Positions 1-64,000 of a stretch of DNA of 64,000 nucleotides are shown in pieces. The number at the start of each line of letters is the position of its first letter. The first letter of the stretch is position 1. The stretch lies in the NCBI RefSeq assembly GCF_000819845.1, contig NZ_CDCG01000046.1:62001-126000 (forward strand), read 5' to 3'. The DNA is from Aeromonas enteropelogenes. Lineage in GTDB: Bacteria; Pseudomonadota; Gammaproteobacteria; Enterobacterales; Aeromonadaceae. The position numbers and the translations under genes were made by a program. The notes beneath the pieces are model-generated. The model was not told where the DNA came from. It saw only the letters and a program-made list of their open reading frames with translations, and did not search any database.

Positions 1-975
1 ATGAAGTCGGTCAACTTCGATTTCGGCACCCTGTTCTCCGAGGCGGTCAAGGTGCACGCCAATGGCGCCGCCATCATGAGCCCGGGTGGTCTGGTCTCCG
101 ACCCCGTCTCCGCCATCTCGCTCGGATTGGCATTGATGTTCGGTACCGCCGGTTTGCCCCATATCCTGATGCGTTTCTTCACCGTGAGCGACGCCAAGGA
201 AGCGCGTAAATCCGTGTTCTACGCCACCGGCTTCATCGGCTACTTCTACATCCTGACCTTCATCATCGGCTTTGGTGCCATCCTGCTGGTCAGCACCAAC
301 CCGGCCTTCAAGGACGCCACCGGCGCCCTGCTCGGCGGCACCAACATGGCCGCAGTCCACCTGGCCGACGCCGTGGGTGGCAGCCTGTTCCTGGGCTTTA
401 TCTCCGCCGTCGCCTTTGCCACCATCCTGGCGGTTGTGGCAGGCCTGACTCTGGCGGGTGCCTCTGCGGTCTCCCATGACCTCTATGCCAGCGTGCTGAA
501 GAAGGGCAAGGCCAACGAAGCCGACGAGTTGCGCGTCTCCAAGATGACTACCCTGGTGCTGGGCGTGGTCGCCATCGGTCTTGGCATCCTGTTCGAGAAG
601 CAGAACATCGCCTTCATGGTGGGTCTGGCCTTCTCCATCGCGGCGAGTTGCAACTTCCCGGTGCTGTTCCTCTCCATGTTCTGGTCCCGTCTGACCACCC
701 GTGGCGCCGTCTACGGTGGCTGGCTGGGTCTGGCGAGCGCAGTCACCCTGATGGTGTTGGGCCCGACCGTGTGGGTGAAGGTGTTGGGTCATGCCCAGGC
801 CATCTTCCCCTACGAGTACCCGGCGCTCTTCTCCATGGGGCTGGCATTTGTCGGGATCTGGTTCTTCTCTATCACCGACAAGTCCCAGGCTGCCGCCGAC
901 GAACACGCCAAGTTCCTGCCGCAGTTCGTCCGCTCCCAGACCGGGCTCGGCGCCTCCGGTGCGACCTCCCACTAA
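1..975 (+). CDS. actP: Cation/acetate symporter, C-terminal part (5' truncated)
   Basis: This is the C-terminal 324 residues of a sodium:solute symporter (SSS family) of the ActP acetate-permease type, which imports acetate or other short carboxylates with Na+ across the inner membrane. Visible features are repeated hydrophobic helices, the conserved segment [15 protein letters not shown] near residue 50, and the run [21 protein letters not shown] near residue 140, both typical of ActP. Family members are about 550 residues, so roughly 220 N-terminal residues lie outside the window. The ATG at base 1 is therefore an internal methionine, not the start. A strong terminator follows directly. ActP against a closely related SSS carboxylate transporter is not fully settled from the C-terminus alone. 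Confidence 0.88.
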
Positions 976-993
976 CAGTTAAGGTCTTGAGAC

Positions 994-1021
994 AAGCCGG
1001 CCCAGTGCCGGCTTTTTCTTT
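994..1021 (+). terminator. Rho-independent terminator after the symporter gene
   Basis: A perfect 8-bp stem (AAGCCGGC / GCCGGCTT) with a 5-nt loop is followed by TTTTCTTT. It ends the symporter transcript 19 nt after the stop codon. Confidence 0.85.
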
Positions 1022-1072
1022 CCCTCTTGTCATTGCCGTTCATAAACTCGTTTTCCCAACCCTCACTGACGC

Positions 1073-2281
1073 CTAGTCGGCAACCCAGGCTGGATTTTGC
1101 GTGCAAATATTATCAACCGTCATGCCGCTCATGACCTGATAGGCCGCATGGATCAGCGAATACTCAGGTTTCGCCGCATCGAGAGGCGCCTCCCAAAACA
1201 TGACACCACCCAGTTTCGTTGATAATGCAAGCTCGGTTTTCTTAATAATAAGGGGGAGTCCATTATAATAATTGGTTTTGGTTTCTGCTGGCTCGGCCAC
1301 ATCAGGTATAAATTTAAAGCTATTTCTGCACGCATTCACGACGCTGTAGCCCTGCGGAGAGACAAGCTCGCCAAATTCATTCTGGTTCCAGCTCGACGTA
1401 TCTTCATTTTCCTGGTCCGGATGTTGTAAAGTGATGTAGCTCCAATCTTGCCAGTTGTTTCGGCTATAGACGGGCAACCCCAACATCACTTTCTGCGGTG
1501 GTACTTCTCTTTTGTTCACCCAGTAATCAATACTGTCTATCGCATGTTGAAAAGTACTGTGGTTTTCAAATTCCATGTCGTATGCCATGAGATTGATACT
1601 ATCAAAATCTCTTAACGTTGAATCCAGATATGCGTCGGCATTCCCGCTATCTGTCATCTTATCTCTGGTACCAATGACTGCTGACGACAAATACTTACTC
1701 CGTCTATGTAATTCATTGGCAAGTTCTCTGACAAATAAAGCGTATTCGTCTGCAAATTGAACCCTAGGGTATTCCCAGTCAATATCAATACCATCAACAC
1801 CATACTCTTTAACCAGTGCCATTATGGCAGAGATAAATAATGTTCGTTTTTCAAAATTGCGCGCTATCTCTTCAAATACCAGATCGAAACCGTCATCATC
1901 TCCTCTCCAACCGCCTATCGCGATATATATCCTGGCATTCGGATTGGATTCCTCTCTATAGGAAACCAGCTTATCCAGATCTTGTTTCTGGGCTGGCGTC
2001 AATGACTCCAATTCACCCGTAGCGGCATCTCGTGGATTGACAAAGGCGACCACATAATCAGTTATCTCTTTTCCTCTGGCCTGTACATTCTGCATAAATG
2101 TCTTTTCATAACGACCAATTGACAGGTACACAATATTACGCGGTGTTGTTATCACATCAGGCCCGGCAACAGCCTCAGGTAATACTACCGAGCCTGGTTT
2201 CTCATCGACATATCTAGAGTCTGTCTTGCAACCAGAAAACATCGTTATAATGACCATGATAAATAGAAATATTTTTGACAT
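1073..2281 (-). CDS. GH18-family chitinase-like lipoprotein
   Basis: A glycoside hydrolase family 18 protein, predicted to cleave chitin or related beta-1,4-GlcNAc polymers, or a GH18-like binding protein. The first 17 residues form a signal peptide ending in a lipobox (FSGC, Cys18), so the mature protein should be a lipoprotein on the cell envelope. The GH18 catalytic signature DGIDIDWE sits at residues 163-170 with the proton-donor glutamate at 170, and the IAIGGW strand motif lies near 120; both are intact. Its length of 402 residues is enough for a bare TIM barrel with no carbohydrate-binding module. Base composition is clearly more AT-rich than the flanking genes, with many ATA, AAT and TTA codons, suggesting horizontal acquisition. 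The natural substrate is not knowable from sequence. Confidence 0.85.
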   Translation of the reverse strand: MSKIFLFIMVIITMFSGCKTDSRYVDEKPGSVVLPEAVAGPDVITTPRNIVYLSIGRYEKTFMQNVQARGKEITDYVVAFVNPRDAATGELESLTPAQKQDLDKLVSYREESNPNARIYIAIGGWRGDDDGFDLVFEEIARNFEKRTLFISAIMALVKEYGVDGIDIDWEYPRVQFADEYALFVRELANELHRRSKYLSSAVIGTRDKMTDSGNADAYLDSTLRDFDSINLMAYDMEFENHSTFQHAIDSIDYWVNKREVPPQKVMLGLPVYSRNNWQDWSYITLQHPDQENEDTSSWNQNEFGELVSPQGYSVVNACRNSFKFIPDVAEPAETKTNYYNGLPLIIKKTELALSTKLGGVMFWEAPLDAAKPEYSLIHAAYQVMSGMTVDNICTQNPAWVAD

Positions 2282-2885
2282 ACCACTCTTCTCTCTCTAT
2301 CGCGAGCTTTCATCATTCGTCAACATTAGCCATCGCCAGTTAAAACGCCATAATAGCAGGACGTATCACATCCGTTTCCCATGCAGAGGCAGATGAATAT
2401 ATCAACTGGCTATTAGCCGTATAGCTCATATACCCCCCAAAAAATTCACTTGACTTGATTTCGAGCAACCATATGTTCGAGATAAGAATAGTCAAAGAGA
2501 GAACGCACAATCCTGTGACTCGAATAGCATTATTTGATTTTGCAATACGCTGAAAAAAACATGATTTGAGACGCGACAACTTTTGACTATTTTCAAATGA
2601 GTATTACCCCCCCCCTGAAGCAGGATGCATTTGCTTCTCGGTAGGGTATCTGCGTTAAACATGCGTACGCGGGCGTTGTCATTAATAATCCGGCCATGAG
2701 GGGAAGTCCCTGGCGACACAATATGTGTGGCCATCTGCATCTGTCCAAGACCGACAGCGGCGTTATGCTGACATCATGTCGCCTCGCCCCTCTCCAGACC
2801 GATCAAGATCACAGTTCCTGCTAAAACTTTCGAGGGATTTGTGCCATAATGCGCGCCATTTGACAGACCAACCGGGACACCTACC
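2282..2885. other. 604-bp AT-rich intergenic region
   Basis: This region lies between the GH18 gene and ybiT. It keeps the lower GC content of the GH18 gene up to about 2640, then returns to background. The only coding candidate is a weak TTG-started small membrane ORF on the minus strand. No insertion-sequence ends or tRNA are visible. The last 120 bp must contain the ybiT promoter. Confidence 0.5.
2340..2579 (-). CDS. Possible small membrane protein (doubtful)
   Basis: A 79-residue reading frame upstream of the GH18 gene on the same strand. It has one convincing hydrophobic stretch near residues 23-40 (VTGLCVLSLTILISNIW) after a basic N-terminus. The start would be TTG and no good Shine-Dalgarno sequence precedes it. 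It lies in the same AT-rich segment as the GH18 gene, where long open frames are less expected by chance. No family is recognised. Confidence 0.25.
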   Translation of the reverse strand: MSRLKSCFFQRIAKSNNAIRVTGLCVLSLTILISNIWLLEIKSSEFFGGYMSYTANSQLIYSSASAWETDVIRPAIMAF

Positions 2886-4478
2886 TTGTTAAGCAGCAAT
2901 AACATCACCATGCAGTTCGGCGCCAAGCCGCTGTTTGAGAACATCAACGTCAAGTTTGGCGGCGGCAACCGCTATGGCCTTATCGGCGCCAACGGCTGTG
3001 GCAAGTCCACCTTTATGAAGATCCTCGGCGGCGATCTGGAGCCCAGCGGCGGTAATGTGAGCCTGGACGTCAACGAGCGTATCGGTAAGCTGCGTCAGGA
3101 TCAGTTCGCTTACGAAGAGATGCGCGTACTGGACGTGGTCATGATGGGCCACACCGAGCTGTGGGCCGCCATCGCCGAGCGCGATGCCATCTACGCCAAC
3201 CTAGAAGCCACCGACGAAGATTACATGAAGGCTGCCGAGCTGGAAGGGCTGGTCGCCGAATATGACGGCTACACCGCCGAAGCCCGCGCCGGCGAGCTGT
3301 TGCTGGGTGTCGGCATTCCGCTGGAGCAGCACAACGGCCCCATGAGCGCCGTGGCGCCGGGCTGGAAGCTGCGGGTGCTGCTGGCCCAGGCCCTCTTCTC
3401 CAACCCTGATATCCTGCTGCTGGACGAACCGACCAACAACCTGGACATCAACACCATTCGCTGGCTGGAGCAGGTACTGAACGAGCGCGAGAGCACCATG
3501 ATCATCATCTCTCACGACCGTCACTTCCTGAACTCCGTCTGCACCCACATGGCGGATCTGGACTACGGCGAGCTGCGGGTCTACCCGGGCAACTATGACG
3601 ACTACATGCTGGCCGCCACCCAGGCGCGCGAGCGTCTGCTGGCCGACAACGCCAAGAAGAAGGCCCAGATCGCCGATCTGCAGTCCTTCGTTTCCCGTTT
3701 CAGCGCCAACGCCTCCAAGTCCCGTCAGGCCACCTCCCGTCTCAAGCAGATCGACAAGATCAAGATTGAGGACGTCAAGGTCTCCAGCCGCCAGAACCCC
3801 TTTATCCGCTTCGAGCAGGACAAAAAGCTCTATCGCAATATTCTGGAAGTGGAAGGCGTCTCCAAAGGTTATGGCGAGGGACCCCTGTTCAAGGGCCTCA
3901 ACATGATGCTGGAAGTGGGCGAGAAGGTCGCCATCCTGGGTACCAACGGTATCGGTAAATCCACCCTGATCAAAACCCTGGTAGGCGATTTGGCACCGGA
4001 CAGCGGCACCGTCAAATGGTCTGAAAACGCCCAGATCGGTTACTACGCCCAGGATCACGCCGAAGACTTCGACACCGATCTCAACGTGTTCGACTGGATG
4101 GCCCAGTGGAAACAGGAGAATGAAGACGAGCAAGCGGTGCGCTCCGTGCTCGGTCGTCTGCTGTTCTCCCAGGACGACATCAAGAAGCCGGTCAAGGTAC
4201 TCTCCGGTGGTGAGCAGGGCCGCATGCTGTTCGGCAAGCTGATGATGCAGCGCCCCAACATCCTGATCATGGATGAGCCGACCAACCACCTGGACATGGA
4301 ATCCATCGAATCGCTGAACATGGCGCTGGAGCTCTATCAAGGGACTCTCATCTTCGTCTCCCACGACCGTGAGTTCGTATCCTCCCTGGCGACTCGCATC
4401 CTGGAGCTGACCGAGAACGGCATCCGCGACTTCGGCGGTACCTATGAGGATTACCTGCGCACTCAGGGCGTACAATAA
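2886..4478 (+). CDS. ybiT: ABC-F family ATPase YbiT
   Basis: A cytoplasmic ABC-F protein with two ATP-binding cassettes and no membrane domain. Members bind the ribosomal E site and influence translation. Cassette 1 has Walker [10 protein letters not shown] (about residues 34-42) and Walker [10 protein letters not shown] (about 177-185). The inter-domain linker is rich in charged residues (about 240-310). Cassette 2 has GTNGIGKST, signature LSGGEQ and [11 protein letters not shown]. Sequence and 530-residue length match Enterobacteria YbiT closely. The start is TTG: reading from it gives [12 protein letters not shown], which aligns with the E. coli N-terminus (MLVSSNVTMQFG), and no ATG lies suitably upstream. 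The next in-frame ATG, eight codons in, would cut off the conserved first strand. Confidence 0.93.
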
Positions 4479-4508
4479 TCCCCTCCTCTGCTCGGCAGAT
4501 AAAAGTCA

Positions 4509-4538
4509 AAACCGGCACTCGATGCCGGTTTTTTTTTA
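4509..4538 (+). terminator. Terminator of ybiT
   Basis: A stem ACCGGCA / TGCCGGT with a 5-nt loop, extended by A-T pairs, runs into a T9 tract. Confidence 0.9.
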
Positions 4539-4581
4539 TGCTGGCCTGTAGGCCGATTGCATCAATTGGCGAATGGCAGAT

Positions 4582-4610
4582 AACAAAACGGCTCCATCAA
4601 GGAGCCGTTT
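4582..4610 (-). terminator. Terminator of ppiD
   Basis: A perfect 10-bp stem AAACGGCTCC / GGAGCCGTTT with a 5-nt loop. On the minus strand it is followed by a T-rich stretch (TTTTGTTA), so it ends the ppiD transcript. Confidence 0.85.
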
Positions 4611-4634
4611 GCAATATGGGGAGTATCTTGTCGA

Positions 4635-6548
4635 TTACTCGACGGTCGCTTCCACGCTGGTGAAGTACTCGATCTTGGCTGATTTGCGCAGCTCTTCGAT
4701 CAGGGACTTGTAATCGGCCTGTGCCCGACCCTGACCCAGCTGGCCTTGCAGCAGACTGACCATCTGGGACGGCGCCGCCGGGACATTCACCTTGTCCAGT
4801 GCGACGACCACGCGATCGCCGTTGGTCTCGGTAACCAGCTCCACGCTCGGCTTGCCATCTTTCGGATGGGGCAGCATGAACACCTGGGCAACCAGGTTCT
4901 GATCCAGCTGGCGATCGAAGCGGGCAATCCCCTTGTGGGTCTCGACCTTCAGATCCAGCGCCGCCAGATCAGCCTTGATGTCGTCGCCGGCTTTCAGTTT
5001 CTCCAGCAGGCTCTGTGCCTTGCCGCGAGCCACTTCGCTCGCCTTGTCGTGCTTGATGGCAGCAATCACCTGATCTTTCACCTCGGCCAGCGGCTTGGCC
5101 GCTTTCGGCTGGTAACCGGTGATGTGCAGCACCAGCGCCTTGCCATCGGAAAGCTCGATCACGTCGGAGTTGGTGTTGTCATCGCGCAGCTGTTCAGAGA
5201 AGGCCACGGAGAGCACCTTGGGATCGTTCAACGGAGCCGGGGCATTGGCCTGGCTGAAGTAGTCGGAAGACACCACCTTCATGCCCATGGCGTCGGCGGT
5301 CAGATCCAGCGAGTCCGGGTTCTCGAAGCTGCTGTCAGCCATCTTCTGCTGCTCGGCGAAGAACTGCTCCTTGGCCTTGTCGGTTTGCAGACGGGCGATG
5401 GTCTCTTCTTTCACATCGGCAAACGGCTTGGTCTGGGCCGGTTCAACCGCCAGCAGCTTGATGATGTGGAAACCGAACGGGCTCTTCACCACGCCAGAGA
5501 GATCGCCTGCCTTGGTCAGCGCAAAAGCAGCCTGTTCAAACGCCGGATCCATCACCCCTTTCTCGAACCAATCCAGTTCACCGCCCTTCTTGGCGGAGAA
5601 GGTGTCGGAGGAGTTGGCCTTGGCCAGCTCGGCAAAGTCTGCTCCACTCTTGGCCTTGGCCAGGAGCTCGTCGGCCTGCTTCTCGGCCGCCTTCTCATCC
5701 TTGCCAAACGGGATCAGGATGTGGGCAACCTGGCGACGCTCGGGACGCTGAAAAAGATCCTGGTGCTGATCGTAGTAATCCTGGGCATCCTGCTCGGACA
5801 CGTTGATGTTTTTACCGAGGTTGGCAGCATCTAGCAGCAGATAGTCCACCTTGACCTGCTCGTCGTTCATGAAACGGGCGCTATTGGTCTTGTAGAACTG
5901 TTCCAGCTCGTTGTCGGAGACCTGGACATCGCCCATGTAGTTAGCAGCAGCCAAGCGTACCAGACGCAGATCACGGGTCTGGTTGTAGAGCTTGTCGATC
6001 TGCTCGGCTTCCCCCTTGAGGGTAAATTCGGTCCCGACCAGGGCCCCCATCAACTGTTGGCGAACCATGTCCTGGCGCAGGGACTCGCTGAACATCTCCG
6101 GGGTCATGCCAGCGCGGCGGATGAGCTGCAGGTAGCGGTCGTTGTTGAACTTGCCATCTTCGGCAAACTCGGGCATGGCGACGATCGCCTGCTTGATTTG
6201 CTCGTCACTGACCCGCAGACCCAGTTCATGGGCCTTGCTGTCCAGCAGCGCCTGATCGATCAGTCGGTCCAGCACGCCGCGGCGGAACTGTTTCATGTAC
6301 TCGGGGTTGGCGGCCAGCTGGCTGAAGGCTTCTCCCATCTGGGATTCCATGCGGGCGCGCTCGTTGCGGTAGGCATTTTCCAGTGCGGCAGCACTGATAT
6401 CCGTGCCATTGACGGTAGCGGGGGCGGTACGGGCCGGGCCGTTCAGGTAGCTGCCTACACCAGCCAAGGCAAAGGAGAGAATGATCAGGCCCAAGATAAC
6501 CTTGGCTACCTTGCCCTGCGCCCCTTCGCGTAGTTTATCCAACATCAT
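4635..6548 (-). CDS. ppiD: Periplasmic folding chaperone PpiD (SurA_N/parvulin)
   Basis: A membrane-anchored periplasmic chaperone with a parvulin-type prolyl isomerase domain that assists proteins leaving the Sec translocon. A short basic N-terminus is followed by one membrane helix (about residues 12-34, VAKVILGLIILSFALAGV), a SurA_N-like chaperone segment (about 40-240), a PpiC domain (about 270-365, with VAHILIPFG and SPFGFHIIKLL) and a long C-terminal chaperone region. The open frame extends 25 codons upstream, but that extension overlaps the hupB terminator hairpin. The ATG-ATG pair at 6548/6545 starts the sequence (MMLDKLREGAQ) that matches known PpiD N-termini. Placement after hupB is as in E. 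coli. Confidence 0.93.
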   Translation of the reverse strand: MMLDKLREGAQGKVAKVILGLIILSFALAGVGSYLNGPARTAPATVNGTDISAAALENAYRNERARMESQMGEAFSQLAANPEYMKQFRRGVLDRLIDQALLDSKAHELGLRVSDEQIKQAIVAMPEFAEDGKFNNDRYLQLIRRAGMTPEMFSESLRQDMVRQQLMGALVGTEFTLKGEAEQIDKLYNQTRDLRLVRLAAANYMGDVQVSDNELEQFYKTNSARFMNDEQVKVDYLLLDAANLGKNINVSEQDAQDYYDQHQDLFQRPERRQVAHILIPFGKDEKAAEKQADELLAKAKSGADFAELAKANSSDTFSAKKGGELDWFEKGVMDPAFEQAAFALTKAGDLSGVVKSPFGFHIIKLLAVEPAQTKPFADVKEETIARLQTDKAKEQFFAEQQKMADSSFENPDSLDLTADAMGMKVVSSDYFSQANAPAPLNDPKVLSVAFSEQLRDDNTNSDVIELSDGKALVLHITGYQPKAAKPLAEVKDQVIAAIKHDKASEVARGKAQSLLEKLKAGDDIKADLAALDLKVETHKGIARFDRQLDQNLVAQVFMLPHPKDGKPSVELVTETNGDRVVVALDKVNVPAAPSQMVSLLQGQLGQGRAQADYKSLIEELRKSAKIEYFTSVEATVE

Positions 6549-6583
6549 GTTTGTACTTATGCTCCCGAACTCGATGGGCGTAA

Positions 6584-6617
6584 ATAATAAAAAGGCGCAC
6601 CGATTGCGATGCGCCTT
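6584..6617 (-). terminator. Terminator of hupB
   Basis: A perfect stem AAGGCGCA / TGCGCCTT with a 10-nt loop. On the minus strand it is followed by TTTTTATTATTTA. It lies between hupB and ppiD. Confidence 0.85.
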
Positions 6618-6698
6618 GGTCAATCAGTATGAGAGAAGACTCTCTAACTTGTCTGGTCTGCGACCAAGGACGGTAGCCGACGTATATCAGCGTCCGGC

Positions 6699-6971
6699 TT
6701 AGTTAACAGCGTCTTTCAGTGCCTTACCGGCTTTGAAGGCAGGAACTTTACCAGCAGCGATTTCGATGGTCGCGCCAGTTTGCGGGTTACGGCCGGAACG
6801 GGCAGCACGCTCGCGAACAGCAAAAGTACCGAAGCCAACCAGGGCAACCTGGTCACCCTCTTTCAGGGCTTCACCAACAGCATCAATGAAGGCATCCAAC
6901 GCACGGCCAGCAGCAGCTTTGGAGATATCGGCACCGTCTGCAATCTTGTCAATCAGTTGAGATTTATTCAC
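6699..6971 (-). CDS. hupB: DNA-binding protein HU-beta
   Basis: A 90-residue histone-like nucleoid protein, which dimerises and bends DNA without sequence specificity. The full family length is present. The beta-arm signature [21 protein letters not shown] (about residues 46-66) carries the DNA-intercalating proline region RNPQTG, and the C-terminal [10 protein letters not shown] is standard. It lies directly downstream of lon, as in most gammaproteobacteria, but has its own strong sigma-70 promoter at 7038-7066 and its own terminator, so it should be expressed independently of the heat-shock-controlled lon transcript. Confidence 0.97.
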
Positions 6972-7037
6972 TCTTATTTTCCCCTATTATCGAACACCGC
7001 TGCGGCGCTGATTTCCCTGGCCACAACAAGTGGAGGT

Positions 7038-7066
7038 TTTATAGCAAGCCTCCTGACCAGTTGCAA
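7038..7066 (-). promoter_or_regulatory. Sigma-70 promoter of hupB
   Basis: On the minus strand TTGCAA is followed after exactly 17 nt by TATAAA. The predicted transcript begins about 60 nt before the hupB ATG. A G/C-rich run lies around the expected start point. Confidence 0.65.
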
Positions 7067-7184
7067 GTGACAATCTGGCGCAAACCCGCGCCACATAACG
7101 CATTGCGACTCATCACGAGTACCCGATCGGTGGTCAAGGCTACTTCCGTTGCCGGACGCATGCAAGCCTTAACCACCGCCTGAA

Positions 7185-7204
7185 TGCGCCAAATTTGCGG
7201 CGCA
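7185..7204 (-). terminator. Short inverted repeat after lon (weak terminator candidate)
   Basis: TGCGCC and GGCGCA are separated by 8 nt just after the lon stop codon. No T-tract follows on the minus strand, so intrinsic termination is doubtful. Confidence 0.3.
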
Positions 7205-7211
7205 TCAACAT

Positions 7212-9566
7212 TTACAGGGTAGAAACCCGTTCAAACCCTTGCGGATTGTCCTGCAATGCCAGTTCCAACACCTCGTCAATCCAGCGAACCGGATAAATTT
7301 CAAGGTCTTGTTTGACGTTTGCCGGGATCTCCTCGAGGTCCCGTTCGTTCTCTTTGGGGATCAGCACGCGCTTGATGCCACCACGATGGGCCGCCAGCAG
7401 CTTCTCCTTGAGACCACCGATAGGCAGTACCTCACCCCGCAGGGTGATCTCCCCAGTCATGGCCACATCAGCACGAACCGGATTGCCGGTCAAGCTGGAG
7501 ACCAGGGCGGTACACATGGCGATACCTGCGCTCGGGCCATCTTTCGGGGTCGCCCCTTCCGGCACGTGCACGTGAATGTCGCGCTTCTCGTAGAAGTCTG
7601 CATTGATGCGAAGCTTCTCGGCGCGAGCCCGCACCACCGTCATGGCCGCCTGGATGGACTCCTGCATCACGTCCCCAAGAGATCCCGTGTAGGTGAGCTT
7701 GCCCTTGCCCGGCATATTGGTGGTTTCAATGGTGAGCAGATCGCCCCCCACTTCAGTCCACGCCAAGCCACAGACTTGACCAATCTGGTTCTGATCGGTC
7801 GCCTTGCCGTAGTCAAAGCGCTGAACCCCGAGGAACTCCTTGAGGTTCTCCTGGTTGACCAGAACATGTTTGATGCTCTTGTCCAGCAGGATGCGTTTGA
7901 CCGCCTTGCGACAGATCTTGGAGATTTCGCGCTCCAGGCTACGTACCCCCGCCTCGCGGGTGTAATAACGAATAACGCCAATCAGGGCGGAATCCTCGAT
8001 GGTGATCTCGGACTCTTTCAGGCCGTTGCGCTGGATCTGCTTGGCCACCAGGTGCTGCTTGGCGATGTTGAGCTTCTCGTCTTCGGTGTAACCGGACAGA
8101 CGGATCACCTCCATCCGGTCCAACAGCGGACCCGGGATGTTCATGGAGTTGGAGGTGGCCACGAACATCACGTCCGACAGGTCATAATCCACTTCCAGAT
8201 AGTGATCGTTGAAGCTGTTGTTCTGCTCCGGATCCAGCACTTCCAGCAGCGCAGAGGCGGGATCGCCGCGCATGTCCGAGCTCATCTTGTCGATCTCGTC
8301 GAGCAGGAACAGCGGGTTCTTCACGCCAACTTTTGCCATTTTCTGGATGAGCTTGCCGGGCATGGAGCCGATGTAGGTACGACGGTGACCGCGGATCTCC
8401 GCCTCGTCACGCACGCCCCCTAAGGCCATACGTACGTATTTGCGACCGGTCGCCTTGGCGATGGACTGCCCCAGGGAGGTCTTGCCGACACCGGGAGGGC
8501 CAACCAGACAGAGGATCGGGCCCTTGAGCTTGTTCACCCGCGCCTGTACCGCCAGATACTCGAGGATCCGATCCTTGACCTTCTCAAGGCCATAGTGATC
8601 GGCGTCCAGCACCTCTTGCGCCTTGCCAAGATCTTTTTTGACCTTGGAGCGCGCCTTCCAGGGCACCTGCACCATCCAGTCGACGTAGCTACGCACGACG
8701 GTGGCTTCCGCCGACATGGGTGACATCATCTTCAGCTTGGCAAGCTCGGCCTGAGCCTTCTCGCGGGCGTCGGCGGGCATGCCGGCCTCTTCAATCTTGC
8801 GATTGAGGGCTTCGAATTCATCCGGGCTGTCTTCCAGCTCACCCAGCTCTTTCTGGATGGCCTTCATCTGCTCGTTGAGATAGTACTCTCGCTGGCTCTT
8901 CTCCATCTGCTTCTTGACGCGGGTACGGATGCGTTTCTCGACCTGCAAGAGGTCAATCTCCGACTCCATCATCGCCATCAGGAATTCGATTCGCTCGGAG
9001 ACGGAGACGATTTCCAGCACCTTCTGCTTGTCTTCGAGTTTGAGCGGCATGTGGGCGGCCATGGTATCGGCCAGGCGCGCCGCATCGTCGATCGCCGAAA
9101 TCGAGGTGAGCACCTCGGGCGGGATCTTCTTGTTGAGCTTGATGTAACCTTCAAACTGACCGATGGCCGAGCGAACCAGGACTTCCTGATCCTTGTCGTC
9201 AATGGCTTTTGAGGGAATGTACTGGGCCTCGCAGACAAAGAAATCCTTGTCGTCGATCATCCGCTCCAGGCGAGCACGCTGGCCCCCCTCTACCAGCACC
9301 TTGACGGTGCCGTCGGGCAGCTTGAGCATCTGCAGAATATTGGCCACTGTCCCGACAGAGAAGATCTCCTCCACCGTCGGCTCATCGGTTGACGCATCCT
9401 TCTGGGCCACCAGCAGGACTTTCTTGTCCTGCTCCATGGCCGCTTCCAGACAGCGAATGGATTTTTCCCGCCCCACAAAGAGTGGAATGACCATGTGGGG
9501 GTAAACCACCACGTCACGAAGAGGCAGGACGGGAATCTCGATGCGTTCTGAACGCTCTAGGTTCAT
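7212..9566 (-). CDS. lon: ATP-dependent protease Lon
   Basis: The cytoplasmic serine AAA+ protease that degrades misfolded and regulatory proteins. It shows the N-terminal substrate-binding LAN domain (about 1-200), a coiled coil (about 200-300), the AAA+ module with Walker [10 protein letters not shown] (about 356-364) and Walker [10 protein letters not shown], and the C-terminal protease domain with the catalytic serine in [10 protein letters not shown] (about 679) and lysine in [14 protein letters not shown] (about 722). At 784 residues it is exactly full-length. It sits between clpX and hupB and has its own sigma-32 promoter, so heat-shock induction is expected. Confidence 0.98.
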
Positions 9567-9613
9567 ATATGTCCTCTCGGCTTGTTATACCGTTGGCAAA
9601 GCGCTTGGCTGAG

Positions 9614-9641
9614 TATATGGGGGCGCTTAGACGAGATTCAA
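9614..9641 (-). promoter_or_regulatory. Sigma-32 (heat-shock) promoter of lon
   Basis: On the minus strand TTGAAT is followed after 13 nt by CCCCATATA. This matches the RpoH consensus (CTTGAAA, 11-15 nt, CCCCATnT), and from memory the lon promoter of E. coli carries the same two boxes. It ends about 47 nt before the lon ATG. Confidence 0.85.
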
Positions 9642-9663
9642 TCGCCGAAACCGTAAAAAGCAT

Positions 9664-9686
9664 GAAAGGGGCAAAAAGCCCCTTTC
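9664..9686 (-). terminator. Terminator of clpX
   Basis: A perfect 9-bp stem GAAAGGGGC / GCCCCTTTC with a 5-nt loop between clpX and lon. A short T-rich stretch follows on the minus strand. It separates the clpPX transcript from the lon promoter. Confidence 0.75.
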
Positions 9687-9707
9687 ATTTGATTAAAAAT
9701 CAGACAG

Positions 9708-10982
9708 TTATTCTGATGCGGCTGCCTGGGTCTCGGGATTTTCGTAAATCATCAGGGGCGCAGAATCCCCCTTGATCACGGTCTCGTCGATGACCACCTT
9801 GCTGACCCCTTCCAGAGAAGGCAGGTCATACATGGTATCGAGCAGCACGGCTTCCACGATGGAACGCAGACCACGGGCACCGGTTTTGCGCTCCATCGCC
9901 TTGCGGGCAATGGCGTGGAGTGCATCTTCACGGAACTCGAGTTCGACCCCTTCCAGATCGAACAGGGCTGCGTACTGCTTGGTCAGCGCGTTCTTCGGCT
10001 CTTGCAGAATCTGGATGAGGGCAGCCTCGTCCAGCTCGGTCAGGGTCGCGACCACCGGCAGACGACCGATGAACTCGGGGATCAGACCATATTTGATCAG
10101 ATCTTCCGGTTCCACCTTGGCAAAGGTCTCGCTCAGGGTAGCCTTGGCATCCTTGGATTTGACCTCGGCACCAAAACCGATCCCGGTTCCCTTGACGGAG
10201 CGCTGCTCGATCACCTTGTCCAGACCGGCAAAGGCACCGCCGCAGATGAAGAGGATCTTGGAGGTATCGACCTGCAAGAACTCCTGCTGCGGATGCTTGC
10301 GACCACCCTGGGGCGGCACGGAAGCGATGGTCCCTTCGATCAGCTTGAGCAGGGCCTGCTGTACCCCTTCCCCGGACACGTCGCGGGTAATGGAGGGGTT
10401 GTCTGACTTGCGGGAGATCTTGTCGATCTCGTCGATGTAGACGATACCACGCTGGGCTTTTTCCACATCGTAGTCGCACTTTTGCAGCAGCTTCTGGATG
10501 ATGTTCTCCACGTCCTCACCCACGTAACCGGCTTCGGTCAAGGTGGTGGCATCGGCCATGGTGAAGGGGACATCCAGCAGACGAGCCAGGGTTTCGGCCA
10601 GCAGGGTCTTGCCGCTGCCGGTCGGGCCGATCAGCAGGATGTTGGACTTGCCAAGCTCCACACCACTGTTCTCGCCGCTGTTGCGCAGACGCTTGTAGTG
10701 GTTGTAGACGGCAACGGCCAACACCTTCTTGGCGTACTCCTGCCCGATCACATAGTCATCGAGATGAGCACGGATCTGATGAGGGGTCGGCAGCTCGTTA
10801 CCATCGCGCTTGGGAGAGATCTCGCGGATCTCCTCGCGGATGATGTCGTTGCACAGCTCGACACACTCATCACATATATAGACGGAAGGGCCAGCGATCA
10901 GCTTGCGCACTTCATGCTGGCTTTTGCCGCAAAAAGAGCAGTAGAGCAGCTTATCACCCTCACCCTTGCGTTTCTCTGTCAT
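9708..10982 (-). CDS. clpX: ClpXP protease ATPase subunit ClpX
   Basis: The AAA+ unfoldase that recognises tagged substrates such as SsrA-tagged proteins and feeds them to ClpP. The N-terminal C4 zinc finger (CSFC near residues 15-18 and CDEC near 37-40) is intact. Walker A GPTGSGKT lies near 118-125, Walker [11 protein letters not shown] near 185, and the pore loop GYVGEDV near 150. The ClpP-docking IGF loop is visible as GIGFGAEV near 267. It has the full family length of 424 residues. It lies 65 bp after clpP on the same strand, so clpP-clpX form an operon. Confidence 0.98.
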
Positions 10983-11047
10983 TCAGCAACCTCGTTTTAT
11001 CAATAGAGGACGGCCTGTTGAGTTTACAACATACCGGAATTCCCTGC

Positions 11048-11671
11048 TCAGCCGCGCTGGCTCAGGACACCGTCAACCAGACCGTAGGCCACCGCCTGCT
11101 CGGCAGACATGAAGTTGTCACGATCGGTGTCACGTTCGATGGTAGCCATGTCCTGACCGGTATGGAAGGCCAGTCGTTCGTTCAGGGTATTCTTGATCTT
11201 CAGGATCTCCTGGGCATGGATCTGAATGTCAGACGCCTGGCCCTGGAAGCCGCCGAGCGGTTGGTGGATCATCACGCGGGCGTTGGGCAGACAGAAGCGT
11301 TTGCCCTTGGCACCACCGGCCAGCAGGAAGGCCCCCATGGAGCAGGCCTGGCCCATGCAGACGGTGCTGACGTCCGGTTTGATGAACTGCATGGTGTCAT
11401 AGATGGACATGCCGGCAGTCACCGAGCCACCCGGAGAGTTGATGTAGATGTAGATATCCTTGTCCGGATTTTCGGACTCAAGGAACAACAACTGCGCCAC
11501 CACCAGATTGGCCATCTGATCTTCGACCTGACCGGTCAGGAAGATCACCCGCTCTTTCAACAGACGGGAGTAAATATCGTAGGAACGTTCACCCTTGGCG
11601 GTCTGTTCGACCACGATGGGCACCAGCGCATTGCTGGGAGAATCGGTCACATCGTTATAGTTCTTGTACAT
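11048..11671 (-). CDS. clpP: ClpXP/ClpAP protease proteolytic subunit ClpP
   Basis: The serine peptidase that forms the 14-subunit barrel for ClpX and ClpA. The catalytic triad is recognisable: Ser in [11 protein letters not shown] (about 111), His in [11 protein letters not shown] (about 136) and a downstream Asp. A short N-terminal propeptide ahead of [10 protein letters not shown] is expected to be processed. Its 207 residues match the E. coli enzyme. It follows tig on the same strand and is transcribed with clpX. Confidence 0.98.
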
Positions 11672-11692
11672 AAGGCATTGTCCCTAAAATAA

Positions 11693-11722
11693 AATGGCCC
11701 GAGTGGAGATCACACGAGCCAT
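11693..11722 (-). terminator. Imperfect hairpin between tig and clpP
   Basis: ATGGC and GCCAT arms, extended by CG pairs, enclose a long loop and are followed on the minus strand by TTTTATTTTAG. It is a plausible terminator or attenuator of tig. It overlaps the likely clpP promoter, so read-through may matter. Confidence 0.5.
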
Positions 11723-11751
11723 TATACTTAACAGTCTTGACCTTAAGTCAA
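11721..11751 (-). promoter_or_regulatory. Probable sigma-70 promoter of clpP
   Basis: On the minus strand TTGACT and a perfect TATAAT are separated by 19 nt, longer than ideal, in the tig-clpP gap. No clear sigma-32 boxes were seen here. Confidence 0.45.
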
Positions 11752-11757
11752 ATGTTC

Positions 11758-13068
11758 TTAGGCAGCGGCACCAGACTTGTTGATCACTTCGTCAAAGGCA
11801 ACTTCTTTCTCGGTCACTTGCGCTTTGGACAGGATCAGGTCGATGGCTTGATCTTCGATAGCCAGGTTACGAACGCCGTTCAGCATCTGCTCGTTCTTCT
11901 GGTAGTACTCGATCACTTCCTTCGGATCTTCGTAGGCGGTCGCCATGGATTCGATGATGCTGTTGACGCGTGCGTCATCAGCCTTGATCTCGTTGGTGCG
12001 GATCACGTCACCCAGCAGCAGACCTACGCGTACACGACGCTCGGCCTGAGCCTGGAACAGCTCAGCCGGCAGTTCCGGCGCGTTGCCGCCCTGGAAACCA
12101 CCGAAACGCTGCAGAGCTTGTTGACGCAGGGTGTCGATTTCCTGGGCAACGGCAGCTTTCGGCAGATCGATTTGGTTGGCTTCAACCAGACCGTTCAGTA
12201 CCTGCTCTTTCACGCTGTTTTTCAGAGCCTGAGCCAGTTCGCGCTCCATGTTCTTGCGCACTTCGGCTTTCAGCTCTTCAACGTTGCCGCTTTCGATGCC
12301 AAAACGCTTCACGAACTCTTCGGTCAGCTCGGGCAGGATCTGCTCTTCAACCTTGTGCAGCTTGGACGCGAACTTGGCGGCCTTGCCTTTCAGGTTTTCG
12401 GCGTGGTAATCAGCCGGGAAGGTCACGTCGATGGTGAACTCGTCGCCCGCTTTCTTGCCCATGATGGCGTCTTCGAAGCCAGGGATCATACGACCGGCGC
12501 CCAGTACCAGGTTGAAGCCTTCGGCCTTGCCGCCGTCGAACTCTTCACCGTCGATAGAGCCCACGAAGTCCATGGTGACACGCATGCCGTTGGCGGCAGC
12601 GGCATCAACGTCGGACCAGGTAGCGTGCTGCTTGCGCAGGGTATCGATCATGTTGGCCAGATCTTCATCCTTCACGGAGGCAACCGGCTTCTCTACCTTG
12701 ATGGACTCGAGGCCTGCAACTTCAAACTCCGGGTACACTTCGAAAGTGGCGGTGAACTCGAAATCCTGACCTTCTTTGATCTCTTTCGGATCCATGGTCG
12801 GGGCACCGGCCGGGCTCAGTTTGTTCTCGATGATGGCCTTGATGAAGTTGCTCTGCATCATTTCATCGGCAACGCGGGCGTTGGCCATGGCGCCGAACAT
12901 CTTCTTGATGATGGCAACCGGAGCCTTGCCAGGACGGAAACCGTCGATGCGACGGGTTTTGGCCAGGCCATTCAATTCTTTGCGCACGGCGGCGTCAACG
13001 GTAGCGGCCGGTACGGTGATGGTAAGACGGCGTTCCAGACCCTGGGTTGTCTCTACAGAAACTTGCAT
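11758..13068 (-). CDS. tig: Trigger factor (ribosome-associated chaperone)
   Basis: A ribosome-bound chaperone and peptidyl-prolyl isomerase that meets nascent chains at the exit tunnel. The N-terminal domain carries the ribosome-docking signature GFRPGKAP (about residues 43-50). A FKBP-like PPIase domain (about 150-240; [15 protein letters not shown] and [12 protein letters not shown]) and a helical C-terminal domain follow. Its 436 residues are the normal length. It is first in the tig-clpP-clpX-lon-hupB-ppiD series. A TATAAT box at 13190-13195 on the minus strand, about 120 nt upstream, is a candidate -10 element with a poor -35. Confidence 0.97.
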
Positions 13069-13519
13069 TCTTCTACCTCGTTCAACTCAGCACTGTGTGC
13101 TGACCCTTTATTGCCCCTGGGCAAAGCCCGGAGTCTTCCTGTTTATAAAGACAACGATATGTCTTTGTGATGAGAAAATATGACGCGGCATTATAGCGGC
13201 GCACTTTGGTCGAGTCGAGCCACACATCCCCCGGATTGGGCTGAGTGCAAGCACAATTCGTGCAAAACTGCCCTTTATATGGGGAGACGCTGGCCCGACT
13301 TCAACCGGCAAGGCGCAATAATTTTGCGTTTGCTCACCTTTTTTCATTCGAATGCCGATTTGTTGCTCATTTTCCAAGAAATAGAAGACCGCCAACCGAT
13401 GATTGTCACGGTCACGACCCGGATTGTCCGGTCAAATAAGGGTGAAACCAATCAATGATTGCGTCCCCTGCCCTCCCTCGCTATGGTGGCTGCCAAATCG
13501 ATGTATCTGGAGTTACCAC
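13069..13519. other. 451-bp divergent intergenic region, tig / yccF
   Basis: The region holds the tig upstream region (candidate -10 TATAAT at 13190-13195, minus strand) and the yccF leader. No tRNA or small RNA with a terminator was found. Open frames here are short and lack ribosome sites. Confidence 0.4.
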
Positions 13520-13954
13520 ATGGCCTTTTTCCGCTTCTTGTTCAATCTGCTCTGGTTTGTACTGGGGGGCATCTTTATGGGACTGGCCTGGTGGCTGGCC
13601 GGATTGCTCTGTTTCGTGTCCCTCATCGGTATCCCCTGGGGACGCGCCTGTTTCGTCATCGGCACCTTCACCTTCTTCCCGTTTGGCAAGCAGGCGGTCA
13701 ACCGCAAGACCATGACGGGACTAAGTGACATCGGTACCGGGACCATGGGCCTGATTGGCAACATCCTCTGGTTCGTGCTGATCGGTGTCTGGTTGGCCAT
13801 CGGCCACATCGCCTCGGCGCTGGCCTGTTTCGTCACCATCATCGGCATCCCGTTCGGGATCCAGCACCTCAAGCTGGCCCTGATCAGCCTGGCCCCCATC
13901 GGCCAGATGATAGTGACCAACCAGGAGGCCGAATCGGGCCGTTATATCCGCTGA
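13520..13954 (+). CDS. yccF: YccF-family inner-membrane protein
   Basis: A small integral membrane protein of the YccF (DUF307) family, function unknown. The chosen ATG begins [17 protein letters not shown], which matches YccF N-termini, and is preceded by GGAG 8 nt upstream. The open frame runs 39 codons further, but that part is unlike the family. Two copies of the YccF domain are visible, each a hydrophobic helix ending near an IGIPWG/IGIPFG motif (about residues 40 and 112). Length is 144 residues. A strong terminator follows, so it is probably monocistronic. Confidence 0.88.
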
Positions 13955-13994
13955 AGCTGGTAAAAAGCGGGAGCAGGCGATGCCTGCCAGCGAA

Positions 13995-14024
13995 AAAAAG
14001 GGCAGACTAGGGTCTGCCCTTTTT
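13995..14024 (+). terminator. Terminator of yccF
   Basis: A long stem AAAAAGGGCAGAC / GTCTGCCCTTTTT with a 4-nt loop lies between yccF and yfbR. Confidence 0.85.
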
Positions 14025-14048
14025 CATTGTCCGTTGCCGAGGCTCATC

Positions 14049-14639
14049 ATGTTACCCAGCCATTTTTTCGCCAATCTCGCCCGCATGAAGCTCATCTACC
14101 GCTGGCCATTGATGCGCAATATCCAGTCCGAAAACATCGCCGAGCACAGCCTGCAGGTGGCCATGGTGGCCCACGCCCTGGGGCTCATCAAAAACCGCCT
14201 GTTTGGCGGCCAAGTGGATGCGGATCGCGCCGCCGTGATGGCGCTCTATCACGATAGCAGCGAGGTGTTGACCGGTGATCTGCCCACCCCGGTCAAATAT
14301 TTCAATCCCGAGATCGCCCGCGAATACAAGAAGATAGAACTGGCCGCCGAACAGCGCCTGCTCGCCATGCTGCCCCCGGAACTGGTGGAGGATTTTCGCC
14401 CCCTGCTGGACTCGGGTGCCCAGGACGGCGAACTGGCCAGACTGGTGAAAGATGCCGATACCCTCTGCGCCTATACCAAGTGTCTGGAGGAGATCAACGC
14501 TGGCAACCGGGAGTTCGAGCCGGCCAGAAAACGCCTCGAGGCCATGCTGGAGGCGCGGATGAGCGAGGAGATGCGCTACTTTATCGACACCTTCGTGGCC
14601 AGCTTTTCCCTGCCGCTCGATGAGCTGAACGCCCACTGA
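14049..14639 (+). CDS. yfbR: 5'-deoxynucleotidase YfbR (HD domain)
   Basis: An HD-domain metal-dependent phosphohydrolase that dephosphorylates deoxyribonucleoside 5'-monophosphates. The metal ligands are present: His in [11 protein letters not shown] (about 29-33), the HD pair in YHDSSE (about 68-69) and Asp in KDADTLCAY (about 137). The substrate-recognition segment RWPLMRN (about 18-24) matches E. coli. The ATG at 14049 follows GAGG and gives [10 protein letters not shown], aligning with the E. coli start. An upstream in-frame ATG at 13980 would put the start inside the preceding terminator and is rejected. Length is 196 residues. Confidence 0.93.
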
Positions 14640-14661
14640 GCATCAAACACCCCGATAGACA

Positions 14662-14700
14662 AAGGGCCCGCCGGTTTGCACCAGCGGGCCCTTCTCTTTT
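14662..14700. terminator. Bidirectional terminator, yfbR / lolE
   Basis: A perfect 10-bp stem AAGGGCCCGC / GCGGGCCCTT with a 12-nt loop and a CTCTTTT tail on the plus strand, lying between convergent yfbR and lolE. Confidence 0.75.
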
Positions 14701-14725
14701 CACTTTCGCTTACACAGGCTGGGGA

Positions 14726-15967
14726 TCAGTGGCCCAGCTCGCGGGACGGCACCAGTCCGCTCGCCCGCCAGGCGGGATAGAGGGTCGCTACCAGGCTCAT
14801 CAGGATGGCGGCACTGGTCACGATCACCAGATCCTGCATATGCAGCTCGGTGGGCAGGAAGTCGATGAAGTAGATGTCGGGGTTGAGGAAACGATGACCG
14901 ATCACGCTCTCGATGACCCTCATGATCTGGGTCAGCTTGCTGGAGAGCAGGCCGCCAAGCAGTGCCCCCAGCAAGGCCCCCGCCACCCCATTGACCATGC
15001 CCTGAATCACGAAGGTGAGCCGGATCTGACCGGGACTTGCCCCCATGGTCTTCAGGATGGCGATTTCGCTGCGCTTCTCGTTCACCGCCATCACCAGGGT
15101 GGAGACGATATTGAAGCAGGCCACTGCCACTACCATCAGCATCACCACATACATGACGGTGCGCACCATCTGGATGTCCTGATAGAGGTAACCCTGGCTG
15201 TTCATCCAGCTGCGAATGTAGACGTGGTAGGGGAACTGCTGGGCTGCAGCCACCGTGATGGACTGCGCCTTGAGCACGTCGCTCACCCGCAGGCTGAACC
15301 CCTCCACACCGCTCCCCATGCCGGTGATGGCCTGGGCATCTGCCAGATGCATGAAACCGAGCAGGCCATCGAGCTGGCCGCCGATTTCGAGCAGTCCCAC
15401 CACCGTCAGGGCTTCCCTTCTGGGATTCTTGATGCCCGCATCATCCCCGCCCTGGGGCAACAGCAGGGCAACCGAGTCACCAATGTTAACTCCCAGCTTG
15501 TCGGCGATGGTCTTGCCGAGAATGACCCCTCGCTCGCCGGGCTGCAGATCGCGAAGGCCTCGTCCCGTCATGTATTTGCCCGCATCCGACAAATTGGCCT
15601 CAAGCTCCGGCAGCACGGCGCGCAGTTGCACCCCTTTAAGGGCTGTGCCGTGCTCCAACAGGCCGTTAAGGCGGATCACCGGTGCCGCAGCCTCGACGCC
15701 TGGCTGAGCCAGCAGGTAATCGCGCAGACGGGGCCAGTCCGGCAGCGGCCGTTCGACGGCATCCAGCTCCCCTTGCGGCACCACGGAAAGCACCCGGTTC
15801 TTGAGCTCGCGCTCGAAACCGTTCATGGCGGAAAGCCCCAGGATCAGCGCCATTACCCCTAGGGCGATACCGATGAGAGACGAGGCCGAAATAAAGGCGA
15901 TAAACCCGTTGCGACGACGGGAGCGACTGTAGCGCAGGCCCAGAAAGAGGGGCAGCGGTTTGAACAT
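14726..15967 (-). CDS. lolE: Lipoprotein-releasing ABC transporter permease LolE
   Basis: An inner-membrane subunit of the LolCDE complex, which extracts outer-membrane lipoproteins and passes them to LolA. It has one N-terminal membrane helix (about 21-45), a large periplasmic domain (about 46-265) and three C-terminal helices around an FtsX-like domain (about 270-405; [18 protein letters not shown] and the coupling motif [11 protein letters not shown]). Assignment as LolE rather than LolC rests on its place after lolD and on the [20 protein letters not shown] segment. It begins at 15967 and shares one base with the lolD stop, so the two are translationally coupled. Confidence 0.9.
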
Positions 15968-16665
15968 CAGGCAACCTCCGCCATCACGCCGCTCACCAGG
16001 GTCACCCGGCGATGGAGTTTGGCCGCCAGGCTCAAATCGTGGGTCACCACCACAAACGCGGTGCCAAGCTCGCGGTTGAGTTCGCAGAGCAACTCATAAA
16101 CGGCGGTGGCACTGGCGTGATCCAGGTTGCCGGTGGGCTCGTCCGCCAACACCAGGCTCGGCTCGTTGACCAGGGCGCGGGCGATGGCCACCCGCTGGCG
16201 CTCGCCGCCGGAGAGCTCGGAGGGGCGATGGTGCAGGCGGTGGGAGAGCCCCACCCGACCCAGCATGCGGGTCGCTTTTTCGGTGGCCACCGCCACCGAT
16301 TCGCCGGCGATGAGCAGTGGCATGGCGGCATTTTCCAGCGCGCTGAATTCGGAGAGCAGGTGGTGGAACTGATAGACGAACCCCAACTCGCGGTTGCGAA
16401 ATCTCGCCTGGGTACGGCTGTCCCAGCGGTGGATATCCTCCCCCTTGAACAACACGGCACCGCTGGAGGGATTGTCGAGCGCGCCCATCAGATGCAGCAA
16501 GGTGGTCTTGCCCGACCCCGAGCTGCCCACCACCGCCAGCATCTCGCCGGGGGCAACACAGAGATCAATCCCCTTGAGAACCTGGGTCTCCAGCTCGCCC
16601 TCTTTATAGACATGGTTGAGGGCCTGGCAACGCAGCAGAGGCTCACAGGACAGGGCTTCATTCAT
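15967..16665 (-). CDS. lolD: Lipoprotein-releasing ABC transporter ATPase LolD
   Basis: The ATP-binding subunit powering LolCDE. It has Walker [10 protein letters not shown], signature [10 protein letters not shown], Walker [13 protein letters not shown] and the switch His in VVTHDLS. The chosen ATG gives [16 protein letters not shown] and 232 residues, matching the usual length, with GGAG 9 nt upstream. An in-frame ATG at 16728, which overlaps the lolC end by 8 bp and also has a GAGG site, would add 21 unconserved residues; this start cannot be excluded. It sits between lolC and lolE. Confidence 0.94.
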
Positions 16666-16720
16666 AAACGGGGCTCCACTTACACCAGTGACCACACCGG
16701 CAATAACAACAGAAGATGAA

Positions 16721-17956
16721 TCATTCATAACGCAGCGCCTCGGCCGGCTTCACTCTGGCCGCACGGGCTGCAGGATAGAGGGTGGCGCTGAAACTGAGCA
16801 GTACAGCCCCAAGCAAAATGGTGATGACCTGGGCAGGCTCCACGATCACCGGCAGGCCACTGCCGCCCGCCGCCATATAGAGGTTGAGCCCGAGGGCATT
16901 GAGCAGCGGGTTGAGTCCTAGGGTCAGGGCCAATCCAGCCAGCGCGCCGAACAGGGCGCCGATCACCCCGCTGGAGGCGCCAAGCACCATGAAGATCTTG
17001 ACTATCCCTGCCTCACTCATGCCCATGGTGCGCAAAATGGCTACCTCCCCTTCCTTGTCGGTGACCACCATCACCAGGGCGGAGAGGATGTTGAAGGTGG
17101 CGACCGCGATGATCAGCACCAGCATCAGCCCCATCATCCGTTTTTCCATAGCGACTGCCTGGAACAGCTCGCCTCGCTCACGGCGCCAATCCTGCCACTG
17201 CAGACCGTCGGGCAGCGGGGTCTTGATCACCTGATCGGCGGCGAAAGGATCATCGAGCCAAAGGCGAATGCCACCGACCGTTTCTGTCGGCAGCCGCAGC
17301 AGGCGCTGGGCATCCCCCAGCGCGATCAGAGCGATCTGGTTGTCCACGTCGGCCCCGACCCCGAAGATCCCGGAGACGGTGAAGAGGCGTTGGGCCGGGA
17401 CACGACCGAACGGGGTGAAGCGGGTTCCCTCGGTCAGGATCAGGCGAACCTGGTCCCCTATGGAGACGTTGAGGCGACGAGCCACCCCCTGCCCCAGCAC
17501 GATCCGGTATTGACCGGCCTGCAGGGTATCGAGGCGCCCCCCCAGCATCTGGCTGTGGAGGATATCCCCCTTGGGCCAGCGGGCGGGATCGATCCCCTGC
17601 ACGCTCACCCCGGTCAACTGGCCGGGGCTTTGCAGCATCCCCTCGCTGTCGAGCATGGGGGCCGTGGCCACCACATGGGGCAGCTTGGCGAGATCCGGTA
17701 GGCCCTGGGGCGCTGCATCGATGCGGCCGGCCTGATTGGTCACCACCACGTGAGGGATCACCCCGAGGATGCGCCCCTTGAGCTGGCCTTCGAAACCGTT
17801 CATCACCGAAATAACCACCATCAGAGCCGCGACTCCGATGGCGATGCCAAAGGTGGAAAACAGGGAGATAAATGAGACGAAGCGGTTGCTGCGCTTCGAG
17901 CCTGCATAACGCAGGCCGATGGCCAGCGAAAGGGGCTGAAAAAGTCCGGTCTTCAA
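16721..17956 (-). CDS. lolC: Lipoprotein-releasing ABC transporter permease LolC
   Basis: The partner permease of LolE in LolCDE; in E. coli LolC recruits LolA through a periplasmic hook. It has the same architecture: a first helix (about residues 25-50, after [13 protein letters not shown]), a periplasmic domain and three C-terminal helices with VALRTMGMS-type coupling ([14 protein letters not shown]). The start is uncertain. The frame stays open to 18058, but homologues begin just before [12 protein letters not shown], and the nearest usable codon is the TTG at 17956. The extra 34 codons are low-complexity and unlike the family. First gene of lolC-lolD-lolE, divergent from the PilZ-like gene. 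Confidence 0.9.
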
Positions 17957-18032
17957 GGATATGTACGTTGCCAACAAAATAAGATACCGGATAATAAAGG
18001 GAAACCGTCTATGACAACAAGGGATAGCCTCC

Positions 18033-18608
18033 ATGCAGGAACAGTTCTTCAGCGTCACTCATGCCACGCCGGTCAATGTGATCCCCATGCCGGCCGACTT
18101 TCAGCTGCCTTCACTGGAGGAGCTGGACGCTGAGCTGCCGGAGCCCTTTCGGATCGCCTCGGCCATTACCTCCATCGATCTGGTGACCACCCGCTTGCTG
18201 CGCAACCAGAATGATTCGATGCACGACCTCCTCGAGATCGTCAATCAGCAATCCCGCAAGATCGACATGATCATGAGCTATGTGCTCTCCTTGCAGGATC
18301 ATCCCGAGCAGCGCTTCCACACCTTGCGTTTCGGTGCCGGTCAGCTTACCTATCTGCATCCCTATCACGGCCATGGCGATGTCCCTCAGCCGCACCAGAT
18401 AGTGCGCCTCAAGATCTTCTTGCGCGACGAGGCGGCCGCCATCTACTGCTATGGCCAGGTCAAGCAGGTCGAGGGTGGCGAGCACGGCAACCATGTGGTG
18501 CTCGACTATGTGCGGATCCGTGAAGATGACCGTGAACTGCTGGTACGCGCCAGCCTGCATGTGCAATCAAAACAACTCAAGCTGCGCGCCCAGGAGCGTC
18601 AGCGTTAA
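18033..18608 (+). CDS. PilZ-like domain protein (putative c-di-GMP receptor)
   Basis: A 191-residue cytoplasmic protein encoded next to mfd and lolCDE, a position where PilZ-domain proteins occur in Shewanella and Vibrio relatives. The N-terminal half is acidic and predicted helical, with a possible coiled coil (about 55-90). The C-terminal half is beta-rich (LRFGAGQLTYL, IVRLKIFLRD, YCYGQVKQVE, HVVLDYVRI), resembling a PilZ barrel. The canonical c-di-GMP ligands RxxxR and (D/N)xSxxG are not evident, so it may be a degenerate PilZ that does not bind the nucleotide. Function unknown. Confidence 0.6.
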   Translation: MQEQFFSVTHATPVNVIPMPADFQLPSLEELDAELPEPFRIASAITSIDLVTTRLLRNQNDSMHDLLEIVNQQSRKIDMIMSYVLSLQDHPEQRFHTLRFGAGQLTYLHPYHGHGDVPQPHQIVRLKIFLRDEAAAIYCYGQVKQVEGGEHGNHVVLDYVRIREDDRELLVRASLHVQSKQLKLRAQERQR

Positions 18609-18655
18609 CCACAACGAACGTCAGCGCTAACAACCGCCAACGTTAAAAGAATCGA

Positions 18656-21600
18656 ATGATGCCAATGACTCTCCCCGCCTTGCCCGCCAAAGCGGGCCAA
18701 AAAATCACGCTTGGCCAGCTGGTCGGCAGCAGCCTCTCGCTGTTCGCCGCCCGCCTCACGGGGGCGGCAGACCGTCCCGTCCTGCTGGTCACCGCCGATA
18801 CCCCGAGTGCCCTGCGCCTCGAACAGGAACTGCAATACCTGCTGGCAGATGAGGGATGTCCCGTGCTGCTGTTTCCCGACTGGGAAACCCTGCCCTACGA
18901 CACCTTCTCTCCCCATCAGGACATCATCTCCCAGCGCCTCGAGACCCTCTACAAGCTGCCGCAGATGAGCAAGGGGGTGCTGATCGTGCCCATCTCGACC
19001 CTGATGCTGCGCTGCGCCCCTCGCGCCTATCTCGACAAGTACAGCCTGATGGTGAAAAGCGGCCAGCGCCTCAACCTGCAGCAACTGCGCGGACGTCTTG
19101 CCGAGGCGGGCTACGTGGCGGTGGATCAGGTGCTGGAACACGGCGAGTTTGCCGCCCGCGGCTCCTTGCTCGATCTCTTCCCCATGGGCAGCAACACCCC
19201 CTATCGCATCGACTTTTTCGATGACGAAGTGGACTCCATCCGCCCGTTTGATCCCGAGACCCAGCGCTCCAGCGAGCCGGTCAAATCGGTCAGCCTGTTG
19301 CCGGCCCGGGAGTTCCCCACCGACGAGAGCGCCATCGAGCTCTTTCGCGGCCACTATCGCGAACAGTTCGAGATCTCCCGCGCCGAGGGCTCCGTCTATC
19401 AGGAGGTGAGCAAAGGACGCTGGCCCGCCGGCATCGAATACTATCTGCCGCTCTTTTTCCAGGAAACCGCCAGCCTGTTCGATTACCTGCCACAGAGCAC
19501 CTTGCTGCTCACCGTGGGGGATATTTACCCCGCCGCCCAGCGCTTCTGGAACGACATCGGCCAGCGTTATGAGGAGCGGCGCTGGGACAACACCCGGCCC
19601 CTGTTGCCCCCCCAGCAGATCTATCTGCCGGTGGAGCAGCTGTTCGCCGAGCTGGGGCAATATGGCGCGGTGCGGCTGCAGGAGGCCGCCACCGGCGGCG
19701 AAGCCGGCCAGCGGGATCTGCCCATCGCCCCCCTGCCCGACCTGCAACTCGATCACAGCAAGGAGCAGCCCCTGCTGGCGCTCAGCCAGTTCCTGCAAGG
19801 GTTTGCCGGGCGCACCCTGTTTGCGGTGGAGTCCGAGGGACGGCGTGAGGTGCTGGGGGACTTGCTGGCCCGCATCGCGCTGCAGCCCAAGGAGTTCGAC
19901 TCGCTCGATGCCTTCATCACCAGCAAGGCCCGCCACGGCCTGCTGGTGGCACCGCTCGAGCGCGGCTTCTTGCTGCGAGAGCCGGGGCAAGAGGAGCTGG
20001 CCCTTATCACCGAGAGCGAGCTGCTGGGCGGCAAGATCCGCAGCAAACGGCAACGGGAAAAGAGCAAGAACTTAAGCTCCGATGCGGTGATCCGAAACCT
20101 GGGTGAGCTGACCCAGGGCCAACCGGTGGTGCATCTTGATCACGGTGTCGGCCGCTATCTGGGGCTGGAAACCATCGATGCCGGCGGTCTGCCCACCGAG
20201 TTTTTGACCCTGGAATACGCCGGCGGCGACAAGCTGTTCGTGCCGGTCACCAGCCTGCACCTTATCAGCCGTTATACCGGATCGGATAACCCACCCAGCC
20301 ATAAATTGGGTGGCGAGGCCTGGAGCAAGGCGCGGCGCAAGGCAGCCGAAAAAGTACGTGACGTCGCCGCCGAACTACTCGACGTCTATGCCCATCGCGC
20401 CGCGCGCGCCGGTTTTGCCTTCAAGCACGACAAGGAGGCCTACCGCCAGTTTGCCGCCGGCTTCCCGTTCGAGGAGACCGACGATCAGCTCAATGCCATC
20501 AATGCGGTGCTTGGCGACATGTGCCAGGCCAAGAGCATGGACCGACTGGTGTGCGGCGATGTGGGCTTTGGCAAGACCGAGGTGGCGATGCGGGCCGCCT
20601 TTGTCGCCGTGCACGGTGGCAAGCAGGTGGCGGTGCTGGTGCCCACCACCCTCCTGGCCCAGCAGCACTACGACAACTTCCGCGATCGCTTCGCCAACTG
20701 GCCGGTGCGGGTCGAGGTGCTGAGCCGCTTTCGCTCCGCCAAGGAGCAAAACGCCGTCATGAAGGAGCTGGCCGAGGGCAAGGTGGACATCATCATCGGC
20801 ACTCACAAGCTCTTGGGCTCCGATCTCACCTTCAAGGATCTGGGGCTGCTTATCGTCGACGAGGAGCACAGATTCGGGGTACGCCAGAAGGAGAAGATCA
20901 AGGCGCTGCGCGCGGACGTGGATATCCTGACCCTCACCGCCACCCCCATTCCGCGCACCCTCAACATGGCCATGTCCGGCATGCGGGATCTCTCCATCAT
21001 CGCCACCCCGCCCGCCAAGCGCCTCGCCATCAAGACCTTCGTGCGCCAGCACGAGCCGACGGTGGTGCGCGAAGCGGTACTGCGGGAACTCAAACGCGGC
21101 GGTCAGGTCTACTACCTGCACAACGACGTGGAGAGCATCGAGAAGTGCGCGGCGGATCTTGCCGAGCTGGTGCCGGAGGCGCGCATCGGCATCGCCCACG
21201 GCCAGATGCGCGAGCGCGAGCTCGAGCGGATCATGTCGGATTTCTACCACCAGCGCTTCAACCTGCTGGTGTGTACCACCATTATCGAGACCGGCATCGA
21301 CGTACCGAGCGCCAACACCATCATCATGGACAGAGCCGACCATCTGGGGCTTGCCCAGTTGCACCAGCTGCGCGGCCGGGTCGGGCGTTCCCACCACCAG
21401 GCTTATGCCTATCTGCTCACCCCTCATCCCAAGCTGATGACCAAGGATGCGGCCAAGCGGCTCGAAGCCATCGCGTCTCTTGAAGATCTCGGCGCCGGCT
21501 TTGCCCTGGCCACCCACGATCTGGAGATCCGCGGCGCAGGCGAGCTCTTGGGGGACGATCAGAGCGGCCAGATCGAATCGGTGGGCTTTACCCTCTATAT

Positions 21601-22117
21601 GGAGATACTGGAGCAGGCGGTCGAGGCACTGAAAAATGGCAAGGAGCCGTCGCTCGAACAGCTGATGAGCCAGCACACCGAGGTGGAGCTGCGCCTGCCC
21701 GCGCTTTTACCGGACGATTACATCCCGGACGTCAACATGCGCCTCTCCATGTACAAGCGCATCGCCAGCGCGGCGGACGAACAGGAACTGCGAGAGTTGA
21801 AGGTAGAGCTCATCGACCGCTTCGGCCTGTTGCCGGAGGCGACCAAAACCCTGATGGAGCTGGCGGCCTTCCGCCAGCGCGCCACCGCCCTTGGCATTCG
21901 CCGGGTGGAGATGAGCGAGCGCGGTGGTTATCTCGACTTCACCCAGGACACTAAGGTCAACCCGACCTATCTGGTGAAGCTTCTCTCCGAGCAACCACGC
22001 ATCTACAAAATGGATGGGCCGACCCGGCTGCGCTTCCAGGTGCCGACCCAAGATCGCGCCATGCGGCTCAAACTGGTGGATGGCTTGCTAGCGGATCTCG
22101 CCAGCCACAGCCAGTAA
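18656..22117 (+). CDS. mfd: Transcription-repair coupling factor Mfd
   Basis: A large ATP-dependent translocase that removes RNA polymerase stalled at DNA lesions and recruits UvrA. Domain order is complete in 1153 residues: UvrB-like N-terminal domains (about 1-330, including DWETLPYDTFSPH), the RNA-polymerase interaction domain (about 475-560; GDYVVH-type segment seen as GQPVVHLDHGVGRYLG), RecG-like helicase motifs with Walker A GDVGFGKTE (about 636) and the DEEH box (about 738), the TRG motif region, and a C-terminal domain. ATG at 18656 follows a weak ribosome site; ATG codons two and four residues later are alternatives. Confidence 0.97.
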   Translation: MMPMTLPALPAKAGQKITLGQLVGSSLSLFAARLTGAADRPVLLVTADTPSALRLEQELQYLLADEGCPVLLFPDWETLPYDTFSPHQDIISQRLETLYKLPQMSKGVLIVPISTLMLRCAPRAYLDKYSLMVKSGQRLNLQQLRGRLAEAGYVAVDQVLEHGEFAARGSLLDLFPMGSNTPYRIDFFDDEVDSIRPFDPETQRSSEPVKSVSLLPAREFPTDESAIELFRGHYREQFEISRAEGSVYQEVSKGRWPAGIEYYLPLFFQETASLFDYLPQSTLLLTVGDIYPAAQRFWNDIGQRYEERRWDNTRPLLPPQQIYLPVEQLFAELGQYGAVRLQEAATGGEAGQRDLPIAPLPDLQLDHSKEQPLLALSQFLQGFAGRTLFAVESEGRREVLGDLLARIALQPKEFDSLDAFITSKARHGLLVAPLERGFLLREPGQEELALITESELLGGKIRSKRQREKSKNLSSDAVIRNLGELTQGQPVVHLDHGVGRYLGLETIDAGGLPTEFLTLEYAGGDKLFVPVTSLHLISRYTGSDNPPSHKLGGEAWSKARRKAAEKVRDVAAELLDVYAHRAARAGFAFKHDKEAYRQFAAGFPFEETDDQLNAINAVLGDMCQAKSMDRLVCGDVGFGKTEVAMRAAFVAVHGGKQVAVLVPTTLLAQQHYDNFRDRFANWPVRVEVLSRFRSAKEQNAVMKELAEGKVDIIIGTHKLLGSDLTFKDLGLLIVDEEHRFGVRQKEKIKALRADVDILTLTATPIPRTLNMAMSGMRDLSIIATPPAKRLAIKTFVRQHEPTVVREAVLRELKRGGQVYYLHNDVESIEKCAADLAELVPEARIGIAHGQMRERELERIMSDFYHQRFNLLVCTTIIETGIDVPSANTIIMDRADHLGLAQLHQLRGRVGRSHHQAYAYLLTPHPKLMTKDAAKRLEAIASLEDLGAGFALATHDLEIRGAGELLGDDQSGQIESVGFTLYMEILEQAVEALKNGKEPSLEQLMSQHTEVELRLPALLPDDYIPDVNMRLSMYKRIASAADEQELRELKVELIDRFGLLPEATKTLMELAAFRQRATALGIRRVEMSERGGYLDFTQDTKVNPTYLVKLLSEQPRIYKMDGPTRLRFQVPTQDRAMRLKLVDGLLADLASHSQ

Positions 22118-22135
22118 CCTGGCCACTCGGCCAAT

Positions 22136-22166
22136 AAAAACGGGAGCCCTTGCGGCTCCCGTTTTT
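22136..22166. terminator. Bidirectional terminator, mfd / fbp
   Basis: A long stem AAAAACGGGAGCC / GGCTCCCGTTTTT with a 5-nt loop serves both convergent genes. Confidence 0.9.
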
Positions 22167-22198
22167 ATTATTTGCAGTTGGCTGCGCTTTGCCTCGCA

Positions 22199-23233
22199 TC
22201 AGCCCTGATTGACCGGATCCTCGTGGGCGGAAAACTCCCGCATGAAGGCCTCGGCCCGCTCAACCATCTTGGTGGATCCGACGAAATAAGGGGTGCGCTG
22301 GTGCAGCTCGGTAGGCTTGATGTCCATGATCCGGCCAAAACCGTCGGAGGCCTTGCCACCGGCCTGCTCCACCAGAAACGCCATGGGGTTGCACTCATAG
22401 AGCAGGCGCAGCTTGCCGTTCGGAGAGTTGGTGCCGGACGGATAGATGTAGATGCCGCCCTTGAGCAGGTTGCGATGAAAATCGGAAACCAGGGAACCGA
22501 TATAGCGGGAGGTGTAGGGTCTGTGGGTCGCCTCGTCCCGTTCCTGGCAATATTTGAGGTACTTCTTCACCCCGTCCGGGAACTTGATGTAGTTGCCCTC
22601 GTTGATGGAGTAGATCTTGCCTTCCTGCGGAATGCGAATGTTCTCGTGGGAGAGGCAGAAGCAACCGATGGATGGGTCATAGGTAAAGCCGTTGACGCCA
22701 AAACCGGTGGTGTAGACCAGCATGGTGGAGGAGCCGTAGACTACGTAACCGGCAGCGACTTGACGGTTGCCCGGCTGCAGGAAATCTTCCAGGGTCACCG
22801 GGCCGCCTTGCGGGCTGACACGACGGTAGATGGAGAAGATGGTCCCGACCGAGACGTTGACATCGATGTTGGAAGAGCCGTCGAGCGGGTCGATCAGCAC
22901 CACATATTTGGAGTTCCTGGAGAGCGGCGAATCGAAGGCGACGAAGTCCTCTTCTTCTTCCGACGCCATGCCGCACACCTCGCCACGGGCTTCGAGGGCC
23001 GCCTTGAAGCGCTCGTTGGCATACACGTCCAGCTTCTGCTGCACCTCGCCCTGCACGTTCTCGGAACCCACGGAGCCGATGATATCCGCCAGCCCCGCCT
23101 TGTTGATCTCCCGGTTCACCACCTTGGCCGCCAGGCGGATGGAGCTGAGCAATGACGTCAGCTCGCCGGTTGCGGTTGGGTAATCCGCCTGCTTTTTGAC
23201 GATGAACTCGCCCATGGTGATCATGTTTCGCAT
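22199..23233 (-). CDS. fbp: Fructose-1,6-bisphosphatase class I
   Basis: A gluconeogenic enzyme that hydrolyses fructose-1,6-bisphosphate to fructose-6-phosphate with Mg2+. The metal and active-site signature [20 protein letters not shown] lies near residues 123-142, with [10 protein letters not shown] before it as the other metal ligands, and the C-terminal substrate region [11 protein letters not shown] is intact. Its 344 residues are near the usual length. The ATG at 23233 has AAGGA 7 nt upstream. A LacI-family-type operator lies about 30 nt before the start. Monocistronic. Confidence 0.96.
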
Positions 23234-23616
23234 TGTTGGTCCTTTAAGGTCGTTCCCGTTGGCGTTGAAAACGTTTGCAAAGATCGAAAAAAAAGAAGCC
23301 GATCCTCGGCCGTGTTGTTTTGTAACCTAATGTAACGTCTGTTTTTTGTTTTTGCAGCGAATTAAGCGGGCTATTAAAACGCCAGCACTTGACAGAAAGT
23401 GGTGTCGCGAGTGCGAAAAAGCCAGGTCAACTAACCAATTTCGGCCTCTTAATTCGTGATAGAAAACCGTCAGTGTGCGCGCCACAGGCGCGATAAAGCA
23501 GGGCTCTTTTGACTCACTCCCATCATGGCGCCTCGTATCGGCCTGCCTCTTGAGATCCCGTCTTCAATCCCGCACACTGGCTGCGCTTTGGAAGCAAAAA
23601 AACATAAGGATATTCA
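23234..23616. other. 383-bp divergent intergenic region, fbp / peptide-binding protein
   Basis: It holds the fbp promoter region with the operator described separately, and about 330 bp upstream of the peptide-binding protein gene. No further gene or structured RNA is evident. Confidence 0.4.
23266..23279 (-). promoter_or_regulatory. LacI/PurR-family-type operator upstream of fbp
   Basis: Read on the minus strand, the site contains GCAAACGTTTTC, identical to the core of the PurR box (ACGCAAACGTTTTCGT). The central CG palindrome is typical of LacI/GalR regulators. The regulator is not certain: Cra binds related sequences and would make metabolic sense, but the Cra consensus fits less well. 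Confidence 0.45.
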
Positions 23617-25242
23617 ATGAAAAGGACTCTCATTGCCGGCATGGTTGCCGGTTTGTTCACCCTGGCTGCCCAGCCTGTGCTGGCTGCGCACGTCCCGGCC
23701 GGCACCAAACTGCTGCCCGATGCCCAGCAGATCTACGTGACCAATATCGGCACCGAACCCACCACCATCGACCCCCAACTAGTGGAAGAGAGTGCGGGCA
23801 GTGCCATCGTCAACGATCTGTTCGAGGGGCTCTACACCCTGGATGGCGACGGTAAACCCCAGCCTGCGGGTGCACTAGGCTACGAGCTCGACAGCACGGG
23901 GACTGTCTACACCTTCAAGCTAAGGCCCGAGGCCAAGTGGTCAAACGGTGAGACCGTCACTGCGGCCGACTATGTCTATGGCTGGCAACGGGCGGCGGAT
24001 CCCAAGACCGCCTCCAACTACGCCTGGTTTATCGAGCTGACCGGTGTCACCAACGCCAGCGAGGTGATCCAGGGCAAGAAGACGCCAGACGCCCTGGGGA
24101 TCAAGGCCCTCGATCCCCATACCCTGCAAATTACCCTGAAAAATCCGGTCCCCTTCTTCCTGAAGACCCTCTCCCACTACACCACCTTCCCGGCCCCCAG
24201 GGCCACCATCGACAAATATGGCAAGGAGTGGGTCAAACCGGGCAATATCGTCTCCAATGGCGCCTTCGTGCTCAAGGAGTGGACCCCCAACGAGCGCCTG
24301 ACCGCCGAGCGCAATCCTTACTACTGGGACAACCAGCACACCGTCCTGAACAAGGTGATCTATCTGGAGATCGTCTCGGAGACCGCCGCTTACAACCGCT
24401 ATCGCACCGGCGAGCTGCACTACACCACCTACCCGCTGGAGCAGTACAAGCACATCAAGAGCCAAAGCCCAGAGGAGCTGGTCAACGTCCCGATCCTCGC
24501 GACCTATTACTATGTGTTCAATACCCAGCGCAAACCGTTTGATAACCCCAAAGTACGCAAGGCGCTGTCCCTTGCCATCGATCGGGAGACTATCACCGAC
24601 AAGATCCTGGGTCAGGGCCAGCTGCCGGCTTTTAGCCTGACGCCCCCCATCGTCGATGGCTTCGAGCTGAAAAAACCGGCCAGCGAGCTGATGAGCAAGG
24701 AAGAGCGGATCAAGCAGGCCAAGACACTGCTGACCGAAGCGGGTTATGGACCGGACAAACCGCTGGAGGTGGATATCCTCTACAACACCAACGAGGGCCA
24801 CAAAAAGATTGCCCTGGCCATCTCCTCCATGTGGAAACACAACCTGGGGGTCACGGCCAAGCTCAATAACATGGAGTGGAAGACCATGGTGTCGGTGCTC
24901 AATGAGGGGGATTTCGGGGTCAGCCGCTATTCGTGGAACGGGGATTACAACGATGCCTCAACCTTCCTCGACATCATGACGTCCAGCAGCAGTGCCAACA
25001 GCGGCAAGTGGGTCAACAAGGAGTATGACGCCCTGCTGGCCAAGGCGCACGACTCCCAGGATGGCGCCGAGCGTAACCGTCTCTATCAGCAGGCAGAAGC
25101 CCTGATCGAGGCAGAGGCCCCCTTGGCGCCCGTCTACTTCTACGTCAAATCCCGGCTGCTCAAGCCGTTCGTCAAGGGCTACCCCTACCAGAACCCGCAA
25201 GATATCGTCTACAGCAAGGATATCTACCTGGTAGCCCAGTAA
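23617..25242 (+). CDS. Periplasmic peptide-binding protein (OppA/MppA-like)
   Basis: A solute-binding protein of family 5 (SBP_bac_5) that captures oligopeptides for an ABC importer. A signal peptide of about 23 residues (KRTLIAGMVAGLFTLAAQPVLA) precedes the mature protein. The family signatures follow: NIGTEPTTIDPQLVEE near residue 45, the YTFKLRPEAKWSNGE segment near 100 and the WNGDYNDAS hinge-pocket segment near 440. Its 541 residues match E. coli OppA and MppA. No permease or ATPase genes follow: a terminator comes directly after. It is therefore an orphan binding protein in this window, or serves a transporter encoded elsewhere. Start supported by AAGGA 8 nt upstream. Confidence 0.92.
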   Translation: MKRTLIAGMVAGLFTLAAQPVLAAHVPAGTKLLPDAQQIYVTNIGTEPTTIDPQLVEESAGSAIVNDLFEGLYTLDGDGKPQPAGALGYELDSTGTVYTFKLRPEAKWSNGETVTAADYVYGWQRAADPKTASNYAWFIELTGVTNASEVIQGKKTPDALGIKALDPHTLQITLKNPVPFFLKTLSHYTTFPAPRATIDKYGKEWVKPGNIVSNGAFVLKEWTPNERLTAERNPYYWDNQHTVLNKVIYLEIVSETAAYNRYRTGELHYTTYPLEQYKHIKSQSPEELVNVPILATYYYVFNTQRKPFDNPKVRKALSLAIDRETITDKILGQGQLPAFSLTPPIVDGFELKKPASELMSKEERIKQAKTLLTEAGYGPDKPLEVDILYNTNEGHKKIALAISSMWKHNLGVTAKLNNMEWKTMVSVLNEGDFGVSRYSWNGDYNDASTFLDIMTSSSSANSGKWVNKEYDALLAKAHDSQDGAERNRLYQQAEALIEAEAPLAPVYFYVKSRLLKPFVKGYPYQNPQDIVYSKDIYLVAQ

Positions 25243-25257
25243 TCTCTCTTCTGACAA

Positions 25258-25283
25258 AAACGCCTGCAGCTGTGCAGGCGTTT
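25258..25283. terminator. Bidirectional terminator after the peptide-binding protein gene
   Basis: A perfect 10-bp stem AAACGCCTGC / GCAGGCGTTT with a 6-nt loop lies between convergent genes, with T-rich sequence on both sides. Confidence 0.85.
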
Positions 25284-25311
25284 CGCTTTTCGTCTGTGTT
25301 TGCCCTGGCGC

Positions 25312-26232
25312 TCAATCTTCCTGACAGGCCGCCATGGCCAGCGGAGCACGTCGCCTCAGCATCACGGGTTTGAGCAAGAGCTGCGCCAGCAAGACACCGA
25401 GCAGGGTGAGACCACCGCCGATCAGGTGATAACTGGTCAGGCGCTCCCCCAGCAGAGTGATGGCAAGCCCCGCTGTCATCACGGGCAACAAGTTCATGAA
25501 GATGGCGGTACGGCTGGCCCCCAGCAGGGAGATCCCCTGCATCCAGAGCCAGGGCGAGAGTGCCGAAGTGGGGATACCGGCGTAGAGAATGAGCCACAGG
25601 GCTTGACTGTCCGGCCACTGGCCATCCACCAGCAGATAGAAAGGCGTCAGGAGCGCCACGCTGCAGAGCACCTGGCCGTAAAGCATGGACCAGTTGTCGA
25701 GTCCCAGATCCCACTTCTTCAGCAGCACGCTGTAAAGGGCATAAGTGCCCGCCGAGAGCAACATATAGAGGGAACCGATATGGATGCCCTGGGTAAACAG
25801 CCGGGCAGGATCCCCGTGTCCCAGCAGGATCGCCAGGCCCAGGAGGGAGAGCACTCCCCCCAGCACCGCGCCCCAGGTTGGACGCTCGCGCAGCAGCCAG
25901 ATGCTAAGCAATACGGTGAGCAAGGGGGTCAGTCCCATCATCAGGCCGATCTCGGTGGCCCCCAGGGTCTGCGCCGCGTAGTAGCCGAAGGTCTGGTTGA
26001 GCACCATGCCAAGCAGCGCCAGCGTCGCCAGTTGCAGCCAACCAGCGCGCAGGCGGTCCCGTACACGCCACACCCGACGCGCCAGAAAAGGCGTCAAAAT
26101 GCAGGCGGCCACCACCCAGCGGGACCAGGCAAGTGCAGCCGGCGAGAGCACGCCAACCGCCAGTTTGCTGACAATGCCATTGCCAGCCCAGATGGCAATG
26201 CAGGAGAACGGAAACACAAAGGCAAGGGGCAT
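25312..26232 (-). CDS. EamA-family (DMT superfamily) transporter
   Basis: A ten-helix inner-membrane exporter of the drug/metabolite transporter superfamily, with two EamA repeats (about residues 5-130 and 150-285). The first helix region FPFSCIAIWAGNGIVSK and the repeat-end motif ERPTWGAVLGGVLSLLGLAIL are typical. The substrate is unknown; relatives export amino acids or metabolites. The ATG at 26232 (MPLAFVFPF) is preferred, as 37 further upstream codons are not family-like and overlap the sequence before the neighbouring terminator. Length is 306 residues. Confidence 0.88.
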   Translation of the reverse strand: MPLAFVFPFSCIAIWAGNGIVSKLAVGVLSPAALAWSRWVVAACILTPFLARRVWRVRDRLRAGWLQLATLALLGMVLNQTFGYYAAQTLGATEIGLMMGLTPLLTVLLSIWLLRERPTWGAVLGGVLSLLGLAILLGHGDPARLFTQGIHIGSLYMLLSAGTYALYSVLLKKWDLGLDNWSMLYGQVLCSVALLTPFYLLVDGQWPDSQALWLILYAGIPTSALSPWLWMQGISLLGASRTAIFMNLLPVMTAGLAITLLGERLTSYHLIGGGLTLLGVLLAQLLLKPVMLRRRAPLAMAACQED

Positions 26233-26320
26233 CACAATATCCAGAAATGGCGGGATGGAGATGATAAGTCGGGTGTGGAGTATAGGGTGCGACAGGGGAT
26301 AAGCAAGGCCCGAAAACGAA

Positions 26321-26344
26321 CATGCCCGCAGGAGTGCGGGCATG
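26321..26344 (-). terminator. Terminator of the small conserved gene
   Basis: A perfect 10-bp stem CATGCCCGCA / TGCGGGCATG with a 4-nt loop. On the minus strand it is followed by TTCGTTTTCG. Confidence 0.75.
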
Positions 26345-26372
26345 GGATCACAGAAACCTATTCAGAAGCGGG

Positions 26373-26579
26373 TCACGCCGCATCCATGTGAAGTCTGGAG
26401 ATGAGCTCGTTGACTTCAGTCACCGTCTGGCGATGGGGAATGTCAGCCTGGCTCGGCATCAACAACAACCCCGACTGGAAATCAAACCGCCCCCGACCAT
26501 GGATGTAAATCCGACCTTTAAAGAAGGTTTTGACGTGCTTTGCCACCATCAGTGGCAGGTACTTCTTGAACACTCTCAT
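26373..26579 (-). CDS. Small conserved protein of unknown function
   Basis: A 68-residue basic protein starting MRVFKKYLPLMVAKH. The ATG at 26579 is preceded by GAGG 9 nt upstream, better than the ATG three codons earlier. A strong terminator follows, so it is a genuine short transcription unit. It has no membrane segment or signal peptide. The middle is rich in Gly, Arg and aromatic residues (KGRIYIHGRGRFDFQSG) and the C-terminus is a predicted helix. No family or function is recognised. Confidence 0.7.
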   Translation of the reverse strand: MRVFKKYLPLMVAKHVKTFFKGRIYIHGRGRFDFQSGLLLMPSQADIPHRQTVTEVNELISRLHMDAA

Positions 26580-26712
26580 CGTTTGCAACCTCTTGCAGTT
26601 GTATCCGTATGACAGCAGCTTCTGCGAAATAATTCCGTTAACTAACTATAAAAATCCGGAAAAATCGCTTCTCTCTTCCCTAAAAATTCATTCGTTAATT
26701 ATTTGTTAACTT

Positions 26713-27180
26713 TTAGCGTATTGTATGCGGCCCTTCGAGCCAGAGCAAGTTTCCTTTGCCCTCGCGCCATTCGATACAGGCAATGCCCGAGGTGGCAAAC
26801 ATGGGCGCCCCCGCAGCCGGACAAAGACTCTGCACCAGATACCCCACCAGCGGCAGGTGGCTGACCAGCAAGATCTGCTCATGCTGTTCGGCCAGCGCGG
26901 TCAGGTAGCTGGCGACGAAAGCGGGATCCCCGTAGGGAGTGATATCGCCACTCTCTTCCACCTCCTTGGCGTCTGGTAATTCACTGCATATGGTCTGCCA
27001 AGTTTGACGAGCACGCAGGTAGTTGCTGTGGATCACCCGATCGAACGGACCGGCCAGCTGAGGCGACAACCAACGAGCCATCTGAAGTGACTCTTCGATC
27101 CCCTGCTCGGTCAATGGACGCTGTTCATCTGTTTTCGCATTCATGCCAGCCTGGCCATGACGCATGATATAGATCTTCAT
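26713..27180 (-). CDS. sixA: Phosphohistidine phosphatase SixA
   Basis: A small phosphoglycerate-mutase-like phosphatase that removes phosphate from histidine, in E. coli acting on the nitrogen PTS protein NPr. The catalytic motif RHGQA lies at residues 7-11 of the chosen start, and the second catalytic His in LLVSHLPLVGYL near 107. Its 155 residues fit the family. The ATG at 27180 (MKIYIMRHGQ) is preceded by GAGG at close spacing; the ATG five codons upstream is less likely. Divergent from the protease gene. Confidence 0.93.
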   Translation of the reverse strand: MKIYIMRHGQAGMNAKTDEQRPLTEQGIEESLQMARWLSPQLAGPFDRVIHSNYLRARQTWQTICSELPDAKEVEESGDITPYGDPAFVASYLTALAEQHEQILLVSHLPLVGYLVQSLCPAAGAPMFATSGIACIEWREGKGNLLWLEGPHTIR

Positions 27181-27272
27181 TACTACCTCGCCCAACGGGC
27201 CTGTTTTAATAGCCGGAGGATCTTACCCCGCCGTGCCGGGGGAAACAATTGCGCGACCTCTCAGAAAAGGGT

Positions 27273-27301
27273 TTGCCTGACGGGATAGCGAGGTCGATAA
27301 T
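27273..27301 (+). promoter_or_regulatory. Sigma-70 promoter of the pitrilysin-type protease gene
   Basis: TTGCCT and GATAAT are separated by exactly 17 nt. The GATAAT ends 40 bp before the protease ATG. Confidence 0.6.
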
Positions 27302-27341
27302 CATGTTTAAATTCAAATAAATCCTACAAGAGTCGACCCCA

Positions 27342-30116
27342 ATGAGCCCATATGCCAGTCCCAACGACCACCGGCAATACCACTATCTGGAGCTGGAAAA
27401 CCGGCTCAGGGTCTTGTTGATTTGCGATCCCGAAACCGACAAATCGGCGGCATCGCTGGCGGTCAACACCGGTCATTTTGACGATCCGGTGGACCGGCAG
27501 GGGATGGCTCACTTTCTCGAACACATGCTGTTCCTTGGCACCTGCACCTACCCAAGACCCGGTGAGTACCAGCAGTTCATGAGCCGTCACGGCGGCAGCA
27601 ACAACGCCTGGACCGGCACCGAATTCACCAACTTCTTCTTCGAGATCGACAACGGTTTCTTTGAAGCCGGGCTGGATCGCTTCTCCCAGTTTTTCATCTG
27701 CCCCACCTTCGATCCCGAATGGGTGGACAAGGAGCGCAACGCGGTCGACTCCGAATACCGGCTCAAGCTGCAAGACGATATCAGGCGCAGCTACCAGGTT
27801 CACAAGGAGACAGTCAACCAAGCGCACCCCTTCTCCAAATTCTCGGTGGGCAATCTGGATACCCTGGCGGATCTGCCCGGCCGGGATCTGCGATCCGACC
27901 TTATCCAGTTCTACGAAAGCCATTACAGTGCAGATCGCATGGCTCTGGTCATGATGTCGCCCGAATCCATCGAGACCCAACTGGCCTGGTGCCGTCGCTA
28001 TTTCGCTCCCATTTTGAATCGCAATCTGGGAACACCGACCCTGGAGGCCCCCCTCTACCGGCTCGACGATCTGGGGATCCGCATCCGCATCAAGCCGGTC
28101 AAGGAGACGCGCAAACTGGCGCTCACCTTCCCCTTGCCCAATGTGGACGAGTTCTACGACAAAAAGCCCCTCACCTTCCTGAGCCACCTCATCGGTTATG
28201 AGGGGAATGGCAGCCTGCTCTCCCTGCTCAAGGGCAAGGGCTGGGTCAATCAGCTCTCCGCCGGCGGTGGCATCAGTGGCGCCAACTTCAAGGATTTCGG
28301 GGTCAACTTCGGCCTGACGCCTCTCGGGCTGGCCCATGTGGACGAGATAGTCGCCGCCCTGTTTGGCTACCTCAAGCTGATCGCACGGGAGGGGCTGGAG
28401 GCCTGGCGCTACGACGAGAAGCGCACAGTGCTCGAATCGGCGTTTCGCTTTCAGGAGCGAGGCCGGGCGCTCGATACCGTCTCCGGGCTGGTGTTGAACC
28501 TGTTCAGTTATGCCCCGGAGGATCTGCTCTACGGCGATTACATGATGCGCGAGTATGACGAGGGGCTGATCCGCCGTCTGCTGGCCAAGCTCACCCCCCA
28601 CAATCTGCGCATCACCATCACGGCGCCGGAGCAGTCCACCGATCGGCTGGCCCGCTGGTACCAGACCCCTTACAGCGTCGCCACCATTACGGAATCAGAA
28701 AAAGTGCACTGGCAGCAGAGCGAGCCGGATCCGGCCCTGGCCCTGCCCAAACCGAACCCCTTTATCACAGAGCGGCTCGATCCCCGCACGCCCGAACTTG
28801 CCGCTGACATGCCGGCCTGCCTCATCGATCGGCCGGGTTTTCGCCTCTGGCACCTGCATGAGCACCAGTTCAGTGTGCCCAAGGGCAACATCTATATCTC
28901 CATCGACAGCGAACATGCAGTGAAAAACCCGCGCAACATCGCCATGGCGCGCCTCGCGGTAGAGCTGCTCACGGATCACCTCAATGCCCTCACCTACCCC
29001 GCAGAGCTGGCGGGGCTCGGTTATCAGATTTATGCCCATCAGGGGGGCTTTACCATCAACCTGAGCGGCTTTGCCGACAAGCAGCCCCTGTTGCTCGATA
29101 TGATCCTCGGCAACCGCACCCTGGGGTACCCGGATCCGCGCCGCTTTGCCGAGATAAAAGAGCAGCTCATCCGCAACTGGGAGAACCAGTCCAAGGCGCG
29201 CCCCATCTCCCAGCTGTTCAACCAGCTCACCAGCTTGCTGCAGCCCAACAACCCGCCGTTCGAGCAGCTACTGCGCCATCTGCGCACGGTGGAGCTCACC
29301 GAGATGCCGGATTTCGTGGCCCGGCTGTTTGGCGAAGTCCATGTGGAGACCTTGGTACACGGTGACTGGACTGCGGCCGAAGCCTTGGCGCTGGCAGCGC
29401 TGCTGGAACGCCACCTGGCGCCCCACAGCCAGCCCGGCAGCGAGACCCGCCGCCCGCTTATCTCCATCCAGGACAGGGGCACCCTCATTCGCGAGCAGGG
29501 GTGTGAACACGAAGACTCGGCGCTGCTGGTTTACTACCAGTCCCGCACCACCCGGGCGCAGGATCTCGCCTGCTTTACCCTGGCCAACCACATCATGTCC
29601 TCCACCTTCTTCCACGAGCTGCGCACCCGCCAGCAGCTGGGCTACGTGGTGGGCGCCGGCAACCTGCCCCTCAACCGTCATCCCGGCCTCATCTTCTATA
29701 TCCAGTCGCCGGTGGCGGGGCCGCAGATCCTGCTCGATGCGGTGGAGGAGTTTATCGATCTCTTCCCGCTCGCCATGCTCGAACTCACCGAGCAGCAGTG
29801 GCAGGACAGCAAGGCGGGGCTGCAGGCCCAACTCAGCGAGCGGGATGCCAATCTGCGCAGCCGCGGCCAGCGGCTCTGGGTCAGCATCGGCAACAAGGAT
29901 CTCGGCTTTGATCAGCGGGAGCGGGTCTGTCAGGAGGTGGGAAGGTTAAGCCGCGCCGATCTGGTGCGTTTTATCACCCAGTTGCGCTCTCGTACCTCGG
30001 ATCGGCTGATCCTCTGCAGCTATGGCCAGGGGCACGAGCATGATGAGCGCATCACGGGCCAGTTTATCGACGACCCCAAGGCATTTCGCCTCAATGCCGC
30101 CACCTTCGAGGCCTGA
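27342..30116 (+). CDS. ptrA: Insulinase family (M16) zinc protease, pitrilysin-like
   Basis: A large M16A metallopeptidase related to pitrilysin and insulin-degrading enzyme, which degrades peptides. The inverted zinc motif HxxEH is in HFLEHMLFLG (about residues 52-61), and the third ligand Glu lies in ERNAVDSEYRLKLQDD (about 130-145). Four M16 domains are accommodated in 924 residues. Unlike E. coli pitrilysin (962 residues with a signal peptide), the N-terminus (MSPYASPNDHRQYHYLELEN) has no signal sequence, so a cytoplasmic location is predicted. It has its own promoter. A duplicated 10-bp sequence overlaps the stop codon. Confidence 0.92.
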   Translation: MSPYASPNDHRQYHYLELENRLRVLLICDPETDKSAASLAVNTGHFDDPVDRQGMAHFLEHMLFLGTCTYPRPGEYQQFMSRHGGSNNAWTGTEFTNFFFEIDNGFFEAGLDRFSQFFICPTFDPEWVDKERNAVDSEYRLKLQDDIRRSYQVHKETVNQAHPFSKFSVGNLDTLADLPGRDLRSDLIQFYESHYSADRMALVMMSPESIETQLAWCRRYFAPILNRNLGTPTLEAPLYRLDDLGIRIRIKPVKETRKLALTFPLPNVDEFYDKKPLTFLSHLIGYEGNGSLLSLLKGKGWVNQLSAGGGISGANFKDFGVNFGLTPLGLAHVDEIVAALFGYLKLIAREGLEAWRYDEKRTVLESAFRFQERGRALDTVSGLVLNLFSYAPEDLLYGDYMMREYDEGLIRRLLAKLTPHNLRITITAPEQSTDRLARWYQTPYSVATITESEKVHWQQSEPDPALALPKPNPFITERLDPRTPELAADMPACLIDRPGFRLWHLHEHQFSVPKGNIYISIDSEHAVKNPRNIAMARLAVELLTDHLNALTYPAELAGLGYQIYAHQGGFTINLSGFADKQPLLLDMILGNRTLGYPDPRRFAEIKEQLIRNWENQSKARPISQLFNQLTSLLQPNNPPFEQLLRHLRTVELTEMPDFVARLFGEVHVETLVHGDWTAAEALALAALLERHLAPHSQPGSETRRPLISIQDRGTLIREQGCEHEDSALLVYYQSRTTRAQDLACFTLANHIMSSTFFHELRTRQQLGYVVGAGNLPLNRHPGLIFYIQSPVAGPQILLDAVEEFIDLFPLAMLELTEQQWQDSKAGLQAQLSERDANLRSRGQRLWVSIGNKDLGFDQRERVCQEVGRLSRADLVRFITQLRSRTSDRLILCSYGQGHEHDERITGQFIDDPKAFRLNAATFEA

Positions 30117-30135
30117 GCAGGCCTGAGCAGGCCTC
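30108..30135 (+). repeat. Tandem 10-bp repeat and palindrome at the protease gene end
   Basis: GCCTGAGCAG occurs twice in tandem (30111-30120 and 30121-30130), and the whole stretch forms an inverted repeat GAGGCCTG / CAGGCCTC. No T-tract follows, so it is not a canonical terminator. Confidence 0.6.
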
Positions 30136-30164
30136 CTCCCCCACCTACAGATAAAATATCGCGG

Positions 30165-30195
30165 GCAATAAAAAGCCGACCCATCAGGGTCGGCT
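30165..30195 (-). terminator. Terminator of the candidate sRNA
   Basis: A perfect 9-bp stem AGCCGACCC / GGGTCGGCT with a 4-nt loop. On the minus strand it is followed by TTTTATTGCC. Its plus-strand side has no T-tract. Confidence 0.8.
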
Positions 30196-30326
30196 GGAAA
30201 AACCATAACAATTGCGACCAAAGCCGCCAAAAGTGAACATGAGCGTGAAAATCAGACACTGAGTTGATGGTCGGCAAGCGGGATCAACCTCGGCTCGCCT
30301 TGCAATGCCAACAGTGATTGAGAAAC
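30169..30326 (-). ncRNA. Candidate FNR-activated small RNA (FnrS-like)
   Basis: A predicted transcript of about 158 nt in a gene-free gap, defined by an FNR-type promoter at one end and a strong terminator at the other. The FNR box is centred at -41.5 from the start inferred from the TAATAT -10 box, the classical class II position. No credible coding frame is present: the longest ATG frame near the start encodes only 16 residues with no good ribosome site. The terminator stem resembles, from memory, that of E. coli FnrS (GCCGACTTTGATGAGTCGGC against GCCGACCCTGATGGGTCGGC here). U-rich single-stranded stretches suit Hfq. Identity as FnrS is inference; the genomic neighbours differ from E. coli. 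Confidence 0.6.
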
Positions 30327-30332
30327 AGCCTC

Positions 30333-30374
30333 ATATTAGGCACTCCCCCTCATGCTCACGTTGATCTACGTCAA
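30333..30374 (-). promoter_or_regulatory. FNR-dependent promoter
   Basis: TTGATCTACGTCAA at 30361-30374 matches the FNR consensus TTGATnnnnATCAA in 9 of 10 positions. TAATAT at 30333-30338 (minus strand) is correctly placed as -10 for a start near 30326. No -35 box is needed in this arrangement. Confidence 0.65.
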
Positions 30375-30436
30375 AGGAGGTATCAAAGAGTCCAACTCAG
30401 TCTCCCTTGTTGGCGCACATCCCCTCTTTATTACCC

Positions 30437-31084
30437 TCAATCGCGACGGATCAACCGGTAAGCCACCTCATCGAAATAAGAGAGCTGGCCACTGAGCACC
30501 CGCGGGTGATCCGGCTCGGCAGCCCGCCCCAGCACCTCTACCCTGAAGTCCCGCTCAAAGAGGGAGCGCACTTCCAACTCCCCCACCGAGAAGGGTGGCT
30601 GCACCTGCTGCTCGGGCTGATACTCCAGGGTCACCAGCAGGATCTGGCCCCCTGCCTCCACCAGTCGGCTCATCAGGGCCGCATATTGGCGGCGCATGGC
30701 CGTCGGCAGGGCGATCAGCGCCGCCCTATCATAGACCAGCCGATAACGGCGACCGAGCTCCGGAGCGGCGAAAAAATCCCCCTGATAGATGCGCAGGTTA
30801 TCGTGCTGATGGCACTGATAGGGCCCCACCTCACTCACCGTTTCGGCGAGCCCGTTTTCGCTGAAAAACTGGCTGATGGCGAGCTCCGAGAGCTCGAAAC
30901 CATCGACCGGGTGCCCCTGCCCCTTGAGCCAGAGCATGTCGCGGGACTTGCCGCACAAAGGAACCAGCACGGGCTCATCCAGTTGCTGGGCCGACCACCA
31001 GGATTGCAGCCAGCGGTTGAAATCTGCCTGATGAAAGCCAATCCGGTTCTCTTCCCAACGTTGATGCCAAAACGCAGCTTCCAT
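30437..31084 (-). CDS. tpm: Thiopurine S-methyltransferase family protein
   Basis: A SAM-dependent methyltransferase of the TPMT family; bacterial members methylate thiopurines and inorganic selenium or tellurium species. The N-terminal signature FWHQRWEENRIGFHQ (about residues 5-19), the SAM-binding region VLVPLCGKSRDMLWL (about 39-53) and YDRAALIALP (about 120) are diagnostic. Length is 215 residues. The second ATG (31084) is preferred because AAGGG lies 8 nt upstream, while the ATG at 31090 is too close to it. The physiological substrate is unknown. Confidence 0.93.
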   Translation of the reverse strand: MEAAFWHQRWEENRIGFHQADFNRWLQSWWSAQQLDEPVLVPLCGKSRDMLWLKGQGHPVDGFELSELAISQFFSENGLAETVSEVGPYQCHQHDNLRIYQGDFFAAPELGRRYRLVYDRAALIALPTAMRRQYAALMSRLVEAGGQILLVTLEYQPEQQVQPPFSVGELEVRSLFERDFRVEVLGRAAEPDHPRVLSGQLSYFDEVAYRLIRRD

Positions 31085-31190
31085 CGTCATTACCCTTGTT
31101 ACTTAAAGATGCTTCAATATCACAACTTAACCGGCGCGGTGCAAGCCCGGGCACGGTTGCCCGCCCCCTTTTTGCCTGATAACCGGCCGC

Positions 31191-31221
31191 CAAACAAAAA
31201 GAGGCAACAAGGCCTCTTTTT
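31191..31221 (-). terminator. Terminator of the LRR-kinase gene
   Basis: AAAAAGAGGC and GCCTCTTTTT form a 10-bp stem with a 6-nt loop. On the minus strand it is followed by TTTTTG and lies about 115 nt after the LRR-kinase stop codon. Confidence 0.75.
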
Positions 31222-31336
31222 CAACGTTTTCATGATGTTTGGCGGCGCCGGAATACAAACCCGGGAGAAGATGACAAACACAGCGCTTGGGGCGATATTC
31301 CCGTCGGCGCAGCGCTTATTCTCTCGCCTTTTCCCG

Positions 31337-32662
31337 TTAGAGCTCGACCTCATCCAGCACGGTGCAGATGTGGGCAAAATCCGGCCTGGTCTCGGGCAGC
31401 TCTGCCAAACAGGCAGCCTTGAGGCGATGCAGGGAGGCGAGCCCCGCCTCATCGGCTTCACAATGTGCGAGCAGCTCTTCAAGCAGGCAGCCAAAGGCCC
31501 GCACCTCGAGCCGCTCCAGCCCGAAGGCCCGCGTCTGATCGGCACGCTCATAAAAAGAGGCCGCGCCAAAATCGGAGAGCAACACCCGCACCTCCTCACA
31601 TGGCCCTGTGGCATAAAGCATATTGTGGCCATAGAGGTCCCCGTGCATGATGCCGGCGCCGTGCAGATGGCGCGCCACCGAAGCGATCCCCCGTGCCAGT
31701 GCCATCATCCCGGGCAAGGTAAAGCGCAAGTCGGCGGCATAGATATCGCGAGTACAGGATTCCAGGCTCGGCGGCCCCGCCAGATTGGCAAACGCGGGAT
31801 CTATCAGCCCCATTACCAGCGCCGGAATGCCGGAGGGGTGATCCGCCACCCGCCCCACCACCTCGACCAGGTTGGGATGATTGCCTGCCGCCAGGGATGC
31901 CGTCATCTCACAGCGCGGCAAACCATCGCTGGTCACGGCCCCCTTGAAGAGCTTGACCGCCACCGCCTGACGCTCGCTCCGGTTCCAGCTCGCACTATGG
32001 ATGACGCCGGAGGCGCCCTGCCCCAATGGCTCACCCAGCGCCAGCTCATGCCAGCGGATATCTGCCACCTGCGCACTCGCCGCCATGCGCGACTCCAGCG
32101 CATCGCTAAAGGGGTTGCCGGAATAGGCGAGCCAGGTGAGGCGCGGTAGCGACAGCAGCCATTCGGGAAACGCCTCTAGCCGATTGGCTGCGATACGCAG
32201 CAGCTCCAGACGGCGGCAATTGGCGAGGGTCTCGGGCAGCTCGCGCAGGCGATTGCCCGCCAGCATCAGCTTTTGCAGGCCGTCACATTGGCCCAGCTCA
32301 TCGGGCAGGCTTTCAATTGCGTTATCAGTCAGGATCAACCAGCGCAAACCCGCGGGCAGCGACTTGGCCGACACGCGTGCAATCCGGTTGGCCTTGAAGC
32401 CCACCATAGTGAGCGCCGGGCAGCGCCCAAGCACCTCGGGCAACTCGGTAAAGCGGTTCTCTGAGCAGAAAATGATGCGCAGCTTGCTGAACCCGGCCAG
32501 CTCGTTCGGAAGTGTACTTAGCTGGTTGCCGGTCAGATCCAGCACCTCCAGCGTCTCTTTGATAGCCAGGATCTCGGGCGGGAACTCCGTCAGGTTTTCG
32601 GCGAGTTTGAGGTGGCGGGCGCCGCAGAGTTCACCTGCGCGCAGCTGTTCCAGGGTATGCAT
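31337..32662 (-). CDS. Leucine-rich repeat protein with C-terminal protein kinase domain
   Basis: A 441-residue cytoplasmic protein fusing leucine-rich repeats to a Ser/Thr-kinase-like domain. Repeats of about 23 residues with the LxxLxLxxNxLxxLP pattern fill about residues 20-185 (LEVLDLTGNQLSTLP, LRWLILTDNAIESLP, LQKLMLAGNRLRELP). The kinase part (about 205-441) has the glycine loop GQGASGVIHSA, the ATP-anchoring Lys in AVKLF, the catalytic loop HGDLYGHN and the metal-binding DFGAA, so it should be active. The HGDLYGHN loop replaces the usual HRDxxxxN Arg with Gly, as in some atypical kinases. The ATG at 32662 (MHTLEQLRAG) is chosen; the frame extends 46 codons upstream. Substrate and role are unknown. 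Confidence 0.87.
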   Translation of the reverse strand: MHTLEQLRAGELCGARHLKLAENLTEFPPEILAIKETLEVLDLTGNQLSTLPNELAGFSKLRIIFCSENRFTELPEVLGRCPALTMVGFKANRIARVSAKSLPAGLRWLILTDNAIESLPDELGQCDGLQKLMLAGNRLRELPETLANCRRLELLRIAANRLEAFPEWLLSLPRLTWLAYSGNPFSDALESRMAASAQVADIRWHELALGEPLGQGASGVIHSASWNRSERQAVAVKLFKGAVTSDGLPRCEMTASLAAGNHPNLVEVVGRVADHPSGIPALVMGLIDPAFANLAGPPSLESCTRDIYAADLRFTLPGMMALARGIASVARHLHGAGIMHGDLYGHNMLYATGPCEEVRVLLSDFGAASFYERADQTRAFGLERLEVRAFGCLLEELLAHCEADEAGLASLHRLKAACLAELPETRPDFAHICTVLDEVEL

Positions 32663-32975
32663 GACATCGTCTCTATCGGGGTGGCCGACTCGCGGCCAAC
32701 GGCGCTGCCGGTGGTTGGCCCAGCAGTCAAACCGGCAGTCAAAAAAAGAGGGGGCATTATAGAGAATGACGGCCGAAGATCCCCTGTTTTGTTGCCGCAA
32801 GGGCCGCTATCTGCGCGCAGCAAAGCGGCATGGGGGCAAAGAGAGCAAGATCCGGGGCGTGTCTACGAGGGCCGGTTGCCATAGTGGGTTCAAACCCGAG
32901 TGGGTCGAGCCCGTTGAGGGCCCAACCCACTGCCAACCCTGTGCGCCTGCACAACACACCTGCGAGGGAACTGCC
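32663..32975. other. 313-bp divergent intergenic region, LRR-kinase / SDR
   Basis: It contains the promoters of both genes (not pinpointed) and a compact three-armed inverted-repeat structure near the SDR start. No tRNA was confirmed. Confidence 0.4.
32883..32931 (+). other. Predicted three-way-junction structure upstream of the SDR gene
   Basis: AGTGGGTT (32883-32890) pairs with AACCCACT (32924-32931). Inside lie two small hairpins: ACCC-GAGT-GGGT (32894-32905) and GCCC-GTTGA-GGGC (32909-32921). Together they form a compact junction ending 44 nt before the SDR start codon. It could be a structured leader RNA or a dispersed repeat; neither is shown. Confidence 0.4.
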
Positions 32976-33740
32976 ATGTCATTACTGTCCAACAAGGTCG
33001 CCATCATCACCGGCGCCAGCTCCGGCATCGGCCGCGCCAGCGCCATTCTGTTTGCCCGGGAAGGGGCCAGCGTCGTCGTCGGCGCCCGCCGCCAACCCGA
33101 GCTGGATCTACTGGTGGAGGAGATCCGCCATGAGGGGGGCCAGGCGGTGAGCCTGGCGGGAGACGTGAAAAGCGAATCTTACGCCCGCGCCCTGGTGGAT
33201 CTCGCGCTGACCCGTTTTGGCGGTCTCGATATCGCATTCAACAACGCCGGCAGCACGGGGACACCGGGCAGCGTGCCGGCGCTTGGACTGGCGCAGTGGC
33301 AGGAAACCCTGGATACCAACCTCACCAGCGCCTTTGTGGGGGCCAAGTACCAGATCCCCGCCATGCAGGCGCGCGGGGGCGGCTCGCTGATCTTTACCTC
33401 CACCTTCGTCGGCCATACCCTGGGGCTGCCCGGCATGGCGGCCTATGCCGCAAGCAAGGCGGGCCTCATCGGCCTGACCCAGGTGCTGGCTGCCGAATAT
33501 GGGGCACAAGGGGTGCGGGTCAACGCCCTGCTGCCGGGGGGCACCGACACCCCCATGGGACGGGCCTTTACCGATACCCCGGAGAGCCTTGCCTTTGTGC
33601 AGAATATGCATGCCCTCAAACGGCTGGCCCAACCGGAGGAGATCGCCCGCTCGGCCCTCTATCTCGCGTCAGATGCCTCCAGCTTTACCACCGGCATTGC
33701 CCTGCTGGCCGATGGTGGGGTATCTATTTGTCGCACATGA
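32976..33740 (+). CDS. Short-chain dehydrogenase/reductase (SDR family)
   Basis: A classical SDR oxidoreductase of 254 residues using NAD(P)H. It shows the nucleotide-binding TGASSGIG (residues 12-19), NNAG (about 88-91), the catalytic Ser in FTSTF, and the YxxxK pair in YAASK (about 155-159). The arginine-containing start of the second strand (VVVGARRQPEL) hints at NADP(H) preference. The ATG at 32976 has GAGGGA upstream and gives the standard N-terminus. The substrate is not predictable. The Ada-like gene follows 51 bp later and may be cotranscribed. Confidence 0.92.
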   Translation: MSLLSNKVAIITGASSGIGRASAILFAREGASVVVGARRQPELDLLVEEIRHEGGQAVSLAGDVKSESYARALVDLALTRFGGLDIAFNNAGSTGTPGSVPALGLAQWQETLDTNLTSAFVGAKYQIPAMQARGGGSLIFTSTFVGHTLGLPGMAAYAASKAGLIGLTQVLAAEYGAQGVRVNALLPGGTDTPMGRAFTDTPESLAFVQNMHALKRLAQPEEIARSALYLASDASSFTTGIALLADGGVSICRT

Positions 33741-33791
33741 CCTTGTCGCACCCAAGATACTGCGGCTGCAAACCTATCGTGAGAGCGCCTT

Positions 33792-34619
33792 ATGTCTGAT
33801 TACGCCCGCATCGCCGATGCCATCCGTTTTATCGCAAGCCAGGTGGCGCGCCAGCCCACTCTGGACGAGATAGCGGCGCACGTGCACTTAAGCCCCTTTC
33901 ACTTCCAGCGGCTGTTCAGCCGCTGGGCCGGGGTGACGCCCAAACGCTATCTGCAGGTGCTGACCCTGGAGCGGGCCAAGGCACTATTGCAGGAGTCACG
34001 CCCGCTGCTGGAGGTAGCCGATACCCTGGGCCTGAGCAGCGGCTCGCGGCTCTACGATCACTTCGTGCAGCTCGAAGCGGTGACGCCGGGCGAGTACAAG
34101 CAGCGCGGGGCCGGGCTGGTTATCGATCACGGGGTGCACGACACCCCCTTCGGCCAGGCGTTCGTCGCCCTGACCCCGCGAGGGGTGTGCAACTTCTCGT
34201 TTCTCGATGACCAGGCCCCACAAGCGCCGCTGAGTGCCCTCGCCCAGAGCTGGCCAGAGGCAGAACTTAGGGAGGCGCCATCGCGTACCCGGGGGGTCAT
34301 CCACACAATGTTTGACAGCAGCAAGGCGCCGGATCGCCCCATCTCCTTGCACGTGAGCGGCACCAACTTTCAGATCAGCGTCTGGCGGGCGCTGCTGCAG
34401 ATCCCGCCCGCCAAGGTAGTGAGCTACGCCCAGGTGGCAAGTGCCGTCGGCAATCCCAAGGCCGCCCGCGCCGTGGGGTTGGCGGTGGGCGCCAACCCCG
34501 TCGCCTTGATGATCCCCTGCCACAGAGTCATCCAGCAAAACGGCAAGCTCGGCGGCTATCACTGGGGTGAGACCCGCAAACAGGCCATACACGCCTGGGA
34601 AGCAGCGAGGTATGAGTGA
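33792..34619 (+). CDS. Ada-like AraC regulator / O6-alkylguanine-DNA methyltransferase
   Basis: A two-domain protein of 275 residues. An AraC-type helix-turn-helix domain lies at about residues 8-105 (LSPFHFQRLFSRWAGVTPKRYLQ). A C-terminal suicide methyltransferase domain lies at about 185-270 with the acceptor cysteine in IPCHRV, which removes alkyl groups from O6-guanine in DNA. The N-terminal zinc domain of E. coli Ada, whose Cys38 senses methylphosphotriesters, is missing. This protein may therefore not be a methylation-switched activator in the usual way. Its start at 33792 gives the expected AraC-domain beginning (MSDYARIADAIRFI). Confidence 0.92.
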   Translation: MSDYARIADAIRFIASQVARQPTLDEIAAHVHLSPFHFQRLFSRWAGVTPKRYLQVLTLERAKALLQESRPLLEVADTLGLSSGSRLYDHFVQLEAVTPGEYKQRGAGLVIDHGVHDTPFGQAFVALTPRGVCNFSFLDDQAPQAPLSALAQSWPEAELREAPSRTRGVIHTMFDSSKAPDRPISLHVSGTNFQISVWRALLQIPPAKVVSYAQVASAVGNPKAARAVGLAVGANPVALMIPCHRVIQQNGKLGGYHWGETRKQAIHAWEAARYE

Positions 34620-34741
34620 ACCTGGCCTTTTCTGCTCGCCCTGATGGGAGGAAAAACAGGAGTGTTGGTGGTGAGTCAGCAGACTATCAAACCATGCCGG
34701 ACGAGCAGGCAGTGATATAAAGCGGGGGCATTAGAAGAGTC

Positions 34742-34762
34742 GGGGCGCAGATCGCCCCTTTT
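34742..34762 (+). terminator. Terminator downstream of the Ada-like gene
   Basis: GGGGCG / CGCCCC with a 5-nt loop is followed by TTTTGTTGCTTT, 122 nt after the stop codon. Confidence 0.7.
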
Positions 34763-34819
34763 GTTGCTTTGGCGAGACTCAGCGCTCAGCCGCCTCACCC
34801 CAGCAGATTGACGAAAAGA

Positions 34820-34920
34820 CGTAGGGTTCAATAAGCGCAGCGCATTGCACCGTTTTCAGAGCGACTTTTTGGAAAACTAGAAGGAACAAAAGTAGAGGTG
34901 CTATTTCATTGCACCCTACG
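34820..34920. repeat. 101-bp inverted-repeat-bounded element (MITE/REP-like)
   Basis: CGTAGGGTTCAAT (34820-34832) and ATTGCACCCTACG (34908-34920) are inverted repeats matching at 12 of 13 positions. An internal AGCGCAGCGCATTGCACC resembles the ends. CGTAGGGT-ended palindromic units of this kind occur as dispersed repeats in many proteobacteria. It sits exactly at the edge of the AT-rich TIR island. No target-site duplication was seen. Confidence 0.5.
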
Positions 34921-34954
34921 ACACTCTAAATAGCAGAGGAATACCCCAGCCAGA

Positions 34955-35764
34955 TTAACATTTCTCTGGTGAAGTAAGAGTTTCAATACGATCTTGATTT
35001 GATAGACAAACGTCAACTCCGTACTCAGTTAACTTGTAGCTAAAATACTCATTACCATTGAAATCAGAGCTATTTAATTTTTCGATCATGCCTAAACGGG
35101 TGAGTTTTATTATAGCTAAGTTGATTTTAGCCGAACTTAAATCATATTTAATGAAACGGTTATACAAATCCCAACTAACGCAACCATCAACATCTGAGTT
35201 TACAGACTCAAGCAACACTGACAATGCGATCATATCTGTGTCGGTGAGTGTTGCTAATTGAGCATTTACATCAATACGTGGTTTTTCCTGAACAGAATCG
35301 AGTTCAAGCAAACCTTGTAGTTTGAAAGCTCGTTTTATTTGTGTAGCGGAGTAATTGAGAGATGACGCTAAGTCTTCATCACTTCTGTTTGCATCAAAAT
35401 CAGTTGGAGTAATACCTAGAAGATCACTTGGGAAATGCAAGTCAACGCCACGTGGCTTTACAATAAAACACCGGTTCTTTCCAATTGCACCAATAAACAA
35501 ACCAAGTTCAAAAACTACGTTATCCCTTACAACATACTTTTCTCTAGATCTAATAATTGTCAGATCATCAGGAGAGAAAATGAAAATAGAGAAATCCACA
35601 GACTTAGCTTTTGAAATCAAGTCATCAAGAGCGTTACTCGAAATATTAAATGTACCATTCCGCCATATTGTAACTTCTGCATCAAATTCTAAGTTTTCAG
35701 CAATTGCATCTGCTATAGGTAGGCTTTCAACAGATGAACCGATAAATACTCTTGGCTTTCTCAT
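34955..35764 (-). CDS. TIR-domain protein of the CAP12/Pycsar-effector type with C-terminal winged helix
   Basis: A 269-residue protein. The N-terminal half (about 3-130) matches the TIR-like nucleotide-binding domain found in CBASS CAP12 and Pycsar effectors: RVFIGSSVE start, VTIWRNGTF, VDFSIFIFSPDD and the hallmark RDNVVFELGLFIG, whose glutamate is expected to be the NAD+-cleaving residue. Such TIRs degrade NAD+ to abort phage infection. The C-terminal part (about 165-260) looks like a winged-helix domain (INLAIIKLTRLGMIEK, FSYKLTEYG). No cyclic-nucleotide sensor domain or cyclase gene is present. The gene is AT-rich against its surroundings, implying transfer. GGAGAG precedes the ATG. It lies 63 bp after the small upstream gene on the same strand, so an operon is likely. 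Confidence 0.82.
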   Translation of the reverse strand: MRKPRVFIGSSVESLPIADAIAENLEFDAEVTIWRNGTFNISSNALDDLISKAKSVDFSIFIFSPDDLTIIRSREKYVVRDNVVFELGLFIGAIGKNRCFIVKPRGVDLHFPSDLLGITPTDFDANRSDEDLASSLNYSATQIKRAFKLQGLLELDSVQEKPRIDVNAQLATLTDTDMIALSVLLESVNSDVDGCVSWDLYNRFIKYDLSSAKINLAIIKLTRLGMIEKLNSSDFNGNEYFSYKLTEYGVDVCLSNQDRIETLTSPEKC

Positions 35765-35827
35765 AGTCTCTCCAATTTTTTTTAAAAATTCGCAAAGCCG
35801 TGAACGAAGTGAATAATATATTAAGTG

Positions 35828-36160
35828 TCATTTATTGAAATATGTCTCTAATACATTACCTGATGCCTCATCAACTCTGCAGTTGAATCCAGCAAAATTC
35901 CCCACCCATAATGGAGATTCACTTGTAATGTAGGTGTAGGCATCAACCGCACCTTGACCAATATCTGATGCCCGCCAAATAAAACTCCCCGCACGAGCAT
36001 AGCAAAATAGGTTTCTAGCCGGGCTATTTCTCTCAAAGGCCATCCAGTCATATATGACCAAAACGTGTTCGTGAATCAGTGATGCGCTGAGGACTGGATA
36101 TTCGCCTTTAAAGCGAACACCATCACCTTCAATCCAGTTTTCATGCACTGTAAGCTGCAT
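35828..36160 (-). CDS. Small protein of unknown function, upstream partner of the TIR gene
   Basis: A 110-residue acidic, aromatic-rich protein with no signal peptide or membrane segment. The start is supported by GAGG 5 nt upstream. The pattern NLFCYARAGSFIWRASD followed by PLWVGNFAGFNCRVDEASGNV resembles small single-domain beta-rich proteins often found as orphan genes beside toxin or defence loci. That likeness is a weak impression, not a family assignment. It shares low GC content and orientation with the TIR gene. It could regulate, neutralise or trigger the TIR protein, or be unrelated cargo. Confidence 0.6.
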   Translation of the reverse strand: MQLTVHENWIEGDGVRFKGEYPVLSASLIHEHVLVIYDWMAFERNSPARNLFCYARAGSFIWRASDIGQGAVDAYTYITSESPLWVGNFAGFNCRVDEASGNVLETYFNK

Positions 36161-36482
36161 GTGACCTCTAATGGCGATTAGATGGGAGCGGTACAGGTCA
36201 GTTTACTGAGCTTGCCATATAACTCTGCGGCTGCTCTAGCTTGACGAAAAAAGGCTGTTACCGAGCCAGTATGCTAGCGAGCAAGGAAGATAATAAAAAG
36301 TGTGAGATGGTAGTTTCCTGAGCAAGATCAACAAATTAAATAAGAAGTACCAATGCTGGCCACATATCAACGGTGCCGGATCCTAGATAAAGAAAAGACG
36401 CCCTAAAGCGTCTTTCTTATTTTCAGGGTTTAGAGCAAACAGGTTGGAGGCCATTCCCCTCCCCGCCTTGCCCGCAACCCAA
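36161..36482. other. 322-bp AT-rich intergenic region
   Basis: It contains the unlocated promoter of the small gene/TIR pair, and a terminator of the stefin gene at its right end. No coding frame or repeat was identified. Confidence 0.4.
36386..36415 (-). terminator. Terminator of the stefin-like gene
   Basis: AAAGACGC / GCGTCTTT with a 6-nt loop is followed on the minus strand by TCTTTATC. Confidence 0.75.
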
Positions 36483-36755
36483 TCAGATCGGGGTAATGGA
36501 GGTGATATGGGCATCTCCGTCCAGTGATTTGAAAATCTGCACCACGGCTTCGCCATGGATCGGTTTGGTAAGCGGCACAGTACTCTTGCACTTGAAGCGG
36601 TAGTTGGTGCCAGCCACCACCTGGGTGGAGACTTCAAAGGGTACGTACTGCACCCCGACAAATCCTTTCAGCGCCTGGTCAAATACCACCTGATCCTCGG
36701 CGGTCAGCTTGTGATATGCGGTCCATCCACCCACCAACACTGCTTGTTCTGACAT
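36483..36755 (-). CDS. Bacterial stefin (type 1 cystatin-like) cysteine protease inhibitor
   Basis: A 90-residue protein without a signal peptide. Its centre reads STQVVAGTNYRFKC (QVVAG at residues 45-49), the diagnostic first hairpin of cystatins, identical to animal stefins over QVVAGTNY. An N-terminal VGGW supplies the conserved glycine, and QIFKSLDGDAHI near 70 matches the stefin VFKSLPG strand and second loop. All three wedge elements that plug papain-like proteases are therefore present. The ATG at 36755 has GGAGAG 8 nt upstream; a longer frame exists but is not family-like. It lies downstream of guaA with its own terminator. The target protease (host, prey or endogenous) is unknown. 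Confidence 0.85.
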   Translation of the reverse strand: MSEQAVLVGGWTAYHKLTAEDQVVFDQALKGFVGVQYVPFEVSTQVVAGTNYRFKCKSTVPLTKPIHGEAVVQIFKSLDGDAHITSITPI

Positions 36756-37135
36756 ATCAAACTCTCCGTGCTCTATGGTCCCGACTCGTTTGGCTGTTCG
36801 GGCTGCGCCCCGTTGATTCAAGTGGTTTCCGGTCTCCACCGGGGCAGCAGCCGGTTGGCACGCTGATTCCCCTTTGCCGAATCGCGGCCCTGTTGAGGCC
36901 CGCATTGTCTGATAAGGCTTGCTAGCGCTTTATCACTTAGAGGCCGGTCGCAATGGGCATGAAAGAGCCTAGTGCCGATGCCAGAAATCGCCTCCTGTTA
37001 GATGTGACAGGAGCGAGCCCGGCCAAAGCTGCTAGCGGCAGAAAATTGCAGCGCAAACGATTAAAAAAAGAAAAGACGCCGCAAGGGCGTCTTTTTTTCA
37101 TTTTTATGCTTGAAGGGCGCAAGGGCGTTAGCAGC
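36756..37135. other. 380-bp region between guaA and the stefin gene
   Basis: It contains the guaA terminator at its right end and must hold the stefin promoter. A short CTAGCG motif recurs but forms no obvious element. No gene is supported. Confidence 0.4.
37069..37097 (-). terminator. Terminator of guaA
   Basis: AAAAGACGCC / GGCGTCTTTT with a 5-nt loop is followed on the minus strand by a T-rich tract (TTTTCTTTTTTTAA). Confidence 0.88.
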
Positions 37136-38725
37136 TTATTCCCATTCGATGGTTGCAGGCGGCTTGCCGGAGACGTCGTACACCACGCGGGAGATACCGT
37201 TGATCTCGTTAATGATGCGATTCGACACGTGGCCGAGGAAGTCATACGGCAGATGGGCCCAGTGGGCGGTCATAAAGTCGATGGTTTCGACGGCGCGCAG
37301 CGCAATGACCCAGTCATATTTGCGACCATCGCCCATCACGCCGACGGAGCGCACCGGCAGGAAGACGGCGAATGCCTGGCTGACCTGGTTGTAGAGATCG
37401 GCCTTGCGCAGCTCTTCAATAAAGATGGCATCAGCCTTGCGCAGCAGATCGCAGTACTCTTTCTTCACTTCGCCAAGCACGCGCACACCCAGACCCGGGC
37501 CCGGGAACGGGTGACGGTAGAGCATGTCGTAGGGCAGACCCAGCTCGAGGCCAACGCGGCGCACTTCGTCTTTGAACAGTTCGCGCAGCGGCTCGACCAG
37601 ACCCATCTTCATCTCTTCCGGCAGGCCGCCGACGTTGTGGTGGGACTTGATGACGTGGGCCTTGCCGGTCTTGCTGGCGGCAGATTCGATCACATCCGGG
37701 TAGATGGTGCCTTGCGCCAGCCACTTGGCGTTTTTCAGCTTCTTGGCTTCATCGTCAAACACCTCGACGAAGACACGGCCGATGATCTTGCGCTTGGCTT
37801 CCGGCTCGTCTTCACCGGCCAGGGCGGAGAGGAAGCGCTCTTCGGCATCCACCTTGATGATGTTCAGACCAAAGTGATCGCCAAACATCTCCATCACCTG
37901 CTCGCCTTCGTTCAGGCGCAGCAGGCCGTTGTCAACGAAGACGCAGGTCAGGCGATCGCCGATGGCGCGGTGGACCAGCATGGCCACCACGGAGGAGTCG
38001 ACACCGCCGGAGAGGCCCAGGATCACCTCGTCGTCACCTACCTGCTCGCGGATGCGGGCAACGGCGTCGTCGATGATGGTGGCCGGGGTCCACAGGCACT
38101 CGCAGCCGCAGATGTCTTTGACGAAGTGCTCCAGCATGCGGGCACCCTGACGGGTGTGGGTCACTTCCGGGTGGAACTGGACGCCGTAGAAACGCTTGGC
38201 CTCGTTGGCCATGGCGGCGTGGGGGCAGGTCGCGGTCTGGGCGATGGTAACGAAATCCGCCGGGATCTCGCTGACCTTGTCGCCGTGGCTCATCCAGACA
38301 TCCAGCAGGGCGTTGCCGTTGTCGGCAATGGCATCTTCAATGTTGCGCAGCAGGGCGCTGGTCTTGCCGGCGTTGCCCAGCACTTCCACCTTGGCATAAC
38401 CGAATTCACGCAGGTTGGAGGATTGCACCTTGCCACCCAGTTGCTCGGCCATGGTCTGCATGCCGTAGCAGATACCGAATACCGGCACGCCGGCATTGAA
38501 CACGTACTCGGGGGCGCGCGGGCTGCCCGCTTCGGTCACGGACTCGGGACCGCCGGAGAGGATGATGCCGTTCGGATTGAATTCGCGGATCTGCTCTTCG
38601 GTCACATCCCAGGCCCACAGTTCGCAGTAGACACCGATCTCGCGCACGCGGCGGGCGATCAGCTGGGTGTACTGGGAACCGAAATCCAGGATAAGGATAC
38701 GGTGAGCGTGAATATTTTTAGTCAT
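37136..38725 (-). CDS. guaA: GMP synthase (glutamine-hydrolysing)
   Basis: Converts XMP to GMP using ATP and glutamine. The N-terminal class I amidotransferase has the catalytic Cys in FGICYGMQ (about residue 86) and His in GVQFHPEV (about 181). The ATP pyrophosphatase domain has the P-loop SGGVDSSV (about 236), and the C-terminal dimerisation domain ends PPATIEWE, as in all GuaA. Its 529 residues are near the usual 525. It follows guaB on the same strand as in E. coli, with a weak terminator in the 70-bp gap. Confidence 0.97.
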
Positions 38726-38771
38726 TTTATTCCTGCATCATGCTGGTGTGGGGATAAAAAACGGTGACAAA

Positions 38772-38789
38772 ACGGGGCCGCAGCCCCGT
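38772..38789 (-). terminator. Hairpin between guaB and guaA
   Basis: A perfect 7-bp stem ACGGGGC / GCCCCGT with a 4-nt loop is followed on the minus strand by TTTTGTC. It may reduce read-through into guaA. Confidence 0.6.
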
Positions 38790-38795
38790 CTTTTA

Positions 38796-40259
38796 TCAGC
38801 CCATCCGGTAGTTGGGGGCTTCTTTGGTAATGGTCACGTCGTGGACGTGGGACTCTTTCATTCCGGCGCCGGAGATGCGCACGAATTCGGCCTTGGTGCG
38901 CATATCGTCGATGGTGGCGCTGCCGGTCAGGCCCATGGAGGAGCGCAGACCGCCCATCTGCTGGTGAATGATCTCTTTGAGGCGGCCCTTGTAAGGTACG
39001 CGCCCTTCGATCCCTTCCGGCACCAGCTTGTCGGCAGCGTTGTCGGTCTGGAAGTAACGATCGCTGGAGCCCTTGGACATGGCGCCCAAAGAGCCCATGC
39101 CACGGTAGGATTTGAAAGAGCGGCCCTGATAGAGCTCGATCTCGCCCGGCGCCTCTTCGGTACCGGCGAACATGGAGCCCACCATGACGCAGCTGGCGCC
39201 GGCGGCGATGGCCTTGGCGATGTCGCCGGAGAAGCGGATGCCGCCATCGGCAATCACCGGAACGCCAGTGCCTTCCAGCGCGTCAACGGCGTCGGAGATG
39301 GCAGTGATCTGGGGCACACCCACACCGGTCACGATACGGGTAGTACAGATGGAGCCCGGGCCGATACCGACCTTGACGGCGTTGACGCCGGCGGCGACAA
39401 GCGCCTTGGCGCCAGCGGCGGTCGCTACGTTGCCACCGATGATTTGCAGATCAGGATAGGCTTCACGGGTCGCCTTGATGCGCTCAAGCACACCCTGGGA
39501 GTGACCGTGGGAGGAGTCGATCAGCAGCACGTCGACACCGGCTTCCACCAGAGCGGCGACGCGCTCTTCGTTGCCGGCACCGGCGCCGACGGCGGCACCG
39601 ACCCGCAGGCGACCCTTGTCGTCTTTACAGGCGTTGGGCTTGCGCTCGGCTTTCTGGAAGTCTTTGACGGTGATCATGCCCTTGAGTTTGAAATCAGCGT
39701 TGACCACCAGCACCTTCTCGATACGATGCTTTTGCATCAGGGCAACCACCTCTTCGCGAGGGGCTCCTTCACGCACGGTCACCAGGCGCTCTTTCTGGGT
39801 CATGATCTGTTCGACGGTCAGGGAGAGATCGGTGACAAAACGCACGTCACGACCTGTGATGATACCCACCAGCTGGTTGCCGTCAGTCACCACGGGGTAA
39901 CCGGCGAAACCGTTCTTGTGGCTCAGCTCCTTGATCTGGGCGATGGTCATGTCGGGGCGCACGGTCACGGGGTCGGAGACCACACCGCTCTCGTATTTCT
40001 TGACCTTGCGCACTTCGGCAGCCTGCTGCTCGATGGACATGTTCTTGTGGATAAAGCCGATACCGCCTTCCTGGGCCAGTGCGATAGCCAAACGGGCTTC
40101 GGTCACTGTGTCCATGGCAGCGGAGATCATGGGAATGTTCAAGCTGATGGAAGAGGTCAGCTTGGTACGCAGATCGGCAGTATTGGGAAGAACTTCGGAG
40201 TGGGCGGGAACCAACAATACATCGTCGAAGGTTAACGCTTCTTTGGCAATCCTGAGCAT
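38796..40259 (-). CDS. guaB: Inosine-5'-monophosphate dehydrogenase
   Basis: Oxidises IMP to XMP with NAD+, the committed step to guanine nucleotides. The TIM barrel carries the catalytic cysteine in [13 protein letters not shown] (about residue 305) and the IMP-binding [11 protein letters not shown] (about 337). Two CBS repeats are inserted near residues 95-205 ([20 protein letters not shown]). The C-terminal flap [10 protein letters not shown] is intact. Its 487 residues match E. coli. First gene of guaBA. No PurR box was recognised upstream. Confidence 0.97.
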
Positions 40260-40792
40260 GGCAATATCTCACCGTTAGGGAAGTGGGGGTGTAAAATATT
40301 GCCGACGAAGTTTACTCACGGATTGGTCACTGGTAAAGAAGTTTTTTGAATTTTTTATGGCGTAGCCCTCTTTTGGTACGCCAAGAGGCCAAAAAACCAA
40401 GATTATCACTCTGGAAATGACCATTCTGGGACAAAAGAGCGATCAGTTTGCTGTTTTATGCAAATTGCCATTGTTGCCCCTCCCCTCCTTCCCAACCTCA
40501 ATGACACAACATCACTTCATTCAACGAGATGGCTCTCGTCAGGCAGTAAATAGGCGACGACGCTATATGATAATAAACATAATAATGATGGGTTTGATGG
40601 CCTTTAAGCCTCGTTGGACCAACATAAACATGCGGTAAAAAGTGTTACGTTACGGCGGTTCCACTCTCTCTTCGCCCGGCATCACATTCACAGGAAAAAT
40701 TCGCTGCCGGGCGATGATCCAACGTGATACAACTAGGTCTGTGATGACAGCTGTGCCATCTCGTTTTGGCTCGATTACCAGGAAGGTTATGT
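40260..40792. other. 533-bp divergent intergenic region, guaB / EAL gene
   Basis: The region contains AT-rich stretches and an inverted repeat GGCGTA...TACGCC near 40360-40383. Promoters for both genes must lie here but no site reaches convincing consensus. Open frames in it (for example 40417-40638) lack ribosome sites and family features. Confidence 0.4.
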
Positions 40793-42328
40793 ATGTCGCG
40801 ATTCACGTCTGTCTGGATATGCCTTGGACTCTTGCTCACCCCGGTCCTGCTCGTATTGCTACTCAATCCCCTGTTGACCTCCTTCGTCTCCTATCATCTG
40901 CTGAAGACCAAGAGCCAGGAGCTATTGGAATACCAGCTGGAGCGCAACAAGAACCTGGAGCAGAACATTCTGGCCCAGCTTTCCCACTTCAAGTTCGACT
41001 GCGGACCAGAAGATGTCGCCCTGCTGCGCAATCCCGATTATTACAGTCGCCATATCCGCCTCGCCGGCCTGCATCCGAGCCAGGGAGGTGGCTGTTCGAC
41101 CCTGGGGTTTGATTTGCCCGTGCTGACCGACGTCCAGGAGAGTGATCAGGCTGCAACGCTTCATTTTGCAACGACACAACATTCTGCCAACAGTGAACCC
41201 GAGGTGCTGATCTATTCCAGGCAGGCCGGCAATCTGGCTTATTGGGTACTGAACAACAGCTGGGCCAATGAATTATTGGCAATCCCCTGCGAAGATTGCT
41301 TCTATGTGGAATTTCGCCGCGATAATGACACGATAATGGAACAGCTGTTATTGCCTCGCGGTAATAAAGCCATCACCCAGCAGCCCAATCCGCTCTCGCT
41401 GACCGATTACGACGAATACAACAAAGTCAAACAGACTATCTGGGGGGGCAACGAACTTCGTTATTATGCCAGCCAGCAGGTTTACTATTATGGCCTGATA
41501 TTTTCGTTGCTCTTTGGCCTTCTGCTGGTAGGTGGCTACTGGACCCTGAGAAATTATCGAAACTCTCTCGATGGATTGCTGAAAATGGGGCTGACCAGAG
41601 GGGAATTTATTCCTTTCTATCAACCCATTGTCGATAGCCGGAATAATGGAGTTGTGGGTTATGAGGCATTATTGCGCTGGCGCCGGGGCGATACCTTTAT
41701 TTCCCCCGGGATGTTTATCGAATATTCGGAAAACCAGGGGCTGATCCTGCCGATGACGACCCAGATGGTGCGCCAGATCGTGGAGGATCTCAAAAAGCTG
41801 CCCGACTCCCACTGGGTCAGCGTCAATCTGGTTGCCGCCCATGTCGAGCAGCAGACCCATCTGCAGGACATGCTCACCCAATTGAGCTGGCCCGATCCCG
41901 ACCGCCTGACCTTCGAGCTCACCGAACGTCTGCCCATTTCGGACGTCAAGCATGCGGCTCGTGAAATGGCCAATCTGGGGCTGCGGGGTTATCACTTCAA
42001 GATCGATGATTTCGGCACCGGTTATGGCGGCTTTGCCTATTTGCAGCAACTGGGGATCCGCAGCATCAAGATAGACAAGATGTTTATCGATACCATCGGC
42101 ACCTCGGATCTCAAGCGCAATGTGCTCGACGCCATCATCGCCTTTGGCCATCAATCCAAAATGGAGATGATCGCCGAGGGGGTCGAGAATCAGGCGCAAC
42201 TGGACTATCTCACCGAGCATGGAGTCTATCTGATCCAGGGTTATGTGTTTGCCAAGCCCATGTCGCTGGATGAGGTGCTGAAATGGCGCGTACCAGACTA
42301 TCAGGGTGAAACAGTAGAGGCGATATAA
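40793..42328 (+). CDS. CSS-motif / EAL-domain cyclic-di-GMP phosphodiesterase
   Basis: A 511-residue inner-membrane enzyme. One helix (about 5-33) is followed by a periplasmic CSS-type sensor region (about 34-228) with paired cysteines (FDCGPED and GGGCSTLGF), which in relatives form a redox-sensitive disulphide. A second helix (about 230-255) leads to the cytoplasmic EAL domain (about 265-505). Catalytic signatures are intact: EALLRW, NLVAAHV, FELTE, IDDFGTGYG, KIDKMF and EGVEN, so it should hydrolyse c-di-GMP to pGpG. AGGAAGG precedes the ATG at 40793. No diguanylate cyclase domain is attached. Confidence 0.92.
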   Translation: MSRFTSVWICLGLLLTPVLLVLLLNPLLTSFVSYHLLKTKSQELLEYQLERNKNLEQNILAQLSHFKFDCGPEDVALLRNPDYYSRHIRLAGLHPSQGGGCSTLGFDLPVLTDVQESDQAATLHFATTQHSANSEPEVLIYSRQAGNLAYWVLNNSWANELLAIPCEDCFYVEFRRDNDTIMEQLLLPRGNKAITQQPNPLSLTDYDEYNKVKQTIWGGNELRYYASQQVYYYGLIFSLLFGLLLVGGYWTLRNYRNSLDGLLKMGLTRGEFIPFYQPIVDSRNNGVVGYEALLRWRRGDTFISPGMFIEYSENQGLILPMTTQMVRQIVEDLKKLPDSHWVSVNLVAAHVEQQTHLQDMLTQLSWPDPDRLTFELTERLPISDVKHAAREMANLGLRGYHFKIDDFGTGYGGFAYLQQLGIRSIKIDKMFIDTIGTSDLKRNVLDAIIAFGHQSKMEMIAEGVENQAQLDYLTEHGVYLIQGYVFAKPMSLDEVLKWRVPDYQGETVEAI

Positions 42329-42343
42329 GGGCCACCAGACCCG

Positions 42344-42374
42344 GCGGCGTGGCCAGCCTCTGCTGACACGCCGC
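42344..42374 (+). terminator. Possible terminator after the EAL gene
   Basis: GCGGCGTG / CACGCCGC form a perfect 8-bp stem with a 15-nt loop, but the tail is only moderately T-rich. Confidence 0.4.
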
Positions 42375-42607
42375 ACCTGCTCTTCTCCCTCCCCCACAGG
42401 GGTAAACCCTGATCCCACCTTCCGCAGCGCCGCGTTTACCAATATGGTTCGTGATGCCCCTTGCTCAACAAGTGGCAAACAGGCTACCAATCCCCTTCGA
42501 TTTGCACGGCACCAGGCCCCTCTTGCTCCTCCCGGTGGCCATTTCAGGTTAAGATAGCCACCATTGTTTTCCCTCTGGCCCGGCCTGAGACAATCACAGG
42601 ATCCCCC

Positions 42608-43975
42608 TTGAACCGATTTAGCCCATCCAGTGCGGCCAATGGCCGCGAGCAACAGGTCTTTACCGTTACCCGCCTCAACAGCGCCGTGCGCATGATCCTG
42701 GAGCAGGATCTGGGGCTGGTGTGGCTGACCGGGGAGCTCTCCAACCTGGCGATGCCAAGCTCGGGCCACTGGTATTTTTCGTTGAAGGATCTCAGCGCAC
42801 AGGTGCGCTGCGCCATGTTCAAGGGCAACAACCGCCGGGTGGCGTTTCGTCCGCAAGACGGCATGCAGGTGCTGGTGCAGGCGCGGGTCTCCCTCTATGA
42901 GCCGCGCGGCGACTACCAGCTCATCATCGAATCGATGCAACCCGCCGGGGACGGCGTGCTGGCCCTGCGCTTTGAGGAGCTCAAACGCCGCCTTGGCGCC
43001 GAGGGGCTGTTTGACGAGGGCCGCAAACGGCCGCTCCCCCGCGAGCCGCGCGCCGTGGGGCTGGTCACCTCCGCCACCGGCGCCGCCCTGCACGACATGC
43101 TGACGGTCTTGAAGCGCCGCGCGCCGGATCTGCCTGTCTTTATCTACCCGACCCAGGTTCAGGGGAGCGCCGCCACCAGCCAGATCGTCTCTGCGATTGC
43201 CCTGGCCAATCGCCGCGCCGAGGTGGATGTGCTGATCGTCGGTCGCGGCGGCGGCTCCCTTGAAGATCTCTGGTGCTTCAACGAAGAAGCCGTCGCCCGG
43301 GCGATCGCCCGCTCCGCCATTCCCGTTATCAGCGCTGTGGGTCATGAGGTGGATGTGACCATCAGCGACTTTGCAGCCGACCTGCGCGCCCCCACTCCGT
43401 CGGCCGCCGCCGAACTGGTGGCGCCCGACCAAAGTGCCCGCGCCCAGCGCCTCGTTCATCTCAGGCAACGGCTGGTGCAGGCCATGAACCGCCATCAGAC
43501 TGCGGCCCGCCACGGTTTTGTGTTGCTGCAAAAGCGGCTCGACCATCAGGATCCCAAGCGGCGGCTGGAGCTGCAATCCCAACGCCTCGACGAGCTCTCC
43601 GCCCGTTTGCAACAACTGCTGCGCCAGCGCCTGCATCAGGGGGAGCGGCGCCTCGCCAGCCTCGAGCTGCGCCTGCAGGGCAAGAGTCCGGAGCGGCTGC
43701 TGGCCGCCGGCAAACGCCGCCACCTGTTGGCCGAGGAGCGCCTCCATGCGCTGATCGCCAAGCGCCAGGATCTGGCGAGCCATCGCCTCGCCATGCTCAC
43801 TGCCCGTCTCGACGGGGTGAGCCCGCTCGCCACCCTGGGGCGCGGCTACTCCATCACACGCACCCCACGCGGCGAGGTGATTAGCAACGCCGCCCAGGTG
43901 AGCGCAGGGGATAGCCTGGTCACCACCCTGGCACAAGGCAGCCTGCAGGTGCGGGTCGAGAAGATAGAGGGATAA
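42608..43975 (+). CDS. xseA: Exodeoxyribonuclease VII large subunit
   Basis: The catalytic subunit of ExoVII, which degrades single-stranded DNA to oligonucleotides with the small subunit XseB. The N-terminal OB fold (about 15-115; [19 protein letters not shown]) and the central active-site region ([52 protein letters not shown]) are conserved, followed by the long helical region that holds XseB. The start is TTG at 42608, with AGGA 8 nt before it; earlier in-frame codons are not family-like. Length is 455 residues. xseB is not in the window. Confidence 0.95.
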
Positions 43976-44030
43976 TCCCTGCCACTGACGAGATTTATGC
44001 GCGAAGCTTGCGCCGTCAGTTATCAGATAA

Positions 44031-44060
44031 AAAAATCCCCGCCGGTTGGCGGGGATTTTT
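44031..44060. terminator. Bidirectional terminator, xseA / ddl
   Basis: A 13-bp stem AAAAATCCCCGCC / GGCGGGGATTTTT with a 4-nt loop, with A/T tracts on both sides. Confidence 0.9.
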
Positions 44061-44085
44061 ATTTTGGTAAAGCGTGGCGTTTACC

Positions 44086-45075
44086 TTAGCTGGCCTTGCG
44101 CAGGATCTGCTCAAGGTAGTGGGCAAAGTTGTGACCGTGATGCTCCAGCAGTTTCGGGAACATGGAGATGGAGGTCATGCCCGGGAAGGTGTTGATCTCG
44201 TTGAGCAGGATCTCCCCCTCTTCGGTCAGGAAGAAGTCGACGCGAGAGAGGTGGGTCAGGTTGAGCTGACGGAATGCCTTGAGGGCGTACTCGTGGATGG
44301 CGTCAGCCTGCGCCTGGGTCAACCCTTCGGCACGCAGGGCCGTTTCGGTGTGGCTCGCGTTGCTGTACTTCTCTTCATAGGTGTAGAACTTGTCCTGCGG
44401 CACGCAGATCTCGCCAGGATAGGTGGCCACCAACTCGTCACCGTACTGGTACACCGCCACTTCCAGCTCCCGCGGCTTGACCGCTTTTTCGATCAATACC
44501 TGCTCGGAGTAACCGAAGGCGTCCTTGATGCCCTGCACCAGGTCGGCCTCGTTGCTGGCGGAGTAGCACCCCACGGAAGAGCCTTGGGAAGCGGCCTTGA
44601 TAAAGACCTTGCCCCACTTGGCCAGGGCTGCCTTGGCCTCGGCCAGGCTCGCCTCGTTCTGTTCGGTCAGGAACAGATAGGGGGTATTGGGGATACCGAG
44701 AGCGGAGAGCCACAGCTTGGTGCTGATCTTGTTGAAGCAGATCTTGCTCGCCTCGGCATCGCAACCCAGATAAGGGAGGCCAGCCAGCTCCAGGAAGGAT
44801 TGCAGATCACCGGTCTCGCCCGGGTAGCCGTGAATGCAGGGCACCACGTAGTCCACCGGACGGGCCACGCTGTCAAACGAGAGCAGCTTGTCCAGCCCCA
44901 GCTTGCACTCGCGACCATCGGCGCTGAGCCAGCGGTCGGCAAACATCTCGACCCGGGTCACTTCGACACCGGGCAACAGGCCGAGTTGTTTTTCGAGGAA
45001 ATTGGCGCTGCGCAGAGAGACTTCGTGCTCTGAGCCACCGCCGCCGCACAGCAGCAAGACATGCATGTTCTTCAT
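44086..45075 (-). CDS. ddl: D-alanine--D-alanine ligase
   Basis: An ATP-grasp ligase joining two D-alanines for peptidoglycan precursors. It shows the N-terminal LLCGGGGSEHEVSLRSA (about residues 8-24), the first-pocket CIHGYPGETGDLQ (about 79-91), the ATP-grasp core FIKAASQGSSVGC (about 157-169) and the metal-binding LLNEINTFPGMTSISMFPK (about 291-309). It has full length at 329 residues. It is encoded alone, away from the mur/fts cluster, so it resembles stand-alone ddl genes of Vibrio and relatives more than ddlB. Confidence 0.95.
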   Translation of the reverse strand: MKNMHVLLLCGGGGSEHEVSLRSANFLEKQLGLLPGVEVTRVEMFADRWLSADGRECKLGLDKLLSFDSVARPVDYVVPCIHGYPGETGDLQSFLELAGLPYLGCDAEASKICFNKISTKLWLSALGIPNTPYLFLTEQNEASLAEAKAALAKWGKVFIKAASQGSSVGCYSASNEADLVQGIKDAFGYSEQVLIEKAVKPRELEVAVYQYGDELVATYPGEICVPQDKFYTYEEKYSNASHTETALRAEGLTQAQADAIHEYALKAFRQLNLTHLSRVDFFLTEEGEILLNEINTFPGMTSISMFPKLLEHHGHNFAHYLEQILRKAS

Positions 45076-45276
45076 TAGATGTGATCCCTTGGGAAAAGCG
45101 GCTTCGCCATCACCATTTAAAATCCAGTCGCATTAAAAAACGGACGAAGCCAGATACGAACATAAGTGCGCGCCAGTGTAGCAAGGGAGACAAAGCCTTG
45201 TCAGCTGATGGGGCCACCACGGCCTCCTTTCTGGCCGCAAAAAAGCGACCATGTGTCAAAAATGGGGAAAAAGAGC

Positions 45277-45867
45277 TCAGCGCGGCGGGTCGACCCGGCC
45301 CACGCCGTTGCCATTGACCCGAAACCAGCCGGCGATGCTGAAGCGCTCGCGATTGGCGGGCAACACCTCGTGGGGGAACTCTTCGGATAAAAACAGCACC
45401 AGCCGCCCCCCCTTGGGCGAGACATCCATCAGCAACTGCTCGTCGTTGTCATACATTCGCAGCATCCCGCCCGCCTCTGGCTGCCAGTCGTTGTTGAGAT
45501 AGAAGACGGAGGTGAGCCGCCGGTTGGAGCGGCCGGCAAAGGCGTCGCGATGGGTGGCATAGAAATCGCCGCTGCGATAGCGGGCAAAGTGGGCCTCGTA
45601 ATCGAATAGCCCCAGCATCAGCATGCGATTGGCAGCCAGACGCAAGGACTCCATCCGGGCGAGGTAATCGGCCACGGGCGCGCCAAGGGAAGACTCCAGC
45701 CAGTGGATCTGATCCCGGCGAATGTCCCGGTTGCCCTGATGCAGCGCCTCGCGCCCTATGCCCGCCGGTTGCCACTCGTCTGGCAGACAGGCCTTGAGGG
45801 CATCCACCTCGGCGGCGGTTAAAAAATCATCCACTATCACCCACCCCCGGGTGTAAATGGCATCCAT
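45277..45867 (-). CDS. 2-oxoglutarate/Fe(II)-dependent oxygenase (prolyl hydroxylase-like)
   Basis: A non-haem iron dioxygenase of the P4Hc/SM-20 type. The iron ligands are visible as HxD in ATHRDAFAG and the distal His in EFPHEVLPA, with the 2-oxoglutarate-binding Arg in RERFSIAGWFR. The start is uncertain: ATG at 45867 (MDAIYTRGWVIVDDFL) gives 195 residues and the expected first strand but has a weak ribosome site. An ATG at 45981 would add 38 unconserved residues. The target, a protein residue or small molecule, is unknown. Confidence 0.85.
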   Translation of the reverse strand: MDAIYTRGWVIVDDFLTAAEVDALKACLPDEWQPAGIGREALHQGNRDIRRDQIHWLESSLGAPVADYLARMESLRLAANRMLMLGLFDYEAHFARYRSGDFYATHRDAFAGRSNRRLTSVFYLNNDWQPEAGGMLRMYDNDEQLLMDVSPKGGRLVLFLSEEFPHEVLPANRERFSIAGWFRVNGNGVGRVDPPR

Positions 45868-46175
45868 GACGGCTTGATAGTCCAAGATTGACTCGCAACA
45901 AGTGGAAAAGAGAGCGCTTTTTAGCGACTTCCCGGCTGGCGCACAAACCGGTTTGCTTATCTTGAGAAGTCCCATCATCAATACGTGTTCTGCCGGATTT
46001 CGCGCGCCTTTTTCGCGCCGGTTGTGATCCCGCCCCGCATCGACTCAAGGCCAGTGCCAAAAATGTGATGACGGCCGCATGCCTCGGCGCCGCCCGGTGC
46101 AGCCACTTGCCCCAGACAGAGCCGCCCGATACCGTAATCCCCATTCCGGTTTGCAATCCACACAAGGAAGACGTC
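45868..46175. other. 308-bp divergent region, oxygenase / glutathione peroxidase
   Basis: No gene, tRNA or terminator is visible. The region must carry both promoters, which could not be assigned. Confidence 0.35.
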
Positions 46176-46652
46176 ATGCCCCTGCCCGACCTTACTCTGC
46201 AACGCCTCGACGGCAGCCCCTACCCGCTGGCACAGCTGGCGGGCAAGGTGATCCTGGTGGTCAATGTCGCCAGTCGCTGCGGCTTTACCCCCCAGTACAC
46301 CGGGCTCGAGGCCCTCTATCTGGATCTGGGCCCGGCCGGGCTGGAGATCCTGGGCTTTCCCTGCAACCAGTTTGGCCAGCAGGAGCCAGGGGATGCCGAG
46401 GAGATCGCCCGCTTCTGTTCCCTCGACTATCCGGTCACCTTCCCCATCATGGCCAAGTGCGAGGTCAACGGCGAGCAGGCCCACCCCTTCTACCAGTGGT
46501 TAAAGAAAGAAAAGCCGGGCTTGCTCGGGCTGGAAAACATCAAGTGGAACTTCACCAAGTTTCTGATCGACCGGGATGGAAACGTGGTGGACCGATTCGC
46601 CCCCACCACCAAGCCGGAGAGCCTGACCGAGCAAATCCGCGCTCTGCTCTGA
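46176..46652 (+). CDS. btuE: Glutathione peroxidase (BtuE-like)
   Basis: A 158-residue thiol peroxidase of the glutathione peroxidase family that reduces hydroperoxides. The catalytic cysteine is in VASRCGFTPQY (about residue 34), followed by the tetrad Gln in NQFGQQEPG (about 69) and Trp-Asn in IKWNFTKFL (about 126). It uses cysteine, not selenocysteine. The enzyme may be driven by thioredoxin or glutathione. AAGGAAG precedes the ATG at 46176; the upstream in-frame ATG is not family-like. Confidence 0.93.
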   Translation: MPLPDLTLQRLDGSPYPLAQLAGKVILVVNVASRCGFTPQYTGLEALYLDLGPAGLEILGFPCNQFGQQEPGDAEEIARFCSLDYPVTFPIMAKCEVNGEQAHPFYQWLKKEKPGLLGLENIKWNFTKFLIDRDGNVVDRFAPTTKPESLTEQIRALL

Positions 46653-46814
46653 CGCCTACCTGCCTGCTTGGCATGACGGCCGGTGCGACAGCTACTGCGC
46701 AGCGGCTGCACTTCTGCTATATTGCGCCCCCGTTATCGTTTCTATCTTGTGGCGGGTGCCAAGGCACCGGCCATCCGTTGAGCCAGGTGCTCACCAGAGG
46801 AGTTTCTCTCGAAC

Positions 46815-48206
<1,392 letters not shown>

Positions 48207-48239
48207 TTCGTCCCGCGTTGCCATGCTGCTGAGTCAAAC

Positions 48240-48264
48240 AAAGGGAGCCAGTTAGGCTCCCTTT
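48240..48264. terminator. Bidirectional terminator, rhlE / hutW
   Basis: AAAGGGAGCC-type stem (AAGGGAGCC / GGCTCCCTT) with a 5-nt loop, followed by TTGTGCTTT on the plus strand. Confidence 0.8.
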
Positions 48265-48292
48265 GTGCTTTCTAGCGATCGGGTAAAGGCCC

Positions 48293-49681
48293 CTACACCA
48301 GCGAATGGCGCACGCCGCCGGGATGCTTGCCCGGGTGCTTGCCAGGATGAAATGCAGGCTGGCCGCCATCGAGCGGGCGATGCTGCAAAAACTCGAACAG
48401 CCCCGCCTGCAAATTGACGTTCCAGAAGCGCCCGGCCAGGGTCAGCGCCAGCCGCTCGTCCGTCAAGCTGGCCAGCCCGTTTCGCTGCCACCCCTCAAAC
48501 AACGGCTGCAGATGTGCACGCAGCGGCGCAGGCAGGCTCGCCAGGGCCAGCCAACCGCGATCGAGGGCTCCTCGCAACAGTCCGTCTATCCGGGCGTCGG
48601 GGTTGCGGCTCATCACCATGCCTGGGGCCCGCTCACCCTTGGCCAGTGCGTCGTGCCAACCGTCAAGATCGCGGCCATTCATCACCCCGTGACCATGAAT
48701 GCTGCCCCCCGCACCCGCGCCAAAGGGGAGGATTTCGGCCCCGCGCTTGGCCATCTGGTTGTAGCGGCTCTGCTCTGCGTTACTGCGTCGCCAGTGGCTG
48801 CAGGAGAGGCGCTCCCACCCCTGTTGCTCCAGCTGGCTGGCACCATAGGCGTACATGGCGGCTCGCTGCTGACCATCGGCCGACCAGCCCAGCTTGCCTT
48901 TCGCCTCGGCCCGCTCGAGATTGGTGCCTGTCATGGCGATGAGCTGGTAGAGATCCACCCCGTGCACCCCGCTTGCCATCACGTCGCTGATGTCCTGGCG
49001 CCATACCTCGTCATCCTGCCCGGGCAGACCGAAGATAAGGTCGGCCACGATCACGGCCGCATCGTCCCGGGTCAGCTCGCCGAGTCGGCGCAGCAGGGTC
49101 TCCCTGTCATCAAAACGGGCCGCCTGCTGGCGCACGCCGGTATCAAAACTCTGTACGCCAAACGAGAAACGGTTGAAGCCCCCTGCCAGGGCGGTCTGCC
49201 ACTTGGCCTCGTCAAACCCGTTGAGACGCCCCTCCAGGGTCACCTCCACATCCGGGGTCAACGGAAAGCGCCCAATGGCATTGGTCAGCCTGGCCAGATC
49301 CTCGACCGCCATATCGGTGGGGGTGCCCCCGCCCACATAGACGGCAGAGAAAGGTTTACTTTGGCCCAACGGGGTCTCGGCAGCCGCGATCAGGCTGGCA
49401 CACAGGGCCGCCATGTAACGGCTCATGCGCGCCGGATTGGCGCCATTTTCAAAGAAATTGCAGAAGCTGCAGCGCTTGCGGCAAAAGGGGATGTGGATGT
49501 AAAGGGCTCGCTCGTCGGCTTCACTCTCTTGCTGCCACCAGGCTTGCCAGGCGGCTTCGTCGAGGGACACGGGGCGCACACCGCCCCGGCTGGCATGGGC
49601 CGAGGTTTTGCCACTGAAGGCAAATTTAAGGGGATCGGGAGTCGCCATGCCGATCATGGTCGGCGTCAGATCGCTTGTCAT
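48293..49681 (-). CDS. hutW: Anaerobic haem-degrading radical SAM methyltransferase (HutW/ChuW family)
   Basis: A radical SAM enzyme that opens the haem ring without oxygen, releasing iron, in the ChuW/HutW family related to HemN. The [4Fe-4S] motif CRKRCSFC (CxxxCxxC) lies near residues 69-76 of the chosen start, with YIHIPF before it and VYVGGGTPT after it, as in the family. The earlier ATG at 49729 lies inside a Fur box and is rejected; ATG at 49681 gives MTSDLTPTMIG, like known HutW. The C-terminus has a short tandem repeat HPGKHPGKHPGG. The usual partners hutX and hutZ are not adjacent. Iron limitation should induce it through Fur. Confidence 0.88.
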   Translation of the reverse strand: MTSDLTPTMIGMATPDPLKFAFSGKTSAHASRGGVRPVSLDEAAWQAWWQQESEADERALYIHIPFCRKRCSFCNFFENGANPARMSRYMAALCASLIAAAETPLGQSKPFSAVYVGGGTPTDMAVEDLARLTNAIGRFPLTPDVEVTLEGRLNGFDEAKWQTALAGGFNRFSFGVQSFDTGVRQQAARFDDRETLLRRLGELTRDDAAVIVADLIFGLPGQDDEVWRQDISDVMASGVHGVDLYQLIAMTGTNLERAEAKGKLGWSADGQQRAAMYAYGASQLEQQGWERLSCSHWRRSNAEQSRYNQMAKRGAEILPFGAGAGGSIHGHGVMNGRDLDGWHDALAKGERAPGMVMSRNPDARIDGLLRGALDRGWLALASLPAPLRAHLQPLFEGWQRNGLASLTDERLALTLAGRFWNVNLQAGLFEFLQHRPLDGGQPAFHPGKHPGKHPGGVRHSLV

Positions 49682-49708
49682 CGTTGCAGGATTACCATCT
49701 GAAATAAC

Positions 49709-49727
49709 GTAAATGATAACCACTATC
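49709..49727 (-). promoter_or_regulatory. Fur box upstream of hutW
   Basis: GTAAATGATAACCACTATC matches the 19-bp Fur consensus GATAATGATAATCATTATC at 15 positions. It lies 28 bp before the hutW start, and could also influence the divergent chemoreceptor gene. Confidence 0.7.
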
Positions 49728-49943
49728 AATTAACTTCAAGTTTGTGCTGGATCAACTCAGGGTCAGAGAGCCCTGATTTGCTACCTGTCATTAACTGCTA
49801 ATGTCGATCTAATTAACAGATAAGTTACTCAAGATGAGGTAGGGTGTGCCGATAGAAAGTCATCTCCCCCTCTCGACCATGATTCATCGGGGAAAGATGC
49901 CAATCATTGACGATCGCTTACCTGTGCATGGACTCTGCCAACG

Positions 49944-51539
49944 ATGCAAAACCTGTCTCTCAACTGGAAAATGTTCCTCCCCCTCACCCTGGTCATCGGC
50001 TGCACATTTGCCCTCAGTTTTGAACTCTCCGCCTGGTTGCAGCGGGATCTCGCCATCCGGCTGGCGGGCGAAAAGGTGGAGAGCGCCGCCAACACCTACA
50101 TGGATCAGCTCAACGTCCTGATGATGACGGGAGGCATGGCCAATCGGCAAATAGTGCAGACCAAGCTCAAGAGCGAACAGGGCATCGTCGAGGCCAGGGT
50201 TATTCGCGCCCCCGCCGTGAGCGATCTGTTCGGGGCGGGTCATCCGGATCAGAAAATCGCGGATGCGCTGGATGAACGCGCCATCAAACAGGGCGAGGTC
50301 ATCTTCGAGCAACAGGGCAACCAGCTCACCCTGATAAAACCCTTCAAGGCCTACAAGGAGTATCGCGGTACCCAGTGCACCACCTGCCACCAGGTGGCGG
50401 AGGGAACCGTCATGGGGGCGGTGCGGATCAGTTACGATCTCAGTCATACCTTCAGTGAAATCCATCGCAACAACCTGATCCTGAGCGGCAGCCTGGCCGC
50501 CGTGTTCAGCCTCGGCTTCGGCCTGCTCTGGTGGGTGCTGCAGCGCTACATCAAGCGCCCGGTTCGTCATCTACAGCTCAATATGACCCGCATGGCCAAG
50601 GAGCGAGATCTCTCCCTCCCCCTCATCAATCGCAGCCAGGATGAGCTGGGCCAGATGACCCGTGCCGTCCGCGACATGGTGCAGGGGTTTCGCCACAGCC
50701 TGCAATCCGTCGAGAGTGCCACCCATCAGCTCTATCAGGAGTCAAACCAGATAAGTGAGGTCGCGACCCGCACCGAAGGAGCGGCACGTCAGCAGGAGAG
50801 CATGACCACCCAGGTGGCCGCCGCCGTGAGTGAGCTGGCCGCCAGCTCCCACGAGGTACGAGAACATGCCCGCAAGAGCGCCGAGCTCTCCGCCCTCACC
50901 AATCAGGATGCCGCCGAGACCAGCCGCCTCGCCCAGCGCTCCATCACCGATATGGACGAGATGTCGGAGGAGATAGAGCGGGTCGACAAAGTGATCCAGC
51001 AGCTCGACAACCGCTGCCTCGCCGTCGACGGCGTGCTGGAGGTGATCAAGGGCATAGCCGATCAGACCAATCTGCTGGCCCTCAACGCCGCCATTGAGGC
51101 GGCCCGTGCCGGCGAGCAGGGACGCGGCTTTGCGGTGGTGGCGGACGAGGTGCGGGCCCTCTCCAACCGCAGCCGCGCCGCTAGCGAGGAGATCTCCCAG
51201 ATGATCGCCGCCCTGCAAAAAGAGGCGCAGAGCGCCGTTGTGGTGATCGGGGATGCAAAAGCCAAGGCCGACGAGAGCATTCACAAGACCGAGGCCACCC
51301 TGGCGGCCATGCAAAACATCATTGGACGCATCGCCAGTATCAATGATCTCAATGCCCAGATGGCGCAATCCGCCGAAGAGCAGGACAGGGTCTGCAGCGA
51401 GGTCGATCGCTCGGTGAGCGACATTCGCAACAGCGCCAACGATACCCTGGGCCAGGCCCATGCCGCCAACCTGGCCAGCCGCCAGCTGGTCGAGCAGTGC
51501 AAGACGCTGGAGCAGTTACTCAAGACCTACCGCTGGTAG
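49944..51539 (+). CDS. Methyl-accepting chemotaxis protein with periplasmic c-type haem motif
   Basis: A 531-residue chemoreceptor. Helix 1 (about 10-30), a periplasmic domain (about 31-177), helix 2 (about 178-200), a HAMP domain (about 200-255) and a cytoplasmic signalling domain whose tip reads [32 protein letters not shown] near 370-400. The sensor domain contains CTTCH at residues 145-149, a covalent haem c attachment motif (CxxCH), placed just before the last periplasmic strands. This suggests redox, oxygen, NO or CO sensing through haem, as in haem-containing chemoreceptors of Geobacter. No C-terminal CheR-docking pentapeptide is present. The gene is divergent from the Fur-boxed haem-degradation gene hutW. 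Confidence 0.9.
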
Positions 51540-51555
51540 CCCGATGGCAGGCAGC

Positions 51556-51583
51556 AAAAAGCGCGACCCGGGTCGCGCTTTTT
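51556..51583. terminator. Bidirectional terminator, chemoreceptor / aroG
   Basis: A 13-bp stem AAAAAGCGCGACC / GGTCGCGCTTTTT with a 2-nt centre forms a perfect palindrome between convergent genes. Confidence 0.88.
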
Positions 51584-51634
51584 TATTGCCTTGGTGCTTG
51601 TCAGGATAGAGCCGGCAAGCGTCAGAGGTACAGA

Positions 51635-52690
51635 TCAACCTGCATTTCGGGTGGCTACCGCATCGGCCAAGTTGCGCAGCAGGCTCTCGGTGTCGGCCCA
51701 GCCGATACAGGCGTCCGTGATGCTCTGGCCGAAGGTGAGCTCGCACCCGTCCACCAGATCCTGGCGCCCTTCCACCAAATGGCTCTCCACCATGACGCCA
51801 AACACCGCCTTACTGCCGGCACGCAGCTGACCGGCCACGTCCTCGGCCACCAGCATCTGGTTCTTGAACTGCTTGCTGCTGTTGGCGTGGCTGAAATCGA
51901 TCATCACCTTCTGCGGCAGACCGGCCTTCTCCAGCCCCTTCACCACCTCGCTGACGTGGGCGGCGCTGTAGTTTGGCTCGCGGCCACCGCGCAGAATGAT
52001 GTGGCAATCCGGGTTACCCGCGGTCGCCACAATGGCGGAGTGGCCGTACTTGGTCACCGACAGGAAGTGGTGCGGCGCGCTGGCGGCGCCGATGGCGTCG
52101 ATAGCCACCTTGATGGTGCCGTCGGTACCGTTCTTGAAGCCCACCGGGCAGGAGAGGCCGGAGGCCAGCTCGCGGTGCACCTGAGATTCGGTGGTGCGCG
52201 CCCCGATGGCGCCCCAGCTCATCAGATCCGCCACGTATTGCGGGGTGATCATATCGAGGAATTCGGAGGCGGTCGGCAGCCCCATGTCGTTGAGATCCAG
52301 CAGCAGCTTGCGCCCCAGGCGCAGGCCGTCGTTGATCTGGCAGCTGTTGTCGAGGTAGGGGTCGTTGATCAGCCCCTTCCAGCCCACAGTGGTGCGCGGC
52401 TTCTCGAAATAGACCCGCATCACGATCTCGAGCTGATCTTTGAGCTCGTCACGCAGCGCCTTGAGGCGCTTGCCGTATTCCAGCGCCGCGACCGGATCGT
52501 GGATGGAGCAGGGACCGATCACCACCAGCAGGCGATCATCGTCACCGGTCAGAATGCGGTGAATGGCCTGGCGGGATTCAAACACCGTATTTGATGCGGT
52601 CTCGGTGGCCGGAAACTTCTCAAGCACCGCAACCGGGGGCAATAACTCTTTGATTTCACTGATACGAACGTCGTCGGTTTGATGCTGCAT
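51635..52690 (-). CDS. aroG: 3-deoxy-7-phosphoheptulonate (DAHP) synthase, AroG type
   Basis: Condenses phosphoenolpyruvate and erythrose 4-phosphate, the first step of the shikimate pathway. Class I DAHP synthase signatures are intact: LLVVIGPCSIHDP (metal-binding Cys, about residue 61), MRVYFEKPRTTVGWKG, WGAIGARTTESQ, GFKNGTDG and DFSHANSSKQ. Sequence is closest to phenylalanine-regulated AroG (MQHQTDDVRISEIKELLPP start). AGGAAG precedes the ATG at 52690; the open frame extends 14 codons more. A TyrR box lies 63 bp upstream. Which amino acid inhibits it cannot be read directly. Confidence 0.95.
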   Translation of the reverse strand: MQHQTDDVRISEIKELLPPVAVLEKFPATETASNTVFESRQAIHRILTGDDDRLLVVIGPCSIHDPVAALEYGKRLKALRDELKDQLEIVMRVYFEKPRTTVGWKGLINDPYLDNSCQINDGLRLGRKLLLDLNDMGLPTASEFLDMITPQYVADLMSWGAIGARTTESQVHRELASGLSCPVGFKNGTDGTIKVAIDAIGAASAPHHFLSVTKYGHSAIVATAGNPDCHIILRGGREPNYSAAHVSEVVKGLEKAGLPQKVMIDFSHANSSKQFKNQMLVAEDVAGQLRAGSKAVFGVMVESHLVEGRQDLVDGCELTFGQSITDACIGWADTESLLRNLADAVATRNAG

Positions 52691-52753
52691 GACAAGGCTT
52701 CCTGCTAGATGACTGCGATAATGAAACTTCAATCTAGCCCTCGACAGAGGCGG

Positions 52754-52771
52754 TGTAAATAGAAAATTACA
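52754..52771 (-). promoter_or_regulatory. TyrR box upstream of aroG
   Basis: TGTAAA-N6-ATTACA matches the TyrR consensus TGTAAAN6TTTACA at 11 of 12 defined positions. Its position 63 bp before the start codon suits repression by TyrR with aromatic amino acids. Confidence 0.75.
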
Positions 52772-52846
52772 TTAACAGCAAAACTATTTCACCAAGCAAT
52801 CTTGCAAGTTACTGAAATGATGCTAAAGCGAATATCACAGACAACA

Positions 52847-52868
52847 AGGCCCGCGCAATGGCGGGCCT
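52847..52868 (-). terminator. Probable terminator of aroA
   Basis: A perfect 8-bp stem AGGCCCGC / GCGGGCCT with a 6-nt loop, followed on the minus strand by TTGTTGTC, a moderate T-tract. Confidence 0.65.
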
Positions 52869-52884
52869 CACGGGTACAAATCAA

Positions 52885-54168
52885 TCAGTGACGATGACTG
52901 ATGCTGGCCAGCTTGTCGAAGTAATCCGGGAAGGTCTTCGAGGTGCACTTGGGATCATTGATGGTCACCGGCGTATCCGACAACGCCACCAGGGAGAAGC
53001 ACATGGCAATGCGATGATCGTTATAGGTATCGATCGCCGCATGGTTGAGTTGGGCCGCCGGGGTCACCGTGATGAAGTCGTGCCCCTCCTCCACATCGAC
53101 ACCCAGCTTGCGCAGCTCGGTCGCCATGGCGTGCAGACGGTCGGTTTCCTTCACCCGCCAGTTGTAGATGTTGCGAATGGAGGTGGGCCCCTCGGCAAAC
53201 AGCGCCGCCACGGCGATGGTCATGGCCGCATCCGGGATGTGGTTCATGTCCATGTCGATGCCCTGCAGCTCGCCCTGCTCGGCCTCGATGAAGTCATCAC
53301 CCCAGGTGATACGGGCGCCCATCTTCTCCAGCACGTCGGCAAAGTGAATGTCCCCCTGGATGCTGTGCTTGCCGATGCCGGTGACCCGCACCTTGCCCTT
53401 GATGGCCCCCGCCGCGAGGAAGTAGGAGGCGCTGGAGGCATCCCCTTCCACCAGGAAATCGCCCGGGCTGACATAGGTCTGGTTGCCCTTGATGTAGAAC
53501 ACCTTGTAGTTGTCGTGTTCGATGACCACCCCGAACTGCTTCATGATGTGCAGGGTGATGTCGATGTAGGGTTTGGAGACCAGCTCCCCCTTGATGTGGA
53601 TGCGGGTGTCGCCGGCCGCCATGGGTGCCGCCATCAAAAAGGCGGTCAGGAACTGGCTGGAGACGGAGCCATCCACGTGCACGTCGCCGCCCCAGAGCCC
53701 CTTGGCGTCCACCACCAGGGGCGGATAGCCATCTTTTTTCAGGTACTGGATATGGGCGCCCGCCTCGCGCAGGGCATCCACCAGATGGCCGATGGGACGC
53801 TCTTCCATGCGCGGCTCGCCCCCCAGGGTGTACTCCCCGGAACCGAGGCACAAGGCTGCACACAAGGGACGCATGGCGGTGCCTGCATTGCCGAGGAACA
53901 GATTGACCGGTTCTTTCACCGCAAAGCTGCGACCCAAACCATGTACGGTGCACTCGGTCTTGTCGGCAGAGAGCTTGTATTTGACGCCGAGCTGGGTCAG
54001 CGCCGCCAGCATGTGGCGGATATCATCGCTGTCGAGCAGATTGGTCAAACGGGTGGTGCCGCGAGCCAGCGCTGCCAGCAGCAGGGCCCGGTTAGAGACA
54101 CTCTTGGAGCCGGGCAGATTAACTTCGCCAGCCACTCGGGAAATGGGTTCCAGACGCAACGAATTCAT
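52885..54168 (-). CDS. aroA: 3-phosphoshikimate 1-carboxyvinyltransferase (EPSP synthase)
   Basis: Transfers the enolpyruvyl group of PEP to shikimate-3-phosphate. It has full length at 427 residues. The signatures are [18 protein letters not shown] (about residues 20-37), [11 protein letters not shown] (about 92-102; the Gly-Ala pair at the glyphosate-contacting position is the sensitive wild type) and [19 protein letters not shown] (about 340). It follows serC on the same strand, but an intervening terminator suggests partial uncoupling. Confidence 0.97.
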
Positions 54169-54285
54169 AGACTTCCTGTACTATCTCAAAAAAACACCTG
54201 TCCGGACGTTAACAGCCCGCGCCCAGCTCGGCAAGGGTACTTTCGGGGTAAATATGGCGGCGGGCGCCGCATTCAGGACAAGCAG

Positions 54286-54314
54286 AAAAAGACGCCGGGC
54301 TCGGCCCGGCGTCT
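54286..54314 (-). terminator. Terminator between serC and aroA
   Basis: An 11-bp stem AGACGCCGGGC / GCCCGGCGTCT with a 3-nt loop. On the minus strand it is followed by TTTTTCTGCTT. Confidence 0.85.
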
Positions 54315-54333
54315 GACATCAGCAGGGAAAAAC

Positions 54334-55422
54334 TCAGCCGTGGCGCTTGGCAAAGCCGTCCATGAAGCTGACCAGCGCCTTGACCCCTTCCAGCGGCATG
54401 GCGTTGTAGAGGCTGGCGCGCATGCCGCCGACGATGCGGTGCCCCTTGAGCGCCAGCAGACCGGCCTCTTCCGATTCGGCCAGGAACAGCTTGTCCAGCT
54501 CGGCATTTTTCAGCTGGAACGGGATGTTCATGCGAGAGCGGCAGCTGGCATCCACCTGGTTGCCATAGAAGCTCGACTGATCGAGATAGCCGTAGAGGAA
54601 ATCGGCCTTCTCCTTGTTGCGTGCTTCCATGGCCGCCAGGCCGCCCTGCTCTTTCAGCCACTCGAACACCAGACCGGCCAGATACCAGGCATAGGTGGGT
54701 GGCGTGTTGAACATGGAGTCGTTCTTGGCGGTGAGCTGGTAGTCGAAAATCGAAGGCACATCGGCGCGCGCCTGGCTCAGCAGATCGTCGCGCACGATGG
54801 CAATCGCCAGGCCAGAGGGGCCAATGTTCTTCTGCGCGCCGGCATAGATGATGCCAAAACGGCTCACATCGAGAGGACGGGAGAGAATGGTGGAGGAGAG
54901 ATCCGCCACCAGGGGCACGTCGCCGGTGGCCGGGATGTCGAACATCTCGATGCCGTCGATGGTTTCGTTCGGGCAGTAGTGCACATAGGCCGCATCGGCG
55001 CGAAACGCCGGGGTCGGCAGCAGGTGAGATATGCCTTGGGCATTTTTGGCAACCCCCTGATAGGTCTGGATGTCGCCATACTTTTTGGCCTCATCCACGG
55101 CGCTCTGGGACCAGACGCCGGTCAGCAGAAAGTCAGCCTTCTTGTTGGCACCACCCAAGAGGTTCATTGGCACGGCGGAGAACTGGCCGCGACCGCCGCC
55201 GTGCATGAACAGCACCTTGTAGTTGTCCGGTACCGCCAGCAGCTCGCGCAAGTCTGCTTCGGCCTTCTCGGCGACCGCCATGTAGGGCTTGCCGCGGTGG
55301 GACAGCTCCATGACCGAGGCTCCCAGCCCCTGAAAATTACAAAATTCGCGCTGGGCGCGCTCCATGACTTCGACCGGCAACATGGCAGGGCCGGCGCAGA
55401 AGTTGTAAATCTGTTTGCTCAT
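54334..55422 (-). CDS. serC: Phosphoserine aminotransferase
   Basis: A PLP-dependent enzyme of serine biosynthesis that also acts in pyridoxal phosphate synthesis. It starts with the family hallmark [11 protein letters not shown] (residues 6-16). The PLP lysine lies in [12 protein letters not shown] (about 197), and [12 protein letters not shown] near 335 is the C-terminal substrate arginine region. Its 362 residues match E. coli. The serC-aroA order is conserved in gammaproteobacteria. Confidence 0.97.
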
Positions 55423-55551
55423 GACGCTTTCCGTGAATGGATGAGAGTGATCGATGACTTGTCAGGTTTTACACAAGAGAGGCTTGCTGATCAAAGGCTT
55501 TTTGGGATCTGGCGCACTCTTTTCAGTCATGATGAAGCGTCGGGCAGAAGA

Positions 55552-55576
55552 GAAAAAACCCTGAACGGGTCAGGGC
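55552..55576 (-). terminator. Terminator of etfBA
   Basis: CCCTGA / TCAGGG with a 5-nt loop, followed on the minus strand by TTTTTTCTCTTC. It lies about 70 nt after the etfA stop codon. Confidence 0.75.
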
Positions 55577-55646
55577 TTGCTGAGAACATGCGCAGAATTG
55601 GTCGCGAGTCCGCATCAAACGCGAGTCACTGCCTTTTCTGACAAAT

Positions 55647-56576
55647 TTACACCTTGGCGGTGAGCTCCGGCAGCAGGGTGAAGAGATCCCCCACCAGACC
55701 ATAGTCCGCCACCTGGAAGATGGGGGCCTCGCTATCCTTGTTGATAGCGACGATCACCTTCGACTCCTTCATCCCCGCCAGATGCTGGATGGCCCCCGAG
55801 ATGCCGACCGCGATGTAAAGCTCGGGGGCGACCACCTTGCCGGTCTGCCCCACTTGCAGATCGTTGGCCACAAACCCCGCATCCACCGCGGCGCGCGATG
55901 CCCCCACGGCGCCACCCAGCTTGTCCGCCAGCGCCTCAATGAGGGCAAACTGCGCCTTGGAGCCCAGTGCCCGCCCGCCGGATACCACCACTCGCGCCGC
56001 CGCGAGATCGGGCCTGGCCGAACGGATGGCCTGGCGCTCTACCAGACGGGTACGGCACTTGAACTCGGGCACCGACAAGGCTTCGACGGACGCGGACGCC
56101 CCCTGCTGCCCCGCCTTGGCAAAGGCGGTCGGACGGACCGTCATCACCTTGACGGGTGCCGAGCTTGCCACCCTGGCGATGGCATTGCCGGCATAGATGG
56201 GTCGCAGGAAGGTATCGCCGCTCTCGATACCGATCACCTCGGCAATCATCTCCACCCCGAGCCGGGCCGCCACCTGGGGCAGCAGCGCTTTGCCCGTGCT
56301 GCTGGCCGCCATCAGGCAGTGTTCATACCCTCGGGCATGAGTGGCCAGCAGCTTGTCGACCCCATCCAACAAGCCGTCTGCCAGCATGGGATGCTCGGCC
56401 AGCAATACCTTGTCGACCCCTTCCAGTTGCGCGGCCTGCGCCGCCACCTCGCTCAGCCCCTGCCCGAAGAACAGCAGATGGATGTCGCCCCCCAGTTGCC
56501 CTGCAGCCGTGACCAGCTGCGCGGCGTTGTCGGCCAGCCGGCCCTGATGATGTTCGGCAATGATCAGCACGCTCAT
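55647..56576 (-). CDS. etfA: Electron transfer flavoprotein alpha subunit
   Basis: The FAD-binding subunit of ETF, which carries electrons from acyl-CoA dehydrogenases and related enzymes to ETF-quinone oxidoreductase. The C-terminal domain has [14 protein letters not shown] (about residue 197), the FAD-binding ETF signature [29 protein letters not shown] (about 251-279) and a closing [12 protein letters not shown]. Length is 309 residues. Its start overlaps the etfB stop codon by 4 bp, so the two subunits are translationally coupled. Confidence 0.96.
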
Positions 56577-57325
56577 GGCAGCACCTTCGCTTCGTTCTTG
56601 AGTTTGTCCACCAGCTCGTCCACCGAGCCGACCCGGATCCCGGCGGCGCGCGCAGGGGGCGCCATCACCCCGAGCTGCCGGGTCTGACCGACAGGCTCGA
56701 CGGCAAGGGCGGCAAACGGTGCGCTCTCGAGCGATTTGCGCTTGGCCTTCATGATGTTGGGGAGCGAAGCAAAGCGCGGTTCGTTGAGCCGCAGATCGAC
56801 ACTGACGACAGCGGGCAACGGCATGCCGAGAGTCTCAAGGCCGCTGTCTATCTCGCGGGTCACCAGCAGCTCCCCCCCCTCAAGCTTGATCGCGCTGGCA
56901 CAGGTAGCCAGCGGCCAGTCATTGAGGGCCGCCAGCATCTGGGCTACCTGATTGTTGTCTGAATCGATGGACTGCTTGCCAAGGAGCACCAGATCCGGCT
57001 GCTCCAGCTCGCATACCTGTTGCAGGGCGCGGGCTACGGTGAGCGGTGTGAGCGTCTCGTCCGTCACATAGTGGCGGGCCCGATCCGCCCCCAGCGCCAA
57101 GGTATGGCGCAGCTGTTCGGCAGCTGCCTCTGGCCCGAACGTCACCACCACCAGCTCGCTTGCCACCCCGGCTTCCCGCAGTCTGACGCCCTCCTCCACC
57201 GCTATTTCACAAAACGGGTTGATACCCATCTTCACGTTAGCGAGCTCAACATCCGAGCAGTCTCCCTTGACCCGGATCTTGACGTTGTAATCTACTACCC
57301 GTTTGATCGCGACCAGCAGCTTCAT
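56573..57325 (-). CDS. etfB: Electron transfer flavoprotein beta subunit
   Basis: The AMP-binding subunit of ETF. It shows MKLLVAIKRVVDYNVKIRVK (residues 1-20), the AMP/adenine motif region LVLLGKQSIDSDNNQVAQMLA (about 117-137) and the beta-subunit signature VTREIDSGLETL with SLPNIMKAKRK. The ATG at 57325 has GAGG 9 nt upstream and gives 250 residues; the ATG five codons earlier is less likely. First gene of etfB-etfA, divergent from ETF-quinone oxidoreductase, so the whole electron route to ubiquinone is encoded in one locus. Confidence 0.96.
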   Translation of the reverse strand: MKLLVAIKRVVDYNVKIRVKGDCSDVELANVKMGINPFCEIAVEEGVRLREAGVASELVVVTFGPEAAAEQLRHTLALGADRARHYVTDETLTPLTVARALQQVCELEQPDLVLLGKQSIDSDNNQVAQMLAALNDWPLATCASAIKLEGGELLVTREIDSGLETLGMPLPAVVSVDLRLNEPRFASLPNIMKAKRKSLESAPFAALAVEPVGQTRQLGVMAPPARAAGIRVGSVDELVDKLKNEAKVLP

Positions 57326-57405
57326 GGGGTCATGCCTCATCTGTTTGGGTTGAATTCATTGACCAGTCCTTGCACTTTTTTGTTTGATTTTTTACTTACA
57401 AGAGC

Positions 57406-57422
57406 TTTACGTTTACGTAAAC
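57406..57422. promoter_or_regulatory. Palindromic operator between etfBA and ETF-QO
   Basis: GTTTACGTAAAC (57411-57422) is a perfect 12-bp palindrome preceded by a further TTTACG copy. It sits in the 137-bp divergent promoter region. The repeated TTTACG/CGTAAA pattern resembles the motif of the MerR-family regulator LiuR, which controls branched-chain amino acid and etf genes in related bacteria. That link is from memory. Confidence 0.5.
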
Positions 57423-57462
57423 TACCAGCACTACCCTAGGCCAACTAGAGCGCAGAGGCAAG

Positions 57463-59121
57463 ATGGAACGGGAAGCAATGGAATTTGATGTCATCATCGT
57501 GGGTGGCGGCCCGGCGGGGCTCAGCGCAGCCATCGCCCTGAAGCAGCACAACGCCGACCTGTCGGTCTGTTTGTTGGAGAAGGGAGCCGAAATTGGCGCC
57601 CACCTGCTCTCCGGCGCCTTGTTCGATCCCGTTGCTCTCAAGGAGTTGCTGCCGGATAGCTGGCAGGAGGCTCCCCTCGGCGTACCTGTCAGCGACGATC
57701 AGGTGCACCTGCTGCAAAACGATAGCCGGGCGCTGCAACTGCCCCACTGGGCGGTACCGCCACGGATGCACAACACGGGTTGCCATATCCTGAGTCTTGG
57801 CAACCTCTGCCGCTGGCTCGCCCGGCAGGCAGAAGCACTGGGAGTCGAAATATACCCGGGCTTCACCGCCAGTGAACTTATCATGGAAAATGGCCGGGTC
57901 AAGGGCGTGCTCACCGGCGATCTCGGGCTGGATCGGGCCGGTAACCCCAAGGCGGATCACGTGCCCGGCATGGCACTGCTCGGTCGCTACACCCTGTTTG
58001 CCGAAGGGGCTCGCGGCCATCTTGGCAAGCAGCTCATCACCCAGTTCGGGCTGGAAAACGGCGCCCAGCCGCAACACTACGCCATCGGCTTCAAGGAGCT
58101 GTGGCAACTGCCGGCCGGCCAGAGCCATGCTGGCCGGGTGTTGCATGGCAGCGGCTGGCCCCTTGGCAAAGAAGGGAGCAATCACAGCCACGGTGGCTTC
58201 TACCTCTACCACATGGAAGGGGATCAGGTGGCAGTCGGCCTTATCGTCGATCTCAACTACCAGAACCCTTGGCTCAGCCCGTTTGACGAGTTCCAGCGTC
58301 TCAAGCACCACCCGCTGATCGCCGAGGTACTCAAGGGAGGCGAGCGCATCAGTTATGGCGCCCGCGCCATCACCAAGGGAGGCTGGCACTCCTTGCCCCA
58401 CATGCATTTCCCCGGCGGTCTACTGATTGGCTGCGACGCCGGCACCCTGGATTTCTCCCGTATCAAGGGCATCCACACCGCCATGAAGTCGGGAATGCTG
58501 GCGGCCAAGACCGTCGCCATGAGTCTCAAGGGCGGGGATGAAGGGGGACGGGATCTGGCCGAGTTTGGCGATGCGTTGCAGCAAAGCTGGCTGGCCCGTG
58601 AGCTGAAAACCGCCCGCAATGTCGGTGCGTCCCTGCATCGCTACGGACCCTGGCTCGGTGGCGCCTTCAACTGGCTGGAACAACGCCTCTTTCACTCCCG
58701 CCTCTTCAGGGAAGGTTCGCCCTTTACCCTGCTGGACAGGGAGCCCGACTACCGTCAGCTGCGCATGGCCAGTCGTTGTGAGCCTATCGACTATCCCAAG
58801 CCGGATGGCAAGCTCAGCTTCGACAAGCTCTCGTCCGTCTATCTGGCCAACACCAGCCACGACGAGGATCAGCCCTGTCACCTCAAATTGCAGGATGAAC
58901 AGATCCCGGTCGAGGTCAACTTGGCCACCTGGGCCGAACCCGCCCAGCGTTACTGTCCGGCGGGCGTCTTTGAGATCATTGAGGTCGAACACGAGCCACG
59001 GCTGCAGATCAATGCCGCCAACTGCATTCACTGCAAGACTTGTGACATCAAGGATCCCAGCCAGAACATCACCTGGACGCCGCCGCAGGGGGGCAGTGGG
59101 CCCAACTACCCCAATATGTGA
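57463..59121 (+). CDS. Electron transfer flavoprotein-ubiquinone oxidoreductase
   Basis: A membrane-associated flavo-iron-sulfur enzyme that oxidises reduced ETF and reduces ubiquinone. The FAD-binding motif VIIVGGGPAGLSAAIAL lies at about residues 9-25. The conserved GCDAGTLDFSRIKGIHTAMKSGM (about 325) and a C-terminal [4Fe-4S] ligand set (Cys in YCPAGVFEI, then CIHCKTCDIKDPSQNITW, about 500-540) complete the family pattern. Length is 552 residues. Starts at 57463 and 57478 are both possible; the first has GAGG, the second GGAAG. It shares a regulatory region with etfBA. Confidence 0.96.
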   Translation: MEREAMEFDVIIVGGGPAGLSAAIALKQHNADLSVCLLEKGAEIGAHLLSGALFDPVALKELLPDSWQEAPLGVPVSDDQVHLLQNDSRALQLPHWAVPPRMHNTGCHILSLGNLCRWLARQAEALGVEIYPGFTASELIMENGRVKGVLTGDLGLDRAGNPKADHVPGMALLGRYTLFAEGARGHLGKQLITQFGLENGAQPQHYAIGFKELWQLPAGQSHAGRVLHGSGWPLGKEGSNHSHGGFYLYHMEGDQVAVGLIVDLNYQNPWLSPFDEFQRLKHHPLIAEVLKGGERISYGARAITKGGWHSLPHMHFPGGLLIGCDAGTLDFSRIKGIHTAMKSGMLAAKTVAMSLKGGDEGGRDLAEFGDALQQSWLARELKTARNVGASLHRYGPWLGGAFNWLEQRLFHSRLFREGSPFTLLDREPDYRQLRMASRCEPIDYPKPDGKLSFDKLSSVYLANTSHDEDQPCHLKLQDEQIPVEVNLATWAEPAQRYCPAGVFEIIEVEHEPRLQINAANCIHCKTCDIKDPSQNITWTPPQGGSGPNYPNM

Positions 59122-59401
59122 CAGGGTCTTATACGACAGGGCCTAATGTTGTGGAATATTGTGTTGAGGAGCATTTGCATGCAGATCCGAGATGGCATGG
59201 CTAACCAGCCCCTCAACATCTCCCCCGGCTGTTGCCCATGGGGGAGATGGTCCCAACTGCCCATCAGGTGAAAGAGGCTTATCCCTCATCCCGGAAAGCG
59301 GCAAAGCAGATGCCTCCGGGCTGACCACTTTCCAGCCAGATCCGATGATCCGACCTCGCTGTTTTTTTGAGCGAACAGGCTGAACCCAGCATGAATAAGC
59401 C

Positions 59402-59430
59402 CTGACAAGCGCGGCCCGCCCCTGTATAGT
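59402..59430 (+). promoter_or_regulatory. Sigma-70 promoter of corA
   Basis: CTGACA and TATAGT are separated by exactly 17 nt. The predicted transcript start is near 59437. Confidence 0.6.
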
Positions 59431-59503
59431 TCGCCGCATTCAGGTTTTCCATCGGCCCGTTCAGCTTGTCCACGGGATCGCTTTCTACGCGCTCTAAGGC
59501 CGC

Positions 59504-59536
59504 ATGACCTGTGCAACCATCCCTGATTACCCATGA
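59504..59536 (+). CDS. Possible corA leader peptide (10 residues)
   Basis: ATG at 59504, preceded by TAAGG 4 nt upstream, opens a 10-codon frame encoding MTCATIPDYP. It ends 18 nt before the corA ATG, overlapping the zone before its AAGGGGGG ribosome site. Two proline codons, one directly before the stop, are notable. Salmonella corA has a proline-containing leader peptide (CorL) that couples translation to Rho-dependent termination. No sequence match to CorL is claimed. Confidence 0.35.
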   Translation: MTCATIPDYP

Positions 59537-59554
59537 CTTTTTAAGGGGGGACAG

Positions 59555-60502
59555 ATGATCACCGCCTACATTCTCAATAACAAGGTACTGGACATAGTCA
59601 CGCTCGGGCCTGACGACATAGTGCCTGACAACACGGTCTGGCTGGATGCCTACAAACCGGACACGGCGGAGCGAGAATGGTTGACGGGCCTGTTCCTGGA
59701 AGAAGTGCCCGACAAGGAGGAGCTGGACGACATCGAGGCGTCGGCCCGTTTCTACTGGGACACCGACGGTCTGCACATTCACTCCCTGTTTCCCCAGCGG
59801 ATCGGTCGTGACACCAAGGGTGTCCACGTCTCCTTTACCTTGCGCAACAACCTGCTGATCAGCATCCGCGAGGATGATATCGGTCTGGTGCGCCTGCTGC
59901 GCCACTATATGCGCCAGGACAGGCTGGAGGTGGAGGATGCCCTCGACATCCTGCTGGAGGTGCAGAACCTGAAAGTTGAGTACCTCTCCGACCTTATCGA
60001 GGATGGTTACAAAACCTTGGAAAACACCGCCGATCAGATCTTCGAGCCGGATCAGATCAACCCCATGCTTAAAGAGTTGATGGCGCAGGAAGAGGCCAAC
60101 GGCCAGATCCGTCTCTCCCTGCACGATACCCGGCGCGCCCTGCGTTTTTTGAAGCGCAGCCTGCGCCAGCGCATGAGCCTGGAGCAGAACAAGTGGATCG
60201 ACGAGATGCTGCACGACGTGGAGTCTCTGTTGCCCCACACCCAGTTCCTGTTCGACAAGATCAACTTCCAGCTGGAGGCCTCCATGGGGGTGACCAATCT
60301 GGAGCAGAACAAGGTGATCAAAATCTTCTCGGTAGCAGCAGTGATCTTCCTGCCACCGACGCTTATCGCCAGCATCTACGGCATGAACTTCGGCCGCATG
60401 CCGGAGCTCGCCTGGGAGTACGGCTATCCCCTCTCCCTGGTGCTGATGGTGATGTCATCGCTCGGCACCGGCCTCTTCTTCAAGCGCAAGGGCTGGCTGT
60501 AA
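59555..60502 (+). CDS. corA: Magnesium/cobalt transporter CorA
   Basis: A pentameric inner-membrane Mg2+ channel. The large cytoplasmic domain (about residues 1-245) includes a long charged helix (about 160-230). Two C-terminal helices (about 250-275 and 285-308) flank the selectivity signature YGMNF at about 278-282, followed by MPEL. The C-terminus is short and basic (FKRKGWL). Its 315 residues match E. coli CorA (316). AAGGGGGG precedes the ATG at 59555. Confidence 0.95.
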   Translation: MITAYILNNKVLDIVTLGPDDIVPDNTVWLDAYKPDTAEREWLTGLFLEEVPDKEELDDIEASARFYWDTDGLHIHSLFPQRIGRDTKGVHVSFTLRNNLLISIREDDIGLVRLLRHYMRQDRLEVEDALDILLEVQNLKVEYLSDLIEDGYKTLENTADQIFEPDQINPMLKELMAQEEANGQIRLSLHDTRRALRFLKRSLRQRMSLEQNKWIDEMLHDVESLLPHTQFLFDKINFQLEASMGVTNLEQNKVIKIFSVAAVIFLPPTLIASIYGMNFGRMPELAWEYGYPLSLVLMVMSSLGTGLFFKRKGWL

Positions 60503-60529
60503 CGCCACCTTGAATGACAAACGCGGATT

Positions 60530-60546
60530 GGGGGGCATGGCCCCCC
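60530..60546 (+). terminator. Possible terminator of corA
   Basis: A 7-bp GC stem GGGGGGC / GCCCCCC with a 3-nt loop lies 28 nt after the stop codon, but only a weak AT tail follows. Confidence 0.45.
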
Positions 60547-60635
60547 GATTAATTCCTCTCTCCCCCGCACCTTGCAAAGGGCCCTGTCCCGCCCCATATC
60601 TGCCACATCCTTCATCCAAGCGGATCACGGGCCTT

Positions 60636-61097
60636 ATGACCCTCTACCCCGAACACAGATATGACGATCACGGCCAATTGCGCCCCCCGCTCTGGTTTTG
60701 GCCCATTGCCCTGTTGCTGACCCGCTCGGTCTGGCTGTTTCTGATGGCGGGGGTCAGCCGGGAGAGCGGCAGCGACATTCTCGCCCTCTTCTATCCGGAC
60801 AAGATCAGCCTCTATCTCAGTCTGCTGACCGACGTGCCCGCCATGCTGGCGCTGCTAGCCTGTGGCGGCACCTATCAACAGACCAAGAGTGCACGGGCAT
60901 GGCTCAGGCGCCACAGCCGGGGCCTCTTGCTCTGCTCTGCCGCAAGCGGCCTGGTGATGCAGCTGCACAGCCTCAATCTGCAGAAGTGGAGCTTCAGCTG
61001 GCCCACCGCCCTGGTGCTGATCGCCAGCCTGTGGAGCCTCTGGTATCTGCTGCGCAGTCGCCAGCTACGTGAATACGCCGCCGACCAGCCCCATTAA
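60636..61097 (+). CDS. YfeZ-like DUF2919 inner-membrane protein
   Basis: A 153-residue membrane protein with four predicted helices (about 20-40, 65-80, 95-115 and 122-140). The N-terminal YDDHGQLRPPLWFWPIALLLTRS is the family signature of DUF2919 (E. coli YfeZ). The ATG at 60636 is chosen because the upstream 42 codons in the same frame are proline-rich, low complexity and run through the corA terminator hairpin. Its ribosome site is poor. Function unknown. Confidence 0.8.
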   Translation: MTLYPEHRYDDHGQLRPPLWFWPIALLLTRSVWLFLMAGVSRESGSDILALFYPDKISLYLSLLTDVPAMLALLACGGTYQQTKSARAWLRRHSRGLLLCSAASGLVMQLHSLNLQKWSFSWPTALVLIASLWSLWYLLRSRQLREYAADQPH

Positions 61098-61111
61098 GGG
61101 AGTGCTCCTGC

Positions 61112-61882
61112 CTATTGGCGGGTGACCCGGATCTGCAGGGTCTGGCGATCGTGCTGGTTGCCACCCCCGGCCTGCAGTTGGGTACCCAGGCTACTGCCTT
61201 GCCGGGCCGAGCTGGTCGAAAGCTCCCCCACCGTCAGCCACTGGCCCGGGGCACCGCTCACCTCGGTGGCGCTCTGCCCTCTGTTGATGATGCCCTGCTC
61301 CAGCCTGGCCTGCTCGCTGCTGAGCGCTATCTGCACCCTGTCTCCAATCATAGTGGCGGTGGCATAGAGGCCGTTGACCAGGGGCATCAGCCCCACCACC
61401 TGGCCGCCACGCCACTGATAGAAGGTCACTGGTTGATAGGATCCCATCTGCAGCAATACGGGTCGCCCCGACAGGCCGCGCACCTGCCAGTTGTCGTTTT
61501 GGCTCTGCTGGTATTGCCGGGCGTTACCATCCAGCAACCATTGCCGTTTGACCTCATCGCGGCCAACCCCGACACCCAGCTGCTGGCCACTGGACGTGCC
61601 ATCGACCCGCCATTCGATGAGCAGGCTCTGGGGCGGTTTGTTGAGCTGGGCCAGGGTCGTCTCGGCTTCCTGCAACTGGGCCGGGGTACCACTCAGCACC
61701 AGCTGGTTACCCATGGCGCTTACCCCGAGATCCGGGTAGATCTCCTTGAGGGTCTGCACCGCAGCGCCGGCATCAAAGACCGGGATCACCTTCACCTCGG
61801 CGCGAAGCAACCCACTCCAGAGCCAGAGCAGAGTGCAGAGCAGCATCCCCAGCCAGCGACCGCCTTTGTCCATCTTGTTCAT
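61112..61882 (-). CDS. Exported protein with secretin N-domain (NolW-like)
   Basis: A 256-residue periplasmic protein. The ATG at 61882 follows GGAGGG and starts a signal peptide (about residues 10-28, LGMLLCTLLWLWSGLLRAE). Next comes a secretin short N-domain (about 30-90: VFDAGAAVQTLKEIYPDLGVSAMGNQLVLSG with the TPAQLQEAETTLAQLN strand-helix), as found at the N-termini of GspD and PilQ. The rest (about 95-256) is beta-rich, ending in a stretch resembling the start of a secretin core, but the pore-forming domain is absent. It may be a pilotin-like or accessory protein, or a truncated secretin. Encoded alone and convergent with the DUF2919 gene. Confidence 0.7.
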   Translation of the reverse strand: MNKMDKGGRWLGMLLCTLLWLWSGLLRAEVKVIPVFDAGAAVQTLKEIYPDLGVSAMGNQLVLSGTPAQLQEAETTLAQLNKPPQSLLIEWRVDGTSSGQQLGVGVGRDEVKRQWLLDGNARQYQQSQNDNWQVRGLSGRPVLLQMGSYQPVTFYQWRGGQVVGLMPLVNGLYATATMIGDRVQIALSSEQARLEQGIINRGQSATEVSGAPGQWLTVGELSTSSARQGSSLGTQLQAGGGNQHDRQTLQIRVTRQ

Positions 61883-62043
61883 CGCACCCTCCTCGCTCCC
61901 GCACCTATCGCTTTCACCATGGCAGCCTGCTCCATGCTGATGATGGCCCCTCGCCCCACCCGAATACAAGGGTAAGCAGGGCTCCCGCCCAGCACGTATT
62001 ATCGCGTAAGATAGCGACATCTTTTTACCAAGCGGATCCCTTC

Positions 62044-62595
62044 ATGTTGAAACAGTTGTTATTGCTCCCCCTCGTCCTGCTGCTGGGTGCCTGCTCGCTC
62101 ACCCAGTACAACGTCAGCGAGGCCGAAATCAACCAATACCTCAAGGATCAGGTCTCCTTTGAAAAACAGCTGGGGATCCCCGGCATCATGTCGAGCAAGA
62201 TCCGCCTCGATGAGATGCAAAGCCGCATCGGCCGCAGCCAGCCGGATCGCATCGAACTGGATGCCGCCGGCGATCTGCAGGTGCTGAGCCCCCTTGGCAG
62301 CCAGCAGATGAAGGTTCGCTTTGCCCTGCGGGCCCGTCCGGAATACCTGGCGGATCAGGGGGCCATCTATCTGCGCGATCTGGAGCTGCTCTCGGTCAAG
62401 ACCGAACCTGCCGACATAGGCGCGGCGCTCACGCCGCTGCTGCCCACCTTCAACCAGTCGCTCTCCCTGTTCCTGTCCCAGACCCCCGTCTACCGGCTCG
62501 ATGCAAGCCGCCAGAATGAGGCGAGGATCAAGGAGAAGGTCGAGGCCCTCAAGGTAGAGCCTGGCCGCCTGGTGATCCCCTTCAAGGTGTTCTAA
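62044..62595 (+). CDS. YceB-like DUF1439 lipoprotein
   Basis: A 183-residue outer-membrane lipoprotein candidate. The signal peptide ends in the lipobox LLGACS (Cys at residue 17), followed by NVSEAEINQYLKDQVSFEKQLGIPGIM, the DUF1439 signature also seen in E. coli YceB. The mature part alternates beta strands and helices as in lipid-binding BPI/SMP-like folds. Function is unknown. The residue after the lipobox Cys is Ser, consistent with outer-membrane sorting by the LolCDE system encoded earlier in the window. Confidence 0.85.
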   Translation: MLKQLLLLPLVLLLGACSLTQYNVSEAEINQYLKDQVSFEKQLGIPGIMSSKIRLDEMQSRIGRSQPDRIELDAAGDLQVLSPLGSQQMKVRFALRARPEYLADQGAIYLRDLELLSVKTEPADIGAALTPLLPTFNQSLSLFLSQTPVYRLDASRQNEARIKEKVEALKVEPGRLVIPFKVF

Positions 62596-62713
62596 ACCCG
62601 CTCCTTGCCATCGCCCTCTGCGCGATAACCGTGATCACCACCCCCACCGTCCCGCCTTGTGTCGTTTGCACTGGTCGGGGCGGTTTTCACTTCTCAACGC
62701 CGTCCAAATCACA

Positions 62714-62732
62714 CATAATGCGCACCATTCTC
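62714..62732 (+). promoter_or_regulatory. Possible Fur box upstream of the exported protein gene
   Basis: CATAATGCGCACCATTCTC matches the Fur consensus at 13 of 19 positions. The outer hexamers fit well and the second hexamer poorly. It lies 64 bp before the start codon. Confidence 0.3.
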
Positions 62733-62796
62733 ATTTAGATTCGTCATGAGAAGCGTCACAATAAACCCGATAATAAAACCAATGGTGAGAAGGGAC

Positions 62797-64000
62797 ATGA
62801 GAAAAACCGTACTGGTACAGGCGATCGCCTGCGCACTGCTGGGTAGCGCCGCGCACGCTGCCGTCAAGGTGGAAGACAAGACATTCAACACCGCCGCCAA
62901 CATGCTGGCCTACACCGAATTCGAGCTCTCCGGCGAGCCGCTGGCCGAGGCCCTGGGTCTGGATCTGGACGTGCTCGACGCCAACCGCGCCGACGAGCCA
63001 ACTCCGTTCGACTTCGCCGCCGGCATCGAATCCTATGAGTACTCCGAAGAGGCGATGTACGCCCTCAACTACCAGTCCGGCATGGGTCCGCACCTGGTGA
63101 ACGGGCCGCAAAACCTGGCTCGTGGCGGCACCCTGGCAGATCTCGGCAAGCGAGTGCTGGCCATGGCCGACGCAGTCGGCTTCCCGGCCGATGAAGTGCC
63201 GCAAGGCATGTATCCCCTCTCCTTCCCCTATGCCTCTGCCAATCCGGAGTTTGCCCAGGCCGTCAACACTACCCCGGTCAACGGCGACGAGATCACCATC
63301 AAGACCGCCAAGGGCAACGAGAAAACCGTCAAGACCCAGGTGCCGGCCTACTTCCGCGACTACGCGACCCTGCGCTGGAGCGGCAGCGACAACCTGCTGG
63401 TCCCCGCTGCCGTGGGCGGCATCCTGCTCAAAGAGGTGATGTGGTCCCAGGACTTCCTCGGCGGCATGCACGTGGCCGAGAGCGATGAAGAGGTGGAGGC
63501 CGCCTCCGCCACCATGGATCAGGACGGCAAGCACAAGCTGGGGGTCTCCGCCGCCGATGGCTTCAACGGCATGATGCTGACCGAGCAATCCATCGACAAG
63601 CTGGCCATCTTGCAAAGCCAGCTCGGCTTTGATGGCAAAACCCTGGGCGCCAAGATCACCCCGCAATACGATCCGGCCAAGGGCGTGATTTACTTCCCCC
63701 ATCAGGTGAAGGTGACCGAGACCAGCAAGAACGAAGTCGGTGCCATCGGCAAGCTGGAAGTGGTCGACGGTTCCGCCCAGCTGCGCGACGCCTGGATGAT
63801 GCTGTGGCCGCTCTCCGAGTTCTACGCCTTCAGCGATCAGCGTAGCGCCAACACCAACCAGAACCCGGCCTTTCACGCCGTGTTTGACGGTGCGCCGTTT
63901 GCCGCCGCACCGGCTGCCAACAAGGCCAATGATCTGGCCAAGGCAGTGGCAGGCGACGACGCCTTCTCCCTGGCCCTGAACCTCTCCAACCTGACCTTCA
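62797..64000 (+). CDS. Large exported protein of unknown function (3' truncated)
   Basis: An open frame of 401 codons continues past the window end. AGAAGGGAC precedes the ATG. A typical signal peptide of 22 residues (ALLGSAAHAA end) directs export; there is no lipobox. The mature sequence is acidic, with a repetitive Ala/Asp-rich composition, and lacks recognisable catalytic motifs in the visible part. Segments such as RDYATLRWSGSDNLLVPAA and GVIYFPHQVKVTETSKNEVG suggest beta-rich domains. No family is assigned. A possible iron-responsive (Fur) site upstream hints at a role in iron or host interaction, which is speculative. Confidence 0.8.
   Translation, partial: MRKTVLVQAIACALLGSAAHAAVKVEDKTFNTAANMLAYTEFELSGEPLAEALGLDLDVLDANRADEPTPFDFAAGIESYEYSEEAMYALNYQSGMGPHLVNGPQNLARGGTLADLGKRVLAMADAVGFPADEVPQGMYPLSFPYASANPEFAQAVNTTPVNGDEITIKTAKGNEKTVKTQVPAYFRDYATLRWSGSDNLLVPAAVGGILLKEVMWSQDFLGGMHVAESDEEVEAASATMDQDGKHKLGVSAADGFNGMMLTEQSIDKLAILQSQLGFDGKTLGAKITPQYDPAKGVIYFPHQVKVTETSKNEVGAIGKLEVVDGSAQLRDAWMMLWPLSEFYAFSDQRSANTNQNPAFHAVFDGAPFAAAPAANKANDLAKAVAGDDAFSLALNLSNLTF

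Follow-up and report, generated by a model that had tools for sequence, protein, structure and literature searches.

A CAP12-type TIR protein with a winged helix in Aeromonas enteropelogenes, and the SSB-like C-terminal tip of its relatives

The closest described relatives of the protein analysed here are the CBASS Cap12 TIR-STING (PDB 7un8, 9lmq) and related effectors, with which it has in common the PF10137 family, an aligned catalytic-position Glu and its best fold match, and the Pycsar effector PycTIR (PDB 8jsj), which belongs to the same TIR family. In Sf TIR-STING, NAD+ depletion uses a glutamate of the TIR domain (PMC13142454). In contrast to CBASS Cap12, the family described here has a winged helix (followed in relatives by an SSB tip), no nucleotide receptor and no adjoining cyclase. 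Compared with PycTIR, the protein under study lacks a cyclic-nucleotide-binding domain and an adjoining pyrimidine cyclase, and its domains are arranged in the opposite order.

SSB-interacting proteins dock on the C-terminus of SSB via its last Phe and its acidic residues (PMC10164576), phage RecT proteins recognise the last seven residues of host SSB (PMC10711431), and several defence systems are triggered by phage SSBs (PMC12887533, PMC12409349). Retron-Eco8, AbpAB, Hachiman, Nhi and Hna are comparable in their workings only, in that their immunity is tied to the SSB/ssDNA hub (PMC12887533, PMC12409349, PMC13381803); these systems sense phage SSB or DNA damage, whereas the TIR family itself bears an SSB tip. 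Most of the TIR relatives carry a near-identical, host-matched version of the bacterial SSB tip (DFDDDIPF) after a flexible linker, but the family has no OB fold and comprises effectors instead of ssDNA binders. In the literature that we searched, which covered few subscription papers, we found no published TIR with an SSB tip and no winged-helix TIR defence. The TIR family, the winged helix and the hotspot are ordinary parts; what is unusual is that a widespread TIR effector of solo organisation bears an SSB tip matched to its host.

Domain organization and genomic site

Both open reading frames that the preliminary description had singled out in the window (a 64,000-nucleotide stretch of A. 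enteropelogenes DNA, contig NZ_CDCG01000046.1) are present on the same strand, with a 63-bp gap between them (Table 1). The larger one encodes a 269-aa protein that is likely a phage-defence enzyme, composed of a predicted NADase TIR domain joined to a winged helix. Its TIR domain carries the hallmark VVRDNVVFELGLFIG, and its PF10137 match scores 121.8 bits, above the curated threshold of 24.7. The protein is also matched by the PADLOC models for CBASS "TIR effectors" (~3e-46) and for PycTIR (2.9e-36), and its relatives in the PDB are TIR-STING and PycTIR (8e-23 to 8e-18). E86, situated in RDNVVFELG, aligns with the catalytic-position Glu of these proteins and is invariant in 49 of 49 aligned family members. 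The CAP12-type TIR domain would act as an NADase, and the family would have an anti-phage role.

Table 1. Coordinates of the features discussed. Positions refer to the window, except in the last two rows.
Feature	Position	Strand	Basis and remarks
TIR-winged-helix gene, 269 aa	34955..35764	(-)	ORF, Pfam, AlphaFold; own Shine-Dalgarno GGAGAG
CAP12/Pycsar-type TIR domain, residues 5-124	35393..35752	(-)	Pfam PF10137, 2.1e-35
E86, aligned to the catalytic-position Glu of TIR-STING/PycTIR	35507..35509	(-)	Alignment; invariant in family
C-terminal winged helix, ~residues 173-256	34997..35248	(-)	AlphaFold, weak NCBIfam winged-helix regulator match, Foldseek
Stop codon and decayed remnant of C-terminal tail	34934..34957	(-)	SGWGIPL beyond the stop; AAWDVPQ in Enterovibrio
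110-aa gene of unknown family, carried along in the insert and not a conserved partner	35828..36160	(-)	Search results
Low-GC insert (approximate extent) in the variable ada/stefin-like gap	34924..36269		Flanks 34885-34923 and 36270-36382 common to genus genomes with other inserts
L194 protein, other TIR-like domain and winged helix, ends AFDDDIPF	1501-2286	(-)	
L202 copy, frame-broken, ends TFDDDIPF	~1017-1761	(+)	

The AlphaFold model, built from a 47-sequence alignment from which plasmid-derived rows were left out, has the order TIR, linker, winged helix, with a pTM of 0.54 that leaves the mutual placement of the domains unsure. The winged helix expected at the C-terminus is modelled (mean pLDDT 81) across residues 175-245, as three helices (175-190, 197-207 and 211-223) and a two-strand wing (227-233 and 239-245). 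In Foldseek, TIR-STING ranks top, and Orc/Cdc6 proteins and LmrR match more weakly. Pfam and NCBIfam searches of the 269-aa protein found no STING, SAVED or cyclic-nucleotide-binding domain, and no cyclase adjoins the gene, the flanks of which hold an SDR, an Ada-like protein, a small stefin-like gene and guaBA. The earlier proposal of an activation logic unlike that of CBASS and Pycsar is upheld.

The gene lies in an AT-rich insert (GC content of 37 per cent in 35001-36000, against ~60 per cent around it) and is the only copy in the host genome. Of the 36 other genus genomes, a single one (G014) has the full-length TIR gene together with the small gene, and it has them at the same site; between the two genomes, identity is 97-99 per cent in the insert and 63 to 98 per cent in the flanking bins. 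In other genus genomes the same ada/stefin-like gap, beside guaA, holds different low-GC cargo, including PD-Lambda-4_A, a SIR2-like N-terminus, a deaminase-like protein, DUF6119 and a KAP P-loop protein related to PifA. The gap is a small chromosomal defence/cargo hotspot. In a promoter and terminator scan of the insert, promoter matches were at the level of shuffled sequence, and searches of phage and E. coli collections gave no match.

Three other genes of the window deserve mention. The stefin-like small protein (36483-36752, minus strand) has a QVVAG motif as in animal stefins and cystatins, with a Pfam Cystatin match of only 0.12, and its gene is kept at the DNA level in 27 of 37 genus genomes. 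Leucine-rich repeats are fused to a protein-kinase-like domain in the product of 31337-32800 (minus strand), here on a bacterial chromosome. A low-GC (~45 per cent) gene at 1073-2281 (minus strand), with the DGIDIDWEYP motif typical of family-18 chitinases, was probably acquired horizontally.

The SSB-like tip of the family

A genome scan yielded ~46 full-length TIR-winged-helix relatives, plus three on plasmids, and the family ranges over Pseudomonadota, Bacteroidota, Campylobacterota, Thermodesulfobacteriota, plasmids and P2-like prophages. Thirty-nine of 51 family members end in [ILVM]xF, many of them with DFDDDIPF after a P/Q-rich linker. A strict SSB-tip motif is present in 34 of 46 family members, compared to 0 of 30 PF10137 TIRs that are without this winged helix and 0 of 596 neighbouring ORFs (Fisher P-values of 9e-12 and 1e-46, respectively, uncorrected for kinship). 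The tail was spotted post hoc and was therefore retested on viral-contig sequences that were fetched later: the strict motif occurs in six of nine full-length relatives, some of which are close copies, with tips such as DSFDDDIPF, DFDNDIPF and LDFSDDIPF, and two further relatives end in DLSDKPPF. A chance origin of the DDDIPF termini is rejected by the comparisons with other TIRs, with neighbouring proteins and with this independent viral set, and inheritance of the tip with PF10137 in general is rejected by its absence from the 30 TIRs that are without this winged helix. The SSB-type acidic tip is the ancestral ending of the family.

The tips also resemble those of the SSBs of their own hosts. 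In 27 host genomes, we compared the last 12 residues of the chromosomal SSB with the end of the TIR protein from the same genome. The observed 154 identities exceed the permuted expectation of 118.3 ± 5.0 (0 of 10,000 permutations as high, with no correction for kinship), and 138 identities against 109.1 ± 4.5 are obtained when Bacteroidota are left out. Specifically, PEPVDDFDDDIPF is common to TIR and SSB in Marinobacter, where the underlying DNA differs at synonymous sites; the two Massilia tips compare as PAPNFADMDDDVPF against PAPNFSDMDDDIPF; and in Bacteroidota DDLPF occurs in both proteins, with one NDLPF. The evidence that the tip has adapted to the host SSB tip is strong but, because relatedness is uncorrected, not conclusive.

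The copy in the window ends in TSPEKC and has no SSB-like tip, its reading frame stopping short of the tail seen in its nearest relatives. Because the SSB of its host ends in MDFDDDIPF and the tip has been lost, this copy no longer mimics the host SSB. On the phylogenetic tree, it groups with the proteins of Enterovibrio, Photobacterium and Halodesulfovibrio in a clade devoid of tips, nested in a tree that is mostly tipped, that needs about six tip changes and in which long branches leave the deep joins unsure. The tip is not indispensable, being absent from the window copy, from the two relatives nearest to it and from some other members. The body of the window copy is under purifying selection: dN/dS against Enterovibrio is 0.02 for the TIR domain and 0.12 for the winged helix (with saturated synonymous sites), and 0.12 overall against G014. 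In a Pseudomonas fragi plasmid copy (L018, 6001-6903, plus strand), an IS30 transposase gene overlaps the C-terminus, and the tail is thereby lost.

A search with a winged-helix profile identified two other genomes in which a winged helix of this kind and a tip come after a different TIR/deoxyribosyltransferase-like N-terminus (L194 and L202 in Table 1). The new N-terminus, tested in L194 only, matches PF05014 (0.001) and PF13676 (0.03), both below cut-off, and the L194 protein has no match in the viral contigs. Based on these two examples, the winged helix and tip behave as a portable regulatory module.

Possible modes of action

The preliminary description had tentatively placed the sensor either in the winged helix or in the small partner. 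The winged helix is present, and the partner is not supported; the likely clue to the sensor is the SSB-like tip next to the winged helix of the relatives, which is invisible from the window because the window copy has lost it. In our assessment, there is an even chance that the gene is a solo mobile CAP12-TIR anti-phage effector controlled by its winged helix and by docking of the SSB tip. The TIR domain would be a dormant NADase that is fired by oligomerisation and empties the cell of NAD+. The control module would be C-terminal, consisting of the winged helix and, in most relatives, a flexible linker with a copy of the host SSB tip. Through this tip, the enzyme would most likely attach to readers of SSB tips, either SSB-interacting proteins of the host or phage annealing and recombination proteins that bind the tip of host SSB. 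Infection would then alter the docking site and bring TIR domains together. In the tipless window copy, which would retain just the winged-helix share of this control, the trigger would have to come via the winged helix or the TIR domain alone, because the tip was lost by decay and a stop codon.

The tip mimicry of the family suggests cell-death switches that are tied into the DNA-replication hub for phage sensing. For bacterial TIRs that have neither a cyclase nor a nucleotide receptor, the SSB-tip family offers a concrete, cheaply testable answer to the question of how phages are sensed, in which immunity would be coupled to the network of SSB interactions. Tip changes with known effects in SSB (loss of the last Phe, or a Pro change of the ssb-113 type) make this sensing dissectable. 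Plant integrated-decoy receptors are immune proteins that display a copy of a pathogen's target. The likeness of the present family to them is an analogy of workings, with homology limited to TIR and a hypothetical decoy role. We tentatively entertain the possibility that the winged helix and SSB tip form such an integrated-decoy sensor, to which phage Red-beta/RecT/Orf-type proteins would bind, clustering the protein and firing the TIR NADase; at least two effectors of the TIR superfamily carry the module, and its tip appears to be kept host-matched.

The tip might instead act as a lock in cis, held in a basic pocket of the winged helix or TIR domain of its own or a neighbouring subunit and freed by ssDNA, phage SSB or a phage DNA mimic. 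We judge such a lock to be rather unlikely. It would suit the constant association of the tip with the winged helix, the known contact of the SSB tip with its own OB fold (PMC10164576) and the triggering of other systems by phage SSBs (PMC12887533, PMC12409349), but the tips match the host SSB, which would not be required of a ligand acting in cis, and, as a weaker point, the tail is of low confidence and undocked in the AlphaFold monomer of a tipped relative. It is also unlikely that the tip only localises the protein to DNA coated with SSB, with the winged helix then sensing DNA damage or foreign replication; the possible outcome would be programmed death on damage or competition between mobile elements, instead of the sensing of a phage protein. 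Proteins are recruited to ssDNA by SSB tips, DNA binding is usual among winged helices, and the genes sit on plasmids and prophages; the tip, however, is the ligand that SSB itself displays and would compete for its readers rather than bind SSB. Plain membership in CBASS or Pycsar is rejected, as the winged helix replaces the receptor, a cyclase is not among the flanking genes and the NCBIfam Cap12 cut-off is missed (123 of 450 bits). For the same reasons, and because the relatives are single genes on mobile elements, we consider it very unlikely that the protein is an orphan effector of this kind, with a nucleotide made in trans and the winged helix as its receptor, even though its TIR domain belongs to the CBASS/Pycsar TIR family.

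The most improbable of the readings is the pair of the preliminary description, with the 110-aa protein as trigger sensor or as a restraint on the TIR domain. The two genes are on the same strand, 63 bp apart, and both are kept in two sister genomes (the window's and G014, among 37 of the genus) with no amino-acid change in the small protein. Co-conservation of the pair fails beyond these two genomes and their one site. The 110-aa gene does not occur in the flanks, mostly of 8 kb, that were fetched for ~48 other full-length TIR relatives, including those of Enterovibrio (88 per cent identical) and Photobacterium (79 per cent), and most of these relatives stand alone, with ~100 bp between them and the gene on either side; the TIR gene of the window also has its own Shine-Dalgarno sequence. 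The refuting condition named in the preliminary description, that homologues never occur together, thus applies to the partner. On the absence of the partner near other full-length relatives and on their solo organisation, a conserved two-gene defence pair is rejected, and because of this absence we regard the TIR-winged-helix gene as a single-gene system. The 110-aa protein matched no family in PADLOC, NCBIfam or Pfam and nothing in the viral contigs, and its one weak match in the class sample is unlinked. Its only clear distant relative (32 per cent over 78 aa) is encoded on a Sulfurovum plasmid (L031, 3665-4243, plus strand) and adjoins an Imm27 immunity gene, a neighbour that hints at a protein perhaps of immunity type.

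Genomic surroundings of the relatives

The TIR-winged-helix gene is a solo, horizontally moving element. Its surroundings are of the defence type that had been anticipated, namely the variable chromosomal hotspot with defence genes, P2-like prophage spots and plasmids, as occurrences with no quantitative background. Specifically, Drt4 and an RT-nitrilase DRT lie near relatives, as do a Lamassu-like ATPase and restriction enzymes of types I and IV (occurrences without a background comparison). Several viral-contig relatives adjoin P2-like tail genes, and one adjoins portal and terminase genes; P2-like phages carry defence hotspots (PMC9122126, PMC9519451). DRT-type reverse transcriptases precede the TIR-winged-helix gene at two loci (L068, the locus of a tipped Alloalcanivorax relative, and L094). 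In Halodesulfovibrio, 27 bp separate the TIR-winged-helix gene from the end of an upstream retron-type reverse transcriptase (L106, 6234-7973, plus strand) that matches the PADLOC RT-TIR_XII and RT-Toprim models.

Follow-up and report, generated by a model that had tools for sequence, protein, structure and literature searches.

What does a small protein with the motifs of animal cysteine protease inhibitors do in the cytosol of a gammaproteobacterium, what governs its production and where does its gene come from? These questions are raised by an open reading frame of Aeromonas enteropelogenes within the 64,000 nucleotides that we analyzed as a whole and refer to as the window. Its translation is MSEQAVLVGGWTAYHKL...STQVVAGTNYRFKCKS...VVQIFKSLDGDAHITSITPI. 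A sequence-only reading had described it as a bacterial stefin with intact cystatin motifs. The coordinates, residue numbers and motifs given there are correct on re-reading of the sequence (Table 1), and the N-terminus, MSEQAVLVGGW, is without a signal peptide, as had been stated. A listed frame of 140 aa is the same open reading frame with an upstream ATG. Neither the reading frame nor its match to cystatins is due to chance, because copies exist in Aeromonas, its codon positions are conserved as in a coding sequence and both sequence and fold searches return cystatins.

The window protein is almost certainly a stefin homologue. As a single sequence it stays below the Pfam Cystatin cut-off (13.1 versus 22.2 bits), so that routine annotation would miss the gene. 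A phmmer search of the PDB with the single sequence returned a cystatin match (E=5e-4), and a profile of the family found the type 1 cystatin 6i1m as best match (E=1.8e-9). The AlphaFold model (pLDDT 91.6; two plasmid rows were left out of the underlying alignment) is predicted to adopt the cystatin fold with a helix across a beta sheet. Foldseek matched it to Dictyostelium cystatin A2, a Fasciola type 1 cystatin and stefin B from the papain complex with a probability of 1.00 each. The top 27 matches all belong to the cystatin family, with a modest best E-value of 1.3e-3 and TM-scores to stefin B of 0.62–0.67. With the eukaryotic type 1 cystatins (MEROPS I25A; human stefin B, Fasciola 6i1m, Dictyostelium cystatin A2 8gqq) the protein has in common the fold, a length of ~90–100 aa, the lack of disulfides (it contains a single Cys), a Gly near the N-terminus, the QVVAG hairpin and the F(K/Q)SL strand, which occurs in human stefins A and B. 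Its size and missing signal peptide agree with the single domain of ~100 aa typical of stefins (I25A), and G9 and Q45–G49 provide the N-terminal Gly and the QxVxG first hairpin of this family. However, overall identity to the eukaryotic proteins is ~22–29% in structural alignments, the predicted main helix comprises only ~11 residues and the GGW(T/S) N-terminus is that of bacterial stefins. The second binding hairpin is present as a loop in the model (E66-77, E83-89) but reads SLDG without Pro, whereas relatives mostly have PLxG and animal stefins Leu-Pro. Chagasin-type inhibitors (I42), which are known in bacteria, also inhibit C1 proteases but represent another fold and family and did not match the window stefin. 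The same genome encodes a second cystatin (G000:C29:22254-22427; L001, 1369-1740), a lipoprotein-like protein of 123 aa with the motif QVVSG that passes the Pfam Cystatin cut-off. It differs from the window stefin by its lipoprotein signal, its grouping with Vibrio-type bacterial cystatins and the lack of the DUF805 RNA described below. A related genus within the same order encodes lipoproteins of a similar kind (L149-L152, L154).

Table 1. Features of the stefin locus in the window
Feature	Position	Strand	Details
Terminator-like hairpin after guaA	37095-37071	(-)	parts guaBA from leader and stefin
DUF805 RNA, 5' leader of stefin	36844..36774	(-)	Rfam RF03081, cis-regulatory, clan CL00115; 53.2 bits, gathering score 51.1
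P1 hairpin	36822..36839	(-)	GUGG (36839-36836) with CCAC (36825-36822); all four pairs covary
Possible tertiary contact	36810..36832	(-)	P1-loop CC (36832-36831) with GG (36811-36810); 93.5% of cells paired, both pairs covary
P2	36792..36809	(-)	GGC (36809-36807) with GCC (36794-36792); 99% of cells paired, one covarying pair
P3, pseudoknotted with P2	36780..36802	(-)	CCC (36802-36800) with GGG (36782-36780); 97.4% of cells paired
Shine-Dalgarno-like GGAG	36764..36767	(-)	between leader RNA and ATG; read from sequence
Stefin-like CDS	36755..36483	(-)	ATG start, 90 aa; G9-G10, QVVAGTNY 45-52, FKSL 75-78; no signal peptide
Terminator-like hairpin after stefin gene	36416-36393	(-)	

The proposal that the gene forms its own transcription unit downstream of guaBA is plausible for stefin and leader together, since terminator-like sites flank this putative one-gene unit on both sides; a promoter scan of the region gave no sigma-70 match. 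The Shine-Dalgarno-like site is kept in almost every Aeromonas copy. Behind the stefin gene, in a variable region, the window contains a CAP12/Pycsar-type TIR effector (34955-35764, minus strand; PF10137 and PADLOC TIR effector models) without an evident adjoining cyclase, possibly a defence gene, and beside it a 110-aa open reading frame of unknown family (35828-36160). Further along (31337-32800, minus strand), a leucine-rich-repeat protein of 487 aa is fused to a eukaryote-like protein kinase domain.

Full or near-full stefin copies with 83–98% identity were found in 23 of 37 Aeromonas genomes, while three genomes hold only 3' fragments and 11 nothing; at named Aeromonas loci, protein identity to the window stefin reaches up to 98%. 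Mean identity at codon positions 1 and 2 is 94% compared to 68% at four-fold sites, so that, judged by this difference, purifying selection acts on the gene within the genus. The chromosomal site after guaA is common to the Aeromonas copies where checked. Fragments of the 3' part (L018, L019, L269, and L022 downstream of guaA in an A. caviae record) suggest that an ancestral gene was lost. The spacer between RNA and ATG in A. caviae CECT 838 (L036, 2922-3003) has lost 10 nt, among them the Shine-Dalgarno sequence; together with the L022 fragment, decay of the stefin in A. caviae is possible.

Beyond Aeromonas, the statement that cystatins are rare in bacteria stands when counted per genome: even samples contained a stefin or cystatin in 9 of 399 Pseudomonadota genomes, some of them lipoprotein cystatins, and in 19 of 297 Bacteroidota-type genomes. 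Even so, one strict pattern scan of GTDB species genomes yielded 303 relatives, with Pseudomonadota, Bacteroidota, Chlorobiota, Cyanobacteriota, Fusobacteriota, Bacillota, Deferribacterota and Thermodesulfobacteriota among the matches listed. A bacterial stefin is not novel: according to Kordis and Turk 2009 (PMC2784779), stefins occur in 17 bacterial genera including Aeromonas, so that the Aeromonas protein itself is already reported. The same paper argues for horizontal transfer of bacterial stefins and proposes that they inhibit eukaryotic host proteases. Its bacterial stefins correspond to the window stefin in being single-domain and cytosolic, with the conserved G and QxVxG and a patchy distribution. 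We found neither regulation nor a leader RNA in the accessible parts of that paper; compared to them, the leader RNA, the wider distribution, the C1-free Aeromonas genomes and a bacterial proximate source are added here.

The leader RNA lies outside positions 36483-36755, the coordinates given by the sequence-only reading, and was missed by it. It passes the gathering score of the Rfam DUF805 RNA motif and has the consensus pairs P1 and P2, but the downstream gene is a stefin and not a DUF805 gene. The motif was reportedly described in a 2017 NAR paper. In the window, 18 nt separate the 3' end of the RNA from the stefin ATG, and this copy is the only one in the genome. A match also precedes the stefins of other Aeromonas, where some copies fall slightly under the Rfam cut-off (40.7–50.3 bits), and of the Bradyrhizobium plasmid pNK6d. 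To avoid circularity, a covariance model was built solely from DUF805 RNAs preceding non-stefin genes and then run on the stefin loci. It placed the RNA upstream of 60 stefin loci, in all cases on the sense strand and mostly 15–20 nt (modal 18) before the ATG; two loci with gaps near 330 nt carry a second stefin gene in between, directly 3' of the RNA. Overall, the RNA precedes nearly all stefins of the clade that holds the window protein, in Aeromonas, Pseudomonas, Rahnella, Azohydromonas, Bradyrhizobium and Bacteroidota. A search of seven genomes of Pseudomonas, Rahnella and Azohydromonas that carry a stefin gave exactly one DUF805 RNA in each, the one before the stefin. Pseudomonadota at large rarely have it: only two of 399 genomes, one being the window's own, compared to 51 of 297 Bacteroidota-type genomes. 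The other proteobacterial copy in this sample (L145, 1501-1570, minus strand, 79.4 bits) precedes a 114-aa non-stefin open reading frame (1131-1475).

Among the Aeromonas genomes, RNA and near-complete stefin occur together in 23 of 23 genomes with the stefin and in none of the 14 others, including the three with gene fragments; these 37 genomes are not independent events, as one deletion removes both RNA and gene, and the 14 genomes without them may reflect few deletions. Identity across Aeromonas amounts to 90% in the RNA core compared to 43% in the 66 nt upstream, 68% at four-fold sites of the stefin and 50% in the 3' flank, and conservation sets in sharply at the 5' boundary of the RNA. 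By this measure, the leader is under purifying selection. A coding N-terminal extension of the stefin was rejected as explanation: in several copies a stop codon stands in frame right before the ATG, so that the open frame hardly exceeds the protein in length. A mobile DNA repeat was rejected given a single copy in the window's genome and a fixed orientation and spacing. The RNA is very probably a functional cis-acting leader in Aeromonas. As far as the literature could be checked, the association of the stefin clade with an orphan structured RNA looks new.

Covariation supports a hairpin plus pseudoknot in this leader. Whereas P1 and P2 belong to the Rfam consensus, P3 and the loop contact are added here by covariation. 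P1 (4 bp), P2 (3 bp), P3 (3 bp) and the two-pair contact are formed in 97.6% of cells of an alignment of 64 distinct sequences. Because P1 and P2 guided the fitting of this alignment, both lean towards the structure, while P3 and the contact lie outside the model. Cells with changes on both sides of a pair number 66 versus 18 in shuffles and far fewer in slid controls, and covariation exceeds all 500 shuffles and all slid controls. P3 alone accounts for 24 such cells, whereas the contact between the P1 loop and the region before P2, with its two pairs, is tentative. An unprompted mutual-information scan ranked 6-33, 8-31, 13-47 and 61-83 at the top. Another pseudoknot (45-47/62-64, 87.8% paired) was dropped in favor of P3 (61-63/81-83) with its higher pairing and stronger covariation. 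Folded alone, the window RNA is not unusually stable (z -0.97). A. veronii-type copies have the RNA 3' end GAGUCGGG in place of GAGUAGGG (window 36774-36844), which extends P3 to a possible 5-bp helix (CCCGA/UCGGG).

How might the leader act? The RNA lies just outside the footprint expected for an initiating ribosome, its spacing to the start codon is nearly constant and no terminator intervenes, for which reasons it would affect, in cis, how well the mRNA is translated or how stable it is. Whether it responds to a signal is a different matter. In a Bacteroidota sample, 59 proteins encoded downstream of the RNA comprised DUF805 (4), DUF1842 (4), aquaporins (3), PixA (3), TM2 (3), DoxX-like proteins (3), AHSA1 (2), a bacterial PH domain, an SCO4226-like protein and others, besides papain-family (2 of 59) and calpain-family proteases (1 of 59). 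No single function is evident among these genes, and both a general physiological signal and a self-contained enhancer of expression fit. There is a substantial, if less than even, chance that the RNA is a non-regulatory autonomous element that boosts translation or protects the mRNA 5' end: it is conserved, and perhaps functional, in two phyla whose translation initiation signals differ, the genes behind it are functionally diverse, and neither a terminator nor an obvious expression platform separates it from the ATG. However, general stress-sensing RNAs also precede diverse sets of genes, and the size of the pseudoknot would also fit an RNA that binds a ligand.

In the Flavobacterium locus L058, a DUF805 RNA (3657-3725) directly 3' of two tandem stefins precedes a protein of 114 aa (3745-4089), which by eye we take to resemble a mannan-binding MVL-type lectin. 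In L200, the RNA (8-76) precedes a protein (90-1457) with a papain-like active-site motif, so that this RNA class is found before stefins and before their typical target family, in different genomes. Because PixA/AidA, the MVL-like lectin and stefins follow the RNA, defence against grazers had been suggested as the theme of all its genes. This was given up, as the unbiased Bacteroidota sample yielded DUF805, aquaporin, TM2, DoxX, bPH and AHSA1, and such a role is kept solely as one possible role for the stefin. AidA is needed for Burkholderia virulence in C. elegans (PMC9060813).

With its motifs intact and no signal peptide, the suggested specialised cytoplasmic inhibitor is a plausible description of the window stefin, which probably is an active protease inhibitor. 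It would be a tight-binding reversible competitive inhibitor of C1A proteases whose Gly-rich N-terminus, QVVAG hairpin and second hairpin enter the active-site cleft. A search of the same genome for papain-like proteases had been put forward as a check: we found no C1 (papain-family) protease in any of the 37 Aeromonas genomes, and none in nine of ten other proteobacterial stefin carriers, the match in the tenth having an internal stop. These absences make a foreign target likelier in Proteobacteria, and on balance we consider a foreign target somewhat more likely than not, with the missing secretion signal counting against it, while genomes free of C1 proteases are still compatible with an endogenous target from some other protease family. 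Foreign targets would most likely be cathepsins with a digestive or phagosomal role in protists, animals and other grazers and hosts. Lacking both a secretion signal and an own C1 target, the stefin would meet them by release when cells are engulfed or lysed.

Alternatively, the stefin could regulate a non-C1 cysteine protease of its own cell, for example of the C10, C39 or calpain-like type, with the leader tuning the level of inhibitor. Its cytosolic location without a signal peptide would suit such a role, and in Bacteroidota, where the RNA also precedes the papain- and calpain-family genes mentioned above, many stefin-bearing genomes have C1 matches. However, these matches are mostly split into two short pieces in frames of ~400 aa, which suggests enzymes of the cytosolic bleomycin-hydrolase type. 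Given also the missing C1 proteases in Aeromonas and the other proteobacterial carriers, and no protease gene linked to the stefin within the window, we regard this alternative as unlikely. We consider it slightly less likely still that the fold was kept for another function, as a binding partner or as a storage or stress protein, with the motif retained for folding. Of the 27 relatives found by a profile search, 25 have QxVxG and two are broken copies, so that the conservation asked for by the sequence-only reading exists. Moreover, G9, Q45, V46, V47 and G49 are invariant in a 45-sequence alignment, although its genome-collection loci were chosen by the motif QVV[AN]G and motif conservation there is partly by construction. 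On the other hand, loss of inhibition and gain of new functions prevailed in the vertebrate families of the superfamily, according to Kordis and Turk (PMC2784779), and many other genes preceded by the RNA code for small proteins whose role is unknown (DUF805, DUF1842, PixA, TM2).

Regarding the origin of the gene, the distribution of the RNA on a stefin tree of 78 rows requires 5 changes compared to 22 in shuffles. Most RNA-bearing stefins form a single group (support 91), and within it Bacteroidota are interspersed with proteobacterial lineages; the Pseudomonas and Bradyrhizobium plasmid sequences, for example, group with Chryseobacterium. With 94 columns and weak inner branches, details of this tree are weak and Azohydromonas is unplaced. 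The Aeromonas stefin nests in the bacterial clade, and its nearest relatives are stefins of other bacteria. The tree, together with an RNA frequent in Bacteroidota-type genomes and almost absent from Pseudomonadota, makes it the simplest and a rather likely reading that RNA and gene were passed between bacteria as one unit. The direction would be from a Bacteroidota-like source to several lineages of Proteobacteria. A phage or plasmid origin of the Aeromonas gene was rejected given few viral or plasmid matches and a shared site after guaA where checked. The old transfer from a eukaryote suggested earlier lacks support as a direct transfer into Aeromonas, and acquisition from an animal host with a coincidental RNA match is hardly credible: QVVAGTNY and F(K/Q)SL are indeed common to animal stefins, but the nearest relatives are bacterial, the two human stefins stand apart on a very long branch, and an RNA otherwise found mainly in Bacteroidota scores over the Rfam cut-off and lies in register before dozens of related genes.

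Taken as a whole, we favor with some reserve a cytosolic inhibitor of foreign papain-like proteases that is produced under a self-contained RNA leader traveling with its gene. More speculatively, and we would rather doubt than expect it, stefin and DUF805 RNA could be a mobile gene unit with a portable RNA switch functioning across phyla. Its pseudoknotted leader would sense a signal that Bacteroidota and Proteobacteria have in common and would turn on a set of small proteins, which in Proteobacteria comes down almost entirely to the stefin. These would serve in defence against eukaryotes that ingest the cells or attack them with proteases. The DUF805 RNA is a catalogued structured RNA for which we found no known function. 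In Proteobacteria it is rare and is nearly confined to a single small gene whose biochemistry can be predicted, so that its signal and mode of action are open to direct test in easily handled laboratory strains of Aeromonas or Pseudomonas. In addition, the leader is an independent marker of descent for bacterial stefins that points to transfer between bacteria, and it offers a first way to learn under which circumstances cells make a cytosolic inhibitor without a protease target of its own.
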